From: an uncultured Acidobacteriota bacterium
Lineage (GTDB): Bacteria; Acidobacteriota; Thermoanaerobaculia; Gp7-AA8
DNA: 50,674 nt
Direction: 5' to 3'
NCBI GenBank assembly: GCA_937870635.1
Contig: CALMZP010000170.1
Coordinates: 1-50,674, forward strand
This document shows positions 1-50,674 of the stretch, one piece after another. The position numbers and the translations under genes are program-made. Each line of letters starts with the position of its first letter. Within the stretch, counting starts at the first letter, position 1. The notes under the pieces were generated by a model, which was given only the letters and a program-made list of their open reading frames with translations, was not told where the DNA came from and made no database searches.

Positions 1-49
1 CACACCAATTCTGGAAGAAAAGTTGTTTTTCCAGACCTGACACCATGAC
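1..49. repeat. P1 palindrome, right half (cut by window edge)
   Basis: These 49 bases are identical to the right arm of the palindrome at 49548-49655, ending in CCATGAC. The left arm must lie outside the window. Four bases separate it from the stop codon of the minus-strand lipid kinase gene. The ATG in the arm opens only a spurious short reading frame. Confidence 0.9.
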
Positions 50-53
50 AAAC

Positions 54-941
54 TCAGATCCGTATTCTCGCGCGCGGCATGAGCACGCGCAGCGAGCGGG
101 GCACGACCTTCACGGCCAGCGTCTCCGGCAGCGTGATCGGCTCGCCATCGACATGAGCGGGTCCGGCGGCGGCGCGGCGGATCTTCACGTCGCGAGCCTG
201 GATGAACCGCACGCCTTTCGAACGCAGGAACGTGCCGTCGAAGAGGCGCATCAGCATCCTCGGCGCCGAGAACCACGATGCTGATTCGATGATCACCACG
301 TCCAGCAGCCCGTCCTGCAGCGATGCGAGCGGTGCGATACGCGCGTTGTTTCCGTACTGGCTCGAGTTCGCGATCGCGAGAACGAGTGCCTGCCTCCGCT
401 GCTTCGCTCCATCGATCTCGATCTCGTATTCCTCGGCTCTGAATCCGAGGAACGTCCGAAGGCCGAGACGGACATAGGTGCGCGGGCCTCGGATCGTGCT
501 CGTCGCGAATCGCTCGGCGATCGTCGCATCGAGTCCGATGCCCATCACGCCGAAGAAGGGGAGACCGTTCACGGTCGCGCTGTCGATCGTCTCGATCACG
601 CCGTCGCGACATGTGGCGAGAGCCGCTTCCGCGGTCAGAGGGATGCCGAGGTGCCGCGCCAGGCCGTTGCCTGATCCGGCCGGGATGATCCCCAGCGCGA
701 GCTCGGTGTGCACGAGACGCTTCGCAATCTCGTGCACCGTTCCGTCGCCGCCTACGGCGTAAACGACCTCCACTCCGCTTCGCGAGGCGGTAGCGATGAT
801 TCCGTCGAGATCGTCCTTCGACTCGCAGCTCGTCACGTCGGCTTCGGCCGCCCACCCCGCACACCCGAGCCGGATTGCTTCGGCCATGTTGTCACGGCGC
901 CGCCTTCCCGATCGCGGGTTCAGGATGAAGAGCGATTTCAG
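54..941 (-). CDS. Diacylglycerol kinase family lipid kinase (DgkB/YegS type)
   Basis: Cytosolic or membrane-associated kinase expected to phosphorylate diacylglycerol or a related lipid or sphingoid base. The nucleotide loop GGDGT lies near residues 64-68, followed by PAGSGNGLARHLG, the usual second motif. Only the DAGK catalytic domain and the beta-sandwich C-terminal half are present, giving about 295 residues, normal for the family. The first ATG at 887 would remove the conserved N-terminal strand. Reading upstream in frame gives LKSLFILNPRSGRRRRDN, and NPRSG is the family's first motif. I therefore place the start at a CTG at 941-939. It overlaps the marC stop as CTGA and has an AAGG seven bases upstream. 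The CTG start is inference; the upstream conserved residues are visible. It is the last gene of the addB-addA-marC-dgk run. Confidence 0.85.
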   Translation of the reverse strand: MKSLFILNPRSGRRRRDNMAEAIRLGCAGWAAEADVTSCESKDDLDGIIATASRSGVEVVYAVGGDGTVHEIAKRLVHTELALGIIPAGSGNGLARHLGIPLTAEAALATCRDGVIETIDSATVNGLPFFGVMGIGLDATIAERFATSTIRGPRTYVRLGLRTFLGFRAEEYEIEIDGAKQRRQALVLAIANSSQYGNNARIAPLASLQDGLLDVVIIESASWFSAPRMLMRLFDGTFLRSKGVRFIQARDVKIRRAAAGPAHVDGEPITLPETLAVKVVPRSLRVLMPRARIRI

Positions 942-1606
942 GACGCCGCCTTCAAGATGTCGGTGAGGATCGGGCGGATGCCGTTGATGATGAACTGGAT
1001 TCCGATCGCGCCCAGTAGCAAAGCCATGATCTTGGAAAAGACGGCGCGCCCGCGGTCACCCATCACGTGAGAGAGCGGCAGCGCGGCGAGCAGAACGACG
1101 TACGTGAGGAAACCGGCAGCGCAGATGGCGACGACCACGGCGGCCTTCTGTTCGAAGCGCGGGTAGAGGTTGACGAGGACCATCGTGGAGGTGATGGCGC
1201 CGGGGCCGGCGATCATCGGGATCCCCAGCGGCACGATGGCGATCGACGACGGATCGAGCTCGGCCTTCTTCACGTCCTGATCCTCCACCTTCTTCGTCCC
1301 CCCCACCTCGGACGCATGCTCGATGTCTTCAAAGAGGACGCGCAGCGCATTGGTGAGGAAGATGATGCCGCCCATGATCTGGAACGCCGGGACGGTGATG
1401 CCGAAGAAGCTGAACAGGTAGTTGCCGGCAAAGAGGAAGGTCGTCAGGACGACGACGGACGTCATGGACGCGAACAGCGCGACGGAAGCGCGGCCGCGGA
1501 ACGAAACCCGGTCCGTGAGCGCCACGAACGAAGGCACCACGGCGAGCGGATTCACCATCGCGATCAGCGCGGTGAAGGAGAGGATGACGACATCGGCAAA
1601 CGGCAT
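938..1606 (-). CDS. MarC family integral membrane protein
   Basis: A multi-pass inner-membrane protein of about 222 residues, with roughly six hydrophobic segments and the family motif NPLAVVPSFVALT close to the N terminus. The family was once linked to multiple antibiotic resistance, but its transport function is unproven. The frame runs upstream to 1684, but those extra codons (MDFGFWI and so on) come from the heptamer array at 1627-1694. I therefore chose the ATG at 1606, which starts MPFADVVILSFTAL. Its stop overlaps the likely CTG start of the lipid kinase gene, so the two are probably translationally coupled. No strong ribosome binding site is visible. Confidence 0.85.
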   Translation of the reverse strand: MPFADVVILSFTALIAMVNPLAVVPSFVALTDRVSFRGRASVALFASMTSVVVLTTFLFAGNYLFSFFGITVPAFQIMGGIIFLTNALRVLFEDIEHASEVGGTKKVEDQDVKKAELDPSSIAIVPLGIPMIAGPGAITSTMVLVNLYPRFEQKAAVVVAICAAGFLTYVVLLAALPLSHVMGDRGRAVFSKIMALLLGAIGIQFIINGIRPILTDILKAAS

Positions 1607-1626
1607 CGGGCGGATTATGACGGGGT

Positions 1627-1694
1627 ATTTTGGATTTTGGATTTTGGATTGGGATTTGAGGCCAATCCAAAATCCAAAATCCAAAATCCAAAAT
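1627..1694. repeat. TTTTGGA heptamer array, inverted pair (H1)
   Basis: Three to four copies of ATTTTGG run left to right, then a 13-base spacer, then about four copies of the complement (AATCCAA and so on). A long AT-rich hairpin could form. The array starts three bases after the addA stop codon on the minus strand and lies upstream of marC. Confidence 0.95.
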
Positions 1695-1697
1695 CAA

Positions 1698-4600
1698 CTA
1701 CTTGATCATCACCAATTCATCGTTCTCCGCATCCACATACCAGATCCAGCCTTCGCAGTCCCGGCCGGTCATCGTGGCGATGGCGCGGCAGTAGCGACGG
1801 ACCTGCTCCTGGTCGGCGAGGAGGCGCTTGGGGGCTGGCGCGCCGCTCTTGTAGTCGACGACGATCTCGCGGCCGTCCTCGCGGATGAGACGGTCGATCC
1901 GCTTCTCGACGAGCTTTCCGGTCTCGTCGGTGAACGTAATCGGAAGTTCGCGGCCGAGGGTGGTGGCGCGTTCGAGGCGGGCGAAGGTGGGGGAGGCGCG
2001 GAGCGCGGTGATGCGCTTCCGCGCGATCTCGACCGCTGATGGTGACGCTGCAACCTCGCCCGCCAGGCGGGCCAGCAGCGTTTCGGAGTCAGAGGCTGTG
2101 TCCCATCGCTCGAGGAAGCGGTGGAGGAGGATGCCGGCCAGGCGATTCTTCGATGACGCGCGGGCCTGCGCTGCCTCGGCCGCGGTGAGCGCGGTTTCCG
2201 ATCGGGGCGGCGGTGCGAGCGATGGCTCGACGATCGCACCGGCGGCGAGCGACTCTTCGAGTGCAGCGTCACGAAGGCGGCGCACCGTCCGCCGGGTGAC
2301 GTCGCGGACCGCCACTTTCTCGAACGCAACCGGCAGTTCCGTACCCGCGACGTTCATTCTCTTCACAACGCGGCCGGGATCGGCCGGCCACAGCGAGTCG
2401 AATGAATCCTTCTCGAACCCGAACGGGGCCGCCAGGCATCCGAAGAAACCATTCTTCTGGAACGAGGATGTGTTGCAGACGAACACCACGTCGGTGATGG
2501 CGCGGGTCACGGCCACGTAGAAGAGGCGCCGTGTCTCCGCTTCCTCACGTTCGCCGGAGACGGATTTCAACCGCTGGCGGCCGGGCGTGAAGCGATAGTG
2601 AGCGGAGATGGACTGAGCGCGCCCAGTCATGACCAGGCTGCGCGGATCTTCCACGACGAAGAGGCTCTGCTTGTCACCGACCTTCGTCGGGAAGATGAGA
2701 TCGGGGAGGATGACGGTCTCGAATTCCAGCCCCTTCGCCGCGTGCACCGTCATGATGCGCACGGCGTTGCTGTCGTCGTCGGCGAGGCTCGGCTCGGTTT
2801 CGTCGGGCTCTTCGCGGCGCCGCTCGATCTCGTCGACGAACTGCCGGAGCGATCCGCCGATCTTCTCGTCGTACTGGAAAGCGATCGTGCGCAGGTGCTC
2901 GAGATGCCGCCGGGCCCGCCGTCCGTCGACCAGCGCGTCGTATGTGGCTTCGATCGCGGTCGATTCCACGAGCAGGTCGAGGGTACCGCTGACGGTGAGG
3001 TGCGCGGCGGCCTCGCGATAGGCATTGATGGCGACGAGAAACTCGCGCCACGCCTTTGGCGCATCGGCCGGTTCGCCCGCGAAGAGCGAGCCTTCCACGA
3101 TCTCCTGATCGGTCAGCGCGAAGTAGGGCGTTCTGGCCGCCGAGATCTCCGCGCCCCGATCGAACGGCCTCGCGATCGCGCGAAGCACCGCCACGGCGTC
3201 GACCGGAGCACGGCGTTCGAGGAACGCTTTCGTCGGCGGGAGCACGTACTCGATGCCGTAGCGGTCGAAGGTGTCGAGGTAATCGTCGAGCTTCGTCGTG
3301 CGGCGGAAGAGGATGGCAAAACGGCGCAGGTCTCTGCCCGCCCGATCGCGGTTCTCTTCGATCCACTCCGCCACCGCCTCGGCCTCGCTCAGGTGCCGGT
3401 CGGACTTCTCGTCGTGAGCCGAATGCAGGAAGGTGATGCGCGGACGGCCGTCGTCGGCGAAGTCGTGCTTTCCTGCCTGCAGCGCGCGATAAGGCGGGCG
3501 GAAGACGTTGGCGTCCGAGTCCGCGTTCGCGAATACGGCGGTGAAGATCGCGTTGATGGCGGCGAGCAGCGGCGGCTCGCTCCGGTAATGCTCGCGGATG
3601 ACGCGCTCTTCGGCTCCCGAACCGATGAGCCGCGCCGTCATCGATCGATACGTCTCCGGATCGGCGCGGCGGAAGCCGTAGATCGACTGCTTCGGATCGC
3701 CGACGACGGTGACTTTTCCCGGCACCCACGTCCCTGTGCTGTCGGTGCCGAGCTTTTCGAGAATGCGCGCCTGCGTCCGGTCGGTGTCCTGAAACTCGTC
3801 GACGAAGATGTAGTCGAACTGCTGGCGCACACGCTCGAGCACTGGGCGCTGCTGCAGAAGCTCCGCGGTGCGGAGAAGGAGATCGTCGAAGTCGACGACG
3901 CCGAGCTTCCGCTTCTCGCGATCGAGGAAGTCGATGAACCGCCGCGTCAGCGCATGGATGGCTACCGTCGAGCGATGCCTCAGCAGGCGCTCGTAGATCG
4001 AGCTTCCCTTGCTGTTCTCCGTACGCAGAACCAGGAGCGCCTTTTTCAGCGCGGGGTCGCGGGGAAGGTTCGCTTCGCGCATCGGCGTAGCGATCGGCGC
4101 GAAGTATTCGAGCCACTCATCGAGCGAAGCGCCGCGCGGCGCTACGGCTCCCTGGATGTAGCGGAAAACGGGCGCGCCCTCTGATTCCTTGATGCTGGAG
4201 ATATCGGCGCGGCGGATGATCGCAATGCTCTCGGTGAGGTCGCCCTCGATCTCGGCGAGCGACCCGAAGTCGTAGTCCGCCTCCATCAGAAGGTCGCGCC
4301 GCGCCAGGAGCGAGAAAACGAGGTCGCGAATCTGGAAAAGGTATCCGACGTGAGCGAGGAGGAACTCCCACTCCTGCAGCGATTGATTGGTCGGATGCAG
4401 GCGCGTCTCCTCGTCGAACCAGGCGTCGTAAAGCTGTCCGTAAAGGAGCGAGCGCTCGAACCCTTCGACGATCTTGAACCGCGGATCGAGGCCGGCCTCG
4501 ATCGGATAGCCGCGGAGGATGCTCTGGCAGAACGAGTGGATCGTCTGCGAACGGATCGAATCGATACGAGCCAGCTGGCGCTGACAGGCATCGCGGAACG

Positions 4601-4925
4601 CTTCGCGCCTTCCATCGGGGACGGTGAAGAGCGGGGTCGAGGAGCCGACCGGCCAGCACACACGCTCGTCATCGAAGTGCACCTCCAGCTCCGCGAGCGC
4701 CGCGTGAATGCGGTCGGCGATCTCACCGGCGGCCTTCTCCGTGAACGTCATCAGTACGATGCGCTCCGGCGCCAGATTCTCGTCCCCCAGCAGCAGCTTC
4801 AGTACCTCGGCCACGATCGCCGAGGTCTTGCCGGTTCCAGCGCCGGCTTCGACGACGAGATTCCGCCGCGACGGAGGAGGCGTCGTCGTCAGGAACGGCA
4901 GCGCGTGCTGCAGTGGCGTGCTCAT
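1698..4925 (-). CDS. addA: UvrD-like helicase/nuclease, AddA type
   Basis: ATP-dependent DNA helicase with a C-terminal nuclease, the motor subunit of an AddAB-like complex that resects double-strand breaks for RecA. In the 1075 residues I see Walker A GAGTGKT (28-34), helicase motif II VDEFQDT (375-381), motif III VVGDPKQSIYGFR (407-419), and motif V/VI regions TVHAAKGLEFETVILP and LFYVAVTRA. At the C terminus is a PD-(D/E)XK nuclease core (REIVVDYKSG). The length fits AddA or RecB. The start codon overlaps the addB stop as ATGA, so the pair is co-translated. The TAG stop is followed at once by heptamer array H1. RecB naming is possible, but the partner also has a nuclease domain, which favours AddA. 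Confidence 0.9.
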   Translation of the reverse strand: MSTPLQHALPFLTTTPPPSRRNLVVEAGAGTGKTSAIVAEVLKLLLGDENLAPERIVLMTFTEKAAGEIADRIHAALAELEVHFDDERVCWPVGSSTPLFTVPDGRREAFRDACQRQLARIDSIRSQTIHSFCQSILRGYPIEAGLDPRFKIVEGFERSLLYGQLYDAWFDEETRLHPTNQSLQEWEFLLAHVGYLFQIRDLVFSLLARRDLLMEADYDFGSLAEIEGDLTESIAIIRRADISSIKESEGAPVFRYIQGAVAPRGASLDEWLEYFAPIATPMREANLPRDPALKKALLVLRTENSKGSSIYERLLRHRSTVAIHALTRRFIDFLDREKRKLGVVDFDDLLLRTAELLQQRPVLERVRQQFDYIFVDEFQDTDRTQARILEKLGTDSTGTWVPGKVTVVGDPKQSIYGFRRADPETYRSMTARLIGSGAEERVIREHYRSEPPLLAAINAIFTAVFANADSDANVFRPPYRALQAGKHDFADDGRPRITFLHSAHDEKSDRHLSEAEAVAEWIEENRDRAGRDLRRFAILFRRTTKLDDYLDTFDRYGIEYVLPPTKAFLERRAPVDAVAVLRAIARPFDRGAEISAARTPYFALTDQEIVEGSLFAGEPADAPKAWREFLVAINAYREAAAHLTVSGTLDLLVESTAIEATYDALVDGRRARRHLEHLRTIAFQYDEKIGGSLRQFVDEIERRREEPDETEPSLADDDSNAVRIMTVHAAKGLEFETVILPDLIFPTKVGDKQSLFVVEDPRSLVMTGRAQSISAHYRFTPGRQRLKSVSGEREEAETRRLFYVAVTRAITDVVFVCNTSSFQKNGFFGCLAAPFGFEKDSFDSLWPADPGRVVKRMNVAGTELPVAFEKVAVRDVTRRTVRRLRDAALEESLAAGAIVEPSLAPPPRSETALTAAEAAQARASSKNRLAGILLHRFLERWDTASDSETLLARLAGEVAASPSAVEIARKRITALRASPTFARLERATTLGRELPITFTDETGKLVEKRIDRLIREDGREIVVDYKSGAPAPKRLLADQEQVRRYCRAIATMTGRDCEGWIWYVDAENDELVMIK

Positions 4926-7837
4926 GACCGCGACTCCAGCAGCGTACGGGGGTCGCCCGTCTCGAGAGCGGCGCGGCGCTCGTCAGGATCGTGCCTCGTG
5001 CGGCAGGAGTGGTTGACCGGGCAGTATTTGCACGAGTTGAAATCCTTGTCGAACTCGTTCGGGAAGGCAGGGAACGCGCCGGTCATGATCGCGTTCACGA
5101 AGATCTCCAGCGTCTGGCGCAGCCTCTCCTCGGTGTCGCCGAGCTCGAACGCGAATTTGTCGAGCGACGTCTCCGTCCTGGCGATCGGCTTGATCGTGCC
5201 CGACACCGCGGCGGGCGGCAGCTCGAAGAACGACGCCACCGCCATCGCGTAAAGCGGCAGTTGCAGCCGCACGCCACGATCGATCCTGGGACCGAGTCCT
5301 TCGTGGCGGAGGGCTTTGCCCGATTTGTAGTCGACGATGCGGTAGTGGCCGTGGCCGATGTCGATGCGATCGATTGTTCCTTCGACGCGAATCGCAACGC
5401 CGTTCGTCTCCACGATGAACGGCTCCGGGTGGTCGGGTGCGCGGCGCTTGTGCTTTGCGCCGAACCTGTATTCGAAGTGAGCCGGCATGAGCTCCCGCTC
5501 GAGGATGTCGGCCAGGTCGGCGGCCACGAACGCGCGCAGCACTCGTTTGGTGGCCCGGCGCTCCATGGCGCGCATCGAGCGGTTGAAGGCCGGGATCGTT
5601 TCCTCGAACCTGTCGAACTCCTCGTCGATGATCTGGTCGAGGCGCTCGCGAAGGACTTCGGTCAGGCGGGGCAGGTCGTGCGCCGCTTCCCGGATCTCCG
5701 ATTCGGGAACGGATCGATAGAAGCGCTCGAGCACCTGATGGTCGAGGATGCCCTTCTCGCGATGATTGATCTGCACCTCGCGATCGGGATTGTCGATGTC
5801 CGAAACGCCGAGGAGATGTTTGAGGAGGAACTTCTGCGGGCATTCGCCGAAGTCTTCCAGCTGCGTCGGCGAGATGGATTGCAGCGCCGCCCGCGTGCGC
5901 TCGTGGAGGAGGGGCGTGTCCACGTAGCCGTCGAAGGGGGAGCCGGAGCCGGCCAGCGCGAACAGCTGCAGTGAGCGAGTGGAGCGCGGGCGACCTCGCC
6001 CGCGATCGTGACTTCCCTCCTGCGACGCGGGCGAGGTCGCCCGCGCTCCACTTGCAAACGCCGAGAACCGCTTGAGGATCGCCGTCTTCTCAGCGGGAAC
6101 TTCCAGAATGGCGAAGGCCTTGAGAGCCGCCGAGGGGCGGAGCGGTTTGCCGAAGCCGTCGCTCGAGGCGTAGCTGAAATGGGTGGTCGTGCGGCCTCGC
6201 ATCAGTTCGAAGAGCAGCGTTTCTTCGTCGCGACCGTTGCCGATCTCGCGGATGCCGAGGGTGCGGCGGTCGGAGTCGGGGAGGAGGGGATCTTCGGTCC
6301 GGCGCTGCGGCAGCACGTCGTCCTGCATGCGGATGACGAACAGCTCCGCAAACGTGCGGCCGCGGAGGCGCATGACGTCGCCGAGCCATACGGTGGGGAG
6401 ATCGGAAACGGCGGGAGCGTCGAGCGTGACCTGCTCGATCGCGTCGACGACGAAGCGGGTGTCGAGCGGGCGGTTCCACCGCTCGGCACGGGCGAACATC
6501 CGCGCAATCTCGTCGAGTGCCTGCACGGCGGCGAGGTCGCTCGCATCCTCGATCCGAAATTGCTCGACGATCCGCGAGAGCGCGGACGCGTCGATGCGCT
6601 CGGTGAGCTTCTCGAGCTCCGCGACGAGGGCCACGTAATCCCTGATGACGAAGGAGGTCGCCGCGCGGTGCTCGAGCGTGGCGCCGCGGCCGCCGGCGAT
6701 GTGGGCGCGGCGCGTCTCGTAGTCGGCTTTGTCGGGATTGACGCGGGTCTGCGTTCGCAGGCCGCCGCGGACGAGCTCCAGAACCTCTGCGCGCGGAAAG
6801 TCGCGCTCGCGCAGCGACAGCAGCGTGACGAGGCCGCGGCCGAAGCGATGGGCGATGAGCGGGATGGAAGGGCGGGTGGAAAAGGCGAAGCCATGCGCGC
6901 GGGCGAAGCGGTCGAGGAGGGCGACGTCGTACGGCTCGAGAGATCGGGCCGCGACGCCGATCGACGAGGGATCGACGCCGGCGGCGAGGCGCGCGGCGAT
7001 GGCCACGGTGGTCGAGCGGGCTTCGTCCTCGCGTGTGCGATGTTCGTCGATCGACCAGGAGAGTTTGCGGATCTCGATCGACTTGTCGCGCGGAGAGAGC
7101 GGCGCGCCGGCAAAACGCTGCAGGAACGGGGTGGCGAAGGTATAGGCGGCGGCGCGGTGGGGATCGACCGGGACGTGGATCGCTTCCACCTTCTCTACTG
7201 CCTGTAGAGCTTCAATGACCGCAAACTGCGCTCCGGTCATGTCGTAAAAGCCCGCGACGATCTGGGGCGGGACGGCCGCGCCGGAGCGAACGGCCTTCGC
7301 CGCCGTGGCGAGAAGGTCGGCGGGATCGATCGCGCCGAGCTTCGCGATCAGCCGTTCATACTCCTCCCACGCTTTGACGATGGCGCGAAGGCGGTCGCGG
7401 TTGCGCAGCGCGTCCGATTTCGAGCGCGCGGCGATGCCGCTCACGGTCTGCCCCGCGTCGCGAACGTCGCGATAGGAACGCTCGAGCATCGCCGGCGTCC
7501 CGCGGGTCTCCATCATCGGATGATCCACGGTGCGCGCGGCCGCGCGCATGGCCAAACGCCGCTCCGCCGGCGTCGCGACCCTTGGATATTCACCACGGTC
7601 GTTGAGGATGCGCTGGGCGAGCGATTCGACCGTGTGCAGCCGCAGCGCGGCGATGCCGTTCGGCGCGCGCACGGCCAGCTCTGCCTGGATCGCGCGCGCG
7701 ACGCCACTCGACGCGACGATCACTTCCAGCTGCCACGGCGCGAGCGGATCGGCTCCCGCTCGCGATGTGGCGAGCCGCTCGGCGATCGAGCGGGCGAGGT
7801 CGTCGTATGTCTGGAGAAAAAGGGGAGAACCGGGCAT
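4922..7837 (-). CDS. addB: AddB-like nuclease subunit with 4Fe-4S cysteines
   Basis: Partner of the AddA-like helicase in break resection. The C terminus carries a PD-(D/E)XK nuclease (HYRIVDYKSGK) bracketed by AddB-type iron-sulfur cysteines: one in GECPQKF near residue 665 and three in CKYCPVNHSC (936, 939, 945). The N terminus has no GxxGxGKT. Instead it has VIVASSGVARAIQAELA, which resembles the degenerate RecC start, so this subunit probably does not hydrolyse ATP. Residues of about 596-620, rich in Arg, Ser and Gly, are encoded by a 75-bp palindrome inserted in frame (see 5978-6052). At 971 residues it is near usual AddB length. The start is the ATG at 7837. The stop overlaps the addA start by 4 bp. 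Confidence 0.85.
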   Translation of the reverse strand: MPGSPLFLQTYDDLARSIAERLATSRAGADPLAPWQLEVIVASSGVARAIQAELAVRAPNGIAALRLHTVESLAQRILNDRGEYPRVATPAERRLAMRAAARTVDHPMMETRGTPAMLERSYRDVRDAGQTVSGIAARSKSDALRNRDRLRAIVKAWEEYERLIAKLGAIDPADLLATAAKAVRSGAAVPPQIVAGFYDMTGAQFAVIEALQAVEKVEAIHVPVDPHRAAAYTFATPFLQRFAGAPLSPRDKSIEIRKLSWSIDEHRTREDEARSTTVAIAARLAAGVDPSSIGVAARSLEPYDVALLDRFARAHGFAFSTRPSIPLIAHRFGRGLVTLLSLRERDFPRAEVLELVRGGLRTQTRVNPDKADYETRRAHIAGGRGATLEHRAATSFVIRDYVALVAELEKLTERIDASALSRIVEQFRIEDASDLAAVQALDEIARMFARAERWNRPLDTRFVVDAIEQVTLDAPAVSDLPTVWLGDVMRLRGRTFAELFVIRMQDDVLPQRRTEDPLLPDSDRRTLGIREIGNGRDEETLLFELMRGRTTTHFSYASSDGFGKPLRPSAALKAFAILEVPAEKTAILKRFSAFASGARATSPASQEGSHDRGRGRPRSTRSLQLFALAGSGSPFDGYVDTPLLHERTRAALQSISPTQLEDFGECPQKFLLKHLLGVSDIDNPDREVQINHREKGILDHQVLERFYRSVPESEIREAAHDLPRLTEVLRERLDQIIDEEFDRFEETIPAFNRSMRAMERRATKRVLRAFVAADLADILERELMPAHFEYRFGAKHKRRAPDHPEPFIVETNGVAIRVEGTIDRIDIGHGHYRIVDYKSGKALRHEGLGPRIDRGVRLQLPLYAMAVASFFELPPAAVSGTIKPIARTETSLDKFAFELGDTEERLRQTLEIFVNAIMTGAFPAFPNEFDKDFNSCKYCPVNHSCRTRHDPDERRAALETGDPRTLLESRS
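5978..6052. repeat. P3 palindrome (GTGGAGC family) inside addB
   Basis: Two perfect 27-base arms (5978-6004 and 6026-6052) flank a 21-base loop. Each arm is itself nearly palindromic around GGGCGACCTCGCCC. The 75 bases equal 25 codons and keep the addB frame open. Related copies lie between genes at 7866, 27590 and 47378. Confidence 0.92.
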
Positions 7838-7865
7838 TAGTTATTGGAATTGTACGGGAGAAAGA

Positions 7866-7914
7866 GTGGAGCGCGGGCGATCCCGCCCGCGGGCGAGATC
7901 GCCCGCGGCTCCAC
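7866..7914. repeat. P3 palindrome (GTGGAGC family), intergenic
   Basis: A short copy: GTGGAGCGCGGGCGATC against its near complement ending GGCTCCAC. It lies in the 166-base gap between the divergent addB and vanZ-like genes. Nothing else recognisable is present there, although both promoters must be in this gap. Confidence 0.88.
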
Positions 7915-8003
7915 CTGTGTTCCGGGATCTAGCACGATTCTGGCACTTGGGCCCGTTTGTCCGATGCTGGCGAATCTGAACTCATTCGACATAATGCGCT
8001 CCC

Positions 8004-8477
8004 ATGGGAAAGAGGGAAGTGCGGGTGATCGTGGTCCCGAAGGCGGTCACGATTGCGCTCCTCGTCCTCGTGACGGCGGCGATGGCCGCGCTCCTCTATT
8101 TCCTGTCGGGGCGTACCTACGTCCGCGATTCGCACCCGGCGACGGAGCTTTTCCTGAGGCTTCTGCGCCGCGACGATCCGCCGCGCGACGCGATTCTCGT
8201 CGCGATCATGCCGATCTTCGTCAACGTCGTGGCGTACGTGCCCTGGGGTTTCCTGGCCTTCATCGCCATCGACTCGCCGAAGCGGCCGCGCTTGCGTTCG
8301 TATCTGATCACAATTGTCGCGGCGGCGATTCTCGCCGCGGCGATGTCGGTCTGGCAGGTGTTTCTGCCGACTCGCGTCACCAGCCCGGTCGACGCGATCG
8401 CGAATACACTTGGGGCGTTTGTGGGAGCCATCGGCGGACATCTCCGCAAGGAAATCCACGTCCGCTTCGAGCATTGA
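8004..8477 (+). CDS. VanZ-like membrane protein
   Basis: A 157-residue membrane protein with four predicted transmembrane segments. It has the VanZ-like pattern of an NVVAYVPWGFLAFIAID segment followed by a loop and a last helix carrying SPVDAIANTLGAFVGAIGG. VanZ relatives affect teicoplanin sensitivity in enterococci; in other bacteria the role is unknown. The ATG at 8004 is preceded by a palindrome and a short gap. The stop lies seven bases before the TTG start of the response regulator, so the two are probably co-transcribed. Neighbours give no hint of glycopeptide resistance. Confidence 0.8.
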   Translation: MGKREVRVIVVPKAVTIALLVLVTAAMAALLYFLSGRTYVRDSHPATELFLRLLRRDDPPRDAILVAIMPIFVNVVAYVPWGFLAFIAIDSPKRPRLRSYLITIVAAAILAAAMSVWQVFLPTRVTSPVDAIANTLGAFVGAIGGHLRKEIHVRFEH

Positions 8478-8484
8478 GGAACCA

Positions 8485-8844
8485 TTGATTCTCGTCGTTG
8501 AAGATGATCCGCAGGTGGCGCGCCTGATCGCGCTCGTGCTCGGCCGCAATGGCTACGAGTCGGAAGTCGTGGCCGATGGCCAGACGGCGATGTCGCGTGC
8601 CAGGGCGGCCAAACCGGAGATGATTTTCGCCGACCTCAGCATCGAGGGCATGGGAGGGCAGGCCCTGTGCAGTGCTCTCAAGGGGCAGCCGGAGACGAAG
8701 GGGATCCCCTTCGTGGTCGTGTCGGGTGACCGCGATATCGCCGAGAAAGCCCGGATCTGCGGGGCGGACGACTACATGGGCAAACCTTTTGAATTCGACG
8801 ACCTGGTCCGTCTCGTGAAGAAATATGCAAGAACTCAAGGCTGA
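8485..8844 (+). CDS. Single-domain response regulator (CheY-like)
   Basis: Phospho-receiver of 119 residues with no output domain. The acidic pair is at 7-8 (VVEDD), the phospho-acceptor Asp is at 50 (IFADLS), Ser at 80 takes the Thr/Ser position, and the conserved Lys is at 100 (MGKPFE). The frame is open far upstream, but those codons overlap the vanZ-like gene and make no sense. I chose TTG at 8485, which puts LILVVEDD at the N terminus and has GAGG five bases upstream. It overlaps the next gene by 20 bp. No histidine kinase is present in the window, so its partner kinase is unknown. The overlapping tail-anchored protein is a candidate target. Confidence 0.85.
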   Translation: MILVVEDDPQVARLIALVLGRNGYESEVVADGQTAMSRARAAKPEMIFADLSIEGMGGQALCSALKGQPETKGIPFVVVSGDRDIAEKARICGADDYMGKPFEFDDLVRLVKKYARTQG

Positions 8845-9445
8845 AAAACCTCCCGAGTCACCCGAGGGGGTCGATTGCGTCGTTCGACTGATGCAGAGGT
8901 TGAGGGAGGAGGGCTTCTCCTCCGACGTGAACCCCGATGAGGGGTGGCAGGAACACTTCGAGGTCATCTACCGGCGCGACGAGAAGATCTCGTTCGCCAA
9001 CGGAGAGACGGTCGTCATCTTCACCAGGATTCCCGAGCTCAACGAACGCATCCTCCGCCAGACCTCGGAATCCGTCGTCAATCTCTACAGGGCCAAGAAG
9101 CCGATCGACAAACTGCTCTCGGTTCTCCAGTCCACGACCATCTATCACTGCCTGGTCACCGAGAATGAACAGCCCCACAACGAGCTCCTCAACCAGTTCA
9201 TCACCCGCGGCGGCGGAGCGACCTTCATCCCTGTCGTCATGGTGCCGGCGATCAATCAGGTCCTGTACCCGAGCCTCGAGGAACGGGTCGGTACCGTCCG
9301 GCCCCGCATCGAGTACCTCCAGTACCTGCTGAACGAGCGCCGCGACGCGGTCAACATGCACAAAGGGACCGTCCAGGCGTTTTACATCTCGATGGCCGTC
9401 CTGGCCGTGGTTCTGGTGGCGATCGTGTTCTCGGCCTTTGCCTGA
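8825..9445 (+). CDS. Hypothetical tail-anchored membrane protein
   Basis: I do not recognise a family. The 206 residues begin with an acidic soluble part (MQELKAEKPPESPEG) and a mixed alpha/beta region. They end in one hydrophobic segment (FYISMAVLAVVLVAIVFSAFA) with nothing after it, so the protein is probably anchored in the inner membrane by its tail with the bulk in the cytoplasm. The start overlaps the response regulator by 20 bp, which implies coupled translation and probably a shared pathway. The stop TGA is four bases from a heptamer array. Confidence 0.75.
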   Translation: MQELKAEKPPESPEGVDCVVRLMQRLREEGFSSDVNPDEGWQEHFEVIYRRDEKISFANGETVVIFTRIPELNERILRQTSESVVNLYRAKKPIDKLLSVLQSTTIYHCLVTENEQPHNELLNQFITRGGGATFIPVVMVPAINQVLYPSLEERVGTVRPRIEYLQYLLNERRDAVNMHKGTVQAFYISMAVLAVVLVAIVFSAFA

Positions 9446-9449
9446 GGAG

Positions 9450-9525
9450 ATTTTGGATTTTGGATTTTGGATTTTGGATTGAACTGAAATCCAAAATCCA
9501 AAATCCAAAATCTAAAATCCAAAAT
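9450..9525. repeat. TTTTGGA heptamer array, inverted pair (H2)
   Basis: About four ATTTTGG units (9450-9480), a seven-base spacer, then five complementary units with one C-to-T change (9488-9525). It starts four bases after a stop codon and ends 38 bases before the next ATG. Confidence 0.95.
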
Positions 9526-9563
9526 GGTCTCCCCCTGCCGGGACGACACGATAAACTCCCCCG

Positions 9564-10628
9564 ATGACGTTTCCCCTCCGTCCTCGCGACATCTTCGAGG
9601 AGCTTCGCAAGATCGTCGTCGGGCAGGATGACGCGATCCGGGAGATCTCGGTCGCGCTCGTCAAGCATCTGGTCGGCCAGCCCGCGCCGAACATTCTTCT
9701 GATCGGGAACTCCGGATCAGGGAAGACGACGCTGATGCGCGCCGTCGAGCAGTACCTCACCACCACTGCCGGCCTCGGCGACTTCGCGAACGTCATCCGC
9801 ATGAACGCCAACGTGCTGGCCGAGGAGCATTCGGGGTACGGGCGGGCGGTGCTGGCGCGGCTTTATGAGAACGCGCGGCGCAAGCTCGGGGCCGATGCGG
9901 AAATGGAGAAGATCATCCGTTCGGTCGAGCATGCGATCGTCTTCATCGACGAAGTGGACAAGATCCGGGCGCAGGTGAGCGGAGCCCCGAACGTGCGCGG
10001 CATCGTGGCGCAGGAGGCGCTGCTCACGCTGATGGAGAACGAGCACGTCACCTTCGGCGCGGACGGCGCCGAGCACGAGGTGAACTCGTCGGGAATCCTG
10101 TTCGTCGCGGGCGGCGCGTTCGAGGAGTTGTACGAGAACGTGCTGCGCCGCGCGACCATCGGGCAGGACGTCACTCCGCTGCAGCCGGTCGTCGTCGTGT
10201 CGGCATCCGGCGAAGTACGCGAGGAGTTGCCTTTCCATCTGCGCGACTACCTGAAATACGAAGATCTTTTCCGTTACGGGATGACACCGCAGTTCGTTTC
10301 GCGTTTCGAATCGATCGTGGTGCTCAACGACCTGGCCGAGGCCGACCTGGCGAAGATTTTCGTCGAGCCGGAAGGGTCGATCTTCCGGACGTCGCGCGAT
10401 TACTTCAAACGGTTCGGCGTCGACCTGCAGATCACGCGCGGCGCGCTCATCAACATCGCCTGGGATGCCTCGCGGCAGAAACGGCTGGGCGCGCGGGCGC
10501 TGCGGGAGATCTTCCGGCGCGTCATCCGCAACCTCGAGTTCGAGCCGACCGCCGGCGTCGTGACCATCGACGAGCAGATGGTGAAGAAAGCAATTACCAG
10601 CCGGGATTCCGGACGCCGGGAGAGATGA
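9564..10628 (+). CDS. ClpX-like AAA+ ATPase without zinc domain
   Basis: A 354-residue hexameric-type unfoldase of the Clp/HslU branch. Walker A is GNSGSGKTT (near 49-57), Walker B is AIVFIDEVDKI, a pore-loop-like SGYGR follows, and sensor 2 GARALREIFRRV is near the C terminus. The N-terminal Cys4 zinc domain of true ClpX is absent. The stretch where ClpX carries its IGF loop for ClpP docking reads ATIGQDVTPLQ, so binding to ClpP is doubtful. Probably a stand-alone unfoldase or a second Clp paralogue. No clpP is nearby. The ATG at 9564 is the first in frame after the heptamer array. The gene reads toward ftsY. Confidence 0.82.
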   Translation: MTFPLRPRDIFEELRKIVVGQDDAIREISVALVKHLVGQPAPNILLIGNSGSGKTTLMRAVEQYLTTTAGLGDFANVIRMNANVLAEEHSGYGRAVLARLYENARRKLGADAEMEKIIRSVEHAIVFIDEVDKIRAQVSGAPNVRGIVAQEALLTLMENEHVTFGADGAEHEVNSSGILFVAGGAFEELYENVLRRATIGQDVTPLQPVVVVSASGEVREELPFHLRDYLKYEDLFRYGMTPQFVSRFESIVVLNDLAEADLAKIFVEPEGSIFRTSRDYFKRFGVDLQITRGALINIAWDASRQKRLGARALREIFRRVIRNLEFEPTAGVVTIDEQMVKKAITSRDSGRRER

Positions 10629-10631
10629 GTC

Positions 10632-10693
10632 GATTTTGGATTTTGGATTTTGGATTGGGTCAAATCCAAAATCCAAAATCCAAAATCCAAAAT
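10632..10693. repeat. TTTTGGA heptamer array, inverted pair (H3)
   Basis: Left arm 10632-10656 and right arm to 10693, with a five-base spacer (GGGTC). It starts three bases after the ClpX-like stop codon and ends 14 bases before the ftsY ATG. Confidence 0.95.
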
Positions 10694-10707
10694 AGACTCA
10701 GCCCAAA

Positions 10708-11646
10708 ATGACTGACTTGCCAAAAACAGAGAAAACGTTCTTCGATAAGTTGAAGCGCGGCCTTTTCATGACTCACACCGAGATCATCGAGAAGGTCAAG
10801 GAGTCGATGACTCCTGATCTGCCCATCGACAAGAGCGCCATCGACGGCCTCGAGGAAGGGCTGCTCGGAGCCGACATTGGCGCGGAGCTGACCACCCGTC
10901 TGGTCGACCGGATGGAGGAGCGCGTACGCAACGAAAAGATCTCGTCGATGGACCGCCTGACGCAGGTCCTGCGCGAGGAGACGCGCGCGCTCATCCCTGC
11001 GCGGAAGCCGTCGTCGATCGACCTCGGCCAGGCGAAGCCGTTCGTGATTCTCGTGGTCGGCGTCAACGGGACAGGGAAGACCACCACGATCGCGAAGCTC
11101 GCCTCCCGCTGGAAGAACGAAGGCAGGAGCGTGATCCTCGGCGCTGCCGACACGTTTCGCGCTGCGGCGATCGAGCAGTTGCAGATGTGGGCCGACCGCG
11201 TCGGCGTCCCGATGGTGAAGCACAAAGCGGGATCCGATCCGGCAGCGGTCGCGCACGACACCGTGACTGCCGCGAAATCGCGCAATGCCGATGTGGTTCT
11301 CATCGACACGGCGGGCCGGCTTCACAACAAATCTCACCTCATGCAGGAGCTGTCGAAGGTTCGCCGTGTGATCGAGAAGGAGCTGCCCGGTGCGCCACAC
11401 GAGACGCTTCTCGTCCTCGATGGAACGACGGGTCAGAACGGCGTCAGCCAGGCGGCGGCGTTTCTCGAGGCGGCGAGCGTGACCGGCATCGTCGTCACGA
11501 AGCTCGACGGCACGGCGAAGGGCGGTGTGATCCTCTCGATCATGCGCCAGTTCGACATCCCGGTGAAGTTCGTCGGGGTGGGTGAGTCAGCCGAGGATCT
11601 GATTCCGTTCGATCCGGGGGCGTATGTAGATACGCTTTTCGAGTGA
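10708..11646 (+). CDS. ftsY: Signal recognition particle receptor FtsY
   Basis: SRP receptor GTPase that docks ribosome-nascent-chain complexes at the membrane. The NG core is complete: G1 VGVNGTGKTTT, the G2 insertion motif DTFRAAAIEQL, G3 DTAGR, G4 TKLDGTAKGG, and the closing GVGESAEDL. At 312 residues it lacks a long acidic A domain and begins with MTDLPKTEKTFFDKLKRGLF, as in short FtsY proteins with an amphipathic N-terminal helix. The start ATG follows heptamer array H3. Its stop overlaps the possible GTG start of the truncated downstream gene. Confidence 0.96.
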   Translation: MTDLPKTEKTFFDKLKRGLFMTHTEIIEKVKESMTPDLPIDKSAIDGLEEGLLGADIGAELTTRLVDRMEERVRNEKISSMDRLTQVLREETRALIPARKPSSIDLGQAKPFVILVVGVNGTGKTTTIAKLASRWKNEGRSVILGAADTFRAAAIEQLQMWADRVGVPMVKHKAGSDPAAVAHDTVTAAKSRNADVVLIDTAGRLHNKSHLMQELSKVRRVIEKELPGAPHETLLVLDGTTGQNGVSQAAAFLEAASVTGIVVTKLDGTAKGGVILSIMRQFDIPVKFVGVGESAEDLIPFDPGAYVDTLFE

Positions 11647-11945
11647 CGGGTGGAGCGCTCCAATTGTTCCATATCAAGGTGATGACTCCGCTCGCGGGGA
11701 TGCCCTCTCTCGCCGCGATCTGCGTGGCCCCGCGGCAGACCATGCGGGTGATTTTGGAGAGACGCGAACGGCGCGGCGCGATGGCGATCGTGATCGCGGC
11801 GATCGTGTCGTTCTCGCTGCGCGATCTGGACGTCGGTGGATTTGCGGAGGCCGGTGCGTCGCTCGGCGTGCCGGCGGCGATGCTCATCTCCATCGGTCTA
11901 GTTGTCATGGTGTCAGGTCTGGAAAAACAACTTTTCTTCCGATAG
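11643..11945 (+). pseudogene. Truncated Yip1-like membrane protein
   Basis: About 85 residues of what looks like a Yip1-type membrane protein: a segment like APRQTMRVILERRERRGAM followed by hydrophobic stretches. A full member would be about 200 residues. The frame runs into the palindrome at 11901 and ends inside it with MVSGLEKQLFF, which is repeat-encoded. The start may be GTG 11643, overlapping the ftsY stop, or ATG 11682. I see no remainder of the gene after the palindrome, where the opposite-strand RDD gene begins. Family assignment is tentative. Confidence 0.5.
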
Positions 11946-12010
11946 TGATGCGCTGAGGCACACCACTATCGGAAGAAAAGTTGTTTTTCCAGACCTGACA
12001 CCATGACAAC
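11901..12010. repeat. P1 palindrome, 110 bp
   Basis: Arms of 47 bases (11901-11947 and 11964-12010) are exact inverted complements around a 16-base loop. The outer 37 bases equal those of the copy at 49548; the inner part differs. Two convergent genes run into it from both sides and end inside it. Confidence 0.95.
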
Positions 12011-12667
12011 CTCCCCGCGGCAGTCAGGGCAGATCGACCAGGCAGCGAAGATGGCCGCGCCGACGAGGATCAGCCAGAGAACCATCAGGCCGGCGCGCAG
12101 GACGTTCGATCCGCGGCCCTCCATGACAACCGTCCCGCCGACGAGGTCGCCGATGCGCTGCGTGCGTGTGGTGAACATGGCGAAGAGGAACCCGATCAGG
12201 TAAAGCCCGATCGAATCGATGAGGCGGAACACGTTGCGGATCACGACCGCGACGAATCGGCCGCGGTCGCCGCTGGTGCGCACGCGAAGCGCCATCATGG
12301 CTTTGCCGAGAGTCGTGCCGAAGGCGCCTTCGAGGATGACGTGGTAGAGCAGCATCAGCAGGAACGTGAGCCCAGCCGCCGATGCGAAGAACCAGATGCC
12401 GGTCGGATCGATTCGCCCGGCGGTGCTGGTCTGCCACGCCGCGAAGACCATCAGTGCCGAGGCGAGGAGGGCGCGGTCGAAGATCAGAGCGAGCGTGCGA
12501 TCTCCGACGGAGGCCACCTTTTCGGCCGCCGGTGCGGCCTTGCTGCGCGGCGCCGGCCGACCCGGCGTGTCGGTTACGAACGCGAGCGAGGTCGGCATCG
12601 CCGCCCCGCAGATGTAACAGGCACTCTCACCCCGGTCGTTGTTGACGCCACACTGGGTGCAATACAT
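11966..12667 (-). CDS. RDD family membrane protein with zinc ribbon
   Basis: A 233-residue membrane protein. The N terminus is a zinc ribbon (MYCTQCGVNNDRGESACYIC, with two CxxC pairs), then a Pro/Ala-rich linker, then an RDD domain with DRTLALIFDRALLA, a GTTLGKAMMALRVR loop and RNVFRLID. The RDD core usually has three transmembrane helices, and another hydrophobic segment follows. Function is unknown for most members; some are suspected ion transporters. The last 13 or so residues (MVSGLEKQLFF and neighbours) are encoded by palindrome P1, so the native C terminus probably ended near CPDCRGEV. Confidence 0.82.
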   Translation of the reverse strand: MYCTQCGVNNDRGESACYICGAAMPTSLAFVTDTPGRPAPRSKAAPAAEKVASVGDRTLALIFDRALLASALMVFAAWQTSTAGRIDPTGIWFFASAAGLTFLLMLLYHVILEGAFGTTLGKAMMALRVRTSGDRGRFVAVVIRNVFRLIDSIGLYLIGFLFAMFTTRTQRIGDLVGGTVVMEGRGSNVLRAGLMVLWLILVGAAIFAAWSICPDCRGEVVMVSGLEKQLFFR

Positions 12668-12693
12668 TCGGGGGCAAGTATACGGTTCGGGTC

Positions 12694-12733
12694 GTTAAAC
12701 GTTAATTAACCGTTAACGGCGAACGGCGAACGG
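12694..12733. repeat. CGTTAAC/CGAACGG heptamer-like repeats
   Basis: Short imperfect units of seven bases (CGTTAAA, CGTTAAT, then CGAACGG twice). They lie between the divergent RDD gene and ABC transporter operon. Confidence 0.7.
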
Positions 12734-12737
12734 TACG

Positions 12738-12755
12738 GGCGCGCTTTCGCGCGCC
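12738..12755 (+). other. GC hairpin in ABC operon leader
   Basis: GGCGCGC and GCGCGCC pair around a TTTC loop, 20 bases upstream of the permease TTG start. There is no T tract, so a standard terminator is unlikely. It could be a leader structure or a relic of a repeat. Confidence 0.5.
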
Positions 12756-12774
12756 GTGCTACCCTCCGCCCGCA

Positions 12775-13524
12775 TTGCGTCGGCTGACTCCCTTTCTCGG
12801 TCTTTTCGTCTTCATCGCGGCCTGGGATCTGGCGGTCCGGTTGACCGGGGCGCCGCTCGTCCCTTCGCCGTGGGAAGCGTTTCGCGGTATCGGTGAGCTC
12901 ACCGCGCGCGGCCTGCTCGTCAAGTATGTGGTCGCGTCGCTGTTCCGCGTGACGTGGGGCTATCTCCTCGCCCTGGTGTTCGCCGTGCCGTTCGGGATCG
13001 CCGTGGGCATGTCCCCTCGCGCACAGGCCACGATCAATCCGCTCCTGCAGGTCCTCCGTCCGATCTCGCCGCTGGCCTGGATCCCGATTGCCATCCTGTG
13101 GTTCGGTGTCGGCGATTTCTCCGCGGTGTTCCTGATCTTTCTCGCGTCGTTTTTCCCGCTGGCCGTGACTGCCATGCACGCGGTCCACGATGTCGATCCG
13201 GTCCATCTGCGCGCCGGCGAGAACTTCGGCATGTCCCGCGGCGAGCTGATCGCGCACGTGGTGCTCCCGGCCATCGTTCCGCAGCTCATCGTCGGTATGC
13301 GCATCGCGCTCGGTATCGCGTGGCTCGTGGTCGTGGCCGCGGAGATGATCGCGGTGAGCTCAGGCCTCGGGTTCCTCATCGTCGATGCACGCAATGCGGG
13401 CAACCGATACGACCTCGTCGTTGCAGGGATGGTGATGATCGGTGTCATCGGCATCGTGCTCGATCTGGCGATGCGCCGCCTGGAAAAGCTCGACTTCGTC
13501 CGCTGGGGGTACGTGGAGGGATGA
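12775..13524 (+). CDS. ABC transporter permease (SsuC/TauC/NrtB type)
   Basis: Inner-membrane permease of 249 residues for a nitrate/sulfonate/taurine-type importer. It shows about six helices and the EAA loop region GENFGMSRGELIAHVVLP that contacts the ATPase. The next helices match the family pattern SGLGFLIVDARNAGNRYDLV. No ATG fits. TTG at 12775 gives MRRLTPFLGLFVFIAAWD, the right length for the first helix. The stop overlaps the ATPase start as ATGA. A second, related permease lies after the ATPase, so the importer may be a heterodimer. Confidence 0.87.
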   Translation: MRRLTPFLGLFVFIAAWDLAVRLTGAPLVPSPWEAFRGIGELTARGLLVKYVVASLFRVTWGYLLALVFAVPFGIAVGMSPRAQATINPLLQVLRPISPLAWIPIAILWFGVGDFSAVFLIFLASFFPLAVTAMHAVHDVDPVHLRAGENFGMSRGELIAHVVLPAIVPQLIVGMRIALGIAWLVVVAAEMIAVSSGLGFLIVDARNAGNRYDLVVAGMVMIGVIGIVLDLAMRRLEKLDFVRWGYVEG

Positions 13525-14258
13525 GCAAGGTCGAGATCAGCAACCTCTCGATGCGATTCGGCTCGACGGATGTCCTGCGCGACATCAACCTCTCCGTCCG
13601 CGAGGGCGAATTCGTCTGCATCCTCGGCCCATCGGGCTGCGGCAAGTCGACGCTGCTCAACATCGTCGGCGGATTCATTCAGCCGTCGGCGGGGACCGCA
13701 TCGATCGACGGCGTGCCCGTCACCCGCCCGGATCCGCGTCGCATCTTCGTCTTTCAGGAGCGAGGTGTCTTTCCCTGGCTCACGGTGGACGAGAACGTCG
13801 CGTTCGGGCTGTTCCGGCTCAGTGAGGCGGAGAAGCGCGACCGCGTGACCCGCTATGTGCAGCTGGTCGGGCTGGCCGGCTTCGAGAACGCGTATCCCCG
13901 TGAATTGTCGGGCGGCATGAAGCAGCGGCTCGAGGTGGCTCGCGCGCTCGCCGTGAATCCCGACGTTCTTTACCTCGACGAACCGTTCGGCGCACTCGAC
14001 TCCATCACCCGCCTGCAGATGCGCCGTGAGCTGCTGCGGATCTGGCAGGCGGAGAAGAAGACGATCCTGTTCGTGACTCACGACATCGAAGAGTCGGTGC
14101 AACTCGCCGACCGCGTCGTCATCATGTCCGCGCGGCCGGGACGCATCCGGCGCATTCTCGACATCGACATCGCTCATCCGCGCGACCTGAGCGCGCCTCG
14201 ATACATTCAGCTGCGCGACATCATCTTCAGCGAGATCGGATTGGCCCACCAGGTCTGA
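13521..14258 (+). CDS. ABC transporter ATPase (SsuB/TauB/NrtD type)
   Basis: ATP-binding subunit of 245 residues driving the importer. Walker A is GPSGCGKST, the Q loop is VFQERGVFPWLTV, the signature is LSGGMKQR, Walker B is VLYLDEPFGALD and the H loop is FVTHDIEES. The ATG at 13521 overlaps the first permease stop by 4 bp. The same frame is open far upstream, but those codons lie over the permease gene and are not coding. It starts directly at MSKVEISNLSMRFG, as expected. Five bases separate it from the second permease. Confidence 0.92.
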   Translation: MSKVEISNLSMRFGSTDVLRDINLSVREGEFVCILGPSGCGKSTLLNIVGGFIQPSAGTASIDGVPVTRPDPRRIFVFQERGVFPWLTVDENVAFGLFRLSEAEKRDRVTRYVQLVGLAGFENAYPRELSGGMKQRLEVARALAVNPDVLYLDEPFGALDSITRLQMRRELLRIWQAEKKTILFVTHDIEESVQLADRVVIMSARPGRIRRILDIDIAHPRDLSAPRYIQLRDIIFSEIGLAHQV

Positions 14259-14263
14259 CATCG

Positions 14264-15019
14264 ATGCGACGAGGAGAATTGATCCTGCTTCCGCTTGCGG
14301 CGGTTCTCGTGCTCGCCGGCGCGTGGCAGCTCGCCGTGATGGCGACCGGCACGACGATCTTTCCCTCGCCCGGTGACGTGGCGCGGGGGCTGGGCGAGCT
14401 CGCCGGCCGCGGCATCCTCTGGTCGTACATCGGCGACTCGCTCGTTCGCGTCGTGTCGGGTTACCTCGCCGCCGTCATCATCGGCATTCCTTTCGGCATG
14501 GCTCTGGGATGGTTCCCCATTCTCGAGCGTATCGTGAATCCGATCATCCAGCTGCTCCGGCCCATCTCACCGCTCGCCTGGATGCCCCTGGCGGTGATCT
14601 GGTTCGGCGTCTCGAATACGGCGCCGATCTTCCTGATCTTTCTGGCCGCCTTCTTTCCGATCGTGGTCGCGTCGATGAACGCGGTGCACAACATTCCTCC
14701 CATGTACCTTCAGGCTGGACGGAACTTCGGCCTCTCCACGCCGCGTCTGATGGCGAAAGTGATCGTTCCGGCGACGTTCCCCCCGATCCTGGTCTCGCTC
14801 CGAATCGCGTTCGGCATCGCGTGGCTGGTCCTCGTCGCGGCGGAGATGATCGCCGTCGACTCCGGCCTCGGATACCTCATCATCGACGCCCGCAATGCGG
14901 GGAAGCGATACGACCTGGTTGTCGGCGGGATGCTGCTGATCGGGGTCGTCGGTCTGATGATCGACGCTCTTTTCCGATGGGGAACGCGGACTCTGATGAG
15001 AAGGGAGGTGACCGAATGA
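14264..15019 (+). CDS. ABC transporter permease, second copy
   Basis: A 251-residue paralogue of the permease at 12775. Both share RPISPLAW and a DARNAG-(K/N)-RYDLV block. The EAA loop is RNFGLSTPRLMAKVIVP. Having two permeases around one ATPase suggests a heterodimeric channel made by gene duplication. The ATG at 14264 begins MRRGELILLPLAA. The stop overlaps the ATG of the binding protein (ATGA), so all four subunits are translated as one unit. Confidence 0.9.
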   Translation: MRRGELILLPLAAVLVLAGAWQLAVMATGTTIFPSPGDVARGLGELAGRGILWSYIGDSLVRVVSGYLAAVIIGIPFGMALGWFPILERIVNPIIQLLRPISPLAWMPLAVIWFGVSNTAPIFLIFLAAFFPIVVASMNAVHNIPPMYLQAGRNFGLSTPRLMAKVIVPATFPPILVSLRIAFGIAWLVLVAAEMIAVDSGLGYLIIDARNAGKRYDLVVGGMLLIGVVGLMIDALFRWGTRTLMRREVTE

Positions 15020-16068
15020 GAAAGATCGCAATTGGCGTCTCGGCCTGGCTGGCGCTCGTCACGATCGCGCACGTTTCGATGAACGTGAACTGGGCGATCG
15101 TGCTGAACGACCGGCTGCCGCTCGACAAGCGGAAGCTGAACGTCGCGTACATCCCGGTGACGTGACATCTGGCGTGCCCGGTCACCGACTACATCTCCGC
15201 CAATTCGAAATCGGGACATCTCTTCGTTCCGAGGATGTTCCAGGGCTTCCCTGAGATCAAGGAAGCGCTGATGTCGAATCGAATGCAGGCGGGATTCATG
15301 GTCGCGCCGATGGCCATCGCCCTGCGTGCTCAGGGCGTCCCGATCAAAATCGTCTACCTCGGTCACCGATACGGGAGTGCGGTGGTCGTCCAGAAGGACG
15401 GCCCGGTGAAGACCTTCGAGGATCTTCGAGGGAAGACCGTGGCCATTCCGAGCCGGTACTCCGATGAGCGGCTGATCCTCTTTCGCGCGATGGCGAAGCA
15501 CGGGATGGATCGGGGCGACATCCGGATGGTGGAGATGGCGCCGCCGGATGTTGCCGGCGCGCTTGCGGCAAAGGCGATCGATGCGTTCTCGATGGGGGAG
15601 CCGTATCCGTCGCAGGCCGAGATGAGCGGTTTCGGGCGGGTCCTCTTTCACGCGCGCGAATACTGGCCCGATTACATCTCCTGCGTGCTCGTCGTGCGCC
15701 AGGACGTGATCGACACCAGGCCGGAGGCGGTGCAGGTGCTGGTCGACGGCATCGCAAGGTCAGGTTTGTGGCTCGACAATCCGCCGCGGAAAAAGGAGCG
15801 TCGCGAGCATGCCGCGGAGTTCGTCGGCCGGCAGTACTTCCGGCAGGACCCGAAACTGCTCAAGTGGGCGCTGACCAATCCGCTGGATCGTGTGATGTAC
15901 CAGCCCCTCACGCCGTACCGGGGGGACTTCGAGCTGATCGTGAGTCTGATGCGCGAGACAGGGATCCTCGAGCGCCCGATCGCGTTCGAGGAGTACATCG
16001 ACGTCCGCTTCGCCGAGGGCGCCAGGACGCAGACGGAGTGGAAGTACGAGCCAGGTGACGCCTTTTGA
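15016..16068 (+). CDS. ABC substrate-binding protein with in-frame TGA (selenoprotein candidate)
   Basis: Periplasmic or membrane-anchored binding protein of the NMT1/SsuA-like class, 350 residues if TGA is read through. It has a hydrophobic N-terminal segment (MRKIAIGVSAWLALVTIAHV), then LNVAYIPVT, TGA at codon 50, then HLACPVTDYI and an uninterrupted domain (RAQGVPIKIVYLGHRYGSAV, RGKTVAIPSRYSDERLI, MVEMAPPDVAGALAAKAIDA). From memory, relatives read PVTCHLTCPVTD here, so TGA sits where a Cys is usual. Other explanations are a fresh nonsense mutation or a base-call error (TGC to TGA). The start is firm: GGAGG is just upstream and the ATG overlaps the permease stop. The final TGA is shared with palindrome P2. 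The ligand is unknown. Confidence 0.72.
15163..15202 (+). promoter_or_regulatory. Possible selenocysteine recoding site
   Basis: The TGA is at 15163-15165. Downstream, TGGCG (15170-15174) can pair with CGCCA (15198-15202). Inside that, GGTC (15180-15183) can pair with GACT (15187-15190) around an ACC loop. The loop lies 18 bases after TGA, within the usual bacterial SECIS distance. However, the inner stem is short and the loop lacks the expected early G. I rate the structure as weak. Confidence 0.25.
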
Positions 16069-16173
16069 GGGTCACGTCTGCACTTCGCACTTTCTCCACG
16101 AACGGTAGATCGGGCTGAGCCATTCGTGATCTACCGTTCGTGGAGAAAGTGCGAAGTGCAGACGTGACCCTCA
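16066..16173. repeat. P2 palindrome, 108 bp (RAYT-related)
   Basis: Two exact 46-base arms (16066-16111 and 16128-16173) flank a 16-base loop. The outer 30 bases of each arm, TGAGGGTCAC to CACTTTCT, equal the ends of the RAYT unit at 23818-24892. Both outer edges form TGA stop codons, for the binding protein on plus and rsmA on minus, so the element sits exactly between two convergent genes and could serve as a two-way terminator. Confidence 0.96.
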
Positions 16174-16929
16174 AAGCGCGCGCAGTAACCGGTCGAATGC
16201 GTGCAGGTCGAGCGTTTCGGCCCGGGCGTCGGGGTTGATGCCGGCGGCGACCATTGCTTCGACGATCTCCTCCCGCTTCCGGCCCTGCCATCCGATCAGG
16301 TTGTTCACCAGCTTCTTGCGGCGCATGCGGAACGACGCGCTCACGAGATCGTGGAGCCTCCGCGGGTCCGACTCGTAATCGCGCGGCTTGGGATCGAGCA
16401 CGACCACGGCACTGTCCACCTTGGGGCGGGGATGGAACGACTTCGGCCCGAGCTTCAACAGGATCCGTGCGTTCGAGTACAGCTGCCGATAGAGACTGAG
16501 GAATCCGTACGGGTCGGTGTCGGGGCCGGCGACCAGGCGGTCGGCGACTTCCTTCTGCAGCATGAAGACCGCGCGGCGGCAGTTCGGATCGGCGATCACA
16601 CGCCGCAGGATCGGGGTCCCGGCGTTGTAGGGAAGATTGCCGACGGCGCGGTAGGGGCGATCGGGCAGCTCGGCGTCGACGGCGTCTTCATTCCGGATCT
16701 GAAGCCCGTCGCCGAACCGCTGCTGGAGTTTGGCGGCGAGGCCGGGATCGATCTCCAGCGCCACGACGGGGCGGCCGAGGGCGATGAGGTCTCCGGTGAG
16801 GACGCCTTCGCCGGGGCCGATCTCGAGGATGATCTCGTCCTCGCGCGGCTCGACGGCCGCGGCAATCTTCTCGACGGCGGCGTGGTTGCGAAGGAAATGC
16901 TGCCCCCACTTTTTCTTCGGATGACTCAT
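16171..16929 (-). CDS. rsmA: 16S rRNA dimethyladenosine transferase RsmA/KsgA
   Basis: Dimethylates the two adjacent adenosines in the 3' terminal hairpin of 16S rRNA during late small-subunit assembly. Of 252 residues, the N terminus is MSHPKKKWGQHFLRN (family start KKxxGQxFL). The SAM site is EIGPGEGVLTGDL, the acidic residue is in VALEID, and the catalytic motif is NLPYNAGTPIL. The frame extends to 17010, but the ATG at 16929 begins right at the conserved region and leaves a 35-base gap to the divergent moxR. The stop codon is the edge of palindrome P2. Confidence 0.95.
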   Translation of the reverse strand: MSHPKKKWGQHFLRNHAAVEKIAAAVEPREDEIILEIGPGEGVLTGDLIALGRPVVALEIDPGLAAKLQQRFGDGLQIRNEDAVDAELPDRPYRAVGNLPYNAGTPILRRVIADPNCRRAVFMLQKEVADRLVAGPDTDPYGFLSLYRQLYSNARILLKLGPKSFHPRPKVDSAVVVLDPKPRDYESDPRRLHDLVSASFRMRRKKLVNNLIGWQGRKREEIVEAMVAAGINPDARAETLDLHAFDRLLRAL

Positions 16930-16964
16930 CGCTCGCGTCAGTCTACCGGTACCATTCTCATCTG

Positions 16965-17960
16965 ATGCCACTCGATCAAGCTGAAGTTTCCGCCCGGATT
17001 TCTGCCGCACACGAGACCATCGCGCGGCTGCGACAGGAAGTCGCGCGCGTCGTCATCGGGCAGCACACGATCGTCGACCGCCTGATCATCGCGCTGCTCA
17101 TCCGCGGACATGTGCTGGTCGAAGGGCTGCCGGGTCTCGCCAAGACGCTTCTGGTGAAGACGCTCGCGGCCGCGATCCACGGCACGTTCAAGCGCGTGCA
17201 GTTCACGCCCGACCTGCTGCCCGCGGACATCACCGGCACGCAGATCTTCGACCCTGCCGGGCGCACCTTCAACGCGCGCCTCGGGCCCATCTTCGCGAAC
17301 CTCGTCCTCGCCGACGAGATCAACCGTGCCCCGGCGAAGGTGCAGAGCGCGCTGCTCGAGGCGATGCAGGAGCGGCAGGTCACGATCGGGGACACGTCGT
17401 ATCCGCTGCCGGAACCCTTCGTCGTCATCGCCACGCAGAATCCGATCGAGCACGAAGGAACGTACGCGCTGCCCGAGGCACAGACGGACCGGTTCGTGAT
17501 GAAGCTGAAGGTCGACTATCCGACCGCCGATGAAGAGCTCCGCATCCTCGGCCTCTATCTCGATCCGACGGCAGACGCCGTTCCGGTCCAGCGCGTGGTA
17601 CCGATCGAAGAGATCGAGAAGATCGCGCGGCTCTCCGCATCGGTCCATGTCGATGAGCGGCTGAGCCATTACATCGTGCAGATCGTGAGCGCCACTCGAA
17701 AACCGGCTGAGTTCAAGCTCGGCTCGCTCGAGCCGCACCTCGCGTACGGAGCTTCGCCGCGCGCAACGCTCGCGCTCGCGCACGTCGCAAAGGGTTACGC
17801 ATTCATTCAGGGCCGAGCCTACGTCGTGCCGGAGGATGTGAAGGCCGTCGCGCACGACGTCCTCCGTCATCGTCTCGTGCTCAGCTACGAAGCCGCGGCG
17901 GAAGGCGTCACGCCGGATCGCATCATCGATCAGATTCTCAATGTGGTGGCGGTGCCATAG
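16965..17960 (+). CDS. MoxR family AAA+ ATPase
   Basis: A chaperone-like ATPase of 331 residues, usually paired with von Willebrand A-domain proteins. Walker A is EGLPGLAKTLLVK, Walker B is LVLADEINRAPAK, sensor 1 is VIATQNPIEHEGTY, and the MoxR signature LPEAQTDRFVMKL is present. It heads a run of DUF58, Bat and TPR genes on the same strand, so it very likely acts on them. It is transcribed divergently from rsmA with only 35 bases between the starts. The TAG stop is two bases from heptamer array H4. Confidence 0.93.
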   Translation: MPLDQAEVSARISAAHETIARLRQEVARVVIGQHTIVDRLIIALLIRGHVLVEGLPGLAKTLLVKTLAAAIHGTFKRVQFTPDLLPADITGTQIFDPAGRTFNARLGPIFANLVLADEINRAPAKVQSALLEAMQERQVTIGDTSYPLPEPFVVIATQNPIEHEGTYALPEAQTDRFVMKLKVDYPTADEELRILGLYLDPTADAVPVQRVVPIEEIEKIARLSASVHVDERLSHYIVQIVSATRKPAEFKLGSLEPHLAYGASPRATLALAHVAKGYAFIQGRAYVVPEDVKAVAHDVLRHRLVLSYEAAAEGVTPDRIIDQILNVVAVP

Positions 17961-17962
17961 AC

Positions 17963-18050
17963 ATTTTGGATTTTGGATTTTGGATTTTGGATTGATCTGT
18001 GATCTGGGTTAAATCCAAAATCCAAAATCCAAAATCCAAAATCCAAAATC
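17963..18050. repeat. TTTTGGA heptamer array, inverted pair (H4)
   Basis: Left arm of about four and a half units (17963-17993), an unrelated spacer (GATCTGTGATCTGGGTT), then about six complementary units ending four bases before the DUF58 ATG. It interrupts the moxR-DUF58 pair, which otherwise belongs to one operon, so it must allow read-through or contain a promoter. Confidence 0.95.
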
Positions 18051-18053
18051 CGA

Positions 18054-18959
18054 ATGACCATGCGCTGGTTCAAGAGAAAGCCGCCCGATCCAAGAACACT
18101 CGTGAGCCGGAGGGTGAAGGGCCTCGAGATTCTCAGCGCCCGCCTGATCCGCGCCGGGTTTGCGGGCGATTACCACTCGGCCTTTCACGGCCGGGGCATC
18201 GAGTTCTCCCAGGTGCGCGAGTATCAGCCGGGCGACGACGTGCGCACGATCGACTGGAACGTGACCGCCCGGAGCGGCGTGCCGCACGTCAAGCAGTTCA
18301 TCGAAGAGCGTGACCTGACGGTCATCATCGCCGTCGACATTTCGGGCTCGATGTCATTCGGGTCGGTCGACTGGCGCAAGGGGGACATCGCCGCCGAGCT
18401 CACCTCGGTCTTCGCTTTCGCGGCCGTCGAGAACCAGGATCGGGCCGGCCTTCTGCTCTTCTCCGATCGCGTTCATTCGTACGTGCAGCCGAAGCGCGGC
18501 CGGCCGCACGCGCAGGTGATCGTTCGAGCCGCTGTCGACGCCGCGATGCGCGGCGGATCCGGCCGCGCCGATCTCGACGGGCTCACGCGCTTCCTCGAGC
18601 GTGTCAGCGCCAAGCGGGCGGTCGTGATCCTGATCTCCGATTTTCTCGACGTGAACTTCGAGCGATCACTGCGCCGTCTCAACCGGAAGCACGATGTCAT
18701 CGCTCTCGCCGTGACCGATCCTCGCGAAGAGCGCTTCCCCGCGAGCGGGCTCGTCGAGCTCATTGACGCCGAATCGGGGCAGGCGCGTACCATCGACCTG
18801 GCGGGCAGCGACATCGGCCGCCGCGCCGTTCATCGGAAAGTGCAGCTCGAGCGCCGCTTCCGCACGACCGGGGTCGACTGGATGAGCGTCTCCACGGCCA
18901 TGCCCTACGACCGCGATCTCCTCCGCTTCTTCCGCAACCGCCTGGCGGTCACACGATGA
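18054..18959 (+). CDS. DUF58 domain protein (VWA-like)
   Basis: A 301-residue cytosolic or peripheral protein of the DUF58 group found beside MoxR. Near the start is the family block FHGRGIEFSQVREYQPGDDV followed by RTIDWNVTARSG. A metal-binding MIDAS-like motif VDISGSM follows. Function is undefined; these proteins are thought to be MoxR partners in envelope integrity or stress. The ATG at 18054 follows the heptamer array, and a second ATG at 18060 is possible. The stop overlaps the next gene (ATGA). Confidence 0.88.
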   Translation: MTMRWFKRKPPDPRTLVSRRVKGLEILSARLIRAGFAGDYHSAFHGRGIEFSQVREYQPGDDVRTIDWNVTARSGVPHVKQFIEERDLTVIIAVDISGSMSFGSVDWRKGDIAAELTSVFAFAAVENQDRAGLLLFSDRVHSYVQPKRGRPHAQVIVRAAVDAAMRGGSGRADLDGLTRFLERVSAKRAVVILISDFLDVNFERSLRRLNRKHDVIALAVTDPREERFPASGLVELIDAESGQARTIDLAGSDIGRRAVHRKVQLERRFRTTGVDWMSVSTAMPYDRDLLRFFRNRLAVTR

Positions 18960-19684
18960 TCGCGATCCTGCTCATCGTGACGGCCTCGTTTCGCCCGGCG
19001 ACGCCGACCGTCGGCGATCCGATCACCATCGAGTTCGAGCGCCCCGTCGTCCTCAACAGCTCGGACGCGTACGAAGTGATCTCACATACAGGAAAGCGCG
19101 TGGTCGTGCGCACCTTCCGCCCCCAGCCTTTCGAGCTGTCGGGGCGCGTCGACAGGATTCATTTCCGCAAGCTCATGGTTCCGGTTGGATCGGTCCTCGC
19201 GCCCGACGACGACCTGAAACCCGCGCCGCTCGATCCGCCGGTGGCCCCGCCGGTATCGCGCCGGCCGTGGATTGCCATTGGGATCGCGTCGGCCGTTGCC
19301 GCCCTTGCGTGGCTGGCTACGGTTCTTCTCGCGAGACGCGTTTCGGCCGCGGCGATGCCGCTGCCGGCGATCCCGGCGTCGGAACGTTTCCGGCTGGCCG
19401 TGGAACAGCTGCGCCGCGATCCGTCGGCGACACTGCGATGGGCAGCGCTCGCTGACGCCACGCGGCGCTATCTCGCCGCGATCGACCCGCGGCTCGGTCT
19501 CGAGCTCACCACCGAAGAGGCGCTGCGCCGTGCGCAAGGTGAATACTCGCAGCTCGGATTGATCCTCGACCAGGGCGATCTCGAGAAGTTCTCGCCGTGG
19601 GGTGCCCGCGCCGCTGACTTCGACGCAGTCGCCGCGAGCGCGCTGGACCTGATTCCACAGCCCGCCGTGCAGGTGGCCGCATGA
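18956..19684 (+). CDS. Membrane protein of the Bat operon (DUF4381-like)
   Basis: A 242-residue protein with an N-terminal hydrophobic signal (MIAILLIVTASFRPA) and a small beta-rich external part. A central transmembrane segment (WIAIGIASAVAALAWLATVL) is followed by a helical cytoplasmic tail with RRYLAAIDPRLGLELTTEEA. The position between DUF58 and BatA, and the tail, fit the DUF4381-like proteins seen in such operons, but I am not certain of the family. It overlaps both neighbours by 4 bp. Confidence 0.7.
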   Translation: MIAILLIVTASFRPATPTVGDPITIEFERPVVLNSSDAYEVISHTGKRVVVRTFRPQPFELSGRVDRIHFRKLMVPVGSVLAPDDDLKPAPLDPPVAPPVSRRPWIAIGIASAVAALAWLATVLLARRVSAAAMPLPAIPASERFRLAVEQLRRDPSATLRWAALADATRRYLAAIDPRLGLELTTEEALRRAQGEYSQLGLILDQGDLEKFSPWGARAADFDAVAASALDLIPQPAVQVAA

Positions 19685-20688
19685 TTCGATTCGCTCAGCC
19701 TCTCTGGTTCGCGCTGGTGATCCTCATCCTGGCCCGCATCGTCCTGGCGGTTCGCGATCGGCGATCGCACACCGGTTCGTTCAAGTTCTCGTCGTTTTCG
19801 CTCGTGTCGCCGAAGACATCCTTCCGCGCGCGTTTCGTGTGGCTGCCCTTCGCGCTGCAGATTCTCGCGCTCGCGCTGCTCACGATCGCCCTGGCCCGGC
19901 CGCAGCGGGTGACGCGCTCGGCGAACAACGACCGCTACGGGATCGACATCGTCATCGCCCTCGACTCTTCCGGGAGCATGGCCGCCGAAGATTTCAGGCC
20001 GAGGAACCGGTTCGTGGTGGCGAAGGAGCTGATCGGCGAATTCGTGGAGCGCCGCGTCGACGACCGGATCGGCATCGTCACGTTCGGATCCCGCGCCATC
20101 ACGCGGGTGCCGATCACGTTCGATCGCGAGATCGCACGCCTGATCCTCGACCGTTCAGAGATCGGCGAGAACGGCAACGGCACCGCCATCGGTCACGCCG
20201 TTGCCACCGCGGTGAATCGTCTTCGAGGCTCGCGCAGCCGCAGCCGGGTGATCATCCTCGTCACCGACGGCGTGAACAATGCCGGGTCAATCGATCCGCT
20301 CGTTGCCGCATCGCTCGCGACGAAGTTCGGCATCAAGATCTACACCGTCGGCGTCGGCAGCGAAGGCCCCGTGCCGCTTCCGGTCCGCCGTCAGAATCCC
20401 TTCACCGGTGAGATCGAAACCGTCTACCAGCACATTCGCGGCGAGATCGACGAACAGACGCTGTCGGGGATCGCGAAGAGCACCGGCGGCGAATACTTCC
20501 GCGCCACGGACGCCCACACGATGAGCCAGGTTCTCGAGCGGATCGACGCACTCGAGAAATCGCGGCTCACCGCACCGCGTAACGATGTCGTGGACGAGCT
20601 CTATACCTGGCCGGCCGCCGCCGGCATGGCCCTTCTTGCCTTCGCCCTGCTGACGGGTGAGACGTTCCTGCAGAAGGTGATCGCATGA
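19681..20688 (+). CDS. batA: VWA-domain membrane protein BatA
   Basis: A 335-residue membrane protein with N-terminal helices (WFALVILILARIVLAV and LPFALQILALALLTIAL), an external or cytosolic VWA domain and a C-terminal helix. The MIDAS site is ALDSSGSMAAEDF, followed by DRIGIVTFGS and a TDGVNNAG motif. Bat proteins were named for Bacteroides aerotolerance, but their biochemical task is unclear. Its order after MoxR and DUF58, with a VWA paralogue next, matches the classic operon. ATGA overlaps occur on both sides. Confidence 0.9.
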   Translation: MIRFAQPLWFALVILILARIVLAVRDRRSHTGSFKFSSFSLVSPKTSFRARFVWLPFALQILALALLTIALARPQRVTRSANNDRYGIDIVIALDSSGSMAAEDFRPRNRFVVAKELIGEFVERRVDDRIGIVTFGSRAITRVPITFDREIARLILDRSEIGENGNGTAIGHAVATAVNRLRGSRSRSRVIILVTDGVNNAGSIDPLVAASLATKFGIKIYTVGVGSEGPVPLPVRRQNPFTGEIETVYQHIRGEIDEQTLSGIAKSTGGEYFRATDAHTMSQVLERIDALEKSRLTAPRNDVVDELYTWPAAAGMALLAFALLTGETFLQKVIA

Positions 20689-21638
20689 GCTTTCGATCGC
20701 CGCAGTGGCTCTGGCTTCTCGCGACGCTTCCGCTCATCATCCCTTTCCTCGTGGCCAGGGAGCGGCGCAGGACGTCCGTCGCGCGGCGCTTCGTGTCCGA
20801 ACGCCTCCGCGGCGGGGGGGATCCACGCCGCGCGCTGCGCCCATGGGTCCTCTCGATCGCGATTGCGGCCATGTCAGTGGTTCTCGCCGGGCCGCTCGCG
20901 GGCTTCCGCACCGTGGAAGTCACGACACGCGAAGCGAATCGCGTCATCGCCATCGACGTGTCGAACAGCATGGCGGCCGAGGACGTCGGCACCGCGCGGC
21001 TGGCGGCCGCGAAAGCGATCGCCAAGCGCATCATCGGCCGCCACAACGGCCGCGTCGGACTGATTGCATTCGAATCGGCCGCGGAAGTGATCTCTCCTTT
21101 GACCAACGACGGCGATGCTGTCGTCGCTTTGGCCGACACACTGCAGCCCGGCGAAGTCGGTCATCCCGGTTCGGATCTGGGCGCAGCGGTCCTCGCCGCA
21201 CTGAAGCTCGTCGAAGGAGACTCGGGACAGAAGGCGGACATCGTCGTCATCTCGGACGGCGAAGAGCAGGGAACACGCGTCAACGAGGCGGTCAGCCGTG
21301 CGCGCGATCGCGGCGTCACGGTCTCGACGATCGTCATCGGGGCATCCGAGGGGGCGACGATCCCGGTGCGGGGCGGGGTGCTGCGGGATGAATCGGGCGA
21401 ACCGGTCGTGACGTATGCGCGCTCCGATGTGATGCAGCGCCTGGCGCGCGGTACCGGCGGGACGTCGCTCGAGAATCCCTTCTCCGAGCATGAGCTCGAT
21501 CCGCTGCTGACTCGCCCCGTTGCCGGTACACCGCGGACCGCGAAGGTGCGCGTTCCCATCGATCGGTATCAGTGGCCACTGGCTTTGGCATTCGCGGCGT
21601 TCTTCATCGGTTCCGTACTCAACCGGGGTGCCGAATGA
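20685..21638 (+). CDS. batB: VWA-domain membrane protein BatB
   Basis: A 317-residue paralogue of BatA: MSFRSPQWLWLLATLPL, a second helix, a VWA domain with MIDAS AIDVSNSMAAEDV, and ISDGEEQGTR later. A C-terminal helix (WPLALAFAAFFIGSVL) returns to the membrane. BatA and BatB probably form one complex. It overlaps batA and batC by 4 bp each. Confidence 0.9.
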   Translation: MSFRSPQWLWLLATLPLIIPFLVARERRRTSVARRFVSERLRGGGDPRRALRPWVLSIAIAAMSVVLAGPLAGFRTVEVTTREANRVIAIDVSNSMAAEDVGTARLAAAKAIAKRIIGRHNGRVGLIAFESAAEVISPLTNDGDAVVALADTLQPGEVGHPGSDLGAAVLAALKLVEGDSGQKADIVVISDGEEQGTRVNEAVSRARDRGVTVSTIVIGASEGATIPVRGGVLRDESGEPVVTYARSDVMQRLARGTGGTSLENPFSEHELDPLLTRPVAGTPRTAKVRVPIDRYQWPLALAFAAFFIGSVLNRGAE

Positions 21639-22261
21639 AGGGCGCGATCTTCGTCGCAGCCGTCAGTCTGTCGTCGCTGTGGCAGCAGATGATGCAGCCG
21701 ACGAATTCGAAGGCGGCGGCCGATCGCGGCGTAGTCTCATACCAGCGCCAGAAGTACGGCGATGCCGCCTCGGAATTCGCTTCCGCTGCCGCCACGAATC
21801 CTTCGCCCCGGGCACTCTTCAACCTTGGCACCGCTCAGATCGCGGCCGGCCAGCGCACCGAGGGGTCGGCGACCCTGACGAAGGCGATGGAAACGCCGTC
21901 GCTGCGTCCGCAGGCGCTCTTCAATCGCGGCAACAGCGCACTTGCGGCGAACGCCCTCGATCATGCCATTCGCGATTACACGGAGGCATTGCGACTCGTC
22001 CCCGGCGATCGGGAAGTAAAACGGAACCTCGAGATTGCGCTGCGACGCAGGGAGTCGATGGAACGGCAGCAAAAGGGCGGAGGCCAGAAGGAACAGCAGC
22101 AGCCCGCCGGCCGGCAACCCAGACAACAGCCCGATCGCGGCGAGAAAGAAGAGGGACAGGCGGACGCCGAGGCTCTCCTGCGATCGGTGCAGCAGCAGGA
22201 GCAGGAGGAGCTGGCGCGGATGAAACGCGCGCGGGGCGAGTCGCGGCGCGTGGGGTGGTGA
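21635..22261 (+). CDS. batC: TPR protein BatC
   Basis: A 208-residue protein with a hydrophobic N-terminal segment, about three tetratricopeptide repeats (NSKAAADRGVVSYQRQKYGD, PRALFNLGTAQIAAG, PQALFNRGNSALAAN) and a long polar tail rich in Gln, Lys and Arg. TPRs mediate protein contacts, presumably within the Bat complex. The frame is open from 21572, but the ATG at 21635 overlaps the batB stop as in the rest of this operon and starts at the signal segment. Confidence 0.87.
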   Translation: MKGAIFVAAVSLSSLWQQMMQPTNSKAAADRGVVSYQRQKYGDAASEFASAAATNPSPRALFNLGTAQIAAGQRTEGSATLTKAMETPSLRPQALFNRGNSALAANALDHAIRDYTEALRLVPGDREVKRNLEIALRRRESMERQQKGGGQKEQQQPAGRQPRQQPDRGEKEEGQADAEALLRSVQQQEQEELARMKRARGESRRVGW

Positions 22262-22278
22262 GGGTGGGCGGACGTCAA

Positions 22279-23820
22279 ATGCATTTTGCATTCTGCATTT
22301 CGGTTCTGATGCTCTTCGTGGATGACGCCGCCGCTTCGAACAGCCTTCTGGTCGAGCGCCGCACGATCCGCCTCGGCGAGCAGCTCACGATCATCGTTTC
22401 GCTCGAAGGAGAGTTCTCCGAGCTCGATGATGTGCGAGTGCCGCTGCACAATCTGACCATCTACGATCCGCCGTCGATCGCATCGGAGTTTTCGTGGATC
22501 AATGGCGAGATCATTCGCCGGAAGGTCCTTCGCTATCGCGCGAGAGCAGAGACAGCGGGACCGGCGCTGGTCGGTCCGCTGACACTGACCGCGGGGGCGC
22601 AGCGCGACATGCTGCCGGCGATCGCGATCGAGGTGCTCCCCGATCGCGCTGCCTCCTCGAACGACCCCGCCGTGATCCTTCGCGAACTGCTCGCCACCGG
22701 ACGCGAGCCCCTGTTCGTCGTGGCCGAACAGGATGCGCAGTCGGTCTACGCGGGCGAGCAGGTGATCGTCACCTGGTATCTCTACAACGCCGCGACCGTG
22801 CAGCGATGGCAGATCGGATCGATTCCGAAGCTGGCCGACTTCTGGGTCGAGGAGCTCGACGTGCGCAACGCGCGTGCGCAGACCGCCTTCATCGGCGATC
22901 AGGCCGTGCAGAAGATGGCCGTGCGGCGCGTGGCTCTGTATCCCTTGCGATCCGGCAGGCTGGAAGTGGGACCGCTGGAGGTGGAGGCGGCCATTCTCAG
23001 GCGGACGAATCGGGGGCCGTTCTCGCTTTTCGAAGGAAATCTGATCGAGGCCGGCTTCTCGTCGACGCCGATCTCCATCGACGCGAGGCCCCTTCCGGCC
23101 GGACCGGCGGTCGCGGCGGTCGGCGAGTTCGCCATGCGCTGTTCGCGGCCGAAACAGACCGGGGGCGGGCCGGTCGTGATCGAGGCCACCGTGACGGGAC
23201 GCGGAAATCTGCGCGCGGCCGAGGCCCCACGGTTCAGGACGCTGCCGGCGGGAGATGTGCAGCGCATCGAGCAGGGGGTGAGCGTGCAGCGATCGACGGA
23301 TGACGCGACGATGACCCGTCGCTGGCAGTACCTCATCTTTCCGCGAGCAGGAGGAACGATGGCGATGCCGGGCCTGCAGATGCCGGTGTTCTCGCCGGCC
23401 GCGGAGGCGCGGCGGCTCCTGCAGTGCTCCGCGTTGACGCTCGCGGTGACCGCGGCGGACCGGCCGCGCGTTGCGGCCGGCGCGCCAGCGAGTGCGAAGC
23501 CTGCGATGCACGTCGGGCCTTACGTTGCCGCGGGCGTCATCGCGCTCGCGTGTCTACTGTTCGTTCTGCCGTGGTGGCGCCGCCGCGCATCGCAGGAGCG
23601 TCAGATCCGCGCGATGATGACCGGCGACGGGATTCAGGAACGTGTCCACGCAGCGCTTGTAGATCGAGGGATCGATCCTGCCGTTCTGTTGAAGGAAGCC
23701 TCCGACCGCGGCGACGCGTACCGCTCGCTGCGTTCGCTCCTCGACGCCCTCGAGCGCGACCGCATCGAAGTCCCCGACCGCGACCGCGAGATCCGCCGCC
23801 GCCTCCGCGAATTGTTTTGA
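22279..23820 (+). CDS. batD: BatD-like membrane protein
   Basis: A 513-residue protein with a signal peptide, several beta-rich repeats, a transmembrane helix (YVAAGVIALACLLFVLPWW) and a basic helical tail. It fits the BatD 'oxygen tolerance' family that closes the operon. The ATG at 22279 lies in a short TGCATTT heptamer run, so MHFAFCIS is partly repeat-encoded. A GTG at 22264 would add five residues. There are 17 bases between the batC stop and this ATG, the only real gap among the Bat genes. The final TGA is the first three bases of the RAYT unit's terminal repeat. Confidence 0.83.
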   Translation: MHFAFCISVLMLFVDDAAASNSLLVERRTIRLGEQLTIIVSLEGEFSELDDVRVPLHNLTIYDPPSIASEFSWINGEIIRRKVLRYRARAETAGPALVGPLTLTAGAQRDMLPAIAIEVLPDRAASSNDPAVILRELLATGREPLFVVAEQDAQSVYAGEQVIVTWYLYNAATVQRWQIGSIPKLADFWVEELDVRNARAQTAFIGDQAVQKMAVRRVALYPLRSGRLEVGPLEVEAAILRRTNRGPFSLFEGNLIEAGFSSTPISIDARPLPAGPAVAAVGEFAMRCSRPKQTGGGPVVIEATVTGRGNLRAAEAPRFRTLPAGDVQRIEQGVSVQRSTDDATMTRRWQYLIFPRAGGTMAMPGLQMPVFSPAAEARRLLQCSALTLAVTAADRPRVAAGAPASAKPAMHVGPYVAAGVIALACLLFVLPWWRRRASQERQIRAMMTGDGIQERVHAALVDRGIDPAVLLKEASDRGDAYRSLRSLLDALERDRIEVPDRDREIRRRLRELF

Positions 23821-23847
23821 GGGTCACGTCTGCACTTCGCACTTTCT
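23818..23847 (+). repeat. RAYT unit left terminal repeat (P2 end)
   Basis: Thirty bases identical to the outer left arm of P2 at 16066-16095. The first three bases are the batD stop codon. Confidence 0.93.
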
Positions 23848-24808
23848 ATACCTGGTGTAGAGCGGCAAGGCATCGATCCGCTGTCATTCGCAGCTGGACG
23901 TCCTCGCCGAGTCGCTGCTGGCAGGTCCTGACCATTCTCGAGATTCCGCTGGTGCTTCGCACGCGGAGACCAGCAGCGATCGATCTCAGGTTGAGGCGTG
24001 GGCCGTACCAGGCGATCCAGGCTGCCAACATGCGAGCCGGACCTCCTCGACCGAAACGAACCTCGTTTTCGCTGACCGCCAGGCCATCGGCGACTATCCT
24101 GATGACGTCCGCCATCGTGACTGTAGACGGATCGCGCTGTTGGATCGGGTAATTATCGCAGCGGGGCTCGGATTCAATCCTTGAGCGCATCGACTCGACC
24201 CATGTCTCATCGCCCAGATAGATCTGCGAGACCACATCTTTCCATGGCGATCGCTCGATGCCGATTCCTTCGTCGACAAACCGGGAGTAATAGATGCGCG
24301 CAACGGCCGGATCGGGGGCAAAACACTGGAGGGTCCGCTCGACGGCGAGCCAGGAAGGCGGCTCGCGGAGGCCGGCAATGTCGGAGTGGCTGCTCCACGG
24401 GTAGTCGTTTGCGTGGGCCACGATGCCGGCTCTGACGGGATTCAGTGCGTCATACCGAATGACCTGAATCAGGTACGAGTCTTCCTGCACGAGACGCGAG
24501 TCGAAGCGTCCTTGAAACAGATGCCCGACCCGGCCGTGACGGCGATTGAAATCCTGCGCATACCGACTGTTCAAAGCGTGCATCCCATCGGAGAGATTCG
24601 GCTCCGTCAGGCCCACAAGGAAGTGGTAGTGGTTCGTCATCAGAACCCACTGGTAAAGCAACCAGCGATATCGCTCAACTACGCCGCCGAGAAGGTCTAC
24701 AAAATGAGTGCGGTCGCAGTCATCCAGAACGATATCTTTGCGCTCATTGCCACGTGCGGTGACGTGAAGCAAGGCGCCGGGGAAGTCCAGCCGCAACGTT
24801 CTTGTCAT
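23846..24808 (-). CDS. REP-associated tyrosine transposase (RAYT, Y1 HUH)
   Basis: A single-strand DNA transposase related to IS200/IS605 TnpA, thought to spread REP palindromes. In 320 residues I see the opening FPGALLHVTARGNERKD and the HUH motif in WVLMTNHYHFLVGL (His60, His62). The family stretch NRRHGRVGHLFQGRF follows, then EDSYLIQVIRYDALNPVRAG. Tyr112 in the last motif is my candidate nucleophile. The C-terminal 100 residues look like a helix-turn-helix DNA-binding extension (MADVIRIVADGLAVSENEV). The ATG at 24808 gives a full N terminus. The TAG stop overlaps the left terminal repeat. The reading frame is intact, so the enzyme may be active. Confidence 0.92.
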   Translation of the reverse strand: MTRTLRLDFPGALLHVTARGNERKDIVLDDCDRTHFVDLLGGVVERYRWLLYQWVLMTNHYHFLVGLTEPNLSDGMHALNSRYAQDFNRRHGRVGHLFQGRFDSRLVQEDSYLIQVIRYDALNPVRAGIVAHANDYPWSSHSDIAGLREPPSWLAVERTLQCFAPDPAVARIYYSRFVDEGIGIERSPWKDVVSQIYLGDETWVESMRSRIESEPRCDNYPIQQRDPSTVTMADVIRIVADGLAVSENEVRFGRGGPARMLAAWIAWYGPRLNLRSIAAGLRVRSTSGISRMVRTCQQRLGEDVQLRMTADRCLAALHQV

Positions 24809-24862
24809 GGCAAGAACGTACCTCGGTGGCCATGGTTCTGCTCAAAACGCTACTGTGTGTGG

Positions 24863-24892
24863 AGAAAGTGCGAAGTGCAGACGTGACCCTCA
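24863..24892 (-). repeat. RAYT unit right terminal repeat (P2 end)
   Basis: Exact inverted complement of 23818-23847. The last three bases, read on the minus strand, are the TGA stop of the M2 peptidase gene. Confidence 0.93.
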
Positions 24893-26788
24893 CCATCCGC
24901 AGCTCTGTCCACGGTTCTGCGTTTCCAGCCACGTCATGAGGGGGCGGAAGTAGTCGACGATCGCGGTCGCGTCCATCTGGCGCTGACCGGTCAGCGCTTC
25001 CAGGGCATCGGGCCAGGGACGGCTTGCGCCCATCTCCAGCGTGCGCCGGAGGCGGTCGCCGGCAGCCTTGTTGCCGTAGATCGAGCAGCGGTTGAGCGGA
25101 CCGTCGTAACCCGCGGTCTGGCAGAGCGCGCGGTGGAACTGGAACTGGAGAATCCGCGCGAGGAAGTAACGCGCGTAGGGAACGTTCGCCGGGATGTGGT
25201 ATTTGGCGCCGGGATCGAAGAACTCTTCGCCGCGCGTCCCTTCCGGCGCGATGCCCTGGTACTGACGGCGCAAGTCCCACCATGCCTTGTTGTAATCGGC
25301 GGGGCTGACTTCGCCGGAGAAGACTTTCCAGCGCCACTTGTCCATCAGCACGCCGAACGGCAGGAAGGCGATCTTGTCCATCGCGTCGCGAAGCAGCAGT
25401 GCGATGTCCGCCCGCGCAGGCGGCTCCTTCCTGATCAGGCCGATCTCCTTCAGATAGCCCGGCGTGACCGAAAGCGCGATGGTGTCGCCGATCGCTTCGT
25501 GGAATCCGTCGTTCGCGCTCTCTTTGTACAGGAACGGCTGCCGGGCGTACGCCCGCTGATAGAAGTTGTGACCGAGCTCGTGATGGATCGTCGTCAGATC
25601 CTCTTCGGTCTTCTCGATGCACATCTTGATGCGCAGGTCATTCTCGTCATCGATGTCCCACGCGCTGGCGTGACAGACCACTTCGCGGTCGCGCGGCTTC
25701 ACGAACAGCGAGCGTTCCCAGAACGACTCCGGCAGCGGATCGAAGCCGAGCGATGTGAAGAAGCGTTCGCCGATGCGGACCATGTCGACTTCGGAGATGT
25801 CCTTGCGGCTCTCGAGAATCTTCGTCACGTCGTAGCCCGAGCCGGGGAGGCCCTTCGGCTCCACGATGTCGTAAATGTTTCCCCACTCCTGCGCCCAGAT
25901 GTTGCCGAGGAGGTGGGCGGGGATGGGCTGGCCGGGGGGGACGACGGAGGCGCCGTATTTCTTCGTCAGACTGGAGCGGACGTAGCAGTGGAGCTGGTCA
26001 TACAGCGGCTTGACCTGGCCCCACAGCCGGTCGACCTCGGCCCCGAACGCGTCGGGAGCCATGTCGTACTTCGAGCGCCACATCGCGCCGACGTCGGTGT
26101 ATCCGAGCTCGCGCGCTCCTTCATTCATGAGCGAGACGTAGCGCGCGTAGTCATCGCGCATCGGGGGAGAGACAGTGTGCCATCCGCGCCACACTTCGAG
26201 CTGGCGCTTCGGATCGCGGCTCTCGCGCATGACCTTCGCGATCTCGTTGATGTCGAGACAGTCGTCGCCGCTCTTGCCGGGAGGGCAGTACTTGCCGGCG
26301 CCATAAGTCGCCTCGAGCTCGGCGGCGATGCGCGTCATCTCCGCGGTCTTCTGAGGATCAGCCGGACCGGGAGAGGTGAGCTTCAGCTTGATCAGATCGA
26401 GCTTGCGCCGCGCGTCGTAGGGGAGGTTCGGCACGCTGTCGAAGCGGGCCGCCTCTTTCGCCAGTTCGACCCCGGCGCTGATGAAGCGCTCGTTTTCCCG
26501 CGCGGCGATGGCCTGCGAGTCGACGGTGATGAAGTTCGACGCGATCCACTGGGCGCGGTTCGCGTCGATGTTCAGCGCGGCCAGGCGCGCTTCGGCATCG
26601 GCAACGAATTTTTGCGCGTCCTCGGCGGTCGGCGTCGCGGGCGTGGCTGGCGTGGCAGGTACGGGCATGGTCTGCGTGGTTTCGGTCGAGGTCGGTGTGT
26701 TGCTCACGGGAACGGTTGTGGTCGTCGCGCAGGCCGCCGTCAGAGTGATCGTGACGAGCACGGCCAGGGACTGCATCGTGAAACGCAT
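24890..26788 (-). CDS. M2 family peptidyl-dipeptidase (ACE-like) lipoprotein
   Basis: Zinc peptidyl-dipeptidase expected to remove C-terminal dipeptides from peptides in the periplasm. The zinc motif HELGH is at 403-407. The downstream block KESANDGFHEAIGDTIALS carries the third ligand Glu and matches ACE closely, as does the C-terminal stretch KYHIPANVPYARYFLARILQ. The N terminus is a lipoprotein signal with lipobox LTAAC (Cys20), then a Thr/Pro-rich linker. The length is 632 residues, like single-domain bacterial M2 enzymes. The same frame is open to 28522, but the ATG at 26788 has GGAGG four bases upstream and starts at the signal peptide. The stop is the edge of the RAYT unit. Confidence 0.93.
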   Translation of the reverse strand: MRFTMQSLAVLVTITLTAACATTTTVPVSNTPTSTETTQTMPVPATPATPATPTAEDAQKFVADAEARLAALNIDANRAQWIASNFITVDSQAIAARENERFISAGVELAKEAARFDSVPNLPYDARRKLDLIKLKLTSPGPADPQKTAEMTRIAAELEATYGAGKYCPPGKSGDDCLDINEIAKVMRESRDPKRQLEVWRGWHTVSPPMRDDYARYVSLMNEGARELGYTDVGAMWRSKYDMAPDAFGAEVDRLWGQVKPLYDQLHCYVRSSLTKKYGASVVPPGQPIPAHLLGNIWAQEWGNIYDIVEPKGLPGSGYDVTKILESRKDISEVDMVRIGERFFTSLGFDPLPESFWERSLFVKPRDREVVCHASAWDIDDENDLRIKMCIEKTEEDLTTIHHELGHNFYQRAYARQPFLYKESANDGFHEAIGDTIALSVTPGYLKEIGLIRKEPPARADIALLLRDAMDKIAFLPFGVLMDKWRWKVFSGEVSPADYNKAWWDLRRQYQGIAPEGTRGEEFFDPGAKYHIPANVPYARYFLARILQFQFHRALCQTAGYDGPLNRCSIYGNKAAGDRLRRTLEMGASRPWPDALEALTGQRQMDATAIVDYFRPLMTWLETQNRGQSCGW

Positions 26789-26866
26789 GGCACCTCCAGA
26801 TGGGACAAGGCCGCGAAGTATATCGAAGAGCAACGTCCAGGCCCTGTCACACGTATCATTGGATGC

Positions 26867-27589
26867 ATGCGTAAGACCACATCGCTCTTCCTGATTTTTC
26901 TCTCCTCCGCCACCCTTGCCGCTGCCGCCCCGCAGCGCCATCGGATCGTGAATCTCCCCACCGCGCCGCCGGTGACCCTGACCGGGCAGGTCCTCGACGC
27001 CACCGATGGAAGCGCGGTCGTGCAGGTCGAAGTGTCCGCCGGGCCCCATCGGTTCGCCCGCACCGACGGCGAAGGCAAATTCACGCTGCAGCTGCCGAAG
27101 GGGCTGGCCACGACCGTGACGTTCTCGCGCACCGGGTACGAGACACTGACTCAGAACCTGACCATCAACGGCGCGGAGAGCAAAACGTTTCAGCTCCGGG
27201 GGAAACCAACGGCCCGGATCGTGACCACCGCTGGCGCCACGCACATCATCGATTCCGACTCCCTCGAGTTCGGCTACGCCATTCCCTTCCTCGGCGTCCG
27301 CCACGATCCGGTTGCGAAGATGTGCCGCGCCGGCGGACAGCGGTTCGACCTGAATCGCAATGACGTCAAGCGCGTCCAGGGTCCCGCCGTCTCGACGACC
27401 GAAGCGGCTTGCTGCACGCGGGGCCCGATGACGGGCGCCGCTTTCACTCTCGCCAGCGGCGAGACGGTCACCGCCTACTTCATGGACTCGTGCGAGCACC
27501 CGCACACGCAGGTGTTTGCGCGCAACCACAAGACGTGGGAGCAGGTGATCGTCGATCTCGGCGACGTGAGCGAAGTGGTTCTGCCGTAA
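26867..27589 (+). CDS. Secreted protein with carboxypeptidase-regulatory-like domain
   Basis: A 240-residue exported protein: signal peptide MRKTTSLFLIFLSSATLAAA, then a beta-sandwich like CarboxypepD_reg (VTLTGQVLDATDGSAVVQVE, FARTDGEGKFTLQLPKG, FSRTGYETLTQNL). A C-terminal part with several Cys (KMCRAGG, EAACCTRGP, DSCEHPH) has no family I recognise. The frame is open far upstream, but the ATG at 26867 begins the signal peptide. It is divergent from the M2 peptidase with 78 bases between. The TAA stop touches palindrome P3. Confidence 0.75.
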   Translation: MRKTTSLFLIFLSSATLAAAAPQRHRIVNLPTAPPVTLTGQVLDATDGSAVVQVEVSAGPHRFARTDGEGKFTLQLPKGLATTVTFSRTGYETLTQNLTINGAESKTFQLRGKPTARIVTTAGATHIIDSDSLEFGYAIPFLGVRHDPVAKMCRAGGQRFDLNRNDVKRVQGPAVSTTEAACCTRGPMTGAAFTLASGETVTAYFMDSCEHPHTQVFARNHKTWEQVIVDLGDVSEVVLP

Positions 27590-27655
27590 GTGGAGCGCGG
27601 GCGACCCCGCCCGCGAATGATCAGGAGGGCGCGGGCGAGGTCGCCCGCGCTCCAC
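27590..27655. repeat. P3 palindrome (GTGGAGC family)
   Basis: Arms GTGGAGCGCGGGCGACC and its complement ending GCGCTCCAC pair around a short loop (AATGATCAGGAGG region). It starts immediately after the TAA stop of the secreted protein and ends 18 bases before the aldehyde dehydrogenase GTG. Confidence 0.93.
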
Positions 27656-27673
27656 CTGGTGTACCGTTGACCT

Positions 27674-29041
27674 GTGACGCCCCAGGCGATCTTCGACCTC
27701 CAGAAAAACAATCGAGCCCGCGTCGCTGCCACGGCCGCGGACGAACGCATCGCGAAGATCCATCGGCTCGAACACGTCATTCTTTCGCGGCGCAAAGAGA
27801 TCCGCGAAGCGATGCATACCGACTTCCGCAAACCTGCGCAGGAAGTCGACCTGACTGAGATCTACGCGATCGTGTCCGAAACCCGGCATGCGAGGCGCCA
27901 CCTCCGTCGCTGGATGAGGTCGCGGAGGATCCGCACGCCGCTGACGCTCTTCGGCTCGAAGTCCACCGTCCTTCATGAACCGAAGGGCTGCATCCTCATC
28001 ATTTCTCCCTGGAACTTCCCGTTCAACCTCACTTTCGGACCGCTCGTGTCGGCGATTGCCGCAGGCAACACGGCGATCCTGAAACCGTCGGAGATGGCGC
28101 CGGCCTCGAGCGCGTGCATCCGGCGGATCGTCGAAGAGGTCTTCCCGCCGGAGGAGGCGGCCGTTGTCGAAGGCGGCCGCGAAATCGGCGAAACGCTCCT
28201 CGAGCTTCCCTTCGACCACATCTTCTTCACAGGAAGCGCGGCGGTGGGACGCGTCGTGATGAGAGCGGCGGCCGAACACCTGACGTCGGTGACACTGGAG
28301 CTCGGCGGCAAGTCGCCGGTTCTCGTGGATCGAAGCGCCGACGTCAAACGGGCGGCAAAGCGCGTGGTCTGGGGCAAGCTCGTCAACAGCGGACAGGCCT
28401 GCATCTCTCCCGATTACGTCCTCGTTCACGAAGCGGTGCGCGATGAGTTCGTGGCGCACGTGAAGCACGAGGTGGAGCGGCGCCACGTCGAGGATCGAGC
28501 CATCATGGTCAGCGACGATCACGCCGTACGCGTGAACCGTCTCATCGAGTCGGCGACCAACGCGGGCGGATCGATCGTCACCGGCGGCTGCTTCGAGGGG
28601 CGTGATGGGGCGCCCACGGTCGTGACCGGATCAACCATGGGATCAGCCATGGAGGAGGAGATTTTCGGCCCCCTCCTGCCGATCCTCGCCTTCGCATCGC
28701 TCGACGAAGCGCTGCGTATGATCGGCGAGCGCGGGAAGCCGCTCGTCCTCTACGTCTTCGCGGACGATCGCGATGCGATCGACACGATTCTCGCCGGCAC
28801 ATCGGCCGGTGGCACGGTGATCAACCACACGATGGTTCACTTCTACCAGATCAATCTGCCGTTCGGCGGAGTGGGAGAGAGCGGAATGGGTCGCGGTCAC
28901 GGCTTCCACGGCTTCCAGGCCTTCTCGAACCCGCGGGGCATTCTCGAGCAGCGGATGAAGGTCAGTCCCATCGAGTGGATCGTCCCGCCGTATTCGGCGT
29001 GGAAGGATCGCTTCATCGACTTTCTGCTGAAGTGGACGTGA
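27674..29041 (+). CDS. Aldehyde dehydrogenase (class 3-like)
   Basis: NAD(P)-dependent aldehyde oxidation. In 455 residues I see SPWNFPFNLTFGPLV for cofactor binding, FFTGSAAVGR, the Glu motif LELGGKSPV, the catalytic Cys in NSGQACISPDYVLV, and EEIFGPLLP. The short N terminus and C-terminal extension (VPPYSAWKDRFIDFLLKW) are like class 3 (fatty aldehyde) enzymes. It starts at a GTG (27674). Substrate is not determined. The TGA stop is followed by array H5. Confidence 0.92.
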   Translation: MTPQAIFDLQKNNRARVAATAADERIAKIHRLEHVILSRRKEIREAMHTDFRKPAQEVDLTEIYAIVSETRHARRHLRRWMRSRRIRTPLTLFGSKSTVLHEPKGCILIISPWNFPFNLTFGPLVSAIAAGNTAILKPSEMAPASSACIRRIVEEVFPPEEAAVVEGGREIGETLLELPFDHIFFTGSAAVGRVVMRAAAEHLTSVTLELGGKSPVLVDRSADVKRAAKRVVWGKLVNSGQACISPDYVLVHEAVRDEFVAHVKHEVERRHVEDRAIMVSDDHAVRVNRLIESATNAGGSIVTGGCFEGRDGAPTVVTGSTMGSAMEEEIFGPLLPILAFASLDEALRMIGERGKPLVLYVFADDRDAIDTILAGTSAGGTVINHTMVHFYQINLPFGGVGESGMGRGHGFHGFQAFSNPRGILEQRMKVSPIEWIVPPYSAWKDRFIDFLLKWT

Positions 29042-29044
29042 GGC

Positions 29045-29114
29045 GATTTTGGATTCTGGATTTTGGCCTGAGGTTGGGTTCCAATCCAAAATCCAAAATC
29101 CAAAATCCAAAATT
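29045..29114. repeat. TTTTGGA heptamer array, inverted pair (H5)
   Basis: A short left arm with one variant unit (GATTCTG), a spacer, and a right arm of about four perfect units. It lies between the dehydrogenase stop and the ClC GTG start. Confidence 0.93.
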
Positions 29115-29130
29115 GCTGTAAAACGGTCCC

Positions 29131-30846
29131 GTGCCGGAACCGCTGTTCGCCAACGTCACGCGCAGGTTTCTTCTGCTCATGCTGATCGCGACGGGGCTGG
29201 TTTGCGGGTTCGCCGCCGTCGCGTTCCACTGGTTCGTCGATTTCATGGGCTTCCTGCTGATCGACAGGGCCGTCGAACAGACGGGGATCGTCCGGATCCT
29301 CGCGGTCGTCCTGATCCCGACGCTCGTCGCCGCGGGCCTGGCCGTGGTGATGGGACGCTTCGCGCCGATGGCATCGGGCGCGAACCTCGCGCGCGTCCGC
29401 CGTGCGTATTCGCAGGATCCATCCATCCTCGACGCACGCAGCGTCACGGCCACGGCGATCGGCACTCCCATCTCTCTCGGCTCGGGTGCGCCGCTCGGTC
29501 CGGAGGGTCCGCTGGTGGTGATCTCCAGCGGCATTGCCATGGGAGTGGCGCGCCTCCTCCGTGTCCCGAAAAGGATGATCCGCGGCATGATCCCGGTCGG
29601 GACGGCCGCGGGCATCGCCGCGATCTTCAACACGCCGATCACCGGCGTCGTCTTCGCGATGGAAGAGGTGATGGGGAGCGCCAGCAAAGGGGTGCTCGGC
29701 GGAACGATCGTCGCCGCCGTCGCTGCCGCGGTCGTCGAGCGCATGATCCTCGGCGGCAGTCCGATCCTTCGCGCGCCGAGCGGCACGTGGAGTGATCCCC
29801 TCGAGCTGGTCGGTTTTCTCGTGGTCGGTGCCACCGCCGGCCTCGTCTCGGGCGTCGCCATGCGCGCGCTGGTCAAGGTGCGCGGATCGGCGCGCAAGCA
29901 TTTCCGCCGCCCTGTTCTCCGCGCCGCGGCCGGCGGCGCGGTGGTTGGCCTGATCGGCCTCTATGTCCCCTCGATTCTCGGTGTCGGGTACGAGACCACT
30001 TCCCTTTTCCTCCGTGGCGGGGGATCCGCGAGCGAAGCCGGTCTCGCCTTCGGTGCGAAGGTCGTTGCCTTCGTCATCGCGCTGTCGGCGGGCCTCATCG
30101 GCGGCACATTCGCCCCGTCGCTGTTTCTCGGAGCGGCGCTCGGCGCCGCGGTCGGCCACGCCGCTTTGCTCGTATTTCCCGGCGCGAACATCTATCCCGG
30201 TGCCTACGCGCTGGTGGGGATGGGCGCCTTTTTCGCCGGCCTTCTGCGCGTGCCGATCGCGTCGGTGCTGATCGTCTTCGAAGTGACTGGCGACTACGGG
30301 CTGATTCTTCCGCTGATGCTCGCGGTGGCCGTCTCGATCTCGATCTCCCGTGCGATCTCCCCGCACACGTTCACCGAGAAACAGATGCTCGAGGAAGGGT
30401 GGCGCGAGCCGGCGGCCACCGATCCGCTGGCCCGGACCTCCGTGGCCGATGCGATGTCGCGCGAGCTCGTGACGGTCACGGCCGATACGAAGCTCGTGGA
30501 CGTTGCGAAGGTCGCCGAGCGCCACAGCCTCTATCCCGTCGTCGATCAGGAGGGCGCTCTCCTCGGGCTGCTGGCAGGATCGAGTATCGCCGCCGCCATT
30601 CGTGACGGACGCACCGAAGAGCTGGTCGCGAGTGCCATCGAGGCGGCGAAACTCGTCGTCGCTCCGTCCGAACTCCTTCTCGACGTCATACGAAAGATGC
30701 GGGATGCCGGCGTGGACCGCGCTCCGGTCGTCGAAGGTCGCCGCGTCATCGGTTTCCTGAGCCCGTCCGACATGATCCGAGTCCGCCTGCGCTCGACAGG
30801 CGAGGACGACACGATGGAGAGGCATTTCGATCGATTGATCGGATGA
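29131..30846 (+). CDS. ClC chloride channel/antiporter with CBS pair
   Basis: Inner-membrane chloride channel or chloride/proton exchanger, 571 residues. Selectivity segments are visible: GSGAPLGPEGPLV holds the gating Glu (GxEGP), FNTPITGVVFAMEE holds the inner-gate Glu pair typical of exchangers, GGTFAPSLFLGAALG is the GxFxP motif, and GMGAFFAGLLRVP closes the domain. The C terminus has two CBS domains (SVADAMSRELVTV and SELLLDVIRKM) that may bind nucleotides. It starts at a GTG (29131). The TGA stop runs into a GGTGCTT repeat. Confidence 0.93.
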   Translation: MPEPLFANVTRRFLLLMLIATGLVCGFAAVAFHWFVDFMGFLLIDRAVEQTGIVRILAVVLIPTLVAAGLAVVMGRFAPMASGANLARVRRAYSQDPSILDARSVTATAIGTPISLGSGAPLGPEGPLVVISSGIAMGVARLLRVPKRMIRGMIPVGTAAGIAAIFNTPITGVVFAMEEVMGSASKGVLGGTIVAAVAAAVVERMILGGSPILRAPSGTWSDPLELVGFLVVGATAGLVSGVAMRALVKVRGSARKHFRRPVLRAAAGGAVVGLIGLYVPSILGVGYETTSLFLRGGGSASEAGLAFGAKVVAFVIALSAGLIGGTFAPSLFLGAALGAAVGHAALLVFPGANIYPGAYALVGMGAFFAGLLRVPIASVLIVFEVTGDYGLILPLMLAVAVSISISRAISPHTFTEKQMLEEGWREPAATDPLARTSVADAMSRELVTVTADTKLVDVAKVAERHSLYPVVDQEGALLGLLAGSSIAAAIRDGRTEELVASAIEAAKLVVAPSELLLDVIRKMRDAGVDRAPVVEGRRVIGFLSPSDMIRVRLRSTGEDDTMERHFDRLIG

Positions 30847-30940
30847 GGGTGCTTGGTGCTTGGTAGACCACAGCGCACCGTCACTCGTCACTCGTCACCA
30901 AGACCAAGACCAAGCACCAAGCACCCAGCACCCAGCACCA
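30847..30940. repeat. GGTGCTT / CTCGTCA / ACCAAGC repeat cluster
   Basis: GGTGCTT occurs twice just after the ClC stop. CTCGTCA units follow at about 30882-30899. The inverted complement (CACCAAG, CACCCAG units) fills to 30940. It has the same layout as the TTTTGGA arrays but different sequence. The remaining bases to 31035 hold the leader of the tricorn gene, with GGGAG before its ATG. Confidence 0.88.
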
Positions 30941-31035
30941 GCATTACCGTCACTGTTTCGTAACGAAAGCTGCCTTCGTAAGGCGCTCGAGCCTGTTAAA
31001 TCAAACGCCACTCTCACAGGGAGAAGAGACATCGC

Positions 31036-34000
31036 ATGAAAAACTGGATTCTCGCCGCCGTTGCGCTGGTTGCGACGGCTGCCGCGGCACAGGACAATCT
31101 CACGCGGCTGCTCAGGCAGCCGGACATTCACGGCAACAGGATCGCCTTCGTGTACGCGGGCGACATCTGGGTCGTCGACGCGCAGGGCGGCGATGCCCGC
31201 CGCCTCACATCCGACGAAGGGATGGAGTACTTCCCGAAGTTCTCGCCCGATGGACGCTCGATCGCTTTCACCGGCGAGTACAGCGGCTCGCGTCAGGTCT
31301 TCGTCATGCCAGTCGAGGGTGGGCGCCCCAAGCAGCTGACGTACTACAACGACGTCGGCGCTCTCCCGCCGCGTGGAGGCATCGACAACCGCATTCTCGA
31401 CTGGACTCCCGATGGGAAGAACATCCTCTTCCTGCCGCACCGTCTCCCGTGGGGCGACCGCATGGCCCAGCCTTACGTGATCCCCGCCGAAGGGGGGATG
31501 GAAAAAGCGCTGGCGATTCCTGAGGCGGGTGGCGGCATGTACTCGCCCGACGGCACGAAGATCGTCTACACGCCGATCGAGCGCGAGTTCCGCACGTGGA
31601 AGCGTTACCGCGGTGGCCGCGCCCAGGACGTCTGGACCTACGACCTGATCCGCAACACTGCCGAACAGATCACGAAAGACCCGGCGACGGACAACCAGCC
31701 GATGTGGATCGGCGACACGATCTACTTCACGTCCGACCGCGAGGATGGAAAGCTGAACCTCTGGGCCTACGACACGCGCACGAAGCAGTCGCGCAGGGTC
31801 ACGGCGCACAGCGACTACGACGTTCTCTGGCCGAGCGCCGACCGCTCGCAGATCGTTTACGAGAGCGGCGGTTACCTCTGGCGATTCGATCCAGCCAGCG
31901 GGAAGAGCGAGCGCGTGCCGGTTCGCGTTTCGGGCGACTTCAACAACACGTTGCCCCGTTTCCAGAATGTGAAGTCGAACATCGAGTGGTACACGGTTTC
32001 GCCGACGGGCGCGCGTGCTCTCTTCGCCGCGCGCGGCGACATCTTCACCGCCCCTGCCAAGCACGGCGAGATCCGCAATCTCACGCGGACGCCGGGCATC
32101 CGCGAGATGAATCCGGTGTGGTCGCCCGACGGCCGATGGGTGTCGTATCTCAGCGATCGGAACGGCGAGGGTTACGAGATCTACATCCGTCCCGCCGACA
32201 ACGAAGGAGCGGAGCGACAGCTGACGCGTGGCGGCAAAGCGTGGAAGTTCACGCCGTACTGGTCGCCGGACAGCAAGTACCTTGCTTTTGCAGACAAAGA
32301 CCGCACGCTGCATGTGGTCGACGCCGCATCCGGAACCGTGAGCACAGTCGACCGCGACGAGTATGGCGACATCAATCACTATCGCTGGTCGCCGGACAGC
32401 CGCTGGATCACGTACACGAAGCTCAACGAGGCGCAGTTCGGGTCGATCTACGTTTACTCCGTCCCGGAGAAGAAGTCGTACCGCCTCACCAGCGGGATGA
32501 CCGATGACCTGGAGCCGGTCTTCGATCCGAAGGGCCGCTATCTCTACTTCCGCTCGGCGCGCGACTTCAACCTGACGTTCAGCGCGTGGGAATTCAACTA
32601 CGTCTACACCGATCCGACGCGCATCTATGTCGGGATCCTGGCGGCTGACGGCCCGCCGCTGCTCCTTCCGCAGTCCGACGAAGAGAAAGCCGCCGCCGAG
32701 AAAGCAGCGTCGGCCGATGCTGCGAAGCCGGACGAGAAGAAGGCGGAGGAGAAGAAGTCGGAAGAGAAGAAGAGCGACGCGAAGGTCACCGTCAGGATCG
32801 ATCCGCCCGGTTTCGAGAATCGCGTGCGGGCCATTCCCGGATCGCCCGGCAACTACTCGAACCTCGACGCGCTCGCCAACGGTGTCCTCTACATGACCGG
32901 CGCCTCCGGCAAGCAGGCGCTCAAGTTCTACAACATCGACGACCGCAAGGAAGAGACGATCCTCGACTCTCTTCGCGGCTATGAGCTTTCCGCGAACCGC
33001 GAAAAGCTCATCGTCCAGGTCGGAAGCGATTACGCCATCGTGAACGCGAAGCCGGCCCAGAAGCCGGGGGAGGCCACGATCGCTCTCGACCGGATGGAGA
33101 TGAAGATCGATCCGCGCGCGGAGTGGACTCAGGAGTTCACCGACGCCTGGCGGATTCTTCGCGACTGGTTCTACGACCCCAACATGCACGGTCTGGACTG
33201 GAACGCGATGCGAGAGAAGTACGGGCAGCTCGTCCCCCACGTCGCCCACCGCGACGACCTCGACTACATCCTCGGCGAGCTCGGTGGTGAGCTCAATGCC
33301 GGCCACGTCTACGTGGAGTCTCCCAGCAACAGCACCGTCAAGCGCGTCGACAACGGCCTCCTGGGTGCCGAAATCGTGCAGGACCCCTCCGGCTACTACC
33401 GCATCGACAAGATCTTTCCCGGACAGAACTGGGATGACCGCTACCGCTCGCCGCTGACCGAGGCGGGCGTGAAGGTCAACAAGGGCGATTACATCCTGGC
33501 CGTGGATGGCGTCTCGTCCAAAGGAGTGGAGAACTTCTACCGTCTGCTCGAGAACAAGGCCAATCGCGTGGTCACGCTTCTGGTCAACTCGACGCCTTCG
33601 GCGGCCGGGGCGCGGCAGGAACGCGTCAAGCCGATCGCGAAGGAGAACAACGTTCGCTACCTCGACTGGGTGCAGTCGCGGCGCGACATGGTCGAGCGCC
33701 TCTCCGGAGGCCGCATCGGTTACATCCATCTGCCGAACACCGCGCGCGAAGGCAATGAAGAACTGTTCCGCGCGTTCTATCCCCAGATCGGCAAGGAAGC
33801 CCTCATCATCGACGACCGCTACAACGGCGGCGGGTTCATCCCGGACCGCATGATCGAGCTCATCGACCGCGACGTCCTCAACTACATCGTACGGCGCAAC
33901 GCGAAGCCGACGTCGACGCCCGGTTACGCGCACGTCGGCCCCAAGGCGATGCTCATCAACGGGTATTCATCGTCCGGCGGCGACGCGCTGCCGTACTACT

Positions 34001-34311
34001 TCCGCAAGCGCGGCATCGGTCCGCTCATTGGAACGCGAACCTGGGGTGGCCTCATCGGCATTTCCGGCAACCCCTCGCTCATGGATGGCGGCCGCGTGAC
34101 CGTACCTCAGTTCCGCTTCCTCGATACCGAAGGTGTATGGATGGTGGAAGGGGTGGGCGTGGCGCCGGATATCGAGGTCGTCGACCGTCCCGATCTCGTT
34201 GCCGCGGGTCACGACCCGTCGCTGGAGAAGGCGATCGAAGTCCTCCTCGAAGAGCTGAAGAAGAATCCGGTCGAACGGGTGGTGGTTCCGCCGCCGCCGT
34301 CGGGGATCTAG
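31036..34311 (+). CDS. Tricorn-type protease (S41 family)
   Basis: Large periplasmic peptidase of 1091 residues that should trim peptides. A signal peptide (MKNWILAAVALVATAAAAQ) is followed by two WD40-like beta-propellers (many SPDG or DGR-type blades, about residues 25-550). Then comes a Lys/Glu/Ala-rich linker (about 555-590), a core domain, a PDZ (about 770-860) and the S41 catalytic domain. Candidate catalytic residues are His757 (ELNAGHVYVE), Ser980 (NGYSSSGGDALP) and Glu1038 (MVEGVGVAPD), as in Tricorn. Three in-phase tails confirm one long frame with no break. A long open frame on the opposite strand is a shadow. The TAG stop is two bases from array H6. Confidence 0.92.
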   Translation: MKNWILAAVALVATAAAAQDNLTRLLRQPDIHGNRIAFVYAGDIWVVDAQGGDARRLTSDEGMEYFPKFSPDGRSIAFTGEYSGSRQVFVMPVEGGRPKQLTYYNDVGALPPRGGIDNRILDWTPDGKNILFLPHRLPWGDRMAQPYVIPAEGGMEKALAIPEAGGGMYSPDGTKIVYTPIEREFRTWKRYRGGRAQDVWTYDLIRNTAEQITKDPATDNQPMWIGDTIYFTSDREDGKLNLWAYDTRTKQSRRVTAHSDYDVLWPSADRSQIVYESGGYLWRFDPASGKSERVPVRVSGDFNNTLPRFQNVKSNIEWYTVSPTGARALFAARGDIFTAPAKHGEIRNLTRTPGIREMNPVWSPDGRWVSYLSDRNGEGYEIYIRPADNEGAERQLTRGGKAWKFTPYWSPDSKYLAFADKDRTLHVVDAASGTVSTVDRDEYGDINHYRWSPDSRWITYTKLNEAQFGSIYVYSVPEKKSYRLTSGMTDDLEPVFDPKGRYLYFRSARDFNLTFSAWEFNYVYTDPTRIYVGILAADGPPLLLPQSDEEKAAAEKAASADAAKPDEKKAEEKKSEEKKSDAKVTVRIDPPGFENRVRAIPGSPGNYSNLDALANGVLYMTGASGKQALKFYNIDDRKEETILDSLRGYELSANREKLIVQVGSDYAIVNAKPAQKPGEATIALDRMEMKIDPRAEWTQEFTDAWRILRDWFYDPNMHGLDWNAMREKYGQLVPHVAHRDDLDYILGELGGELNAGHVYVESPSNSTVKRVDNGLLGAEIVQDPSGYYRIDKIFPGQNWDDRYRSPLTEAGVKVNKGDYILAVDGVSSKGVENFYRLLENKANRVVTLLVNSTPSAAGARQERVKPIAKENNVRYLDWVQSRRDMVERLSGGRIGYIHLPNTAREGNEELFRAFYPQIGKEALIIDDRYNGGGFIPDRMIELIDRDVLNYIVRRNAKPTSTPGYAHVGPKAMLINGYSSSGGDALPYYFRKRGIGPLIGTRTWGGLIGISGNPSLMDGGRVTVPQFRFLDTEGVWMVEGVGVAPDIEVVDRPDLVAAGHDPSLEKAIEVLLEELKKNPVERVVVPPPPSGI

Positions 34312-34313
34312 GG

Positions 34314-34426
34314 GATTTTGGATTTTGGATTTTGGATTTTGGATTGGCATTCGGCCGGTCCCAAGTCCAAAGTCCAAAATCCGCTTCAATCCAAAATCCA
34401 AAATCTAAAATCCAAAATCCAAAATC
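34314..34426. repeat. TTTTGGA heptamer array, double (H6)
   Basis: One left arm of about four units, then two separate complementary runs (one degenerate, AAGTCCAAAGTCC; one of five units). It fills the gap between the convergent tricorn and alkyltransferase-like genes, touching both stop codons within four bases. Confidence 0.93.
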
Positions 34427-34429
34427 GAA

Positions 34430-34744
34430 TCACCGCTCCCACGAGAATCGCTCGAGATCCACACGACTCCGGTGATCGAACCGCACCCCTTCCGCCTCCA
34501 GGAGCAGCCTCTGCAACTCGTGGTGATCGGAGGAAGCCCGGCGGCTGATCTCGCCCTTCGAGTTGATGACCCGGTGCCACGGTACGTCGTCGGGGCAGGC
34601 GTGCATGGCCCAGCCGACGTGCCGCGCGCGCCGGCCCCACCTGGCCAGGCGGGCGATCTGCCCGTAAGTGGCGACACGGCCCCGTGGAATTTGGCGTACC
34701 AGCTCGTAGATTATTTTGTAGTCCACTGAAAGTGTTGAGTGCAC
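34430..34744 (-). CDS. Alkyltransferase-like protein (ATL)
   Basis: A DNA-damage sensor related to the C-terminal domain of O6-alkylguanine transferase. It binds O6-alkylguanine and recruits nucleotide excision repair but does not transfer the alkyl group. In 104 residues, the helix-turn-helix core RGRVATYGQIARLA is followed by PWHRVINSKGEIS, where Trp replaces the active Cys of the PCHRV motif, which defines ATLs. Translation probably starts at GTG 34744 or GTG 34723; the second begins VDYKIIYELVRQIP. It is divergent from ku, and a 16-bp palindrome lies at the start (34741-34756). Confidence 0.9.
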   Translation of the reverse strand: MHSTLSVDYKIIYELVRQIPRGRVATYGQIARLARWGRRARHVGWAMHACPDDVPWHRVINSKGEISRRASSDHHELQRLLLEAEGVRFDHRSRVDLERFSWER

Positions 34745-34756
34745 AAGAACTTGTGC
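34741..34756. promoter_or_regulatory. Palindromic operator candidate between atl and ku
   Basis: GCACAAG and CTTGTGC are exact inverted 7-mers around AA. The site overlaps a possible -35 box for ku (TTGTGC 34751-34756, then a 17-base spacer and TACACT 34774-34779) and the upstream atl start codon. A shared operator for two DNA repair genes is plausible but untested. Confidence 0.4.
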
Positions 34757-34790
34757 GTCACTTTTTCCTTCGGTACACTTCGAGGTCCCT

Positions 34791-35684
34791 ATGGCAAGAG
34801 CATTCGCGTCCGGTCAGATCGCTTTCGGCCTCGTGTCGATTCCCGTCAAGCTGTTCTCTGCCGCCGAGGCGACGGAACGGATCAGCTTCAACATGCTGCA
34901 TAAGGATTGCGGAAGCCGCGTCCAGCAGCAGCTCTTCTGTCCCAAGGACGAGCGCAACGTCGATCGTACCGAGATCGCCAAAGGGTACGAATTCTCGAAG
35001 GGCCAGTACGTCCTCTTCTCCGAGGAGGAGCTGAAGGCGATGGAGGAAAAGGCGACCCAGCAGATCGACATCGCCGAGTTCCTTCCCAGCTCCGAGATCG
35101 ATCCGATCTATTTCTCGAAAGCCTTTTATCTGGCGCCCGACAAAGGTGGCGATCGCGCCTACGCGCTGTTGTCCAAAGCGCTGCAGGAGACCAATCGCTG
35201 GGCGCTCGCCAAGTACGCGGCGCGTGGCAAAGGCTATCTCGTCGTGATCCGGCCGCTCGGCAAGGGCCTCGTGATGCAGCAGCTCTACTACCCCAACGAA
35301 ATCCGTTCCATGGAAGATCTCGATCTCGGCGAGGCGGAGATCAAGGACAACGAGCTGAAGATGGCGATCCAGCTCGCGGAGATGGGCGCCGCCGAAGAGT
35401 TCCACCCCGAGAACTATCGCGACGAAGTGCGGGAGCGCATTCGCGGACTCATTCAGAAGAAGATCGAGGGCGAAGAGATCATCGGCGCACTTCTCGACGA
35501 GCCGAAGGCACAGGTCATCGATCTGATGGAAGCGCTCCGCGCCAGCCTAGGTGGCGGATCAGCGAGACCGAAAGCCGCGGCCTCGAAGGACGCGAAGATA
35601 CCCGTTCGCGCCGAACAGAAGCGAAAGCCGGCCAAAGCCGCGGATGCGCGAAAACCTGCCGCGGCGAAAACAAGGGCCCGCTGA
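34791..35684 (+). CDS. ku: Ku protein (non-homologous end joining)
   Basis: Homodimeric ring that binds broken DNA ends and recruits ligase D. The start MARAFASGQIAFGLVSIPVK and the block VQQQLFCPKDERNVDRTEIA with YEFSKGQYVLFSEEEL are typical. The core spans to about residue 255. The tail is rich in Lys, Ala and Arg (KIPVRAEQKRKPAKAADARK), a known feature of bacterial Ku that helps DNA sliding and ligase activation. GAGG lies six bases before the ATG. No ligD is in the window, so the ligase must be elsewhere. The MerR-TPR gene follows after 30 bases. Confidence 0.95.
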   Translation: MARAFASGQIAFGLVSIPVKLFSAAEATERISFNMLHKDCGSRVQQQLFCPKDERNVDRTEIAKGYEFSKGQYVLFSEEELKAMEEKATQQIDIAEFLPSSEIDPIYFSKAFYLAPDKGGDRAYALLSKALQETNRWALAKYAARGKGYLVVIRPLGKGLVMQQLYYPNEIRSMEDLDLGEAEIKDNELKMAIQLAEMGAAEEFHPENYRDEVRERIRGLIQKKIEGEEIIGALLDEPKAQVIDLMEALRASLGGGSARPKAAASKDAKIPVRAEQKRKPAKAADARKPAAAKTRAR

Positions 35685-35695
35685 TCGACCTGTGA

Positions 35696-35712
35696 GCGGT
35701 TAAAATAACCGC
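35696..35712. promoter_or_regulatory. Hairpin/operator before merR-TPR start
   Basis: GCGGTTA and TAACCGC form a perfect 7-bp stem around AAA, ending two bases before the ATG at 35715. It could be a self-binding MerR operator, a translation-blocking hairpin or the end of the ku transcript. Confidence 0.4.
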
Positions 35713-35714
35713 GG

Positions 35715-36539
35715 ATGTCCTTCACAGTCCGGGAAGTGTCCCAGATGCTCGGCCTCTCGGCCGCGCAGATTCGCGGCTACGCCACCAAAGGGTTTCTGAC
35801 GCCGGAGCGCGGTGCGCGCGGGGAGATGCGCTTCGGCTTCCACGACCTGGTCATCCTCCGTACGGCGGGCGAGCTGTCGTCGTCGAAGATCCCGCGGCGG
35901 AAGGTGCGCCGCGTGCTGGAACGGCTTCGCGAACAGCTGCCGGAAGGACGCTCACTCGCGGCCGTTCGGATCGCCGCGGACGGTGACCGCGTGATCGTGC
36001 GGGATGGCGAATCGGTCTGGAATCCGGAGTCGGGACAGTCGCTCTTCGACTTTGCCGTTTCCGAGCTGGCGGCCGGCGCGGCGCCTTTCGTCACACGGGC
36101 TGCCGAAGAGGCGAAGGCGCAGGAGACTGGAGCCGAAGAGTGGTACGAGCTGGCCTGCGAGCTGGAGTTGACGGATGTCGATGAAGCGATCGAAGCGTAT
36201 CGCCGCGTCATCGCCCTCGAGCCCGATCATGCCGACGCCCACGTGAACCTCGGCCGGCTCCTCCACGAGCGCCGTGCGCCGGTGGCGGCGGAGAAGCATT
36301 ACCGGGCTGCCCTCGAGGCCGATCCCGATCACGACACCGCCGCCTTCAACCTCGGCGTGGCGTTCGAGGATCTGGGACGGCTGCGGGAAGCGGTCGAGGC
36401 CTACGAGCTGGCGTTGCGAATCAATCCGCAGCATGCCGACGCGCACTACAACCTGGCCGGGATCCTCGAGAAGAGGGGAGACAAGGCCGGCGCGCTCCAA
36501 CATCTGGGCGCGTACAAGAGGCTGACCGTTCACCGTTGA
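35715..36539 (+). CDS. MerR-type regulator fused to TPR domain
   Basis: A 274-residue protein. The N-terminal winged helix is MerR-like (FTVREVSQMLGLSAAQIRGY, FGFHDLVILRTAGEL). The middle is a linker, and the C terminus has about three TPR repeats (ADAHVNLGRLLHERRAPVAA, DTAAFNLGVAFEDLGR, ADAHYNLAGILEKRGDKAG). TPRs instead of a ligand-binding domain imply regulation by protein contact. It follows ku on the same strand. The last codons (LTVHR and TGA) lie inside a CCGTTCA heptamer array, so the extreme C terminus is repeat-derived. Confidence 0.83.
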   Translation: MSFTVREVSQMLGLSAAQIRGYATKGFLTPERGARGEMRFGFHDLVILRTAGELSSSKIPRRKVRRVLERLREQLPEGRSLAAVRIAADGDRVIVRDGESVWNPESGQSLFDFAVSELAAGAAPFVTRAAEEAKAQETGAEEWYELACELELTDVDEAIEAYRRVIALEPDHADAHVNLGRLLHERRAPVAAEKHYRAALEADPDHDTAAFNLGVAFEDLGRLREAVEAYELALRINPQHADAHYNLAGILEKRGDKAGALQHLGAYKRLTVHR

Positions 36540-36783
36540 CCGTTCACCGTTCACCGTTCACCGTTCACCGTTAACCGTTCACCGTTAACCGTGGCCTTGG
36601 GCCGCGAGTCTCCCACACGTCACTCTGAGCCGCGAAGACGGCGAAGAGTCTCAGGATGCGTAACCTGAGATCCTTCGCCGTCTTCGCGGCTCAGGATGAC
36701 GTGGGCGTGGTTACGCTCTTCACGGTTAACGGTTAACGGTTAACGGTTAACGGTTAACGGTTAACGGTTAACGGTTAACGGTT
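36523..36783. repeat. Composite repeat: CCGTTCA array, hairpin, GGTTAAC array
   Basis: About nine CCGTTCA-type units (36523-36592) are followed by a long hairpin (36616-36703) whose arms start CACGTCA and carry GCCGCGAAGACGGCGAAG. Then come about nine GGTTAAC units (36723-36783). The two arrays are rough inverted complements. The hairpin belongs to the family of 44822-44912. No gene is present between 36540 and 36810. Confidence 0.92.
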
Positions 36784-36810
36784 GAACGCTTAACGCGCTA
36801 TTCTTCCCGC

Positions 36811-37944
36811 GTGACGGTCGCGCCTCCGCCTTCTCCTGCCACCCGCGAGCGGCTCGTCTCGCTCGACGTGTTTCGCGGCATCACGATCGCGTCGATGCTG
36901 CTGGTCAACAACCCCGGCACGTGGAGCGCGATCTTCTGGCCCCTCGGACACGCCGAGTGGCACGGCTGGACGCCGACCGATCTGATCTTTCCGTTCTTCC
37001 TCTTCATCGTAGGTGTGACCACGGATCTCTCGCTGCGCGGACGTCCGACCGGTGATGCTGTTCGCAGGATCCTGAAGCGTGGATTCCTGATTATCCTCTT
37101 CGGGGTTCTCCTGAGCTGGTTCCCGTTCTATTCACGCGGGGAGCTCGCGGGGATCGACAACCCGACGATGCTCGACCGGATCATGTGGAAGATCGACCAT
37201 CTGCGGATCCCGGGAGTGCTGCAGCGGATCGGCGTCGTTTACATGGTCGCCGCGCTGATCGCGCTCAAGACCACGCGCAGGCAGCAGATCGTCATCGTCG
37301 TGGCCATTCTTCTGGGCTACTGGGCGATCATCACCCGCGGGCCGCTGGAACCCGCTCCGGAGACCGTGGCGGCGACCGTCGATCGCGCCGTCTTCGGTGA
37401 GAAGCATCTCTGGTCGCAGTCGAAGACGTGGGATCCGGAAGGACCGCTGTCGACGATCCCCGCGGTTGCCACCGGCATGCTGGGCATTCTCGTCGCGCCG
37501 TGGGTCCGCGAGAAGCGGGTGCGTGAGCTCGCTCTCTATGGCGCGATGGGCCTGCTGGCGGGATTGCTCTGGGACTTCCTCTTTCCGATCAACAAGGCTT
37601 TGTGGACGAGCTCCTACGTCGTCTTCACGGCCGGTTTCGCCTGCGTGATGCTGGCGCTCTGCATCTGGGTCATCGACATCCACCACGTAAGCGGATGGAC
37701 GAAGCCATTCGTCATATACGGCGTGAACCCGCTCGTAGCGTTCGTCGGTTCCGGTCTCATGGCGAAGATCATCGACATGTGGAAGATCGGCCCTGTCTCC
37801 TTCAAGACCTTCACCTATCAGTTGGTGTACGAGCCCTACTTCCCGCCGAAGGTCGCCTCGCTTCTGTGGGGGCTGACGTTCGTGCTCTTCTGGCTCGGCG
37901 TGCTGTGGATTCTGTACCGGCGGAAGTGGTTCCTTCGCGTCTGA
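36811..37944 (+). CDS. Heparan-alpha-glucosaminide acetyltransferase-like membrane protein (NagX type)
   Basis: An integral membrane protein of 377 residues with about ten helices, related to the HGSNAT/DUF5009 acyltransferases. The opening RLVSLDVFRGITIASMLLVN and the block WHGWTPTDLIFPFFLFIVGV are the family signatures; the His in HGW is the candidate acyl carrier. Bacterial relatives are proposed to acetylate amino sugars in peptidoglycan or glycan recycling. GTG at 36811 is the first start after the repeat block. It sits 27 bases before the CuA/IPT gene, with which it may share a transcript by chance. Confidence 0.82.
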   Translation: MTVAPPPSPATRERLVSLDVFRGITIASMLLVNNPGTWSAIFWPLGHAEWHGWTPTDLIFPFFLFIVGVTTDLSLRGRPTGDAVRRILKRGFLIILFGVLLSWFPFYSRGELAGIDNPTMLDRIMWKIDHLRIPGVLQRIGVVYMVAALIALKTTRRQQIVIVVAILLGYWAIITRGPLEPAPETVAATVDRAVFGEKHLWSQSKTWDPEGPLSTIPAVATGMLGILVAPWVREKRVRELALYGAMGLLAGLLWDFLFPINKALWTSSYVVFTAGFACVMLALCIWVIDIHHVSGWTKPFVIYGVNPLVAFVGSGLMAKIIDMWKIGPVSFKTFTYQLVYEPYFPPKVASLLWGLTFVLFWLGVLWILYRRKWFLRV

Positions 37945-37971
37945 TCTCAATTGCCCGGGAGACCCCGATCC

Positions 37972-38685
37972 ATGTTCGGAGCCATCGTCCTTCTGGTTGC
38001 GCAGCTGCATGTGGCGACACCATTCGAAGAGCTGCATCGCTGCACGACGTTCTCGTCGGTGATCCCGCCGGCGCCGGCTGACTTCAGGCCGGCGGCCGCG
38101 AAAGTCTTCAATGTCACGGCGAAGCAGTTTGAATTCGTATTCACGCCCGATCTGGTCGTCGATCAGGGCGATTCGGTCACGCTGAACATCACCGCGGCCG
38201 ATGTCACTCACGGCTTTGCGCTCGAGGAATACATGGTGCAGGGTGTGATCGTCGAGCCGGGCAAGCCTGCGACGGTGAACTTCGTGGCGCACAGCCCCGG
38301 CACGTTCACGTTCTTCTGCAACTTCTTCTGCGGATCGGGACACGGAAGCATGTTCGGCCGCATGACCGTCAATGCCGTGACGGCGGCTGCGCCGTCGATC
38401 GACAAGTTCACGCCGTCAAGCGCACCGACGGCCGGAGGCACGGTCGTGCTCATCAGCGGCAGCGGTTTTCAGAACGATGCGGTGGTGAGGTTCGGCGCGG
38501 TGAATGCCGTATCGACGATCTTCAATTCGTCATCGAGCCTCACCGCTTTCACGCCCGCGCACGCCGCGGGCACCGTCCTGATCACCGTGACGAACCCGGA
38601 CGGGCAGAGCGCCACCGCCGCGACGGCGTTCAGGTTCGGGGATGCGACGCCCCCGGCAAGGAGACGGCGGGCCGTCCGGCGGTGA
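37972..38685 (+). CDS. Secreted CuA-type cupredoxin with IPT/TIG domain
   Basis: A 237-residue exported protein. After a signal peptide (MFGAIVLLVAQLHVA) comes a cupredoxin fold with the binuclear copper (CuA) ligands of cytochrome oxidase subunit II: His in ADVTHGFAL, then C-N-F-F-C-G-S-G-H-G-S-M (CxxxCGxxHxxM). The second half is an Ig-like IPT/TIG domain (PSSAPTAGGTVVLISGSGF) with an Arg-rich tail (ARRRRAVRR). No transmembrane anchor or oxidase gene is nearby. It may be an electron carrier, a copper store or part of a larger complex. The frame also has a TTG at 37951, but ATG 37972 starts at the signal peptide. Confidence 0.8.
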   Translation: MFGAIVLLVAQLHVATPFEELHRCTTFSSVIPPAPADFRPAAAKVFNVTAKQFEFVFTPDLVVDQGDSVTLNITAADVTHGFALEEYMVQGVIVEPGKPATVNFVAHSPGTFTFFCNFFCGSGHGSMFGRMTVNAVTAAAPSIDKFTPSSAPTAGGTVVLISGSGFQNDAVVRFGAVNAVSTIFNSSSSLTAFTPAHAAGTVLITVTNPDGQSATAATAFRFGDATPPARRRRAVRR

Positions 38686-38690
38686 CCCTA

Positions 38691-38866
38691 GAACGATGAA
38701 ATGAACGATGAACGATGAACCAGTAGCTATCCACCTGTCATCCCGAGCGTGAGCGAGGGACCTGGGGAGCGGGCGGCACGAGGCCCGATCTTCGCCCCCC
38801 TTCACACCCAGGTCCCTCGCTACGCTACAGGGATGACACGCTTTTCATCGTTCATCGTTCGTTTCT
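38691..38866. repeat. Composite repeat: ACGATGA array, hairpin, TTCATCG array
   Basis: GAACGAT-type units (38691-38720) are followed by a long imperfect hairpin (about 38734-38839). Its arms are CCTGTCATCCCGAGCG with GAGCGAGGGACCTGGG, and their complement. The inverse heptamers follow (38844-38866). The right array supplies the stop codon of the broken D-aminoacylase gene. It fills the gap between two convergent genes. Confidence 0.9.
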
Positions 38867-39860
38867 CAACACCCTTCCCGGCAATTTCCCCGTCATCTCC
38901 CCGTCTCGCAGCGTGAATTCGCCGTTCACGATCACGTCGCGGACTCCGGTGGAGAACTGATGCGGATCTTCGTAGGTGGAGGGGTCACGGACGGTCTTCG
39001 GATCGAAGATGACGATGTCCGCCTTCTTCCCGGCCGCCAGTGTTCCGCGATCGGAGAGTCCCGCCCGCGATGCGGGCAGTGACGTGAACTTGCGGATCGC
39101 TTCCTCGAGTGTGAGCAGCTGCTCTTCGCGAACGTATCGGAGGATGCGCGAGAAGGTCGCGTACGCGCGCGGATGTGCTCCACGGTTCCTCATCGCTCCC
39201 ACGACCGCCCCTGAATCGGATCCGACCGCAACCCAAGGCTGCTTCAGCGCGAGCTTCATGTCTTCTTCGCTCAGGGAGAAAAAGATCGCTACCGGCGAGC
39301 TGCGCTCGCTCTTCTCGAAGAGGCGGACCGCTGCTTCGGCCGGATCGACCCCCATCTCCTTCGCGAGCACATTCAGCCGTTTGCCTGTGCCTCGTACGAG
39401 CACCGTCGACGCTCCTTCCCGGGTGAGACGTCCGCTTCGCAGAGCGTCTACGATCTTTTGTCGCGTCTCGCCATCGCGAAGGCGCTCCTGGAACTGCGCA
39501 TAGCCGCCTTCCAGCGCCCACGCCGGGACTGTCGACGTCAGCTCCGTGGACGTGGCCGTGAACGGATAGATGTTCGCACCCACGTCGATGCCCTGCTTCT
39601 GCGCCGAGGAGGTCGATGAAGCCGGGAGCGACGGTGAGGCCGGTGGCGTCGATCGTCGTCCGCGCGGTCGCGGAGCTCAGGTCGCCGACCGCGGCAATCG
39701 TGTCGCCGCGCACGCCAACGTCCGCGCGCCGCGCCGGGGAACCGGTCCCGTCGATGACATTTCCGTTACGGATCAGGAGCGAATAGTCGGGCGCGGTGAC
39801 CGGCTGAGGGTTTTGCTGACTGCAGGCCAGGGCGAGGGAGATCAGTAGAAGCGCGCGCAT
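38852..39860 (-). pseudogene. N-acyl-D-amino-acid deacylase, internally deleted
   Basis: Two pieces of one amidohydrolase in different frames. The first starts at ATG 39860 ([16 protein letters not shown], lipobox LALAC) and runs through LLIRNGNVIDGTG to GLTVAPGFIDLL near 39600. The second, in another frame, runs from GIDVGANIYPFTATSTELTS to the end (VAVGSDSGAVVGAMRNRG, DIVIFDPKTVRDP). In intact enzymes about 250 residues, including most metal ligands, separate GFID from the GIDVAANxYP block. Here they adjoin, so about 750 bases are missing with a frame change. It should be inactive unless the assembly is wrong. The stop lies in the ACGATGA heptamers. Confidence 0.8.
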
Positions 39861-39946
39861 ACAAGCAAGAGTCGGGCGCGAGATGGGATGACACAGTTTC
39901 GCGACCTCGACAAGACGTAAACTATCGCTCCACTCCGGAGGCTCCT

Positions 39947-40405
39947 ATGGCTGACATCAGACTCAATGTGAACGGGAAGGTGAAGGCGATCACCGCTTCC
40001 CCCGACACTCCACTTCTCTGGGTTCTTCGCGATGAGCTTGCGTTGACCGGGACCAAATTCGGCTGCGGGATGGGCCTCTGTGGCGCCTGCACCGTGATCG
40101 CCAACGGCGAGGCCATCCGCTCGTGCAGCACGACAGTCGCCGAGGTGAGCGGGCAGAAGATCACCACGATCGAAGGTCTGTCCGCCGACGCGTCCCATCC
40201 CGTGCAGAAAGCGTGGATGGCGGAGAACGTCGCGCAGTGCGGCTACTGCCAGGCCGGGCAGATCATGTCCGCCGTGGTCCTCCTGGCGAAGCATCCCAAT
40301 CCGACCGACGAAGACATCAACGAAGCGATGTCGGGCAATCTTTGCCGCTGCGGTACGTACAACCGGATTCGCGGCGCGATCCATCGCGCGGCGGAGGAGG
40401 TGTAG
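39947..40405 (+). CDS. Iron-sulfur subunit of molybdenum hydroxylase (IorA-like)
   Basis: The [2Fe-2S] electron-transfer subunit of an isoquinoline 1-oxidoreductase-type enzyme, 152 residues. The plant-type cluster ligands are C40, C45, C48 and C60 ([12 protein letters not shown], then RSC). The second cluster is held by QCGYCQAGQ and [13 protein letters not shown] lies seven bases before the ATG. Three bases separate it from the large subunit, with which it forms a heterodimer. The natural substrate cannot be told from sequence. Confidence 0.92.
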
Positions 40406-40407
40406 CC

Positions 40408-42567
40408 ATGGCGATCATCAAGGTTTCACGCCGTGACTTCGTCAAGATCTCTTCCACCGCCTCCGCGGGTCTTATCCTCGGCGTCTCCGCTCCGGCGCTC
40501 GGACAGAAGAAAAAACCGACCGTGCTCGAGGTCGGACCGTTCATCGAGATCGGCACCGACGGCCTGGTGACGGTCTGGGTCACGAAGTCGGACATGGGGC
40601 AGGGGGTCCGCACCGCGCTGCCGATGATCGTCGCCGAAGAACTCGATGCGGACTGGAGCCGCGTCCGGATCCGCCAGGCGCATTACGACAGGAAGTTCGG
40701 AGCGATGGGCACCGGCGGCAGCGGCAGCATTCGCTCGATGTGGAAACCGCTGCGGCAGGCCGGCGCCGCCGCGCGTTCGATGCTGCTGACGGCGGCCGCC
40801 GCGAAGTTCGGAGCCGACGCCGCGACGCTGACCGTGAAGGATGGCGTCGTCACCGATCCGAAATCGAAACGGACCCTCACGTTCGCGCGGCTTGCCGAGC
40901 CGGCGTCGAAGCTCGAGGTGCCGAAGGATGTGAAGCTCAAGGAGAACGCCGACTTCAAGCTGATCGGAAAGAAAGTCGATCGTATCGACAACCGGGACAT
41001 CGTCACGGGCAAGGCGAAGTACGGTCTCGACGTGCGCGTACCCGGGATGCTGTACGCGTCGATTCTCCGATCGCCGGCATTCGGCGGCAAAGTGGCTCGG
41101 CTCGATGACACGAAGGCGAAGAGTGTGCCGGGCGTTCGCCATGTCGTGAAGATCGACTCGATCGGGACGGATCTCCCGTGGAACGGTGTCGCCGTCGTCG
41201 CCGACTCGACGTGGGCGGCGATGAAAGGGCGCGAAGCTCTCGACGTGACGTGGGATGCCGGCGCCGCAACCGCCGAATCGACGGCTACTCTGCGCAAGCG
41301 CCTCGACGAGGACGTGAAGTCCGCGCGCAGCATTCACGATGCCGGCAACGTCGATCGCGCGATGTCAGCGCCCGCGAAGACCATCGAAGCCACGTACGAG
41401 CTGCCGTATCTCGCGCACGCGACGATGGAGCCGCTCAACGCCGTGGCCAGTGTGACGGCGAACGGCGCGGAGCTGTGGCTCGGCACGCAATTCCCGAACT
41501 GGGTGAACAGCTCCGTCGCCGACGCCCTGAAGCTGAAGTCCGAGCAGGTGAAGGTCAATGTGATGATGCTCGGCGGCGGCTTCGGGCGCCGCGCCAACCC
41601 CGACTTCGCACTGGAAGCGGCTCTGGTGTCGAAAGCTGTGGGTGCGCCGGTGAAAGTGACGTGGACCCGCGAAGACGACATGCAGCACGACTTTTACCGG
41701 CCTGCCAGCCATCACCACGTGCGCGCCGGGATCGACAAGGACAACAAACTCGTTGCCTGGCATCACCGTTTTGCGGCGCCGTCGATCAGCGCGTACTTCG
41801 ATTCAAAGTCGCGCAAGCCGTGGGACAGCGAATCGGGCGGGCTCGACGATCTGCCGTACGCGATCGAGAACATCGGCGTCGATTTCGCGCTGGTGCCGTC
41901 GGTGGTCCCGCGCGGATGGTGGCGATCCGTCGAGCACTCCATCAACTCGTTCGTCATCAACTCGTTCCTCGACGAGATCGCGCGCGAGACCGGCCGCGAT
42001 CCGATCGAGCTGCAGCTTTCCCTGCTGCCAGCAGGAAAGAAGATGGGAACGGGTGACTTTCCTTTCGAAGCGGACCGCCTCCGCCGCGTGATCGAGATCG
42101 TCCGCGATCAGTCGGGCTGGGGAGGCGCGCGGGCCGGTGAAGGCCGCGGCCGCGGCTTCGCGGCGCAATGGTCGTTCCTCAGCTACGCGGCGCAGGTCGC
42201 GGAAGTCTCGATGAAGGACGGTGAGGTGCAAGTCGAGCGGATCATCTGCGCGGTAGATTGCGGTACGCCGGTCAATCCGGACGGCATCCGCGCGCAGGTC
42301 GAGGGCGCCATCGTCTACGGGCTCAGCGCTGCGCTGCATGAAGAGATCACGATCGAGGGCGGCGCGGTTCAGCAGACGAACTTCCACGATTTTCCGCTGC
42401 TTCGGATCAACGAGATGCCGAAAGTCGAGGTGCACATCGTCCCGAGCAACGCGGCCCCGACCGGTGTCGGCGAACCGGGGCTGCCACCGGTGGCTCCGGC
42501 CGTCGCGAACGCAATCTTCGACGTGACCGGGAAACGCTTACGATCATTGCCGTTCAAGCTGACCTGA
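40408..42567 (+). CDS. Molybdopterin-binding subunit of molybdenum hydroxylase (IorB-like)
   Basis: Catalytic subunit of 719 residues, exported through the Tat route: SRRDFVKISSTASAGLILG is a twin-arginine signal. Molybdopterin contacts are visible (LGGGFGRR, SVEHSINSFVIN), and the catalytic Glu lies in PTGVGEPGLPPVAPAV near the C terminus. It matches the IorB/aldehyde oxidase class that hydroxylates N-heterocycles or aldehydes using water. The frame is open upstream over iorA, but ATG 40408 has GGAGG just before it and follows the iorA stop. It is followed after one base by xdhC, needed for cofactor insertion. Confidence 0.92.
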   Translation: MAIIKVSRRDFVKISSTASAGLILGVSAPALGQKKKPTVLEVGPFIEIGTDGLVTVWVTKSDMGQGVRTALPMIVAEELDADWSRVRIRQAHYDRKFGAMGTGGSGSIRSMWKPLRQAGAAARSMLLTAAAAKFGADAATLTVKDGVVTDPKSKRTLTFARLAEPASKLEVPKDVKLKENADFKLIGKKVDRIDNRDIVTGKAKYGLDVRVPGMLYASILRSPAFGGKVARLDDTKAKSVPGVRHVVKIDSIGTDLPWNGVAVVADSTWAAMKGREALDVTWDAGAATAESTATLRKRLDEDVKSARSIHDAGNVDRAMSAPAKTIEATYELPYLAHATMEPLNAVASVTANGAELWLGTQFPNWVNSSVADALKLKSEQVKVNVMMLGGGFGRRANPDFALEAALVSKAVGAPVKVTWTREDDMQHDFYRPASHHHVRAGIDKDNKLVAWHHRFAAPSISAYFDSKSRKPWDSESGGLDDLPYAIENIGVDFALVPSVVPRGWWRSVEHSINSFVINSFLDEIARETGRDPIELQLSLLPAGKKMGTGDFPFEADRLRRVIEIVRDQSGWGGARAGEGRGRGFAAQWSFLSYAAQVAEVSMKDGEVQVERIICAVDCGTPVNPDGIRAQVEGAIVYGLSAALHEEITIEGGAVQQTNFHDFPLLRINEMPKVEVHIVPSNAAPTGVGEPGLPPVAPAVANAIFDVTGKRLRSLPFKLT

Positions 42568-42568
42568 C

Positions 42569-43528
42569 ATGCACGAGCTGCAGAGAATTCACGAGGCCGT
42601 CGGTGCGCTCCTGGGAGCGCACAAAGCAGGGCTTCTCGTGACGGTCATCGGCACGCGCGGATCGACTTACCGCCGGCCGGGGGCACGATCGGTGATCGGC
42701 GAGGACGGTTCCGTGACGGGGGCAATCTCGGGCGGCTGCGTCGAGCGCGACATCGCCCTTCGCGCCAAAGCGTGGGTCGCTGATTTCCAGCCGCGCGTGG
42801 TGACGTACGACTCCTCCAGCACCGAGGACATCGTGTTCGGGCTCGGCCTCGGATGTCGGGGGAAGATCGAGATGCTCGTGCAGCCGTTCGATGCCGCGCA
42901 TCCGCCGGCGCTGCCTCCGATTCCGCGGCACGAGCGGCTCATGTGGACAACGGCGTTCGAAGGACGGGTCGTGCTCGAAGAAGAAATCGAGCCGCAGCGC
43001 GCGGTGGCGGTCTTCGGCCGCGGCCCCGATACCGAGCCGGTGGCCAACGTGGCCAACGCCATCGGCTGGCGCGCGGAGATCTTCCAGTCGTGGGATGAGC
43101 CCGATCTTCGCGGCTTCCATGCCGTCGTGATCATGACGCACAACTTCCTGCACGATGTGGCGCTGGTGCAGGCAGCGTTCGCATCGGACGCCGAATACAT
43201 CGGACTCCTGGGTCCGAAATCGAGGGGCGAAGAGATTCTCACGCAGATCGGCGTCGTGACCCCCGACATGCGCCACCGCCTCCACGGCCCCGCCGGCCTC
43301 GACCTCGGCGGCGAGACACCCGAGGCCATTGCGCTCTCGATCGTGGCGGAGATCCAGGCGATCTTTCACGATTCGACCGCCGAGCCGTTGCGCGAGAAGG
43401 ATGGACCGATTCATGACCCGGCCGAAAAGGATTTTGGATTTTCGATTTTGGATTTTGGATTGGCCCGAAATCGAGAAAATCCAAAATCCAAAATCCAGAA
43501 TCCAAAATTGCCCGGCCGTCCCGAATGA
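42569..43528 (+). CDS. XdhC-family molybdenum cofactor insertion protein
   Basis: Accessory protein that binds, sulfurates and delivers molybdenum cofactor to the hydroxylase. In 319 residues, the XdhC part has VIGTRGSTYRRPGARSVIG and SGGCVERDI. A C-terminal Rossmann-like domain (VAVFGRGPDTEPVANVANAI, YIGLLGPKSRG, GPAGLDLGGETPEAIALSI) follows. The last 30 or so residues (DFGFSILDFGLARN and following) are encoded by heptamer array H7, so they are not part of the native fold. The stop overlaps the next gene as ATGA, showing that the array has been kept inside the operon. Confidence 0.9.
   Translation: MHELQRIHEAVGALLGAHKAGLLVTVIGTRGSTYRRPGARSVIGEDGSVTGAISGGCVERDIALRAKAWVADFQPRVVTYDSSSTEDIVFGLGLGCRGKIEMLVQPFDAAHPPALPPIPRHERLMWTTAFEGRVVLEEEIEPQRAVAVFGRGPDTEPVANVANAIGWRAEIFQSWDEPDLRGFHAVVIMTHNFLHDVALVQAAFASDAEYIGLLGPKSRGEEILTQIGVVTPDMRHRLHGPAGLDLGGETPEAIALSIVAEIQAIFHDSTAEPLREKDGPIHDPAEKDFGFSILDFGLARNRENPKSKIQNPKLPGRPE
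43431..43509. repeat. TTTTGGA heptamer array inside xdhC end (H7)
   Basis: Four left units (one variant), a 14-base spacer and about five right units (one variant). It lies within the reading frame and encodes the last 30 residues of the XdhC protein. Unlike the other copies, it comes before the stop codon. Confidence 0.94.
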
Positions 43529-44058
43529 CGATCGCGGTGGTCCTCGCGGCCGGCGGTTCGTCGCGACTGGGCCGGCCGAAGCAGCTGCTCGATTTCCACG
43601 GCGAACCGCTCATCGTTCACGCGGTGCGCGTCGCGCTGGGGGTTCAGTGCGAGCGGACGCTCGTGGTCTGGAGCCAGGCTGCACCCCCACCTCCGCTGCC
43701 GGACGTCGAGCTCATCGAAAACCCTGACTGGGCCGAAGGAATCAGCAGCTCCATTCGCGCCGCGGTTCGCGCGGCGGGGGAGGGAGGGCGGCTGCTCCTG
43801 ACTCTCGTCGACCAACCGCTCGTCACTGCCGGACATCTCCGGACGCTTGTGGAGACGAATGCGCCGATCGTTGCGACCGGCTATCGGGGAATCGCCGGTG
43901 TACCCGCCGTTTTCGGCCCGGAGTTTCGTGACGAACTGCTGGCGCTGCGCGGCGACCGCGGCGCGCGCGCGGTGATCGAGACGCATGGGGCGGTCGTGAT
44001 CCCGTTCGAGGCCGCGGCAATCGACGTCGACAGCGAAGAGGACTACCGGAAGCTGTGA
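43525..44058 (+). CDS. MobA/MocA-like cofactor nucleotidyltransferase
   Basis: Transfers CMP or GMP to molybdopterin to make the dinucleotide cofactor, probably CMP for this hydroxylase class. The 177 residues carry LAAGGSSRLGRPKQLL, the nucleotide-binding start, then LIENPDWAEGISSSIRAA and TLVDQPLVTAGH with the metal-binding Asp. The size matches MocA. It overlaps xdhC by 4 bp. Together iorA-iorB-xdhC-mocA form a complete enzyme-plus-maturation operon. Confidence 0.9.
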   Translation: MTIAVVLAAGGSSRLGRPKQLLDFHGEPLIVHAVRVALGVQCERTLVVWSQAAPPPPLPDVELIENPDWAEGISSSIRAAVRAAGEGGRLLLTLVDQPLVTAGHLRTLVETNAPIVATGYRGIAGVPAVFGPEFRDELLALRGDRGARAVIETHGAVVIPFEAAAIDVDSEEDYRKL

Positions 44059-44102
44059 CCCCCGGGCCTGGCAAGAGTGATGAATGCAGACGGAGGTCTG
44101 CA

Positions 44103-44498
44103 ATGAAGACAGTATTACCCCAGTTCAATCCTCAGGCGTTCGCGCTGCTCCGGATCGTCGCCGGAATCATGTTCATGATGCACGGAACGCAGAAGCTTTT
44201 CGGGTGGCCTGGCAGCGGAACGCCGGTCGCGTATGCGTCGGTCCCAGGCCTGGCGGGGATCATCGAAGTCGTATGCGGCGTGATGATCGCGATCGGCTTC
44301 TTCACAGGAATTGCGGCGTTCATCGCCAGCGGCGAGATGGCCGTCGCGTTCTTCATGGCCCACGCGCCGAACGGATTGAATCCGCTGCTCAACCAAGGCG
44401 AGCTCGCGGTCATCTACTGCTTTCTGTTCCTGTATATCGCCACGCGCGGCGCCGGGATCTGGAGTGTCGACGGGGCGGCCGGGCGGCGGAGAGAGTAG
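44103..44498 (+). CDS. DoxX family membrane protein
   Basis: A 131-residue, four-helix inner-membrane protein. FALLRIVAGIMFMMHGTQKL is the DoxX opening motif, followed by FGWPGSG and GLAGIIEVVCGVMIAIGFFT. Roles of DoxX relatives include thiosulfate or redox metabolism; here it is unknown. GGAGG lies six bases before ATG 44103. The frame begins at 44055 but has no better start. It is 44 bases after the cofactor transferase and may be in the same transcript. Confidence 0.87.
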   Translation: MKTVLPQFNPQAFALLRIVAGIMFMMHGTQKLFGWPGSGTPVAYASVPGLAGIIEVVCGVMIAIGFFTGIAAFIASGEMAVAFFMAHAPNGLNPLLNQGELAVIYCFLFLYIATRGAGIWSVDGAAGRRRE

Positions 44499-44533
44499 CG
44501 AAGAGAAGAGAGAACAGCGGAGAGGGAAGAGGG

Positions 44534-44623
44534 TTTCGACGGGAATGGTGAATGGTCAATGTTGAGTGGTGAATGGTGAAAGTGAACCGCTTCACCGCTT
44601 CACCGCTTCACCATTTACCATTG
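44534..44623. repeat. GTGAATG heptamers and CCGCTTCA octamers
   Basis: About six GTGAATG-like units are followed by three CCGCTTCA units and inverted TGGTAAA-type units. It sits between doxX and the small minus-strand ORF. The rest of 44499-44533 shows nothing recognisable. Confidence 0.85.
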
Positions 44624-44784
44624 AAGTATTCGTCGCCATACAGCTCGTGGTCGCCGCGGTTGTCGACGTGCGTCCATTGAATTCCCGTCAGGAAGCCGCA
44701 AAGGTCGAGTGTCTGGGTCGAAGCTGTGGCCGTGACGAGCAGCAGGAAGAGGAGTGAATATCTCGTTCGAGCCTCCGAGGGCAT
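44608..44784 (-). CDS. Small secreted protein, possible gene remnant
   Basis: Fifty-eight residues: MPSEARTRYS, a hydrophobic run (LLFLLLVTATAS) typical of a signal peptide, then TQTLDLCGFLTGIQWTHVDN and a short acidic end (GDHELYGDEYFNGKW). I recognise no family. Both ends lie in repeats: the start ATG is at the edge of a GGACCCT array and the stop is in the CTTCACC run. It may be a real small gene or what is left of a larger one after repeat insertion. No ribosome binding site is evident. Confidence 0.35.
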   Translation of the reverse strand: MPSEARTRYSLLFLLLVTATASTQTLDLCGFLTGIQWTHVDNRGDHELYGDEYFNGKW

Positions 44785-45011
44785 TGGACCCTGGACCCTG
44801 GACCTTGGGAGTGACGAAGTTCACGTCATCCTGAAGCCGGCGAAGCGCGGCGAAGGATCTCAGGTTGCGCAACTTGAGATCCTTCGGCGTCTCCGCGCCT
44901 CAGGATGACGTGCAGGGACCGACCGCGACTCGTCACTCGTCACTCGTCACTCCCAGGGTCCAGGGTCCAAGGTCCAAGGTCCAAGGTCCATTTTCCGAGG
45001 GTCCAGGGTCA
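44784..45011. repeat. Composite repeat: GGACCCT array, hairpin, CTCGTCA and AGGGTCC arrays
   Basis: GGACCCT units (44785-44810) are followed by a hairpin (44822-44912) with CACGTCATCCTGA at one end and TCAGGATGACGTG at the other. Then come CTCGTCA units (44928-44950) and AGGGTCC units (about 44953-45009). It is the same architecture as 36523-36783. The right edge forms the stop codon of the aspartyl-protease-like gene. Confidence 0.9.
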
Positions 45012-45740
45012 TTTTATGGGCACGCGCGGGTCTCTCCACAAGCCGGCGTGCCGCTGCGCGTAGTCGATCGATACGAGGAACTTCGACAGAAGCCGGTTGC
45101 CGATCCGGGCGCGGCTGACATCGGCCAGTGTCACGTCGACTTTCTCGAACACCGTGCCGGCGATCTCGACGCGCGCGGCAACGGCGCGGCCCGCTGCCGA
45201 CGTTCCCCTCGGAAGGATGAGCGTGTCGGGGATGGCCGTGTCGAGCGCCGCGGGCAGCCTCCGTCCGTCGACGATCACGGCGATCGCCGGTTCGTCCTCG
45301 AACCGGTAAATCGTCATCCCGTCGGTGTGGATGCCTTCCTTCTGATACGTGATGAGGCCTTCGACATAGTTGATGGTGATGGCGTGCTCCGACCACGCGT
45401 CGAACCCGATGATGGCATCGCCGACCTTCGAGAGATCGACGTAGATCGGATCGAGGGAGACCGCTTCCCGCGCATTCGTCAGCGACAGGGTGGCGTGGCG
45501 CGGTTGTCCAGGGAGAAACGAAGGGTTGACCATGGTCCGCGGATGGGCCGATCCGAGGAAGTAACGCCCGGCGCGGTTGTCGAGGGTGACCGTGTCGAGA
45601 CGCAGGAGATTGTTCTCGATGGTGAACGAGAGATTGACCTCCTTGTTCCTCTCACGAGCCTCCACGCCGCGTGAAATGGCGGACTGACACCCTGCCAGCA
45701 GAATGCAGCACATTGTGGCTGCTGTCCTTGCTCTCTTCAT
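45009..45740 (-). CDS. Aspartyl-protease-like lipoprotein
   Basis: A 243-residue lipoprotein: MKRARTAATMCCILLAGCQS, with lipobox LLAGC, then a beta-rich domain of the retropepsin-like type. The motif AALDTAIPDTLILPRG could be the catalytic Asp loop, and a second half with IIGFDAWSEHAITINY resembles the domain pairing seen in such proteins. Activity is not certain because the exact DTG triad is replaced by DTA. An alternative start is ATG 45755. It is divergent from pruA with a 69-base gap. The stop is shared with the AGGGTCC array. Confidence 0.65.
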   Translation of the reverse strand: MKRARTAATMCCILLAGCQSAISRGVEARERNKEVNLSFTIENNLLRLDTVTLDNRAGRYFLGSAHPRTMVNPSFLPGQPRHATLSLTNAREAVSLDPIYVDLSKVGDAIIGFDAWSEHAITINYVEGLITYQKEGIHTDGMTIYRFEDEPAIAVIVDGRRLPAALDTAIPDTLILPRGTSAAGRAVAARVEIAGTVFEKVDVTLADVSRARIGNRLLSKFLVSIDYAQRHAGLWRDPRVPIK

Positions 45741-45809
45741 CGTTTTGGATAACATTCGCCGTCTCGCCACGCGCCCTCGTGCAAACGAGGTGCTAAAGGA
45801 CACCATTCA

Positions 45810-47375
45810 ATGACAAATCTCCCGGAATTCAAGAACGAAGCGCTCACAGACTTCAGCAAACCCGAACACCGCTCCGCCATGGAGCGCGCTCTTCAGAAGG
45901 TCAAAGGAGAGCTGGGACGGGAATATCCGCTGGTCATCAACGGAAGAAAAGTCACCGGTCTCAAGACCTTCGACTCCATCAACCCATCGCACAAGGACGA
46001 GATTCTGGGCCGGTTCCAGAAAGGAACGAAGGCCCACGTCGAGGAGGCGATCGACGCCGCGGCCGCCGCATTCGAGAAATGGAAGCGCGAGCCGGCTGCA
46101 ACCCGCGCCGGACTCCTGCTCAAGGCCGCGAAGCTCCTCCGCGAGAGGAAACACGAATTCTCCGCCACGATGGTCTACGAGGTGGGCAAGACCTGGCCCG
46201 AGGCTGACGCCGATACGGCCGAGGCGATCGATTTCCTGGAGTTTTACGCGAGAGAGGCGTTGCGCTGGGGCGCCGACCATCCCACGACGCGCATCGAATC
46301 GGAACACAACAGGCTCGTTTACATCCCGCTCGGTGTCGGAGCGGTCATTCCGCCGTGGAACTTCCCGCTGGCCATCATGGCCGGAATGACCACCGCGGCG
46401 ATCGTCACCGGCAACACGGTCGTTCTCAAGCCCTCCTCCGATGCGCCGTGGATCGCCTATCGATTCTTCGCGCTGCTCGAAGAGGCTGGCATGCCGCCGG
46501 GGGTCGGCAACTTCGTCAGCGGTTCGGGCGGCGAAGTCGGCGATCCGCTCACGCAGAGCCCGAAGGTCCGCTTCATCGCCTTCACGGGATCGAAGGAAGT
46601 CGGCCTCCACATCAACGAAGAAGCGGCGAAGGTTCCGAAGGGTCAGCTGTGGATCAAGCGCGTGATCGCGGAGATGGGCGGCAAGGACGCGATCATTGTC
46701 GACCGCGAGACGTCGAATCTCGATGAGGCGGCGGCGGCAGTCGTCGCGTCGGCGTTCGGGTTTCAGGGGCAGAAGTGCTCGGCGTGCTCGCGGCTCATCG
46801 TCGACGAGGCGATTTACGACAAGTTCGTGCCGATGGTGGTCGAGAAGACGAAGAAGCTGAAGATCGGGCCGCCCGAGGCGGCGGATTCGCAGGTCGGCCC
46901 CGTCGTCAACGAAAAGGCGATGAAGAAGATCAAGGAGTACATCGACAAGGGCTCGAAGGAAGGACGCCTGGTCGCTGGCGGAAACGTGCAGGCGAAGGAT
47001 GGGTTTTACGTCGAGCCGACGGTCATCGCGGACGTCGATCCGCACGCCACAATCGCGCAGGAAGAGATCTTCGGACCTGTCCTGGCTGTGATGAAGGCGA
47101 AGGACTTTGACGACGCGCTGCGCATCGCGAACGACACGCAGTATGGGCTCACCGGAGCCGTCTTTACTGACAACGAGGAGAAACTCGAGCGCGCCAGCGA
47201 AGAGTTTTTCGTGGGAAACCTCTATCTGAATCGCAAGTGCACGGGCGCGCTGGTCGGCGTGCATCCGTTCGGCGGGTTCAACATGTCCGGCACCGATTCC
47301 AAAGCCGGAGGGCGCGATTACCTCGGACTCTTCCTGCAGGCGAAGTCGATCGCAAAGAAGATCAAGAAATCCTAG
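45810..47375 (+). CDS. pruA: 1-Pyrroline-5-carboxylate dehydrogenase
   Basis: Oxidises glutamate semialdehyde to glutamate in proline catabolism. Of 521 residues, the start has REYPLVINGRKVTG. PWNFPLAIMAGMTTAAIVTG and FTGSKEVG bind NAD, the Glu lies in EMGGKDAIIV, the nucleophile Cys in GQKCSACSR and the closing motif is EEIFGPVLAV. The length and C-terminal GGFNMSGTDSKAGG fit the RocA/PruA single-function type. A small hairpin (CTCGT, GCAA, ACGAG) lies in the leader. No proline dehydrogenase gene is in the window. The TAG stop is two bases from a P3 palindrome. Confidence 0.93.
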   Translation: MTNLPEFKNEALTDFSKPEHRSAMERALQKVKGELGREYPLVINGRKVTGLKTFDSINPSHKDEILGRFQKGTKAHVEEAIDAAAAAFEKWKREPAATRAGLLLKAAKLLRERKHEFSATMVYEVGKTWPEADADTAEAIDFLEFYAREALRWGADHPTTRIESEHNRLVYIPLGVGAVIPPWNFPLAIMAGMTTAAIVTGNTVVLKPSSDAPWIAYRFFALLEEAGMPPGVGNFVSGSGGEVGDPLTQSPKVRFIAFTGSKEVGLHINEEAAKVPKGQLWIKRVIAEMGGKDAIIVDRETSNLDEAAAAVVASAFGFQGQKCSACSRLIVDEAIYDKFVPMVVEKTKKLKIGPPEAADSQVGPVVNEKAMKKIKEYIDKGSKEGRLVAGGNVQAKDGFYVEPTVIADVDPHATIAQEEIFGPVLAVMKAKDFDDALRIANDTQYGLTGAVFTDNEEKLERASEEFFVGNLYLNRKCTGALVGVHPFGGFNMSGTDSKAGGRDYLGLFLQAKSIAKKIKKS

Positions 47376-47377
47376 AA

Positions 47378-47456
47378 GTGGAGCCGCGGGCGATCCGCCC
47401 GCCGGGGGTGACACGGTCATGCGTGGGACCGCGGGCGGGATCGCCCGCGGCTCCAC
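47378..47456. repeat. P3 palindrome (GTGGAGC family)
   Basis: Outer arms GTGGAGCCGCGGGCGATC and GATCGCCCGCGGCTCCAC pair around a larger loop containing CACGGTCATGCGTG. It lies between the convergent pruA and tonB genes, two bases after the pruA stop and seven before the tonB stop. Confidence 0.9.
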
Positions 47457-47463
47457 ACTGTGG

Positions 47464-48396
47464 CTAGTTATCCAGCTTGAAGTTGACGGTCAGGTTGAAG
47501 ATGACGTCGACCGGCTGGCCGTTGAGCGTGCCTGGTTTGAACTTCCACTGGCGCACTGCCCGCTCGGCCGCTTCCGCGAGACCCATCGGCAATCCCTTGA
47601 TGACTCTGACGCGATCGACGTTACCGTTCTTGTCGATCGTCGCTTCGACGATGACCACACCCGACACGCGCGCATTCCGCGCGATCTCCGTGTACTCCGG
47701 TTCGACTCGGTTCGTGACCTTTGGCGCCTTGACGTCGCCGCCGACACGAAGCGGTCCGCTGGGAGGAGCAACAGGAGCTTCCACGCCGCCCGTGCCGTCG
47801 CCTTCCTTGCCCGTGCCGGTACCGCCGACCTTGCCACCGACGACTCCGCCGATCTCGCCGCCGACCACCCCACCGATCTGACCGCCGACAACGCCGCCAA
47901 TTTCGCCACCGACGACGCCGCCGTGCTGGCCGCCAGGCACGCCACCGACGACACCGCCCGGCACGCCGCCATCAACTGCCGCCGGCGCTGAACCCTGAGA
48001 AGGCTCGGACGAGGGGGCCAGGTCTGAGACGCCGGCCGAAGTCACTGGAATGGGGTCAACGACTGGTACTTCCTTCGGAACCTCACGCGGCTGGACGAAC
48101 GTCTGCTGGACAGGCGTCGGCTCGACCCGCGGCTGAACCCTTGGGGTCTGGGGCGCGCTGTTCGTAGCCGCTGGCGGAGGGGGCGGGGGAGGAGGAGGCG
48201 GCGGAGGAGCCGCGCCCTGCGTCACGAACGCACTGATTGGTTTCGCCTCGGCGTCGACCTGATGCGAAGCGGTCGCGCCGACTACGATGATGGATCCAAC
48301 GAGAACTCCATGGAGCGCGAAAGAGGCAATGGAGGCCTTCCAGCCACCCTTTTGTCTCTTTTTGTCAGACTCGATAAGCTGCTTCTGGAGATCCAT
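47464..48396 (-). CDS. TonB-like energy transducer
   Basis: Inner-membrane-anchored protein that couples proton motive force to outer-membrane receptors. In 310 residues I see a short cytoplasmic start, one helix (ASIASFALHGVLVGSIIVVG), a polyproline stretch, and Pro/Val/Glu-rich and Gly/Val-rich spacers. The C-terminal TonB domain is PEYTEIARNARVSGVVIVEA with WKFKPGTLNGQPVDV. The Gly/Val spacer contains four GGVVGG-x-x octapeptides. GGAGA lies seven bases before the ATG. It is divergent from the next lipoprotein gene with 87 AT-rich bases between. Confidence 0.9.
   Translation of the reverse strand: MDLQKQLIESDKKRQKGGWKASIASFALHGVLVGSIIVVGATASHQVDAEAKPISAFVTQGAAPPPPPPPPPPPPAATNSAPQTPRVQPRVEPTPVQQTFVQPREVPKEVPVVDPIPVTSAGVSDLAPSSEPSQGSAPAAVDGGVPGGVVGGVPGGQHGGVVGGEIGGVVGGQIGGVVGGEIGGVVGGKVGGTGTGKEGDGTGGVEAPVAPPSGPLRVGGDVKAPKVTNRVEPEYTEIARNARVSGVVIVEATIDKNGNVDRVRVIKGLPMGLAEAAERAVRQWKFKPGTLNGQPVDVIFNLTVNFKLDN
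47827..47922 (-). repeat. Four 24-bp coding repeats in tonB (GGVVGG octapeptide)
   Basis: Four units encode GGVVGGEI, GGVVGGQI, GGVVGGEI and GGVVGGKV. They probably vary in number between strains and set the length of the periplasm-spanning linker. Confidence 0.85.
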
Positions 48397-48483
48397 TTAT
48401 TTTCTCCTGTCTGCATCTATTATTAGCAGATCCGATACCAAGCCTTTTCTTCTTTCAGATCAATCATTTACAATGGCATTGAT

Positions 48484-49545
48484 ATGAAATTCCTGCCATG
48501 GAATCCGGCTCCATTTCTAGTGCTGCTGGGAGGCTGCGCCAGCAGCCTTGCCCCGATCCCTGAGGCATGGAAGAGTCCGCCTGCCGCCCGCGCATTCACG
48601 CGGGCTGAACTGCGTCGAACCGTCATCGACACGTCGCCGGTGGCGAGGAGCCCGCGGGATGTGGCCGAGGCCGCTGAGGTGGGGGTCGTTACCGATGCGG
48701 AAGGCGCGCGGATCTACCGCGGGAGCACGCCGCTGACGCCGCAGTATCGAGAGATCGAATCCTTCGACGTCTCTCTCGATCGCCGGGAGATCGTTTTTTC
48801 CGCAAAACGTGACGCGAACTTCGACGTCGGCCTGGTGTCACTCGACGGGAGTCAGGTCAACTGGATTCCGGAGGAGCCGGCCGATGAAGTCGCCCCGCGC
48901 TGGGCGCCTCGTGGCAACAAAGCCTCTTTCATCGTCCGGAACAAGGCTGGCGACCTGATCCGCACGGTCCACATTCCCACGGCCTTCCAGTTGATCGTCG
49001 ATTTTCCGTTCGGCATTGTGCGAGGACTGGCGTGGGACGACGCAGGTGAACGCTTCGCCGTGTCGTGGGAAACGGCCGATGCGTCGCAGCGCATCGAGAC
49101 CATGAAGTACGACGGGGTGGGGCGCAGGATCGCCGTTCCGCCCGCGATCGACCTGGCCGTCAACGTCACTCCCTTCGGCGGCGGACTGATGCTGAGACCG
49201 GAATCGATGGTCTACAACGAGCGCCTGCCCCTGGTCATCTGGGTCACGAACGGCCAGAAAAACAGCTGGAACGACGCTCGGGGCGAACTGATGAAAGATG
49301 GGGGGATCGCGGTGCTGGTCCTCGACGGTCCACCTGATGCCACCGTGATGAACGCGATCGCGGAGACGGCATGGATCGACCCCAGGCGGATGTTCGCGGT
49401 CGGCGCCACGGTCCCCGGGACGGTCTCGATCGTCGGCGATGCGTTGGTGCCAGCCGGTTTCTACCGAACCACACCCGAAGTCATTTCCGTGCATCCCTCT
49501 GGCGTAGAATCTCTTGCGGCGGGGTGGATTCGCGCCCAGCAGTAG
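48484..49545 (+). CDS. Hypothetical lipoprotein with beta-propeller-like repeats
   Basis: 353 residues. The start is a lipoprotein signal (PAPFLVLLGGCASS, lipobox LLGGC). It is followed by segments that resemble TolB or S9 peptidase propeller blades (SFDVSLDRREIVFSAKRDAN, APRWAPRGNKASFIV, GLAWDDAGERFAVSWE). A final part looks like a worn alpha/beta-hydrolase (LPLVIWVTNGQKNSWNDARG, DPRRMFAVGAT) without a clear GxSxG. This suggests an inactive prolyl-oligopeptidase relative, but I am not certain. The TAG stop is two bases from palindrome P1. Confidence 0.65.
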   Translation: MKFLPWNPAPFLVLLGGCASSLAPIPEAWKSPPAARAFTRAELRRTVIDTSPVARSPRDVAEAAEVGVVTDAEGARIYRGSTPLTPQYREIESFDVSLDRREIVFSAKRDANFDVGLVSLDGSQVNWIPEEPADEVAPRWAPRGNKASFIVRNKAGDLIRTVHIPTAFQLIVDFPFGIVRGLAWDDAGERFAVSWETADASQRIETMKYDGVGRRIAVPPAIDLAVNVTPFGGGLMLRPESMVYNERLPLVIWVTNGQKNSWNDARGELMKDGGIAVLVLDGPPDATVMNAIAETAWIDPRRMFAVGATVPGTVSIVGDALVPAGFYRTTPEVISVHPSGVESLAAGWIRAQQ

Positions 49546-49547
49546 CC

Positions 49548-49655
49548 GTCATGGTGTCAGGTCTGGAAAAACAACTTTTCTTCCAGAATTGGTGTGCCAC
49601 GCGTGGCACACCAATTCTGGAAGAAAAGTTGTTTTTCCAGACCTGACACCATGAC
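49548..49655. repeat. P1 palindrome, perfect 108 bp
   Basis: A perfect uninterrupted palindrome of 108 bases, 54 per arm, centred at ACGCGT (49599-49604). The outer 37 bases per arm equal those at 11901, and the right arm's last 49 bases equal 1-49. It lies between the lipoprotein stop and lepB, and its ATG (49651) is in frame with lepB. Confidence 0.96.
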
Positions 49656-49677
49656 AAACCGGATTTGCGAGGGTTCT

Positions 49678-50445
49678 TTGGCCACAGATGAAACCGTAAA
49701 GAAGTCGACGGCGCGGGAGTACTACGAAGCGCTGCTGATCGCCGTCATTTTCGTCAATTTCGCGCGCATCTTCGTCTTTCAGGCCTTCAAGATCCCCACC
49801 GGCTCGATGGAAGACAACCTGAAGATCGGCGATCACATCATCGTCAATAAATTCATCTACGGCCCCAACGGCCTCGGACCTCTTTCCGCGGTGGCGCCGA
49901 TCCGCGAGGTGCGGCGCGGCGACATCATCGTTTTCAGATATCCGCTGCAGCCGGACACGGATTTCGTGAAGCGGGTGATCGGCATGCCGGGGGACGAGAT
50001 CGAGATCCGGGACAAGAAGGTTTCCGTGAACGGGAAGCGGCTCGACGAACCGTACGTTCTCCACGAGGACCCGCAGGTGTACCCGAATCAGCCCGCGTTG
50101 CCGGAGCCGTACCGGTCGCGCGATCAGTTCGGCCCCTACACCGTGCCGCCCGACTCGTATTTCGCCATGGGCGACAATCGAGACCGTTCGAGCGATTCGC
50201 GGTACTGGGGAACGGTGCCTCGCTCGATGATCAAAGGGCGGGCATTCATGGTGTACTGGTCCTTCGCGAGCGAGCCTCCGCCACCGGGCAGCCCGCCCAT
50301 CGAGCGTTTCAAAGAGCTGGTCGGAGTGGTCATCCACTTCTTCGACCGGACCAGGTGGCAACGGACCTTTTTCATTGTCGACAGCAAATACCACTACACG
50401 CCTGATCCACCGGGCGAGAGAAGTACCCCCTATGGTTTCGAGTGA
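49678..50445 (+). CDS. lepB: Signal peptidase I
   Basis: Cleaves signal peptides from exported proteins at the outer face of the inner membrane. One N-terminal helix (ALLIAVIFVNFARIFVFQAF) is followed by the serine in PTGSMEDNL and the general-base lysine in FVKRVIGMPGDEI, then MGDNRDRSSDSRYWG. The C-terminal insert (SFASEPPPPGSPPIERF) is typical of one soil-bacterial subtype. I prefer the TTG at 49678 because GAGGG lies four bases upstream. ATG 49651 adds nine residues but belongs to the palindrome. It overlaps the next gene by 14 bp. Confidence 0.93.
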   Translation: MATDETVKKSTAREYYEALLIAVIFVNFARIFVFQAFKIPTGSMEDNLKIGDHIIVNKFIYGPNGLGPLSAVAPIREVRRGDIIVFRYPLQPDTDFVKRVIGMPGDEIEIRDKKVSVNGKRLDEPYVLHEDPQVYPNQPALPEPYRSRDQFGPYTVPPDSYFAMGDNRDRSSDSRYWGTVPRSMIKGRAFMVYWSFASEPPPPGSPPIERFKELVGVVIHFFDRTRWQRTFFIVDSKYHYTPDPPGERSTPYGFE

Positions 50446-50674
50446 GGACGCGGGAGCGCCGACGACGACGGCAATCGATGAAGCCGAGGCGGTCGTGGTC
50501 GACCGCAGCGAGCATTCGATTTCCCGGCGCCGGATCCCGGAAAACGTACTGAAGGTCCTATACCGGCTGCACCGCAGCGGATACCGCGCGTATCTCTGCG
50601 GCGGAAGCGTGCGCGATCTGCTGATGAACCGCACGCCGAAGGACTTCGACATCGCCACGGATGCGCATCCGGCG
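50432..50674 (+). CDS. pcnB: Poly(A) polymerase/CCA-transferase PcnB, N-terminal part
   Basis: The first 81 residues of a nucleotidyltransferase that adds 3' poly(A) tails to RNA (PcnB) or CCA to tRNA. After a low-complexity start (MVSSEDAGAPTTTAIDEAEA) it shows HSISRRRIPENVLKVLYRLH, typical of PcnB, then RAYLCGGSVRDLLM and KDFDIATDAHP, where the paired Asp residues bind metal. It is cut by the window end. The ATG at 50432 overlaps lepB by 14 bp. The HSISR start favours PcnB over a CCA enzyme. Confidence 0.88.
   Translation, partial: MVSSEDAGAPTTTAIDEAEAVVVDRSEHSISRRRIPENVLKVLYRLHRSGYRAYLCGGSVRDLLMNRTPKDFDIATDAHPA

Follow-up and report, generated by a model that had tools for sequence, protein, structure and literature searches.

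GTAG-tagged REPs and REP dimers lie in frame in open reading frames of many bacteria (Di Nocera et al. 2013, PMC3733652). The in-gene dimers code for 20-30 amino acids. DNA repair genes such as recBCD, uvrA and UvrD are frequent hosts of in-gene REPs, and genes for tRNA synthetases are hosts too; in recB, nearly the same position is occupied by REPs that differ between two Xanthomonas species. A GTGG variant of the tag is described in the same study, in which CGTC-tagged repeats, RPE-4 and RPE-6 among them, had no associated transposase genes. Since in-gene REPs, among them those in recBCD, have already been reported, the kind of phenomenon that we describe here is known.

The present case concerns the element P3 in a stretch of 50,674 nucleotides from an uncultured Acidobacteriota bacterium, hereafter the window. 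It resembles the in-gene GTAG REPs (PMC3733652) in that single REPs and dimers lie in frame within repair and synthetase genes. Unlike them, it has a GTGG-AG tag and a host from an Acidobacteriota family, it strongly favours one peptide frame, and different repeat families have entered a single AddB linker in at least seven genera. Rickettsia palindromic elements (Ogata and Claverie, as cited in PMC3733652), which were reported earlier than the in-gene GTAG REPs, are, like P3, found in frame in housekeeping proteins; this parallel, drawn in an earlier sequence-only reading of the window, is apt, and P3 is in frame in many other genes. Yet the Rickettsia elements carry a CGTC tag (PMC3733652), whereas the tag of P3 is GTGG, and in contrast to the RPE-4/RPE-6 type P3 has an associated RAYT gene, with P3 REPs at either end. 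Known REPINs and RAYTs (PMC3116915, PMC2817692) share with P3 the hairpin made of two inverted REPs, the RAYT with adjoining REPs and the high copy number; P3 differs in that about a quarter of its elements lie inside coding genes. What is new is an Acidobacteriota case with a likely mobiliser, a frame preference and one AddB linker refilled by many repeat families. Thus, besides the Rickettsia elements, transposase-linked palindromes are written into housekeeping proteins genome-wide, with a bias in the surviving peptide.

A REPIN in frame in addB

The genome analysed here (G000; G001, G017 and similar codes denote other genomes of the family) comprises 4.52 Mb in 171 contigs, and its contig C170 is the window. 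The features relevant to the analysis are the following:

1698..4925, minus strand: addA, 1075 aa, element-free control gene (ORF listing and element search)
4922..7837, minus strand: addB, 971 aa, PD-(D/E)XK nuclease domain at residues 654-946 (PF12705, 3u44 profile)
5978..6052, minus strand: REPIN, two inverted P3 REPs, in frame in addB (perfect 27-nt arms, phase 0)
5978..6004, plus strand: REP 1, AGTGGAGCGCGGGCGACCTCGCCCGCG (match to genome consensus)
6026..6052, minus strand: REP 2, inverted copy (reverse complement of REP 1)
about 7865..7907, unstranded: P3 REP pair, intergenic, directly upstream of addB (P3 motif matches)
27589..27655, unstranded: P3 REPIN, intergenic (P3 motif matches)
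47431..47448, unstranded: single P3-like REP, intergenic, between convergent genes (P3 motif matches)

The sequence-only reading had described a 75-bp element with perfect 27-base arms that adds 25 codons to addB without breaking the frame and recurs at three intergenic sites of the window. All of this was borne out. The two arms are exact reverse complements separated by a 21-nt spacer, and they are nested in a longer 30-nt pair that is 97% complementary. The 75 bp correspond exactly to codons 596-620 of addB, in codon phase 0 and stop-free, and encode the residues SGARATSPASQEGSHDRGRGRPRST. In shuffled window sequence the expected count of the P3 core motif is 0. The gene product is identified as AddB by its PF12705 domain and by similarity at the profile level to AddB of B. 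subtilis (3u44); its closest AddB matches come from metagenome-assembled genomes of uncultivated Acidobacteriota/Thermoanaerobaculia. The insert ends about 33 residues N-terminal of the PD-(D/E)XK domain. As the AlphaFold model of AddB has a pTM of 0.41, our use of it is confined to one feature, that residues 595-688 are modelled with low confidence; accordingly, the P3 segment is predicted, at low confidence, to be disordered.

P3 is a REP/REPIN family with a candidate mobiliser

A census of P3 over 1.21 Mb, taken as stretches (27% of the genome), gave 176 REP core copies in 122 groups, and the P3 pattern has 231 forward-strand matches across the 4.52 Mb. The REP consensus is (a)GTGGAGCGCGGGCGACCTCGCCCGCG, two inverted copies of which form the addB element, and the core-aligned consensus reads aGTGGAGCGCGGGCGACCTCGCCCGCG. 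On the GTGGAG side each base is conserved at 89-98%, with a sharp 5' GTGG tag that is separated from the palindrome by two additional bases (AG); conservation ends right beyond the opposite end of the palindrome. Both single REPs and inverted pairs (REPINs) are common. The census contains 25 groups in plus-minus arrangement, and among 27 pairs measured for their arms only four, including the addB copy, have perfect ones. The family thus combines the tag, the high dispersed copy number and the inverted pairs of REPs and REPINs with a mostly extragenic location and a RAYT gene with adjoining REPs, and the 75-bp addB element is a REPIN, a non-autonomous mobile palindrome. Since other genomes of the family gave only weak, short matches to P3, it is essentially specific to this genome within the family.

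The RAYT gene lies on contig C139 (L060) and encodes a 180-aa protein that scores 104 bits on the NCBIfam model NF047646 for REP-associated tyrosine transposases (cut-off 80 bits). P3 REPs are present at both ends of the gene, and the predicted C-terminus of the protein runs into a REP (...SGARATSPAPSRR). Because of these flanking REPs the C139 RAYT is the likely mobiliser of P3. In a related genome, G007, two copies of the element family that occupies its AddB linker have a RAYT-like gene about 30 bp away.

The window itself also contains a transposase gene (23846-24808), which was considered as P3 mobiliser but not retained, since 30-bp inverted repeats of its own accompany it and there is no P3 beside it. 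The corresponding unit (23818-24892) codes for a RAYT-like tyrosine transposase of 320 aa (72.6 bits on NF047646, below the cut-off) and is bordered by perfect 30-bp terminal inverted repeats (23818-23847 and 24863-24892). In this respect it resembles the TIR-flanked 'TIRYT' transposases of Acidobacteria (PMC3733652).

P3 copies in frame in other genes

A search of coding regions for further P3 copies, as suggested by the sequence-only reading, relied on a home-made codon model trained on long ORFs, so that single weak cases may be wrong. Of 102 P3 elements, 27 are in open frame and flanked on either side by coding signal, compared with 51% of random positions, and 36 are noncoding on both sides, compared with 6.5%. 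P3 therefore avoids genes, yet it is far from absent in them. The in-frame hosts include LeuRS (two sites), PheT, GltX, PyrD, MutS2, the dihydrolipoyl acyltransferase PDH-E2 (two linkers), an aconitase-family enzyme and UvrD. One dihydrolipoyl acyltransferase (L106 15416-16807; C31:95416-96807) carries two P3 inserts, one in each of two inter-domain linkers.

Alignments with homologues revealed different consequences for the host proteins. In PyrD, the solved homologue shows a 9-residue gap at the P3 peptide; GluRS and PheRS aligned to solved structures gave no clear gap at the P3 insert. In LeuRS and MutS2, the REP residues take the place of variable loop residues, with little net gain in length. 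The proposal that P3 can create new protein segments was therefore upheld in part: a repeat-derived insert does lie in the linker ahead of the AddB nuclease domain, but its being a useful new part of the protein is conjectural, with disorder predicted (at low confidence) for the segment and loop replacements seen in LeuRS and MutS2.

All six reading frames of the REP are open. The frame reading GARATSPA, the least charged one, accounts for 17 of 33 REPs (about 3e-5 if use were uniform, an approximate figure since the two REPs of one pair are not independent). This bias fits selection after insertion for harmless peptides.

The AddB linker in orthologs of the family

AddB orthologs from across the class are too diverged for a comparison of the linker, and the comparison was made at the family level, with orthologs of 46-57% identity and two more distant ones of 37-40%. 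In the alignment the 25 residues are missing from the family orthologs, which contradicts the notion of a native AddB sequence; the comparison, which involves orthologs from outside the genus of the window genome, suggests a 75-bp insertion event in addB. Both the sequence and the length of the linker vary greatly. Without its element the linker of the window genome would comprise about 35 aa, which is close to the 31-33 aa of the shortest element-free linkers, those of G011 and G017; that of G015 has 50 aa.

In 10 of 15 readable orthologs, the same linker contains another palindromic repeat. All ten elements are multicopy within their respective genomes; most have tens of copies, and for that of G001 only a handful are listed. 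GTAG/GTGG-tagged inverted REP pairs are found in G001, G002, G010 and G014, longer palindromes in G012 and G016, and direct plus inverted repeats in G013; the repeats of G012, G013 and G016 are not clearly GTAG/GTGG REPs. G006, G007 and G008 have a repeat family in common, which in G008 is in reversed orientation. Differences occur even within genera, as the elements of G012 and G013 are unrelated and G016 has an element where G017 has none. Five orthologs, among them G011, G015 and G017, are element-free.

For comparison, we inspected addA in the same loci and found none of these element families in it (in some loci only part of addA was covered). At three control sites that carry P3 in the window genome, two cases were found in about 44 orthologs, both of them at LeuRS site 1 (G016 and G001), with no elements among orthologs at LeuRS site 2 and the MutS2 site. 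The excess at AddB is significant by genome (10/15, Fisher p = 2.6e-6); counted by genus, the excess over LeuRS site 1 alone has p = 0.07. From these comparisons the AddB linker looks like a recurrent landing site for mobile palindromes of several families. The recurrence is probably due to disorder and tolerance of the linker, and presumably not to a choice of this site as target.

The two LeuRS cases, from two other genera, concern the editing-domain region. There, LeuRS of G016 (L210/L213) has an unrelated palindrome with 34-nt arms at the P3 site, and that of G001 (L207) has another unrelated palindromic repeat.

Origin of the linker insertions

It is reasonable to propose that a RAYT-mobilised P3 REPIN landed in a tolerant AddB linker that is a recurrent landing site, a reading of the sequence data to which we give a probability of roughly 80%. 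The C139 HUH/Tyr RAYT, its gene bordered by the same REPs, would most likely have mobilised the REPIN, which would have landed, presumably by chance, in AddB, in the flexible linker that joins the helicase-like part to the nuclease domain. It would then persist, presumably as a neutral insert, in this disordered, length-tolerant linker because all REP frames are open, its length is a multiple of three and almost any sequence can be accommodated there. In other lineages of the family the same linker would have been hit by their own repeat families, which makes it a recurrent landing site.

The insertion may also be an old one with later turnover in the linker, as about five presence/absence changes are needed on the tree. 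In a stricter version, a single ancestral repeat entered the linker before the family split and was overwritten by the current REP family of each lineage through gene conversion or concerted evolution. Most main-clade genera do have an element, and those of G002 and G010 share a 20-bp stretch (95%) with the same reading of the tag. However, the linker sequences are otherwise unrelated, the orientation in G008 is opposite to that in G006, the frames of G001 and G002 differ, and G017, G015 and G011 lack an element, which renders this scenario unlikely. Still less credible is a functional palindrome, i.e. a very stable mRNA hairpin that delays translation at the domain boundary, or DNA that modulates addB expression, with selection keeping the hairpin while its sequence turns over. 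Such a role would account for the fact that 11 of 16 orthologs, counting the window genome, have a hairpin-forming repeat although the sequences differ, and the strong RNA fold of the addB element (-78.5 kcal/mol, z -8) and its rare perfect arms are in line with it; but perfect arms are equally expected of a young insert, P3 occurs in many unrelated proteins as well, and the element-free orthologs include G017 from the same genus as G016. It would be similarly speculative to regard the linker as a preferred landing or retention site where the hairpin is kept for AddB folding, expression or the handling of palindromic DNA, a conserved trait derived from unrelated mobile elements. Finally, repeats can be misassembled in a 171-contig assembly, yet a native segment that resembles P3 by chance, or an assembly artefact, is extremely improbable in view of 75 bp with arms of exact REP consensus, orthologs that lack the segment, many other in-frame copies and an unbroken frame.

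With its linker, AddB offers a series of inserts, made by nature, that differ from lineage to lineage but share one position in the enzyme. Swapping and deleting them could show whether they are ballast, neutral for the protein, or material from which new protein parts arise.

Other repeats

Extra segments that look repeat-like are seen at other AddB positions in G006, G007, G012 and G013. In AddB of G012 (L084), about 93 extra residues lie inside the nuclease domain near query residue 829, directly before the RIVDYKSG motif, and resemble interspersed repeats (CHPELPEPRSGEGQRGIPR...). In the window, A+T-rich intergenic repeats at about 1630-1700, 9450-9510 and 10630-10730 represent a separate repeat family of this genome; they appear as FWILDFGFWILDF / QNPKSKIQNPKS in the ORF listings.
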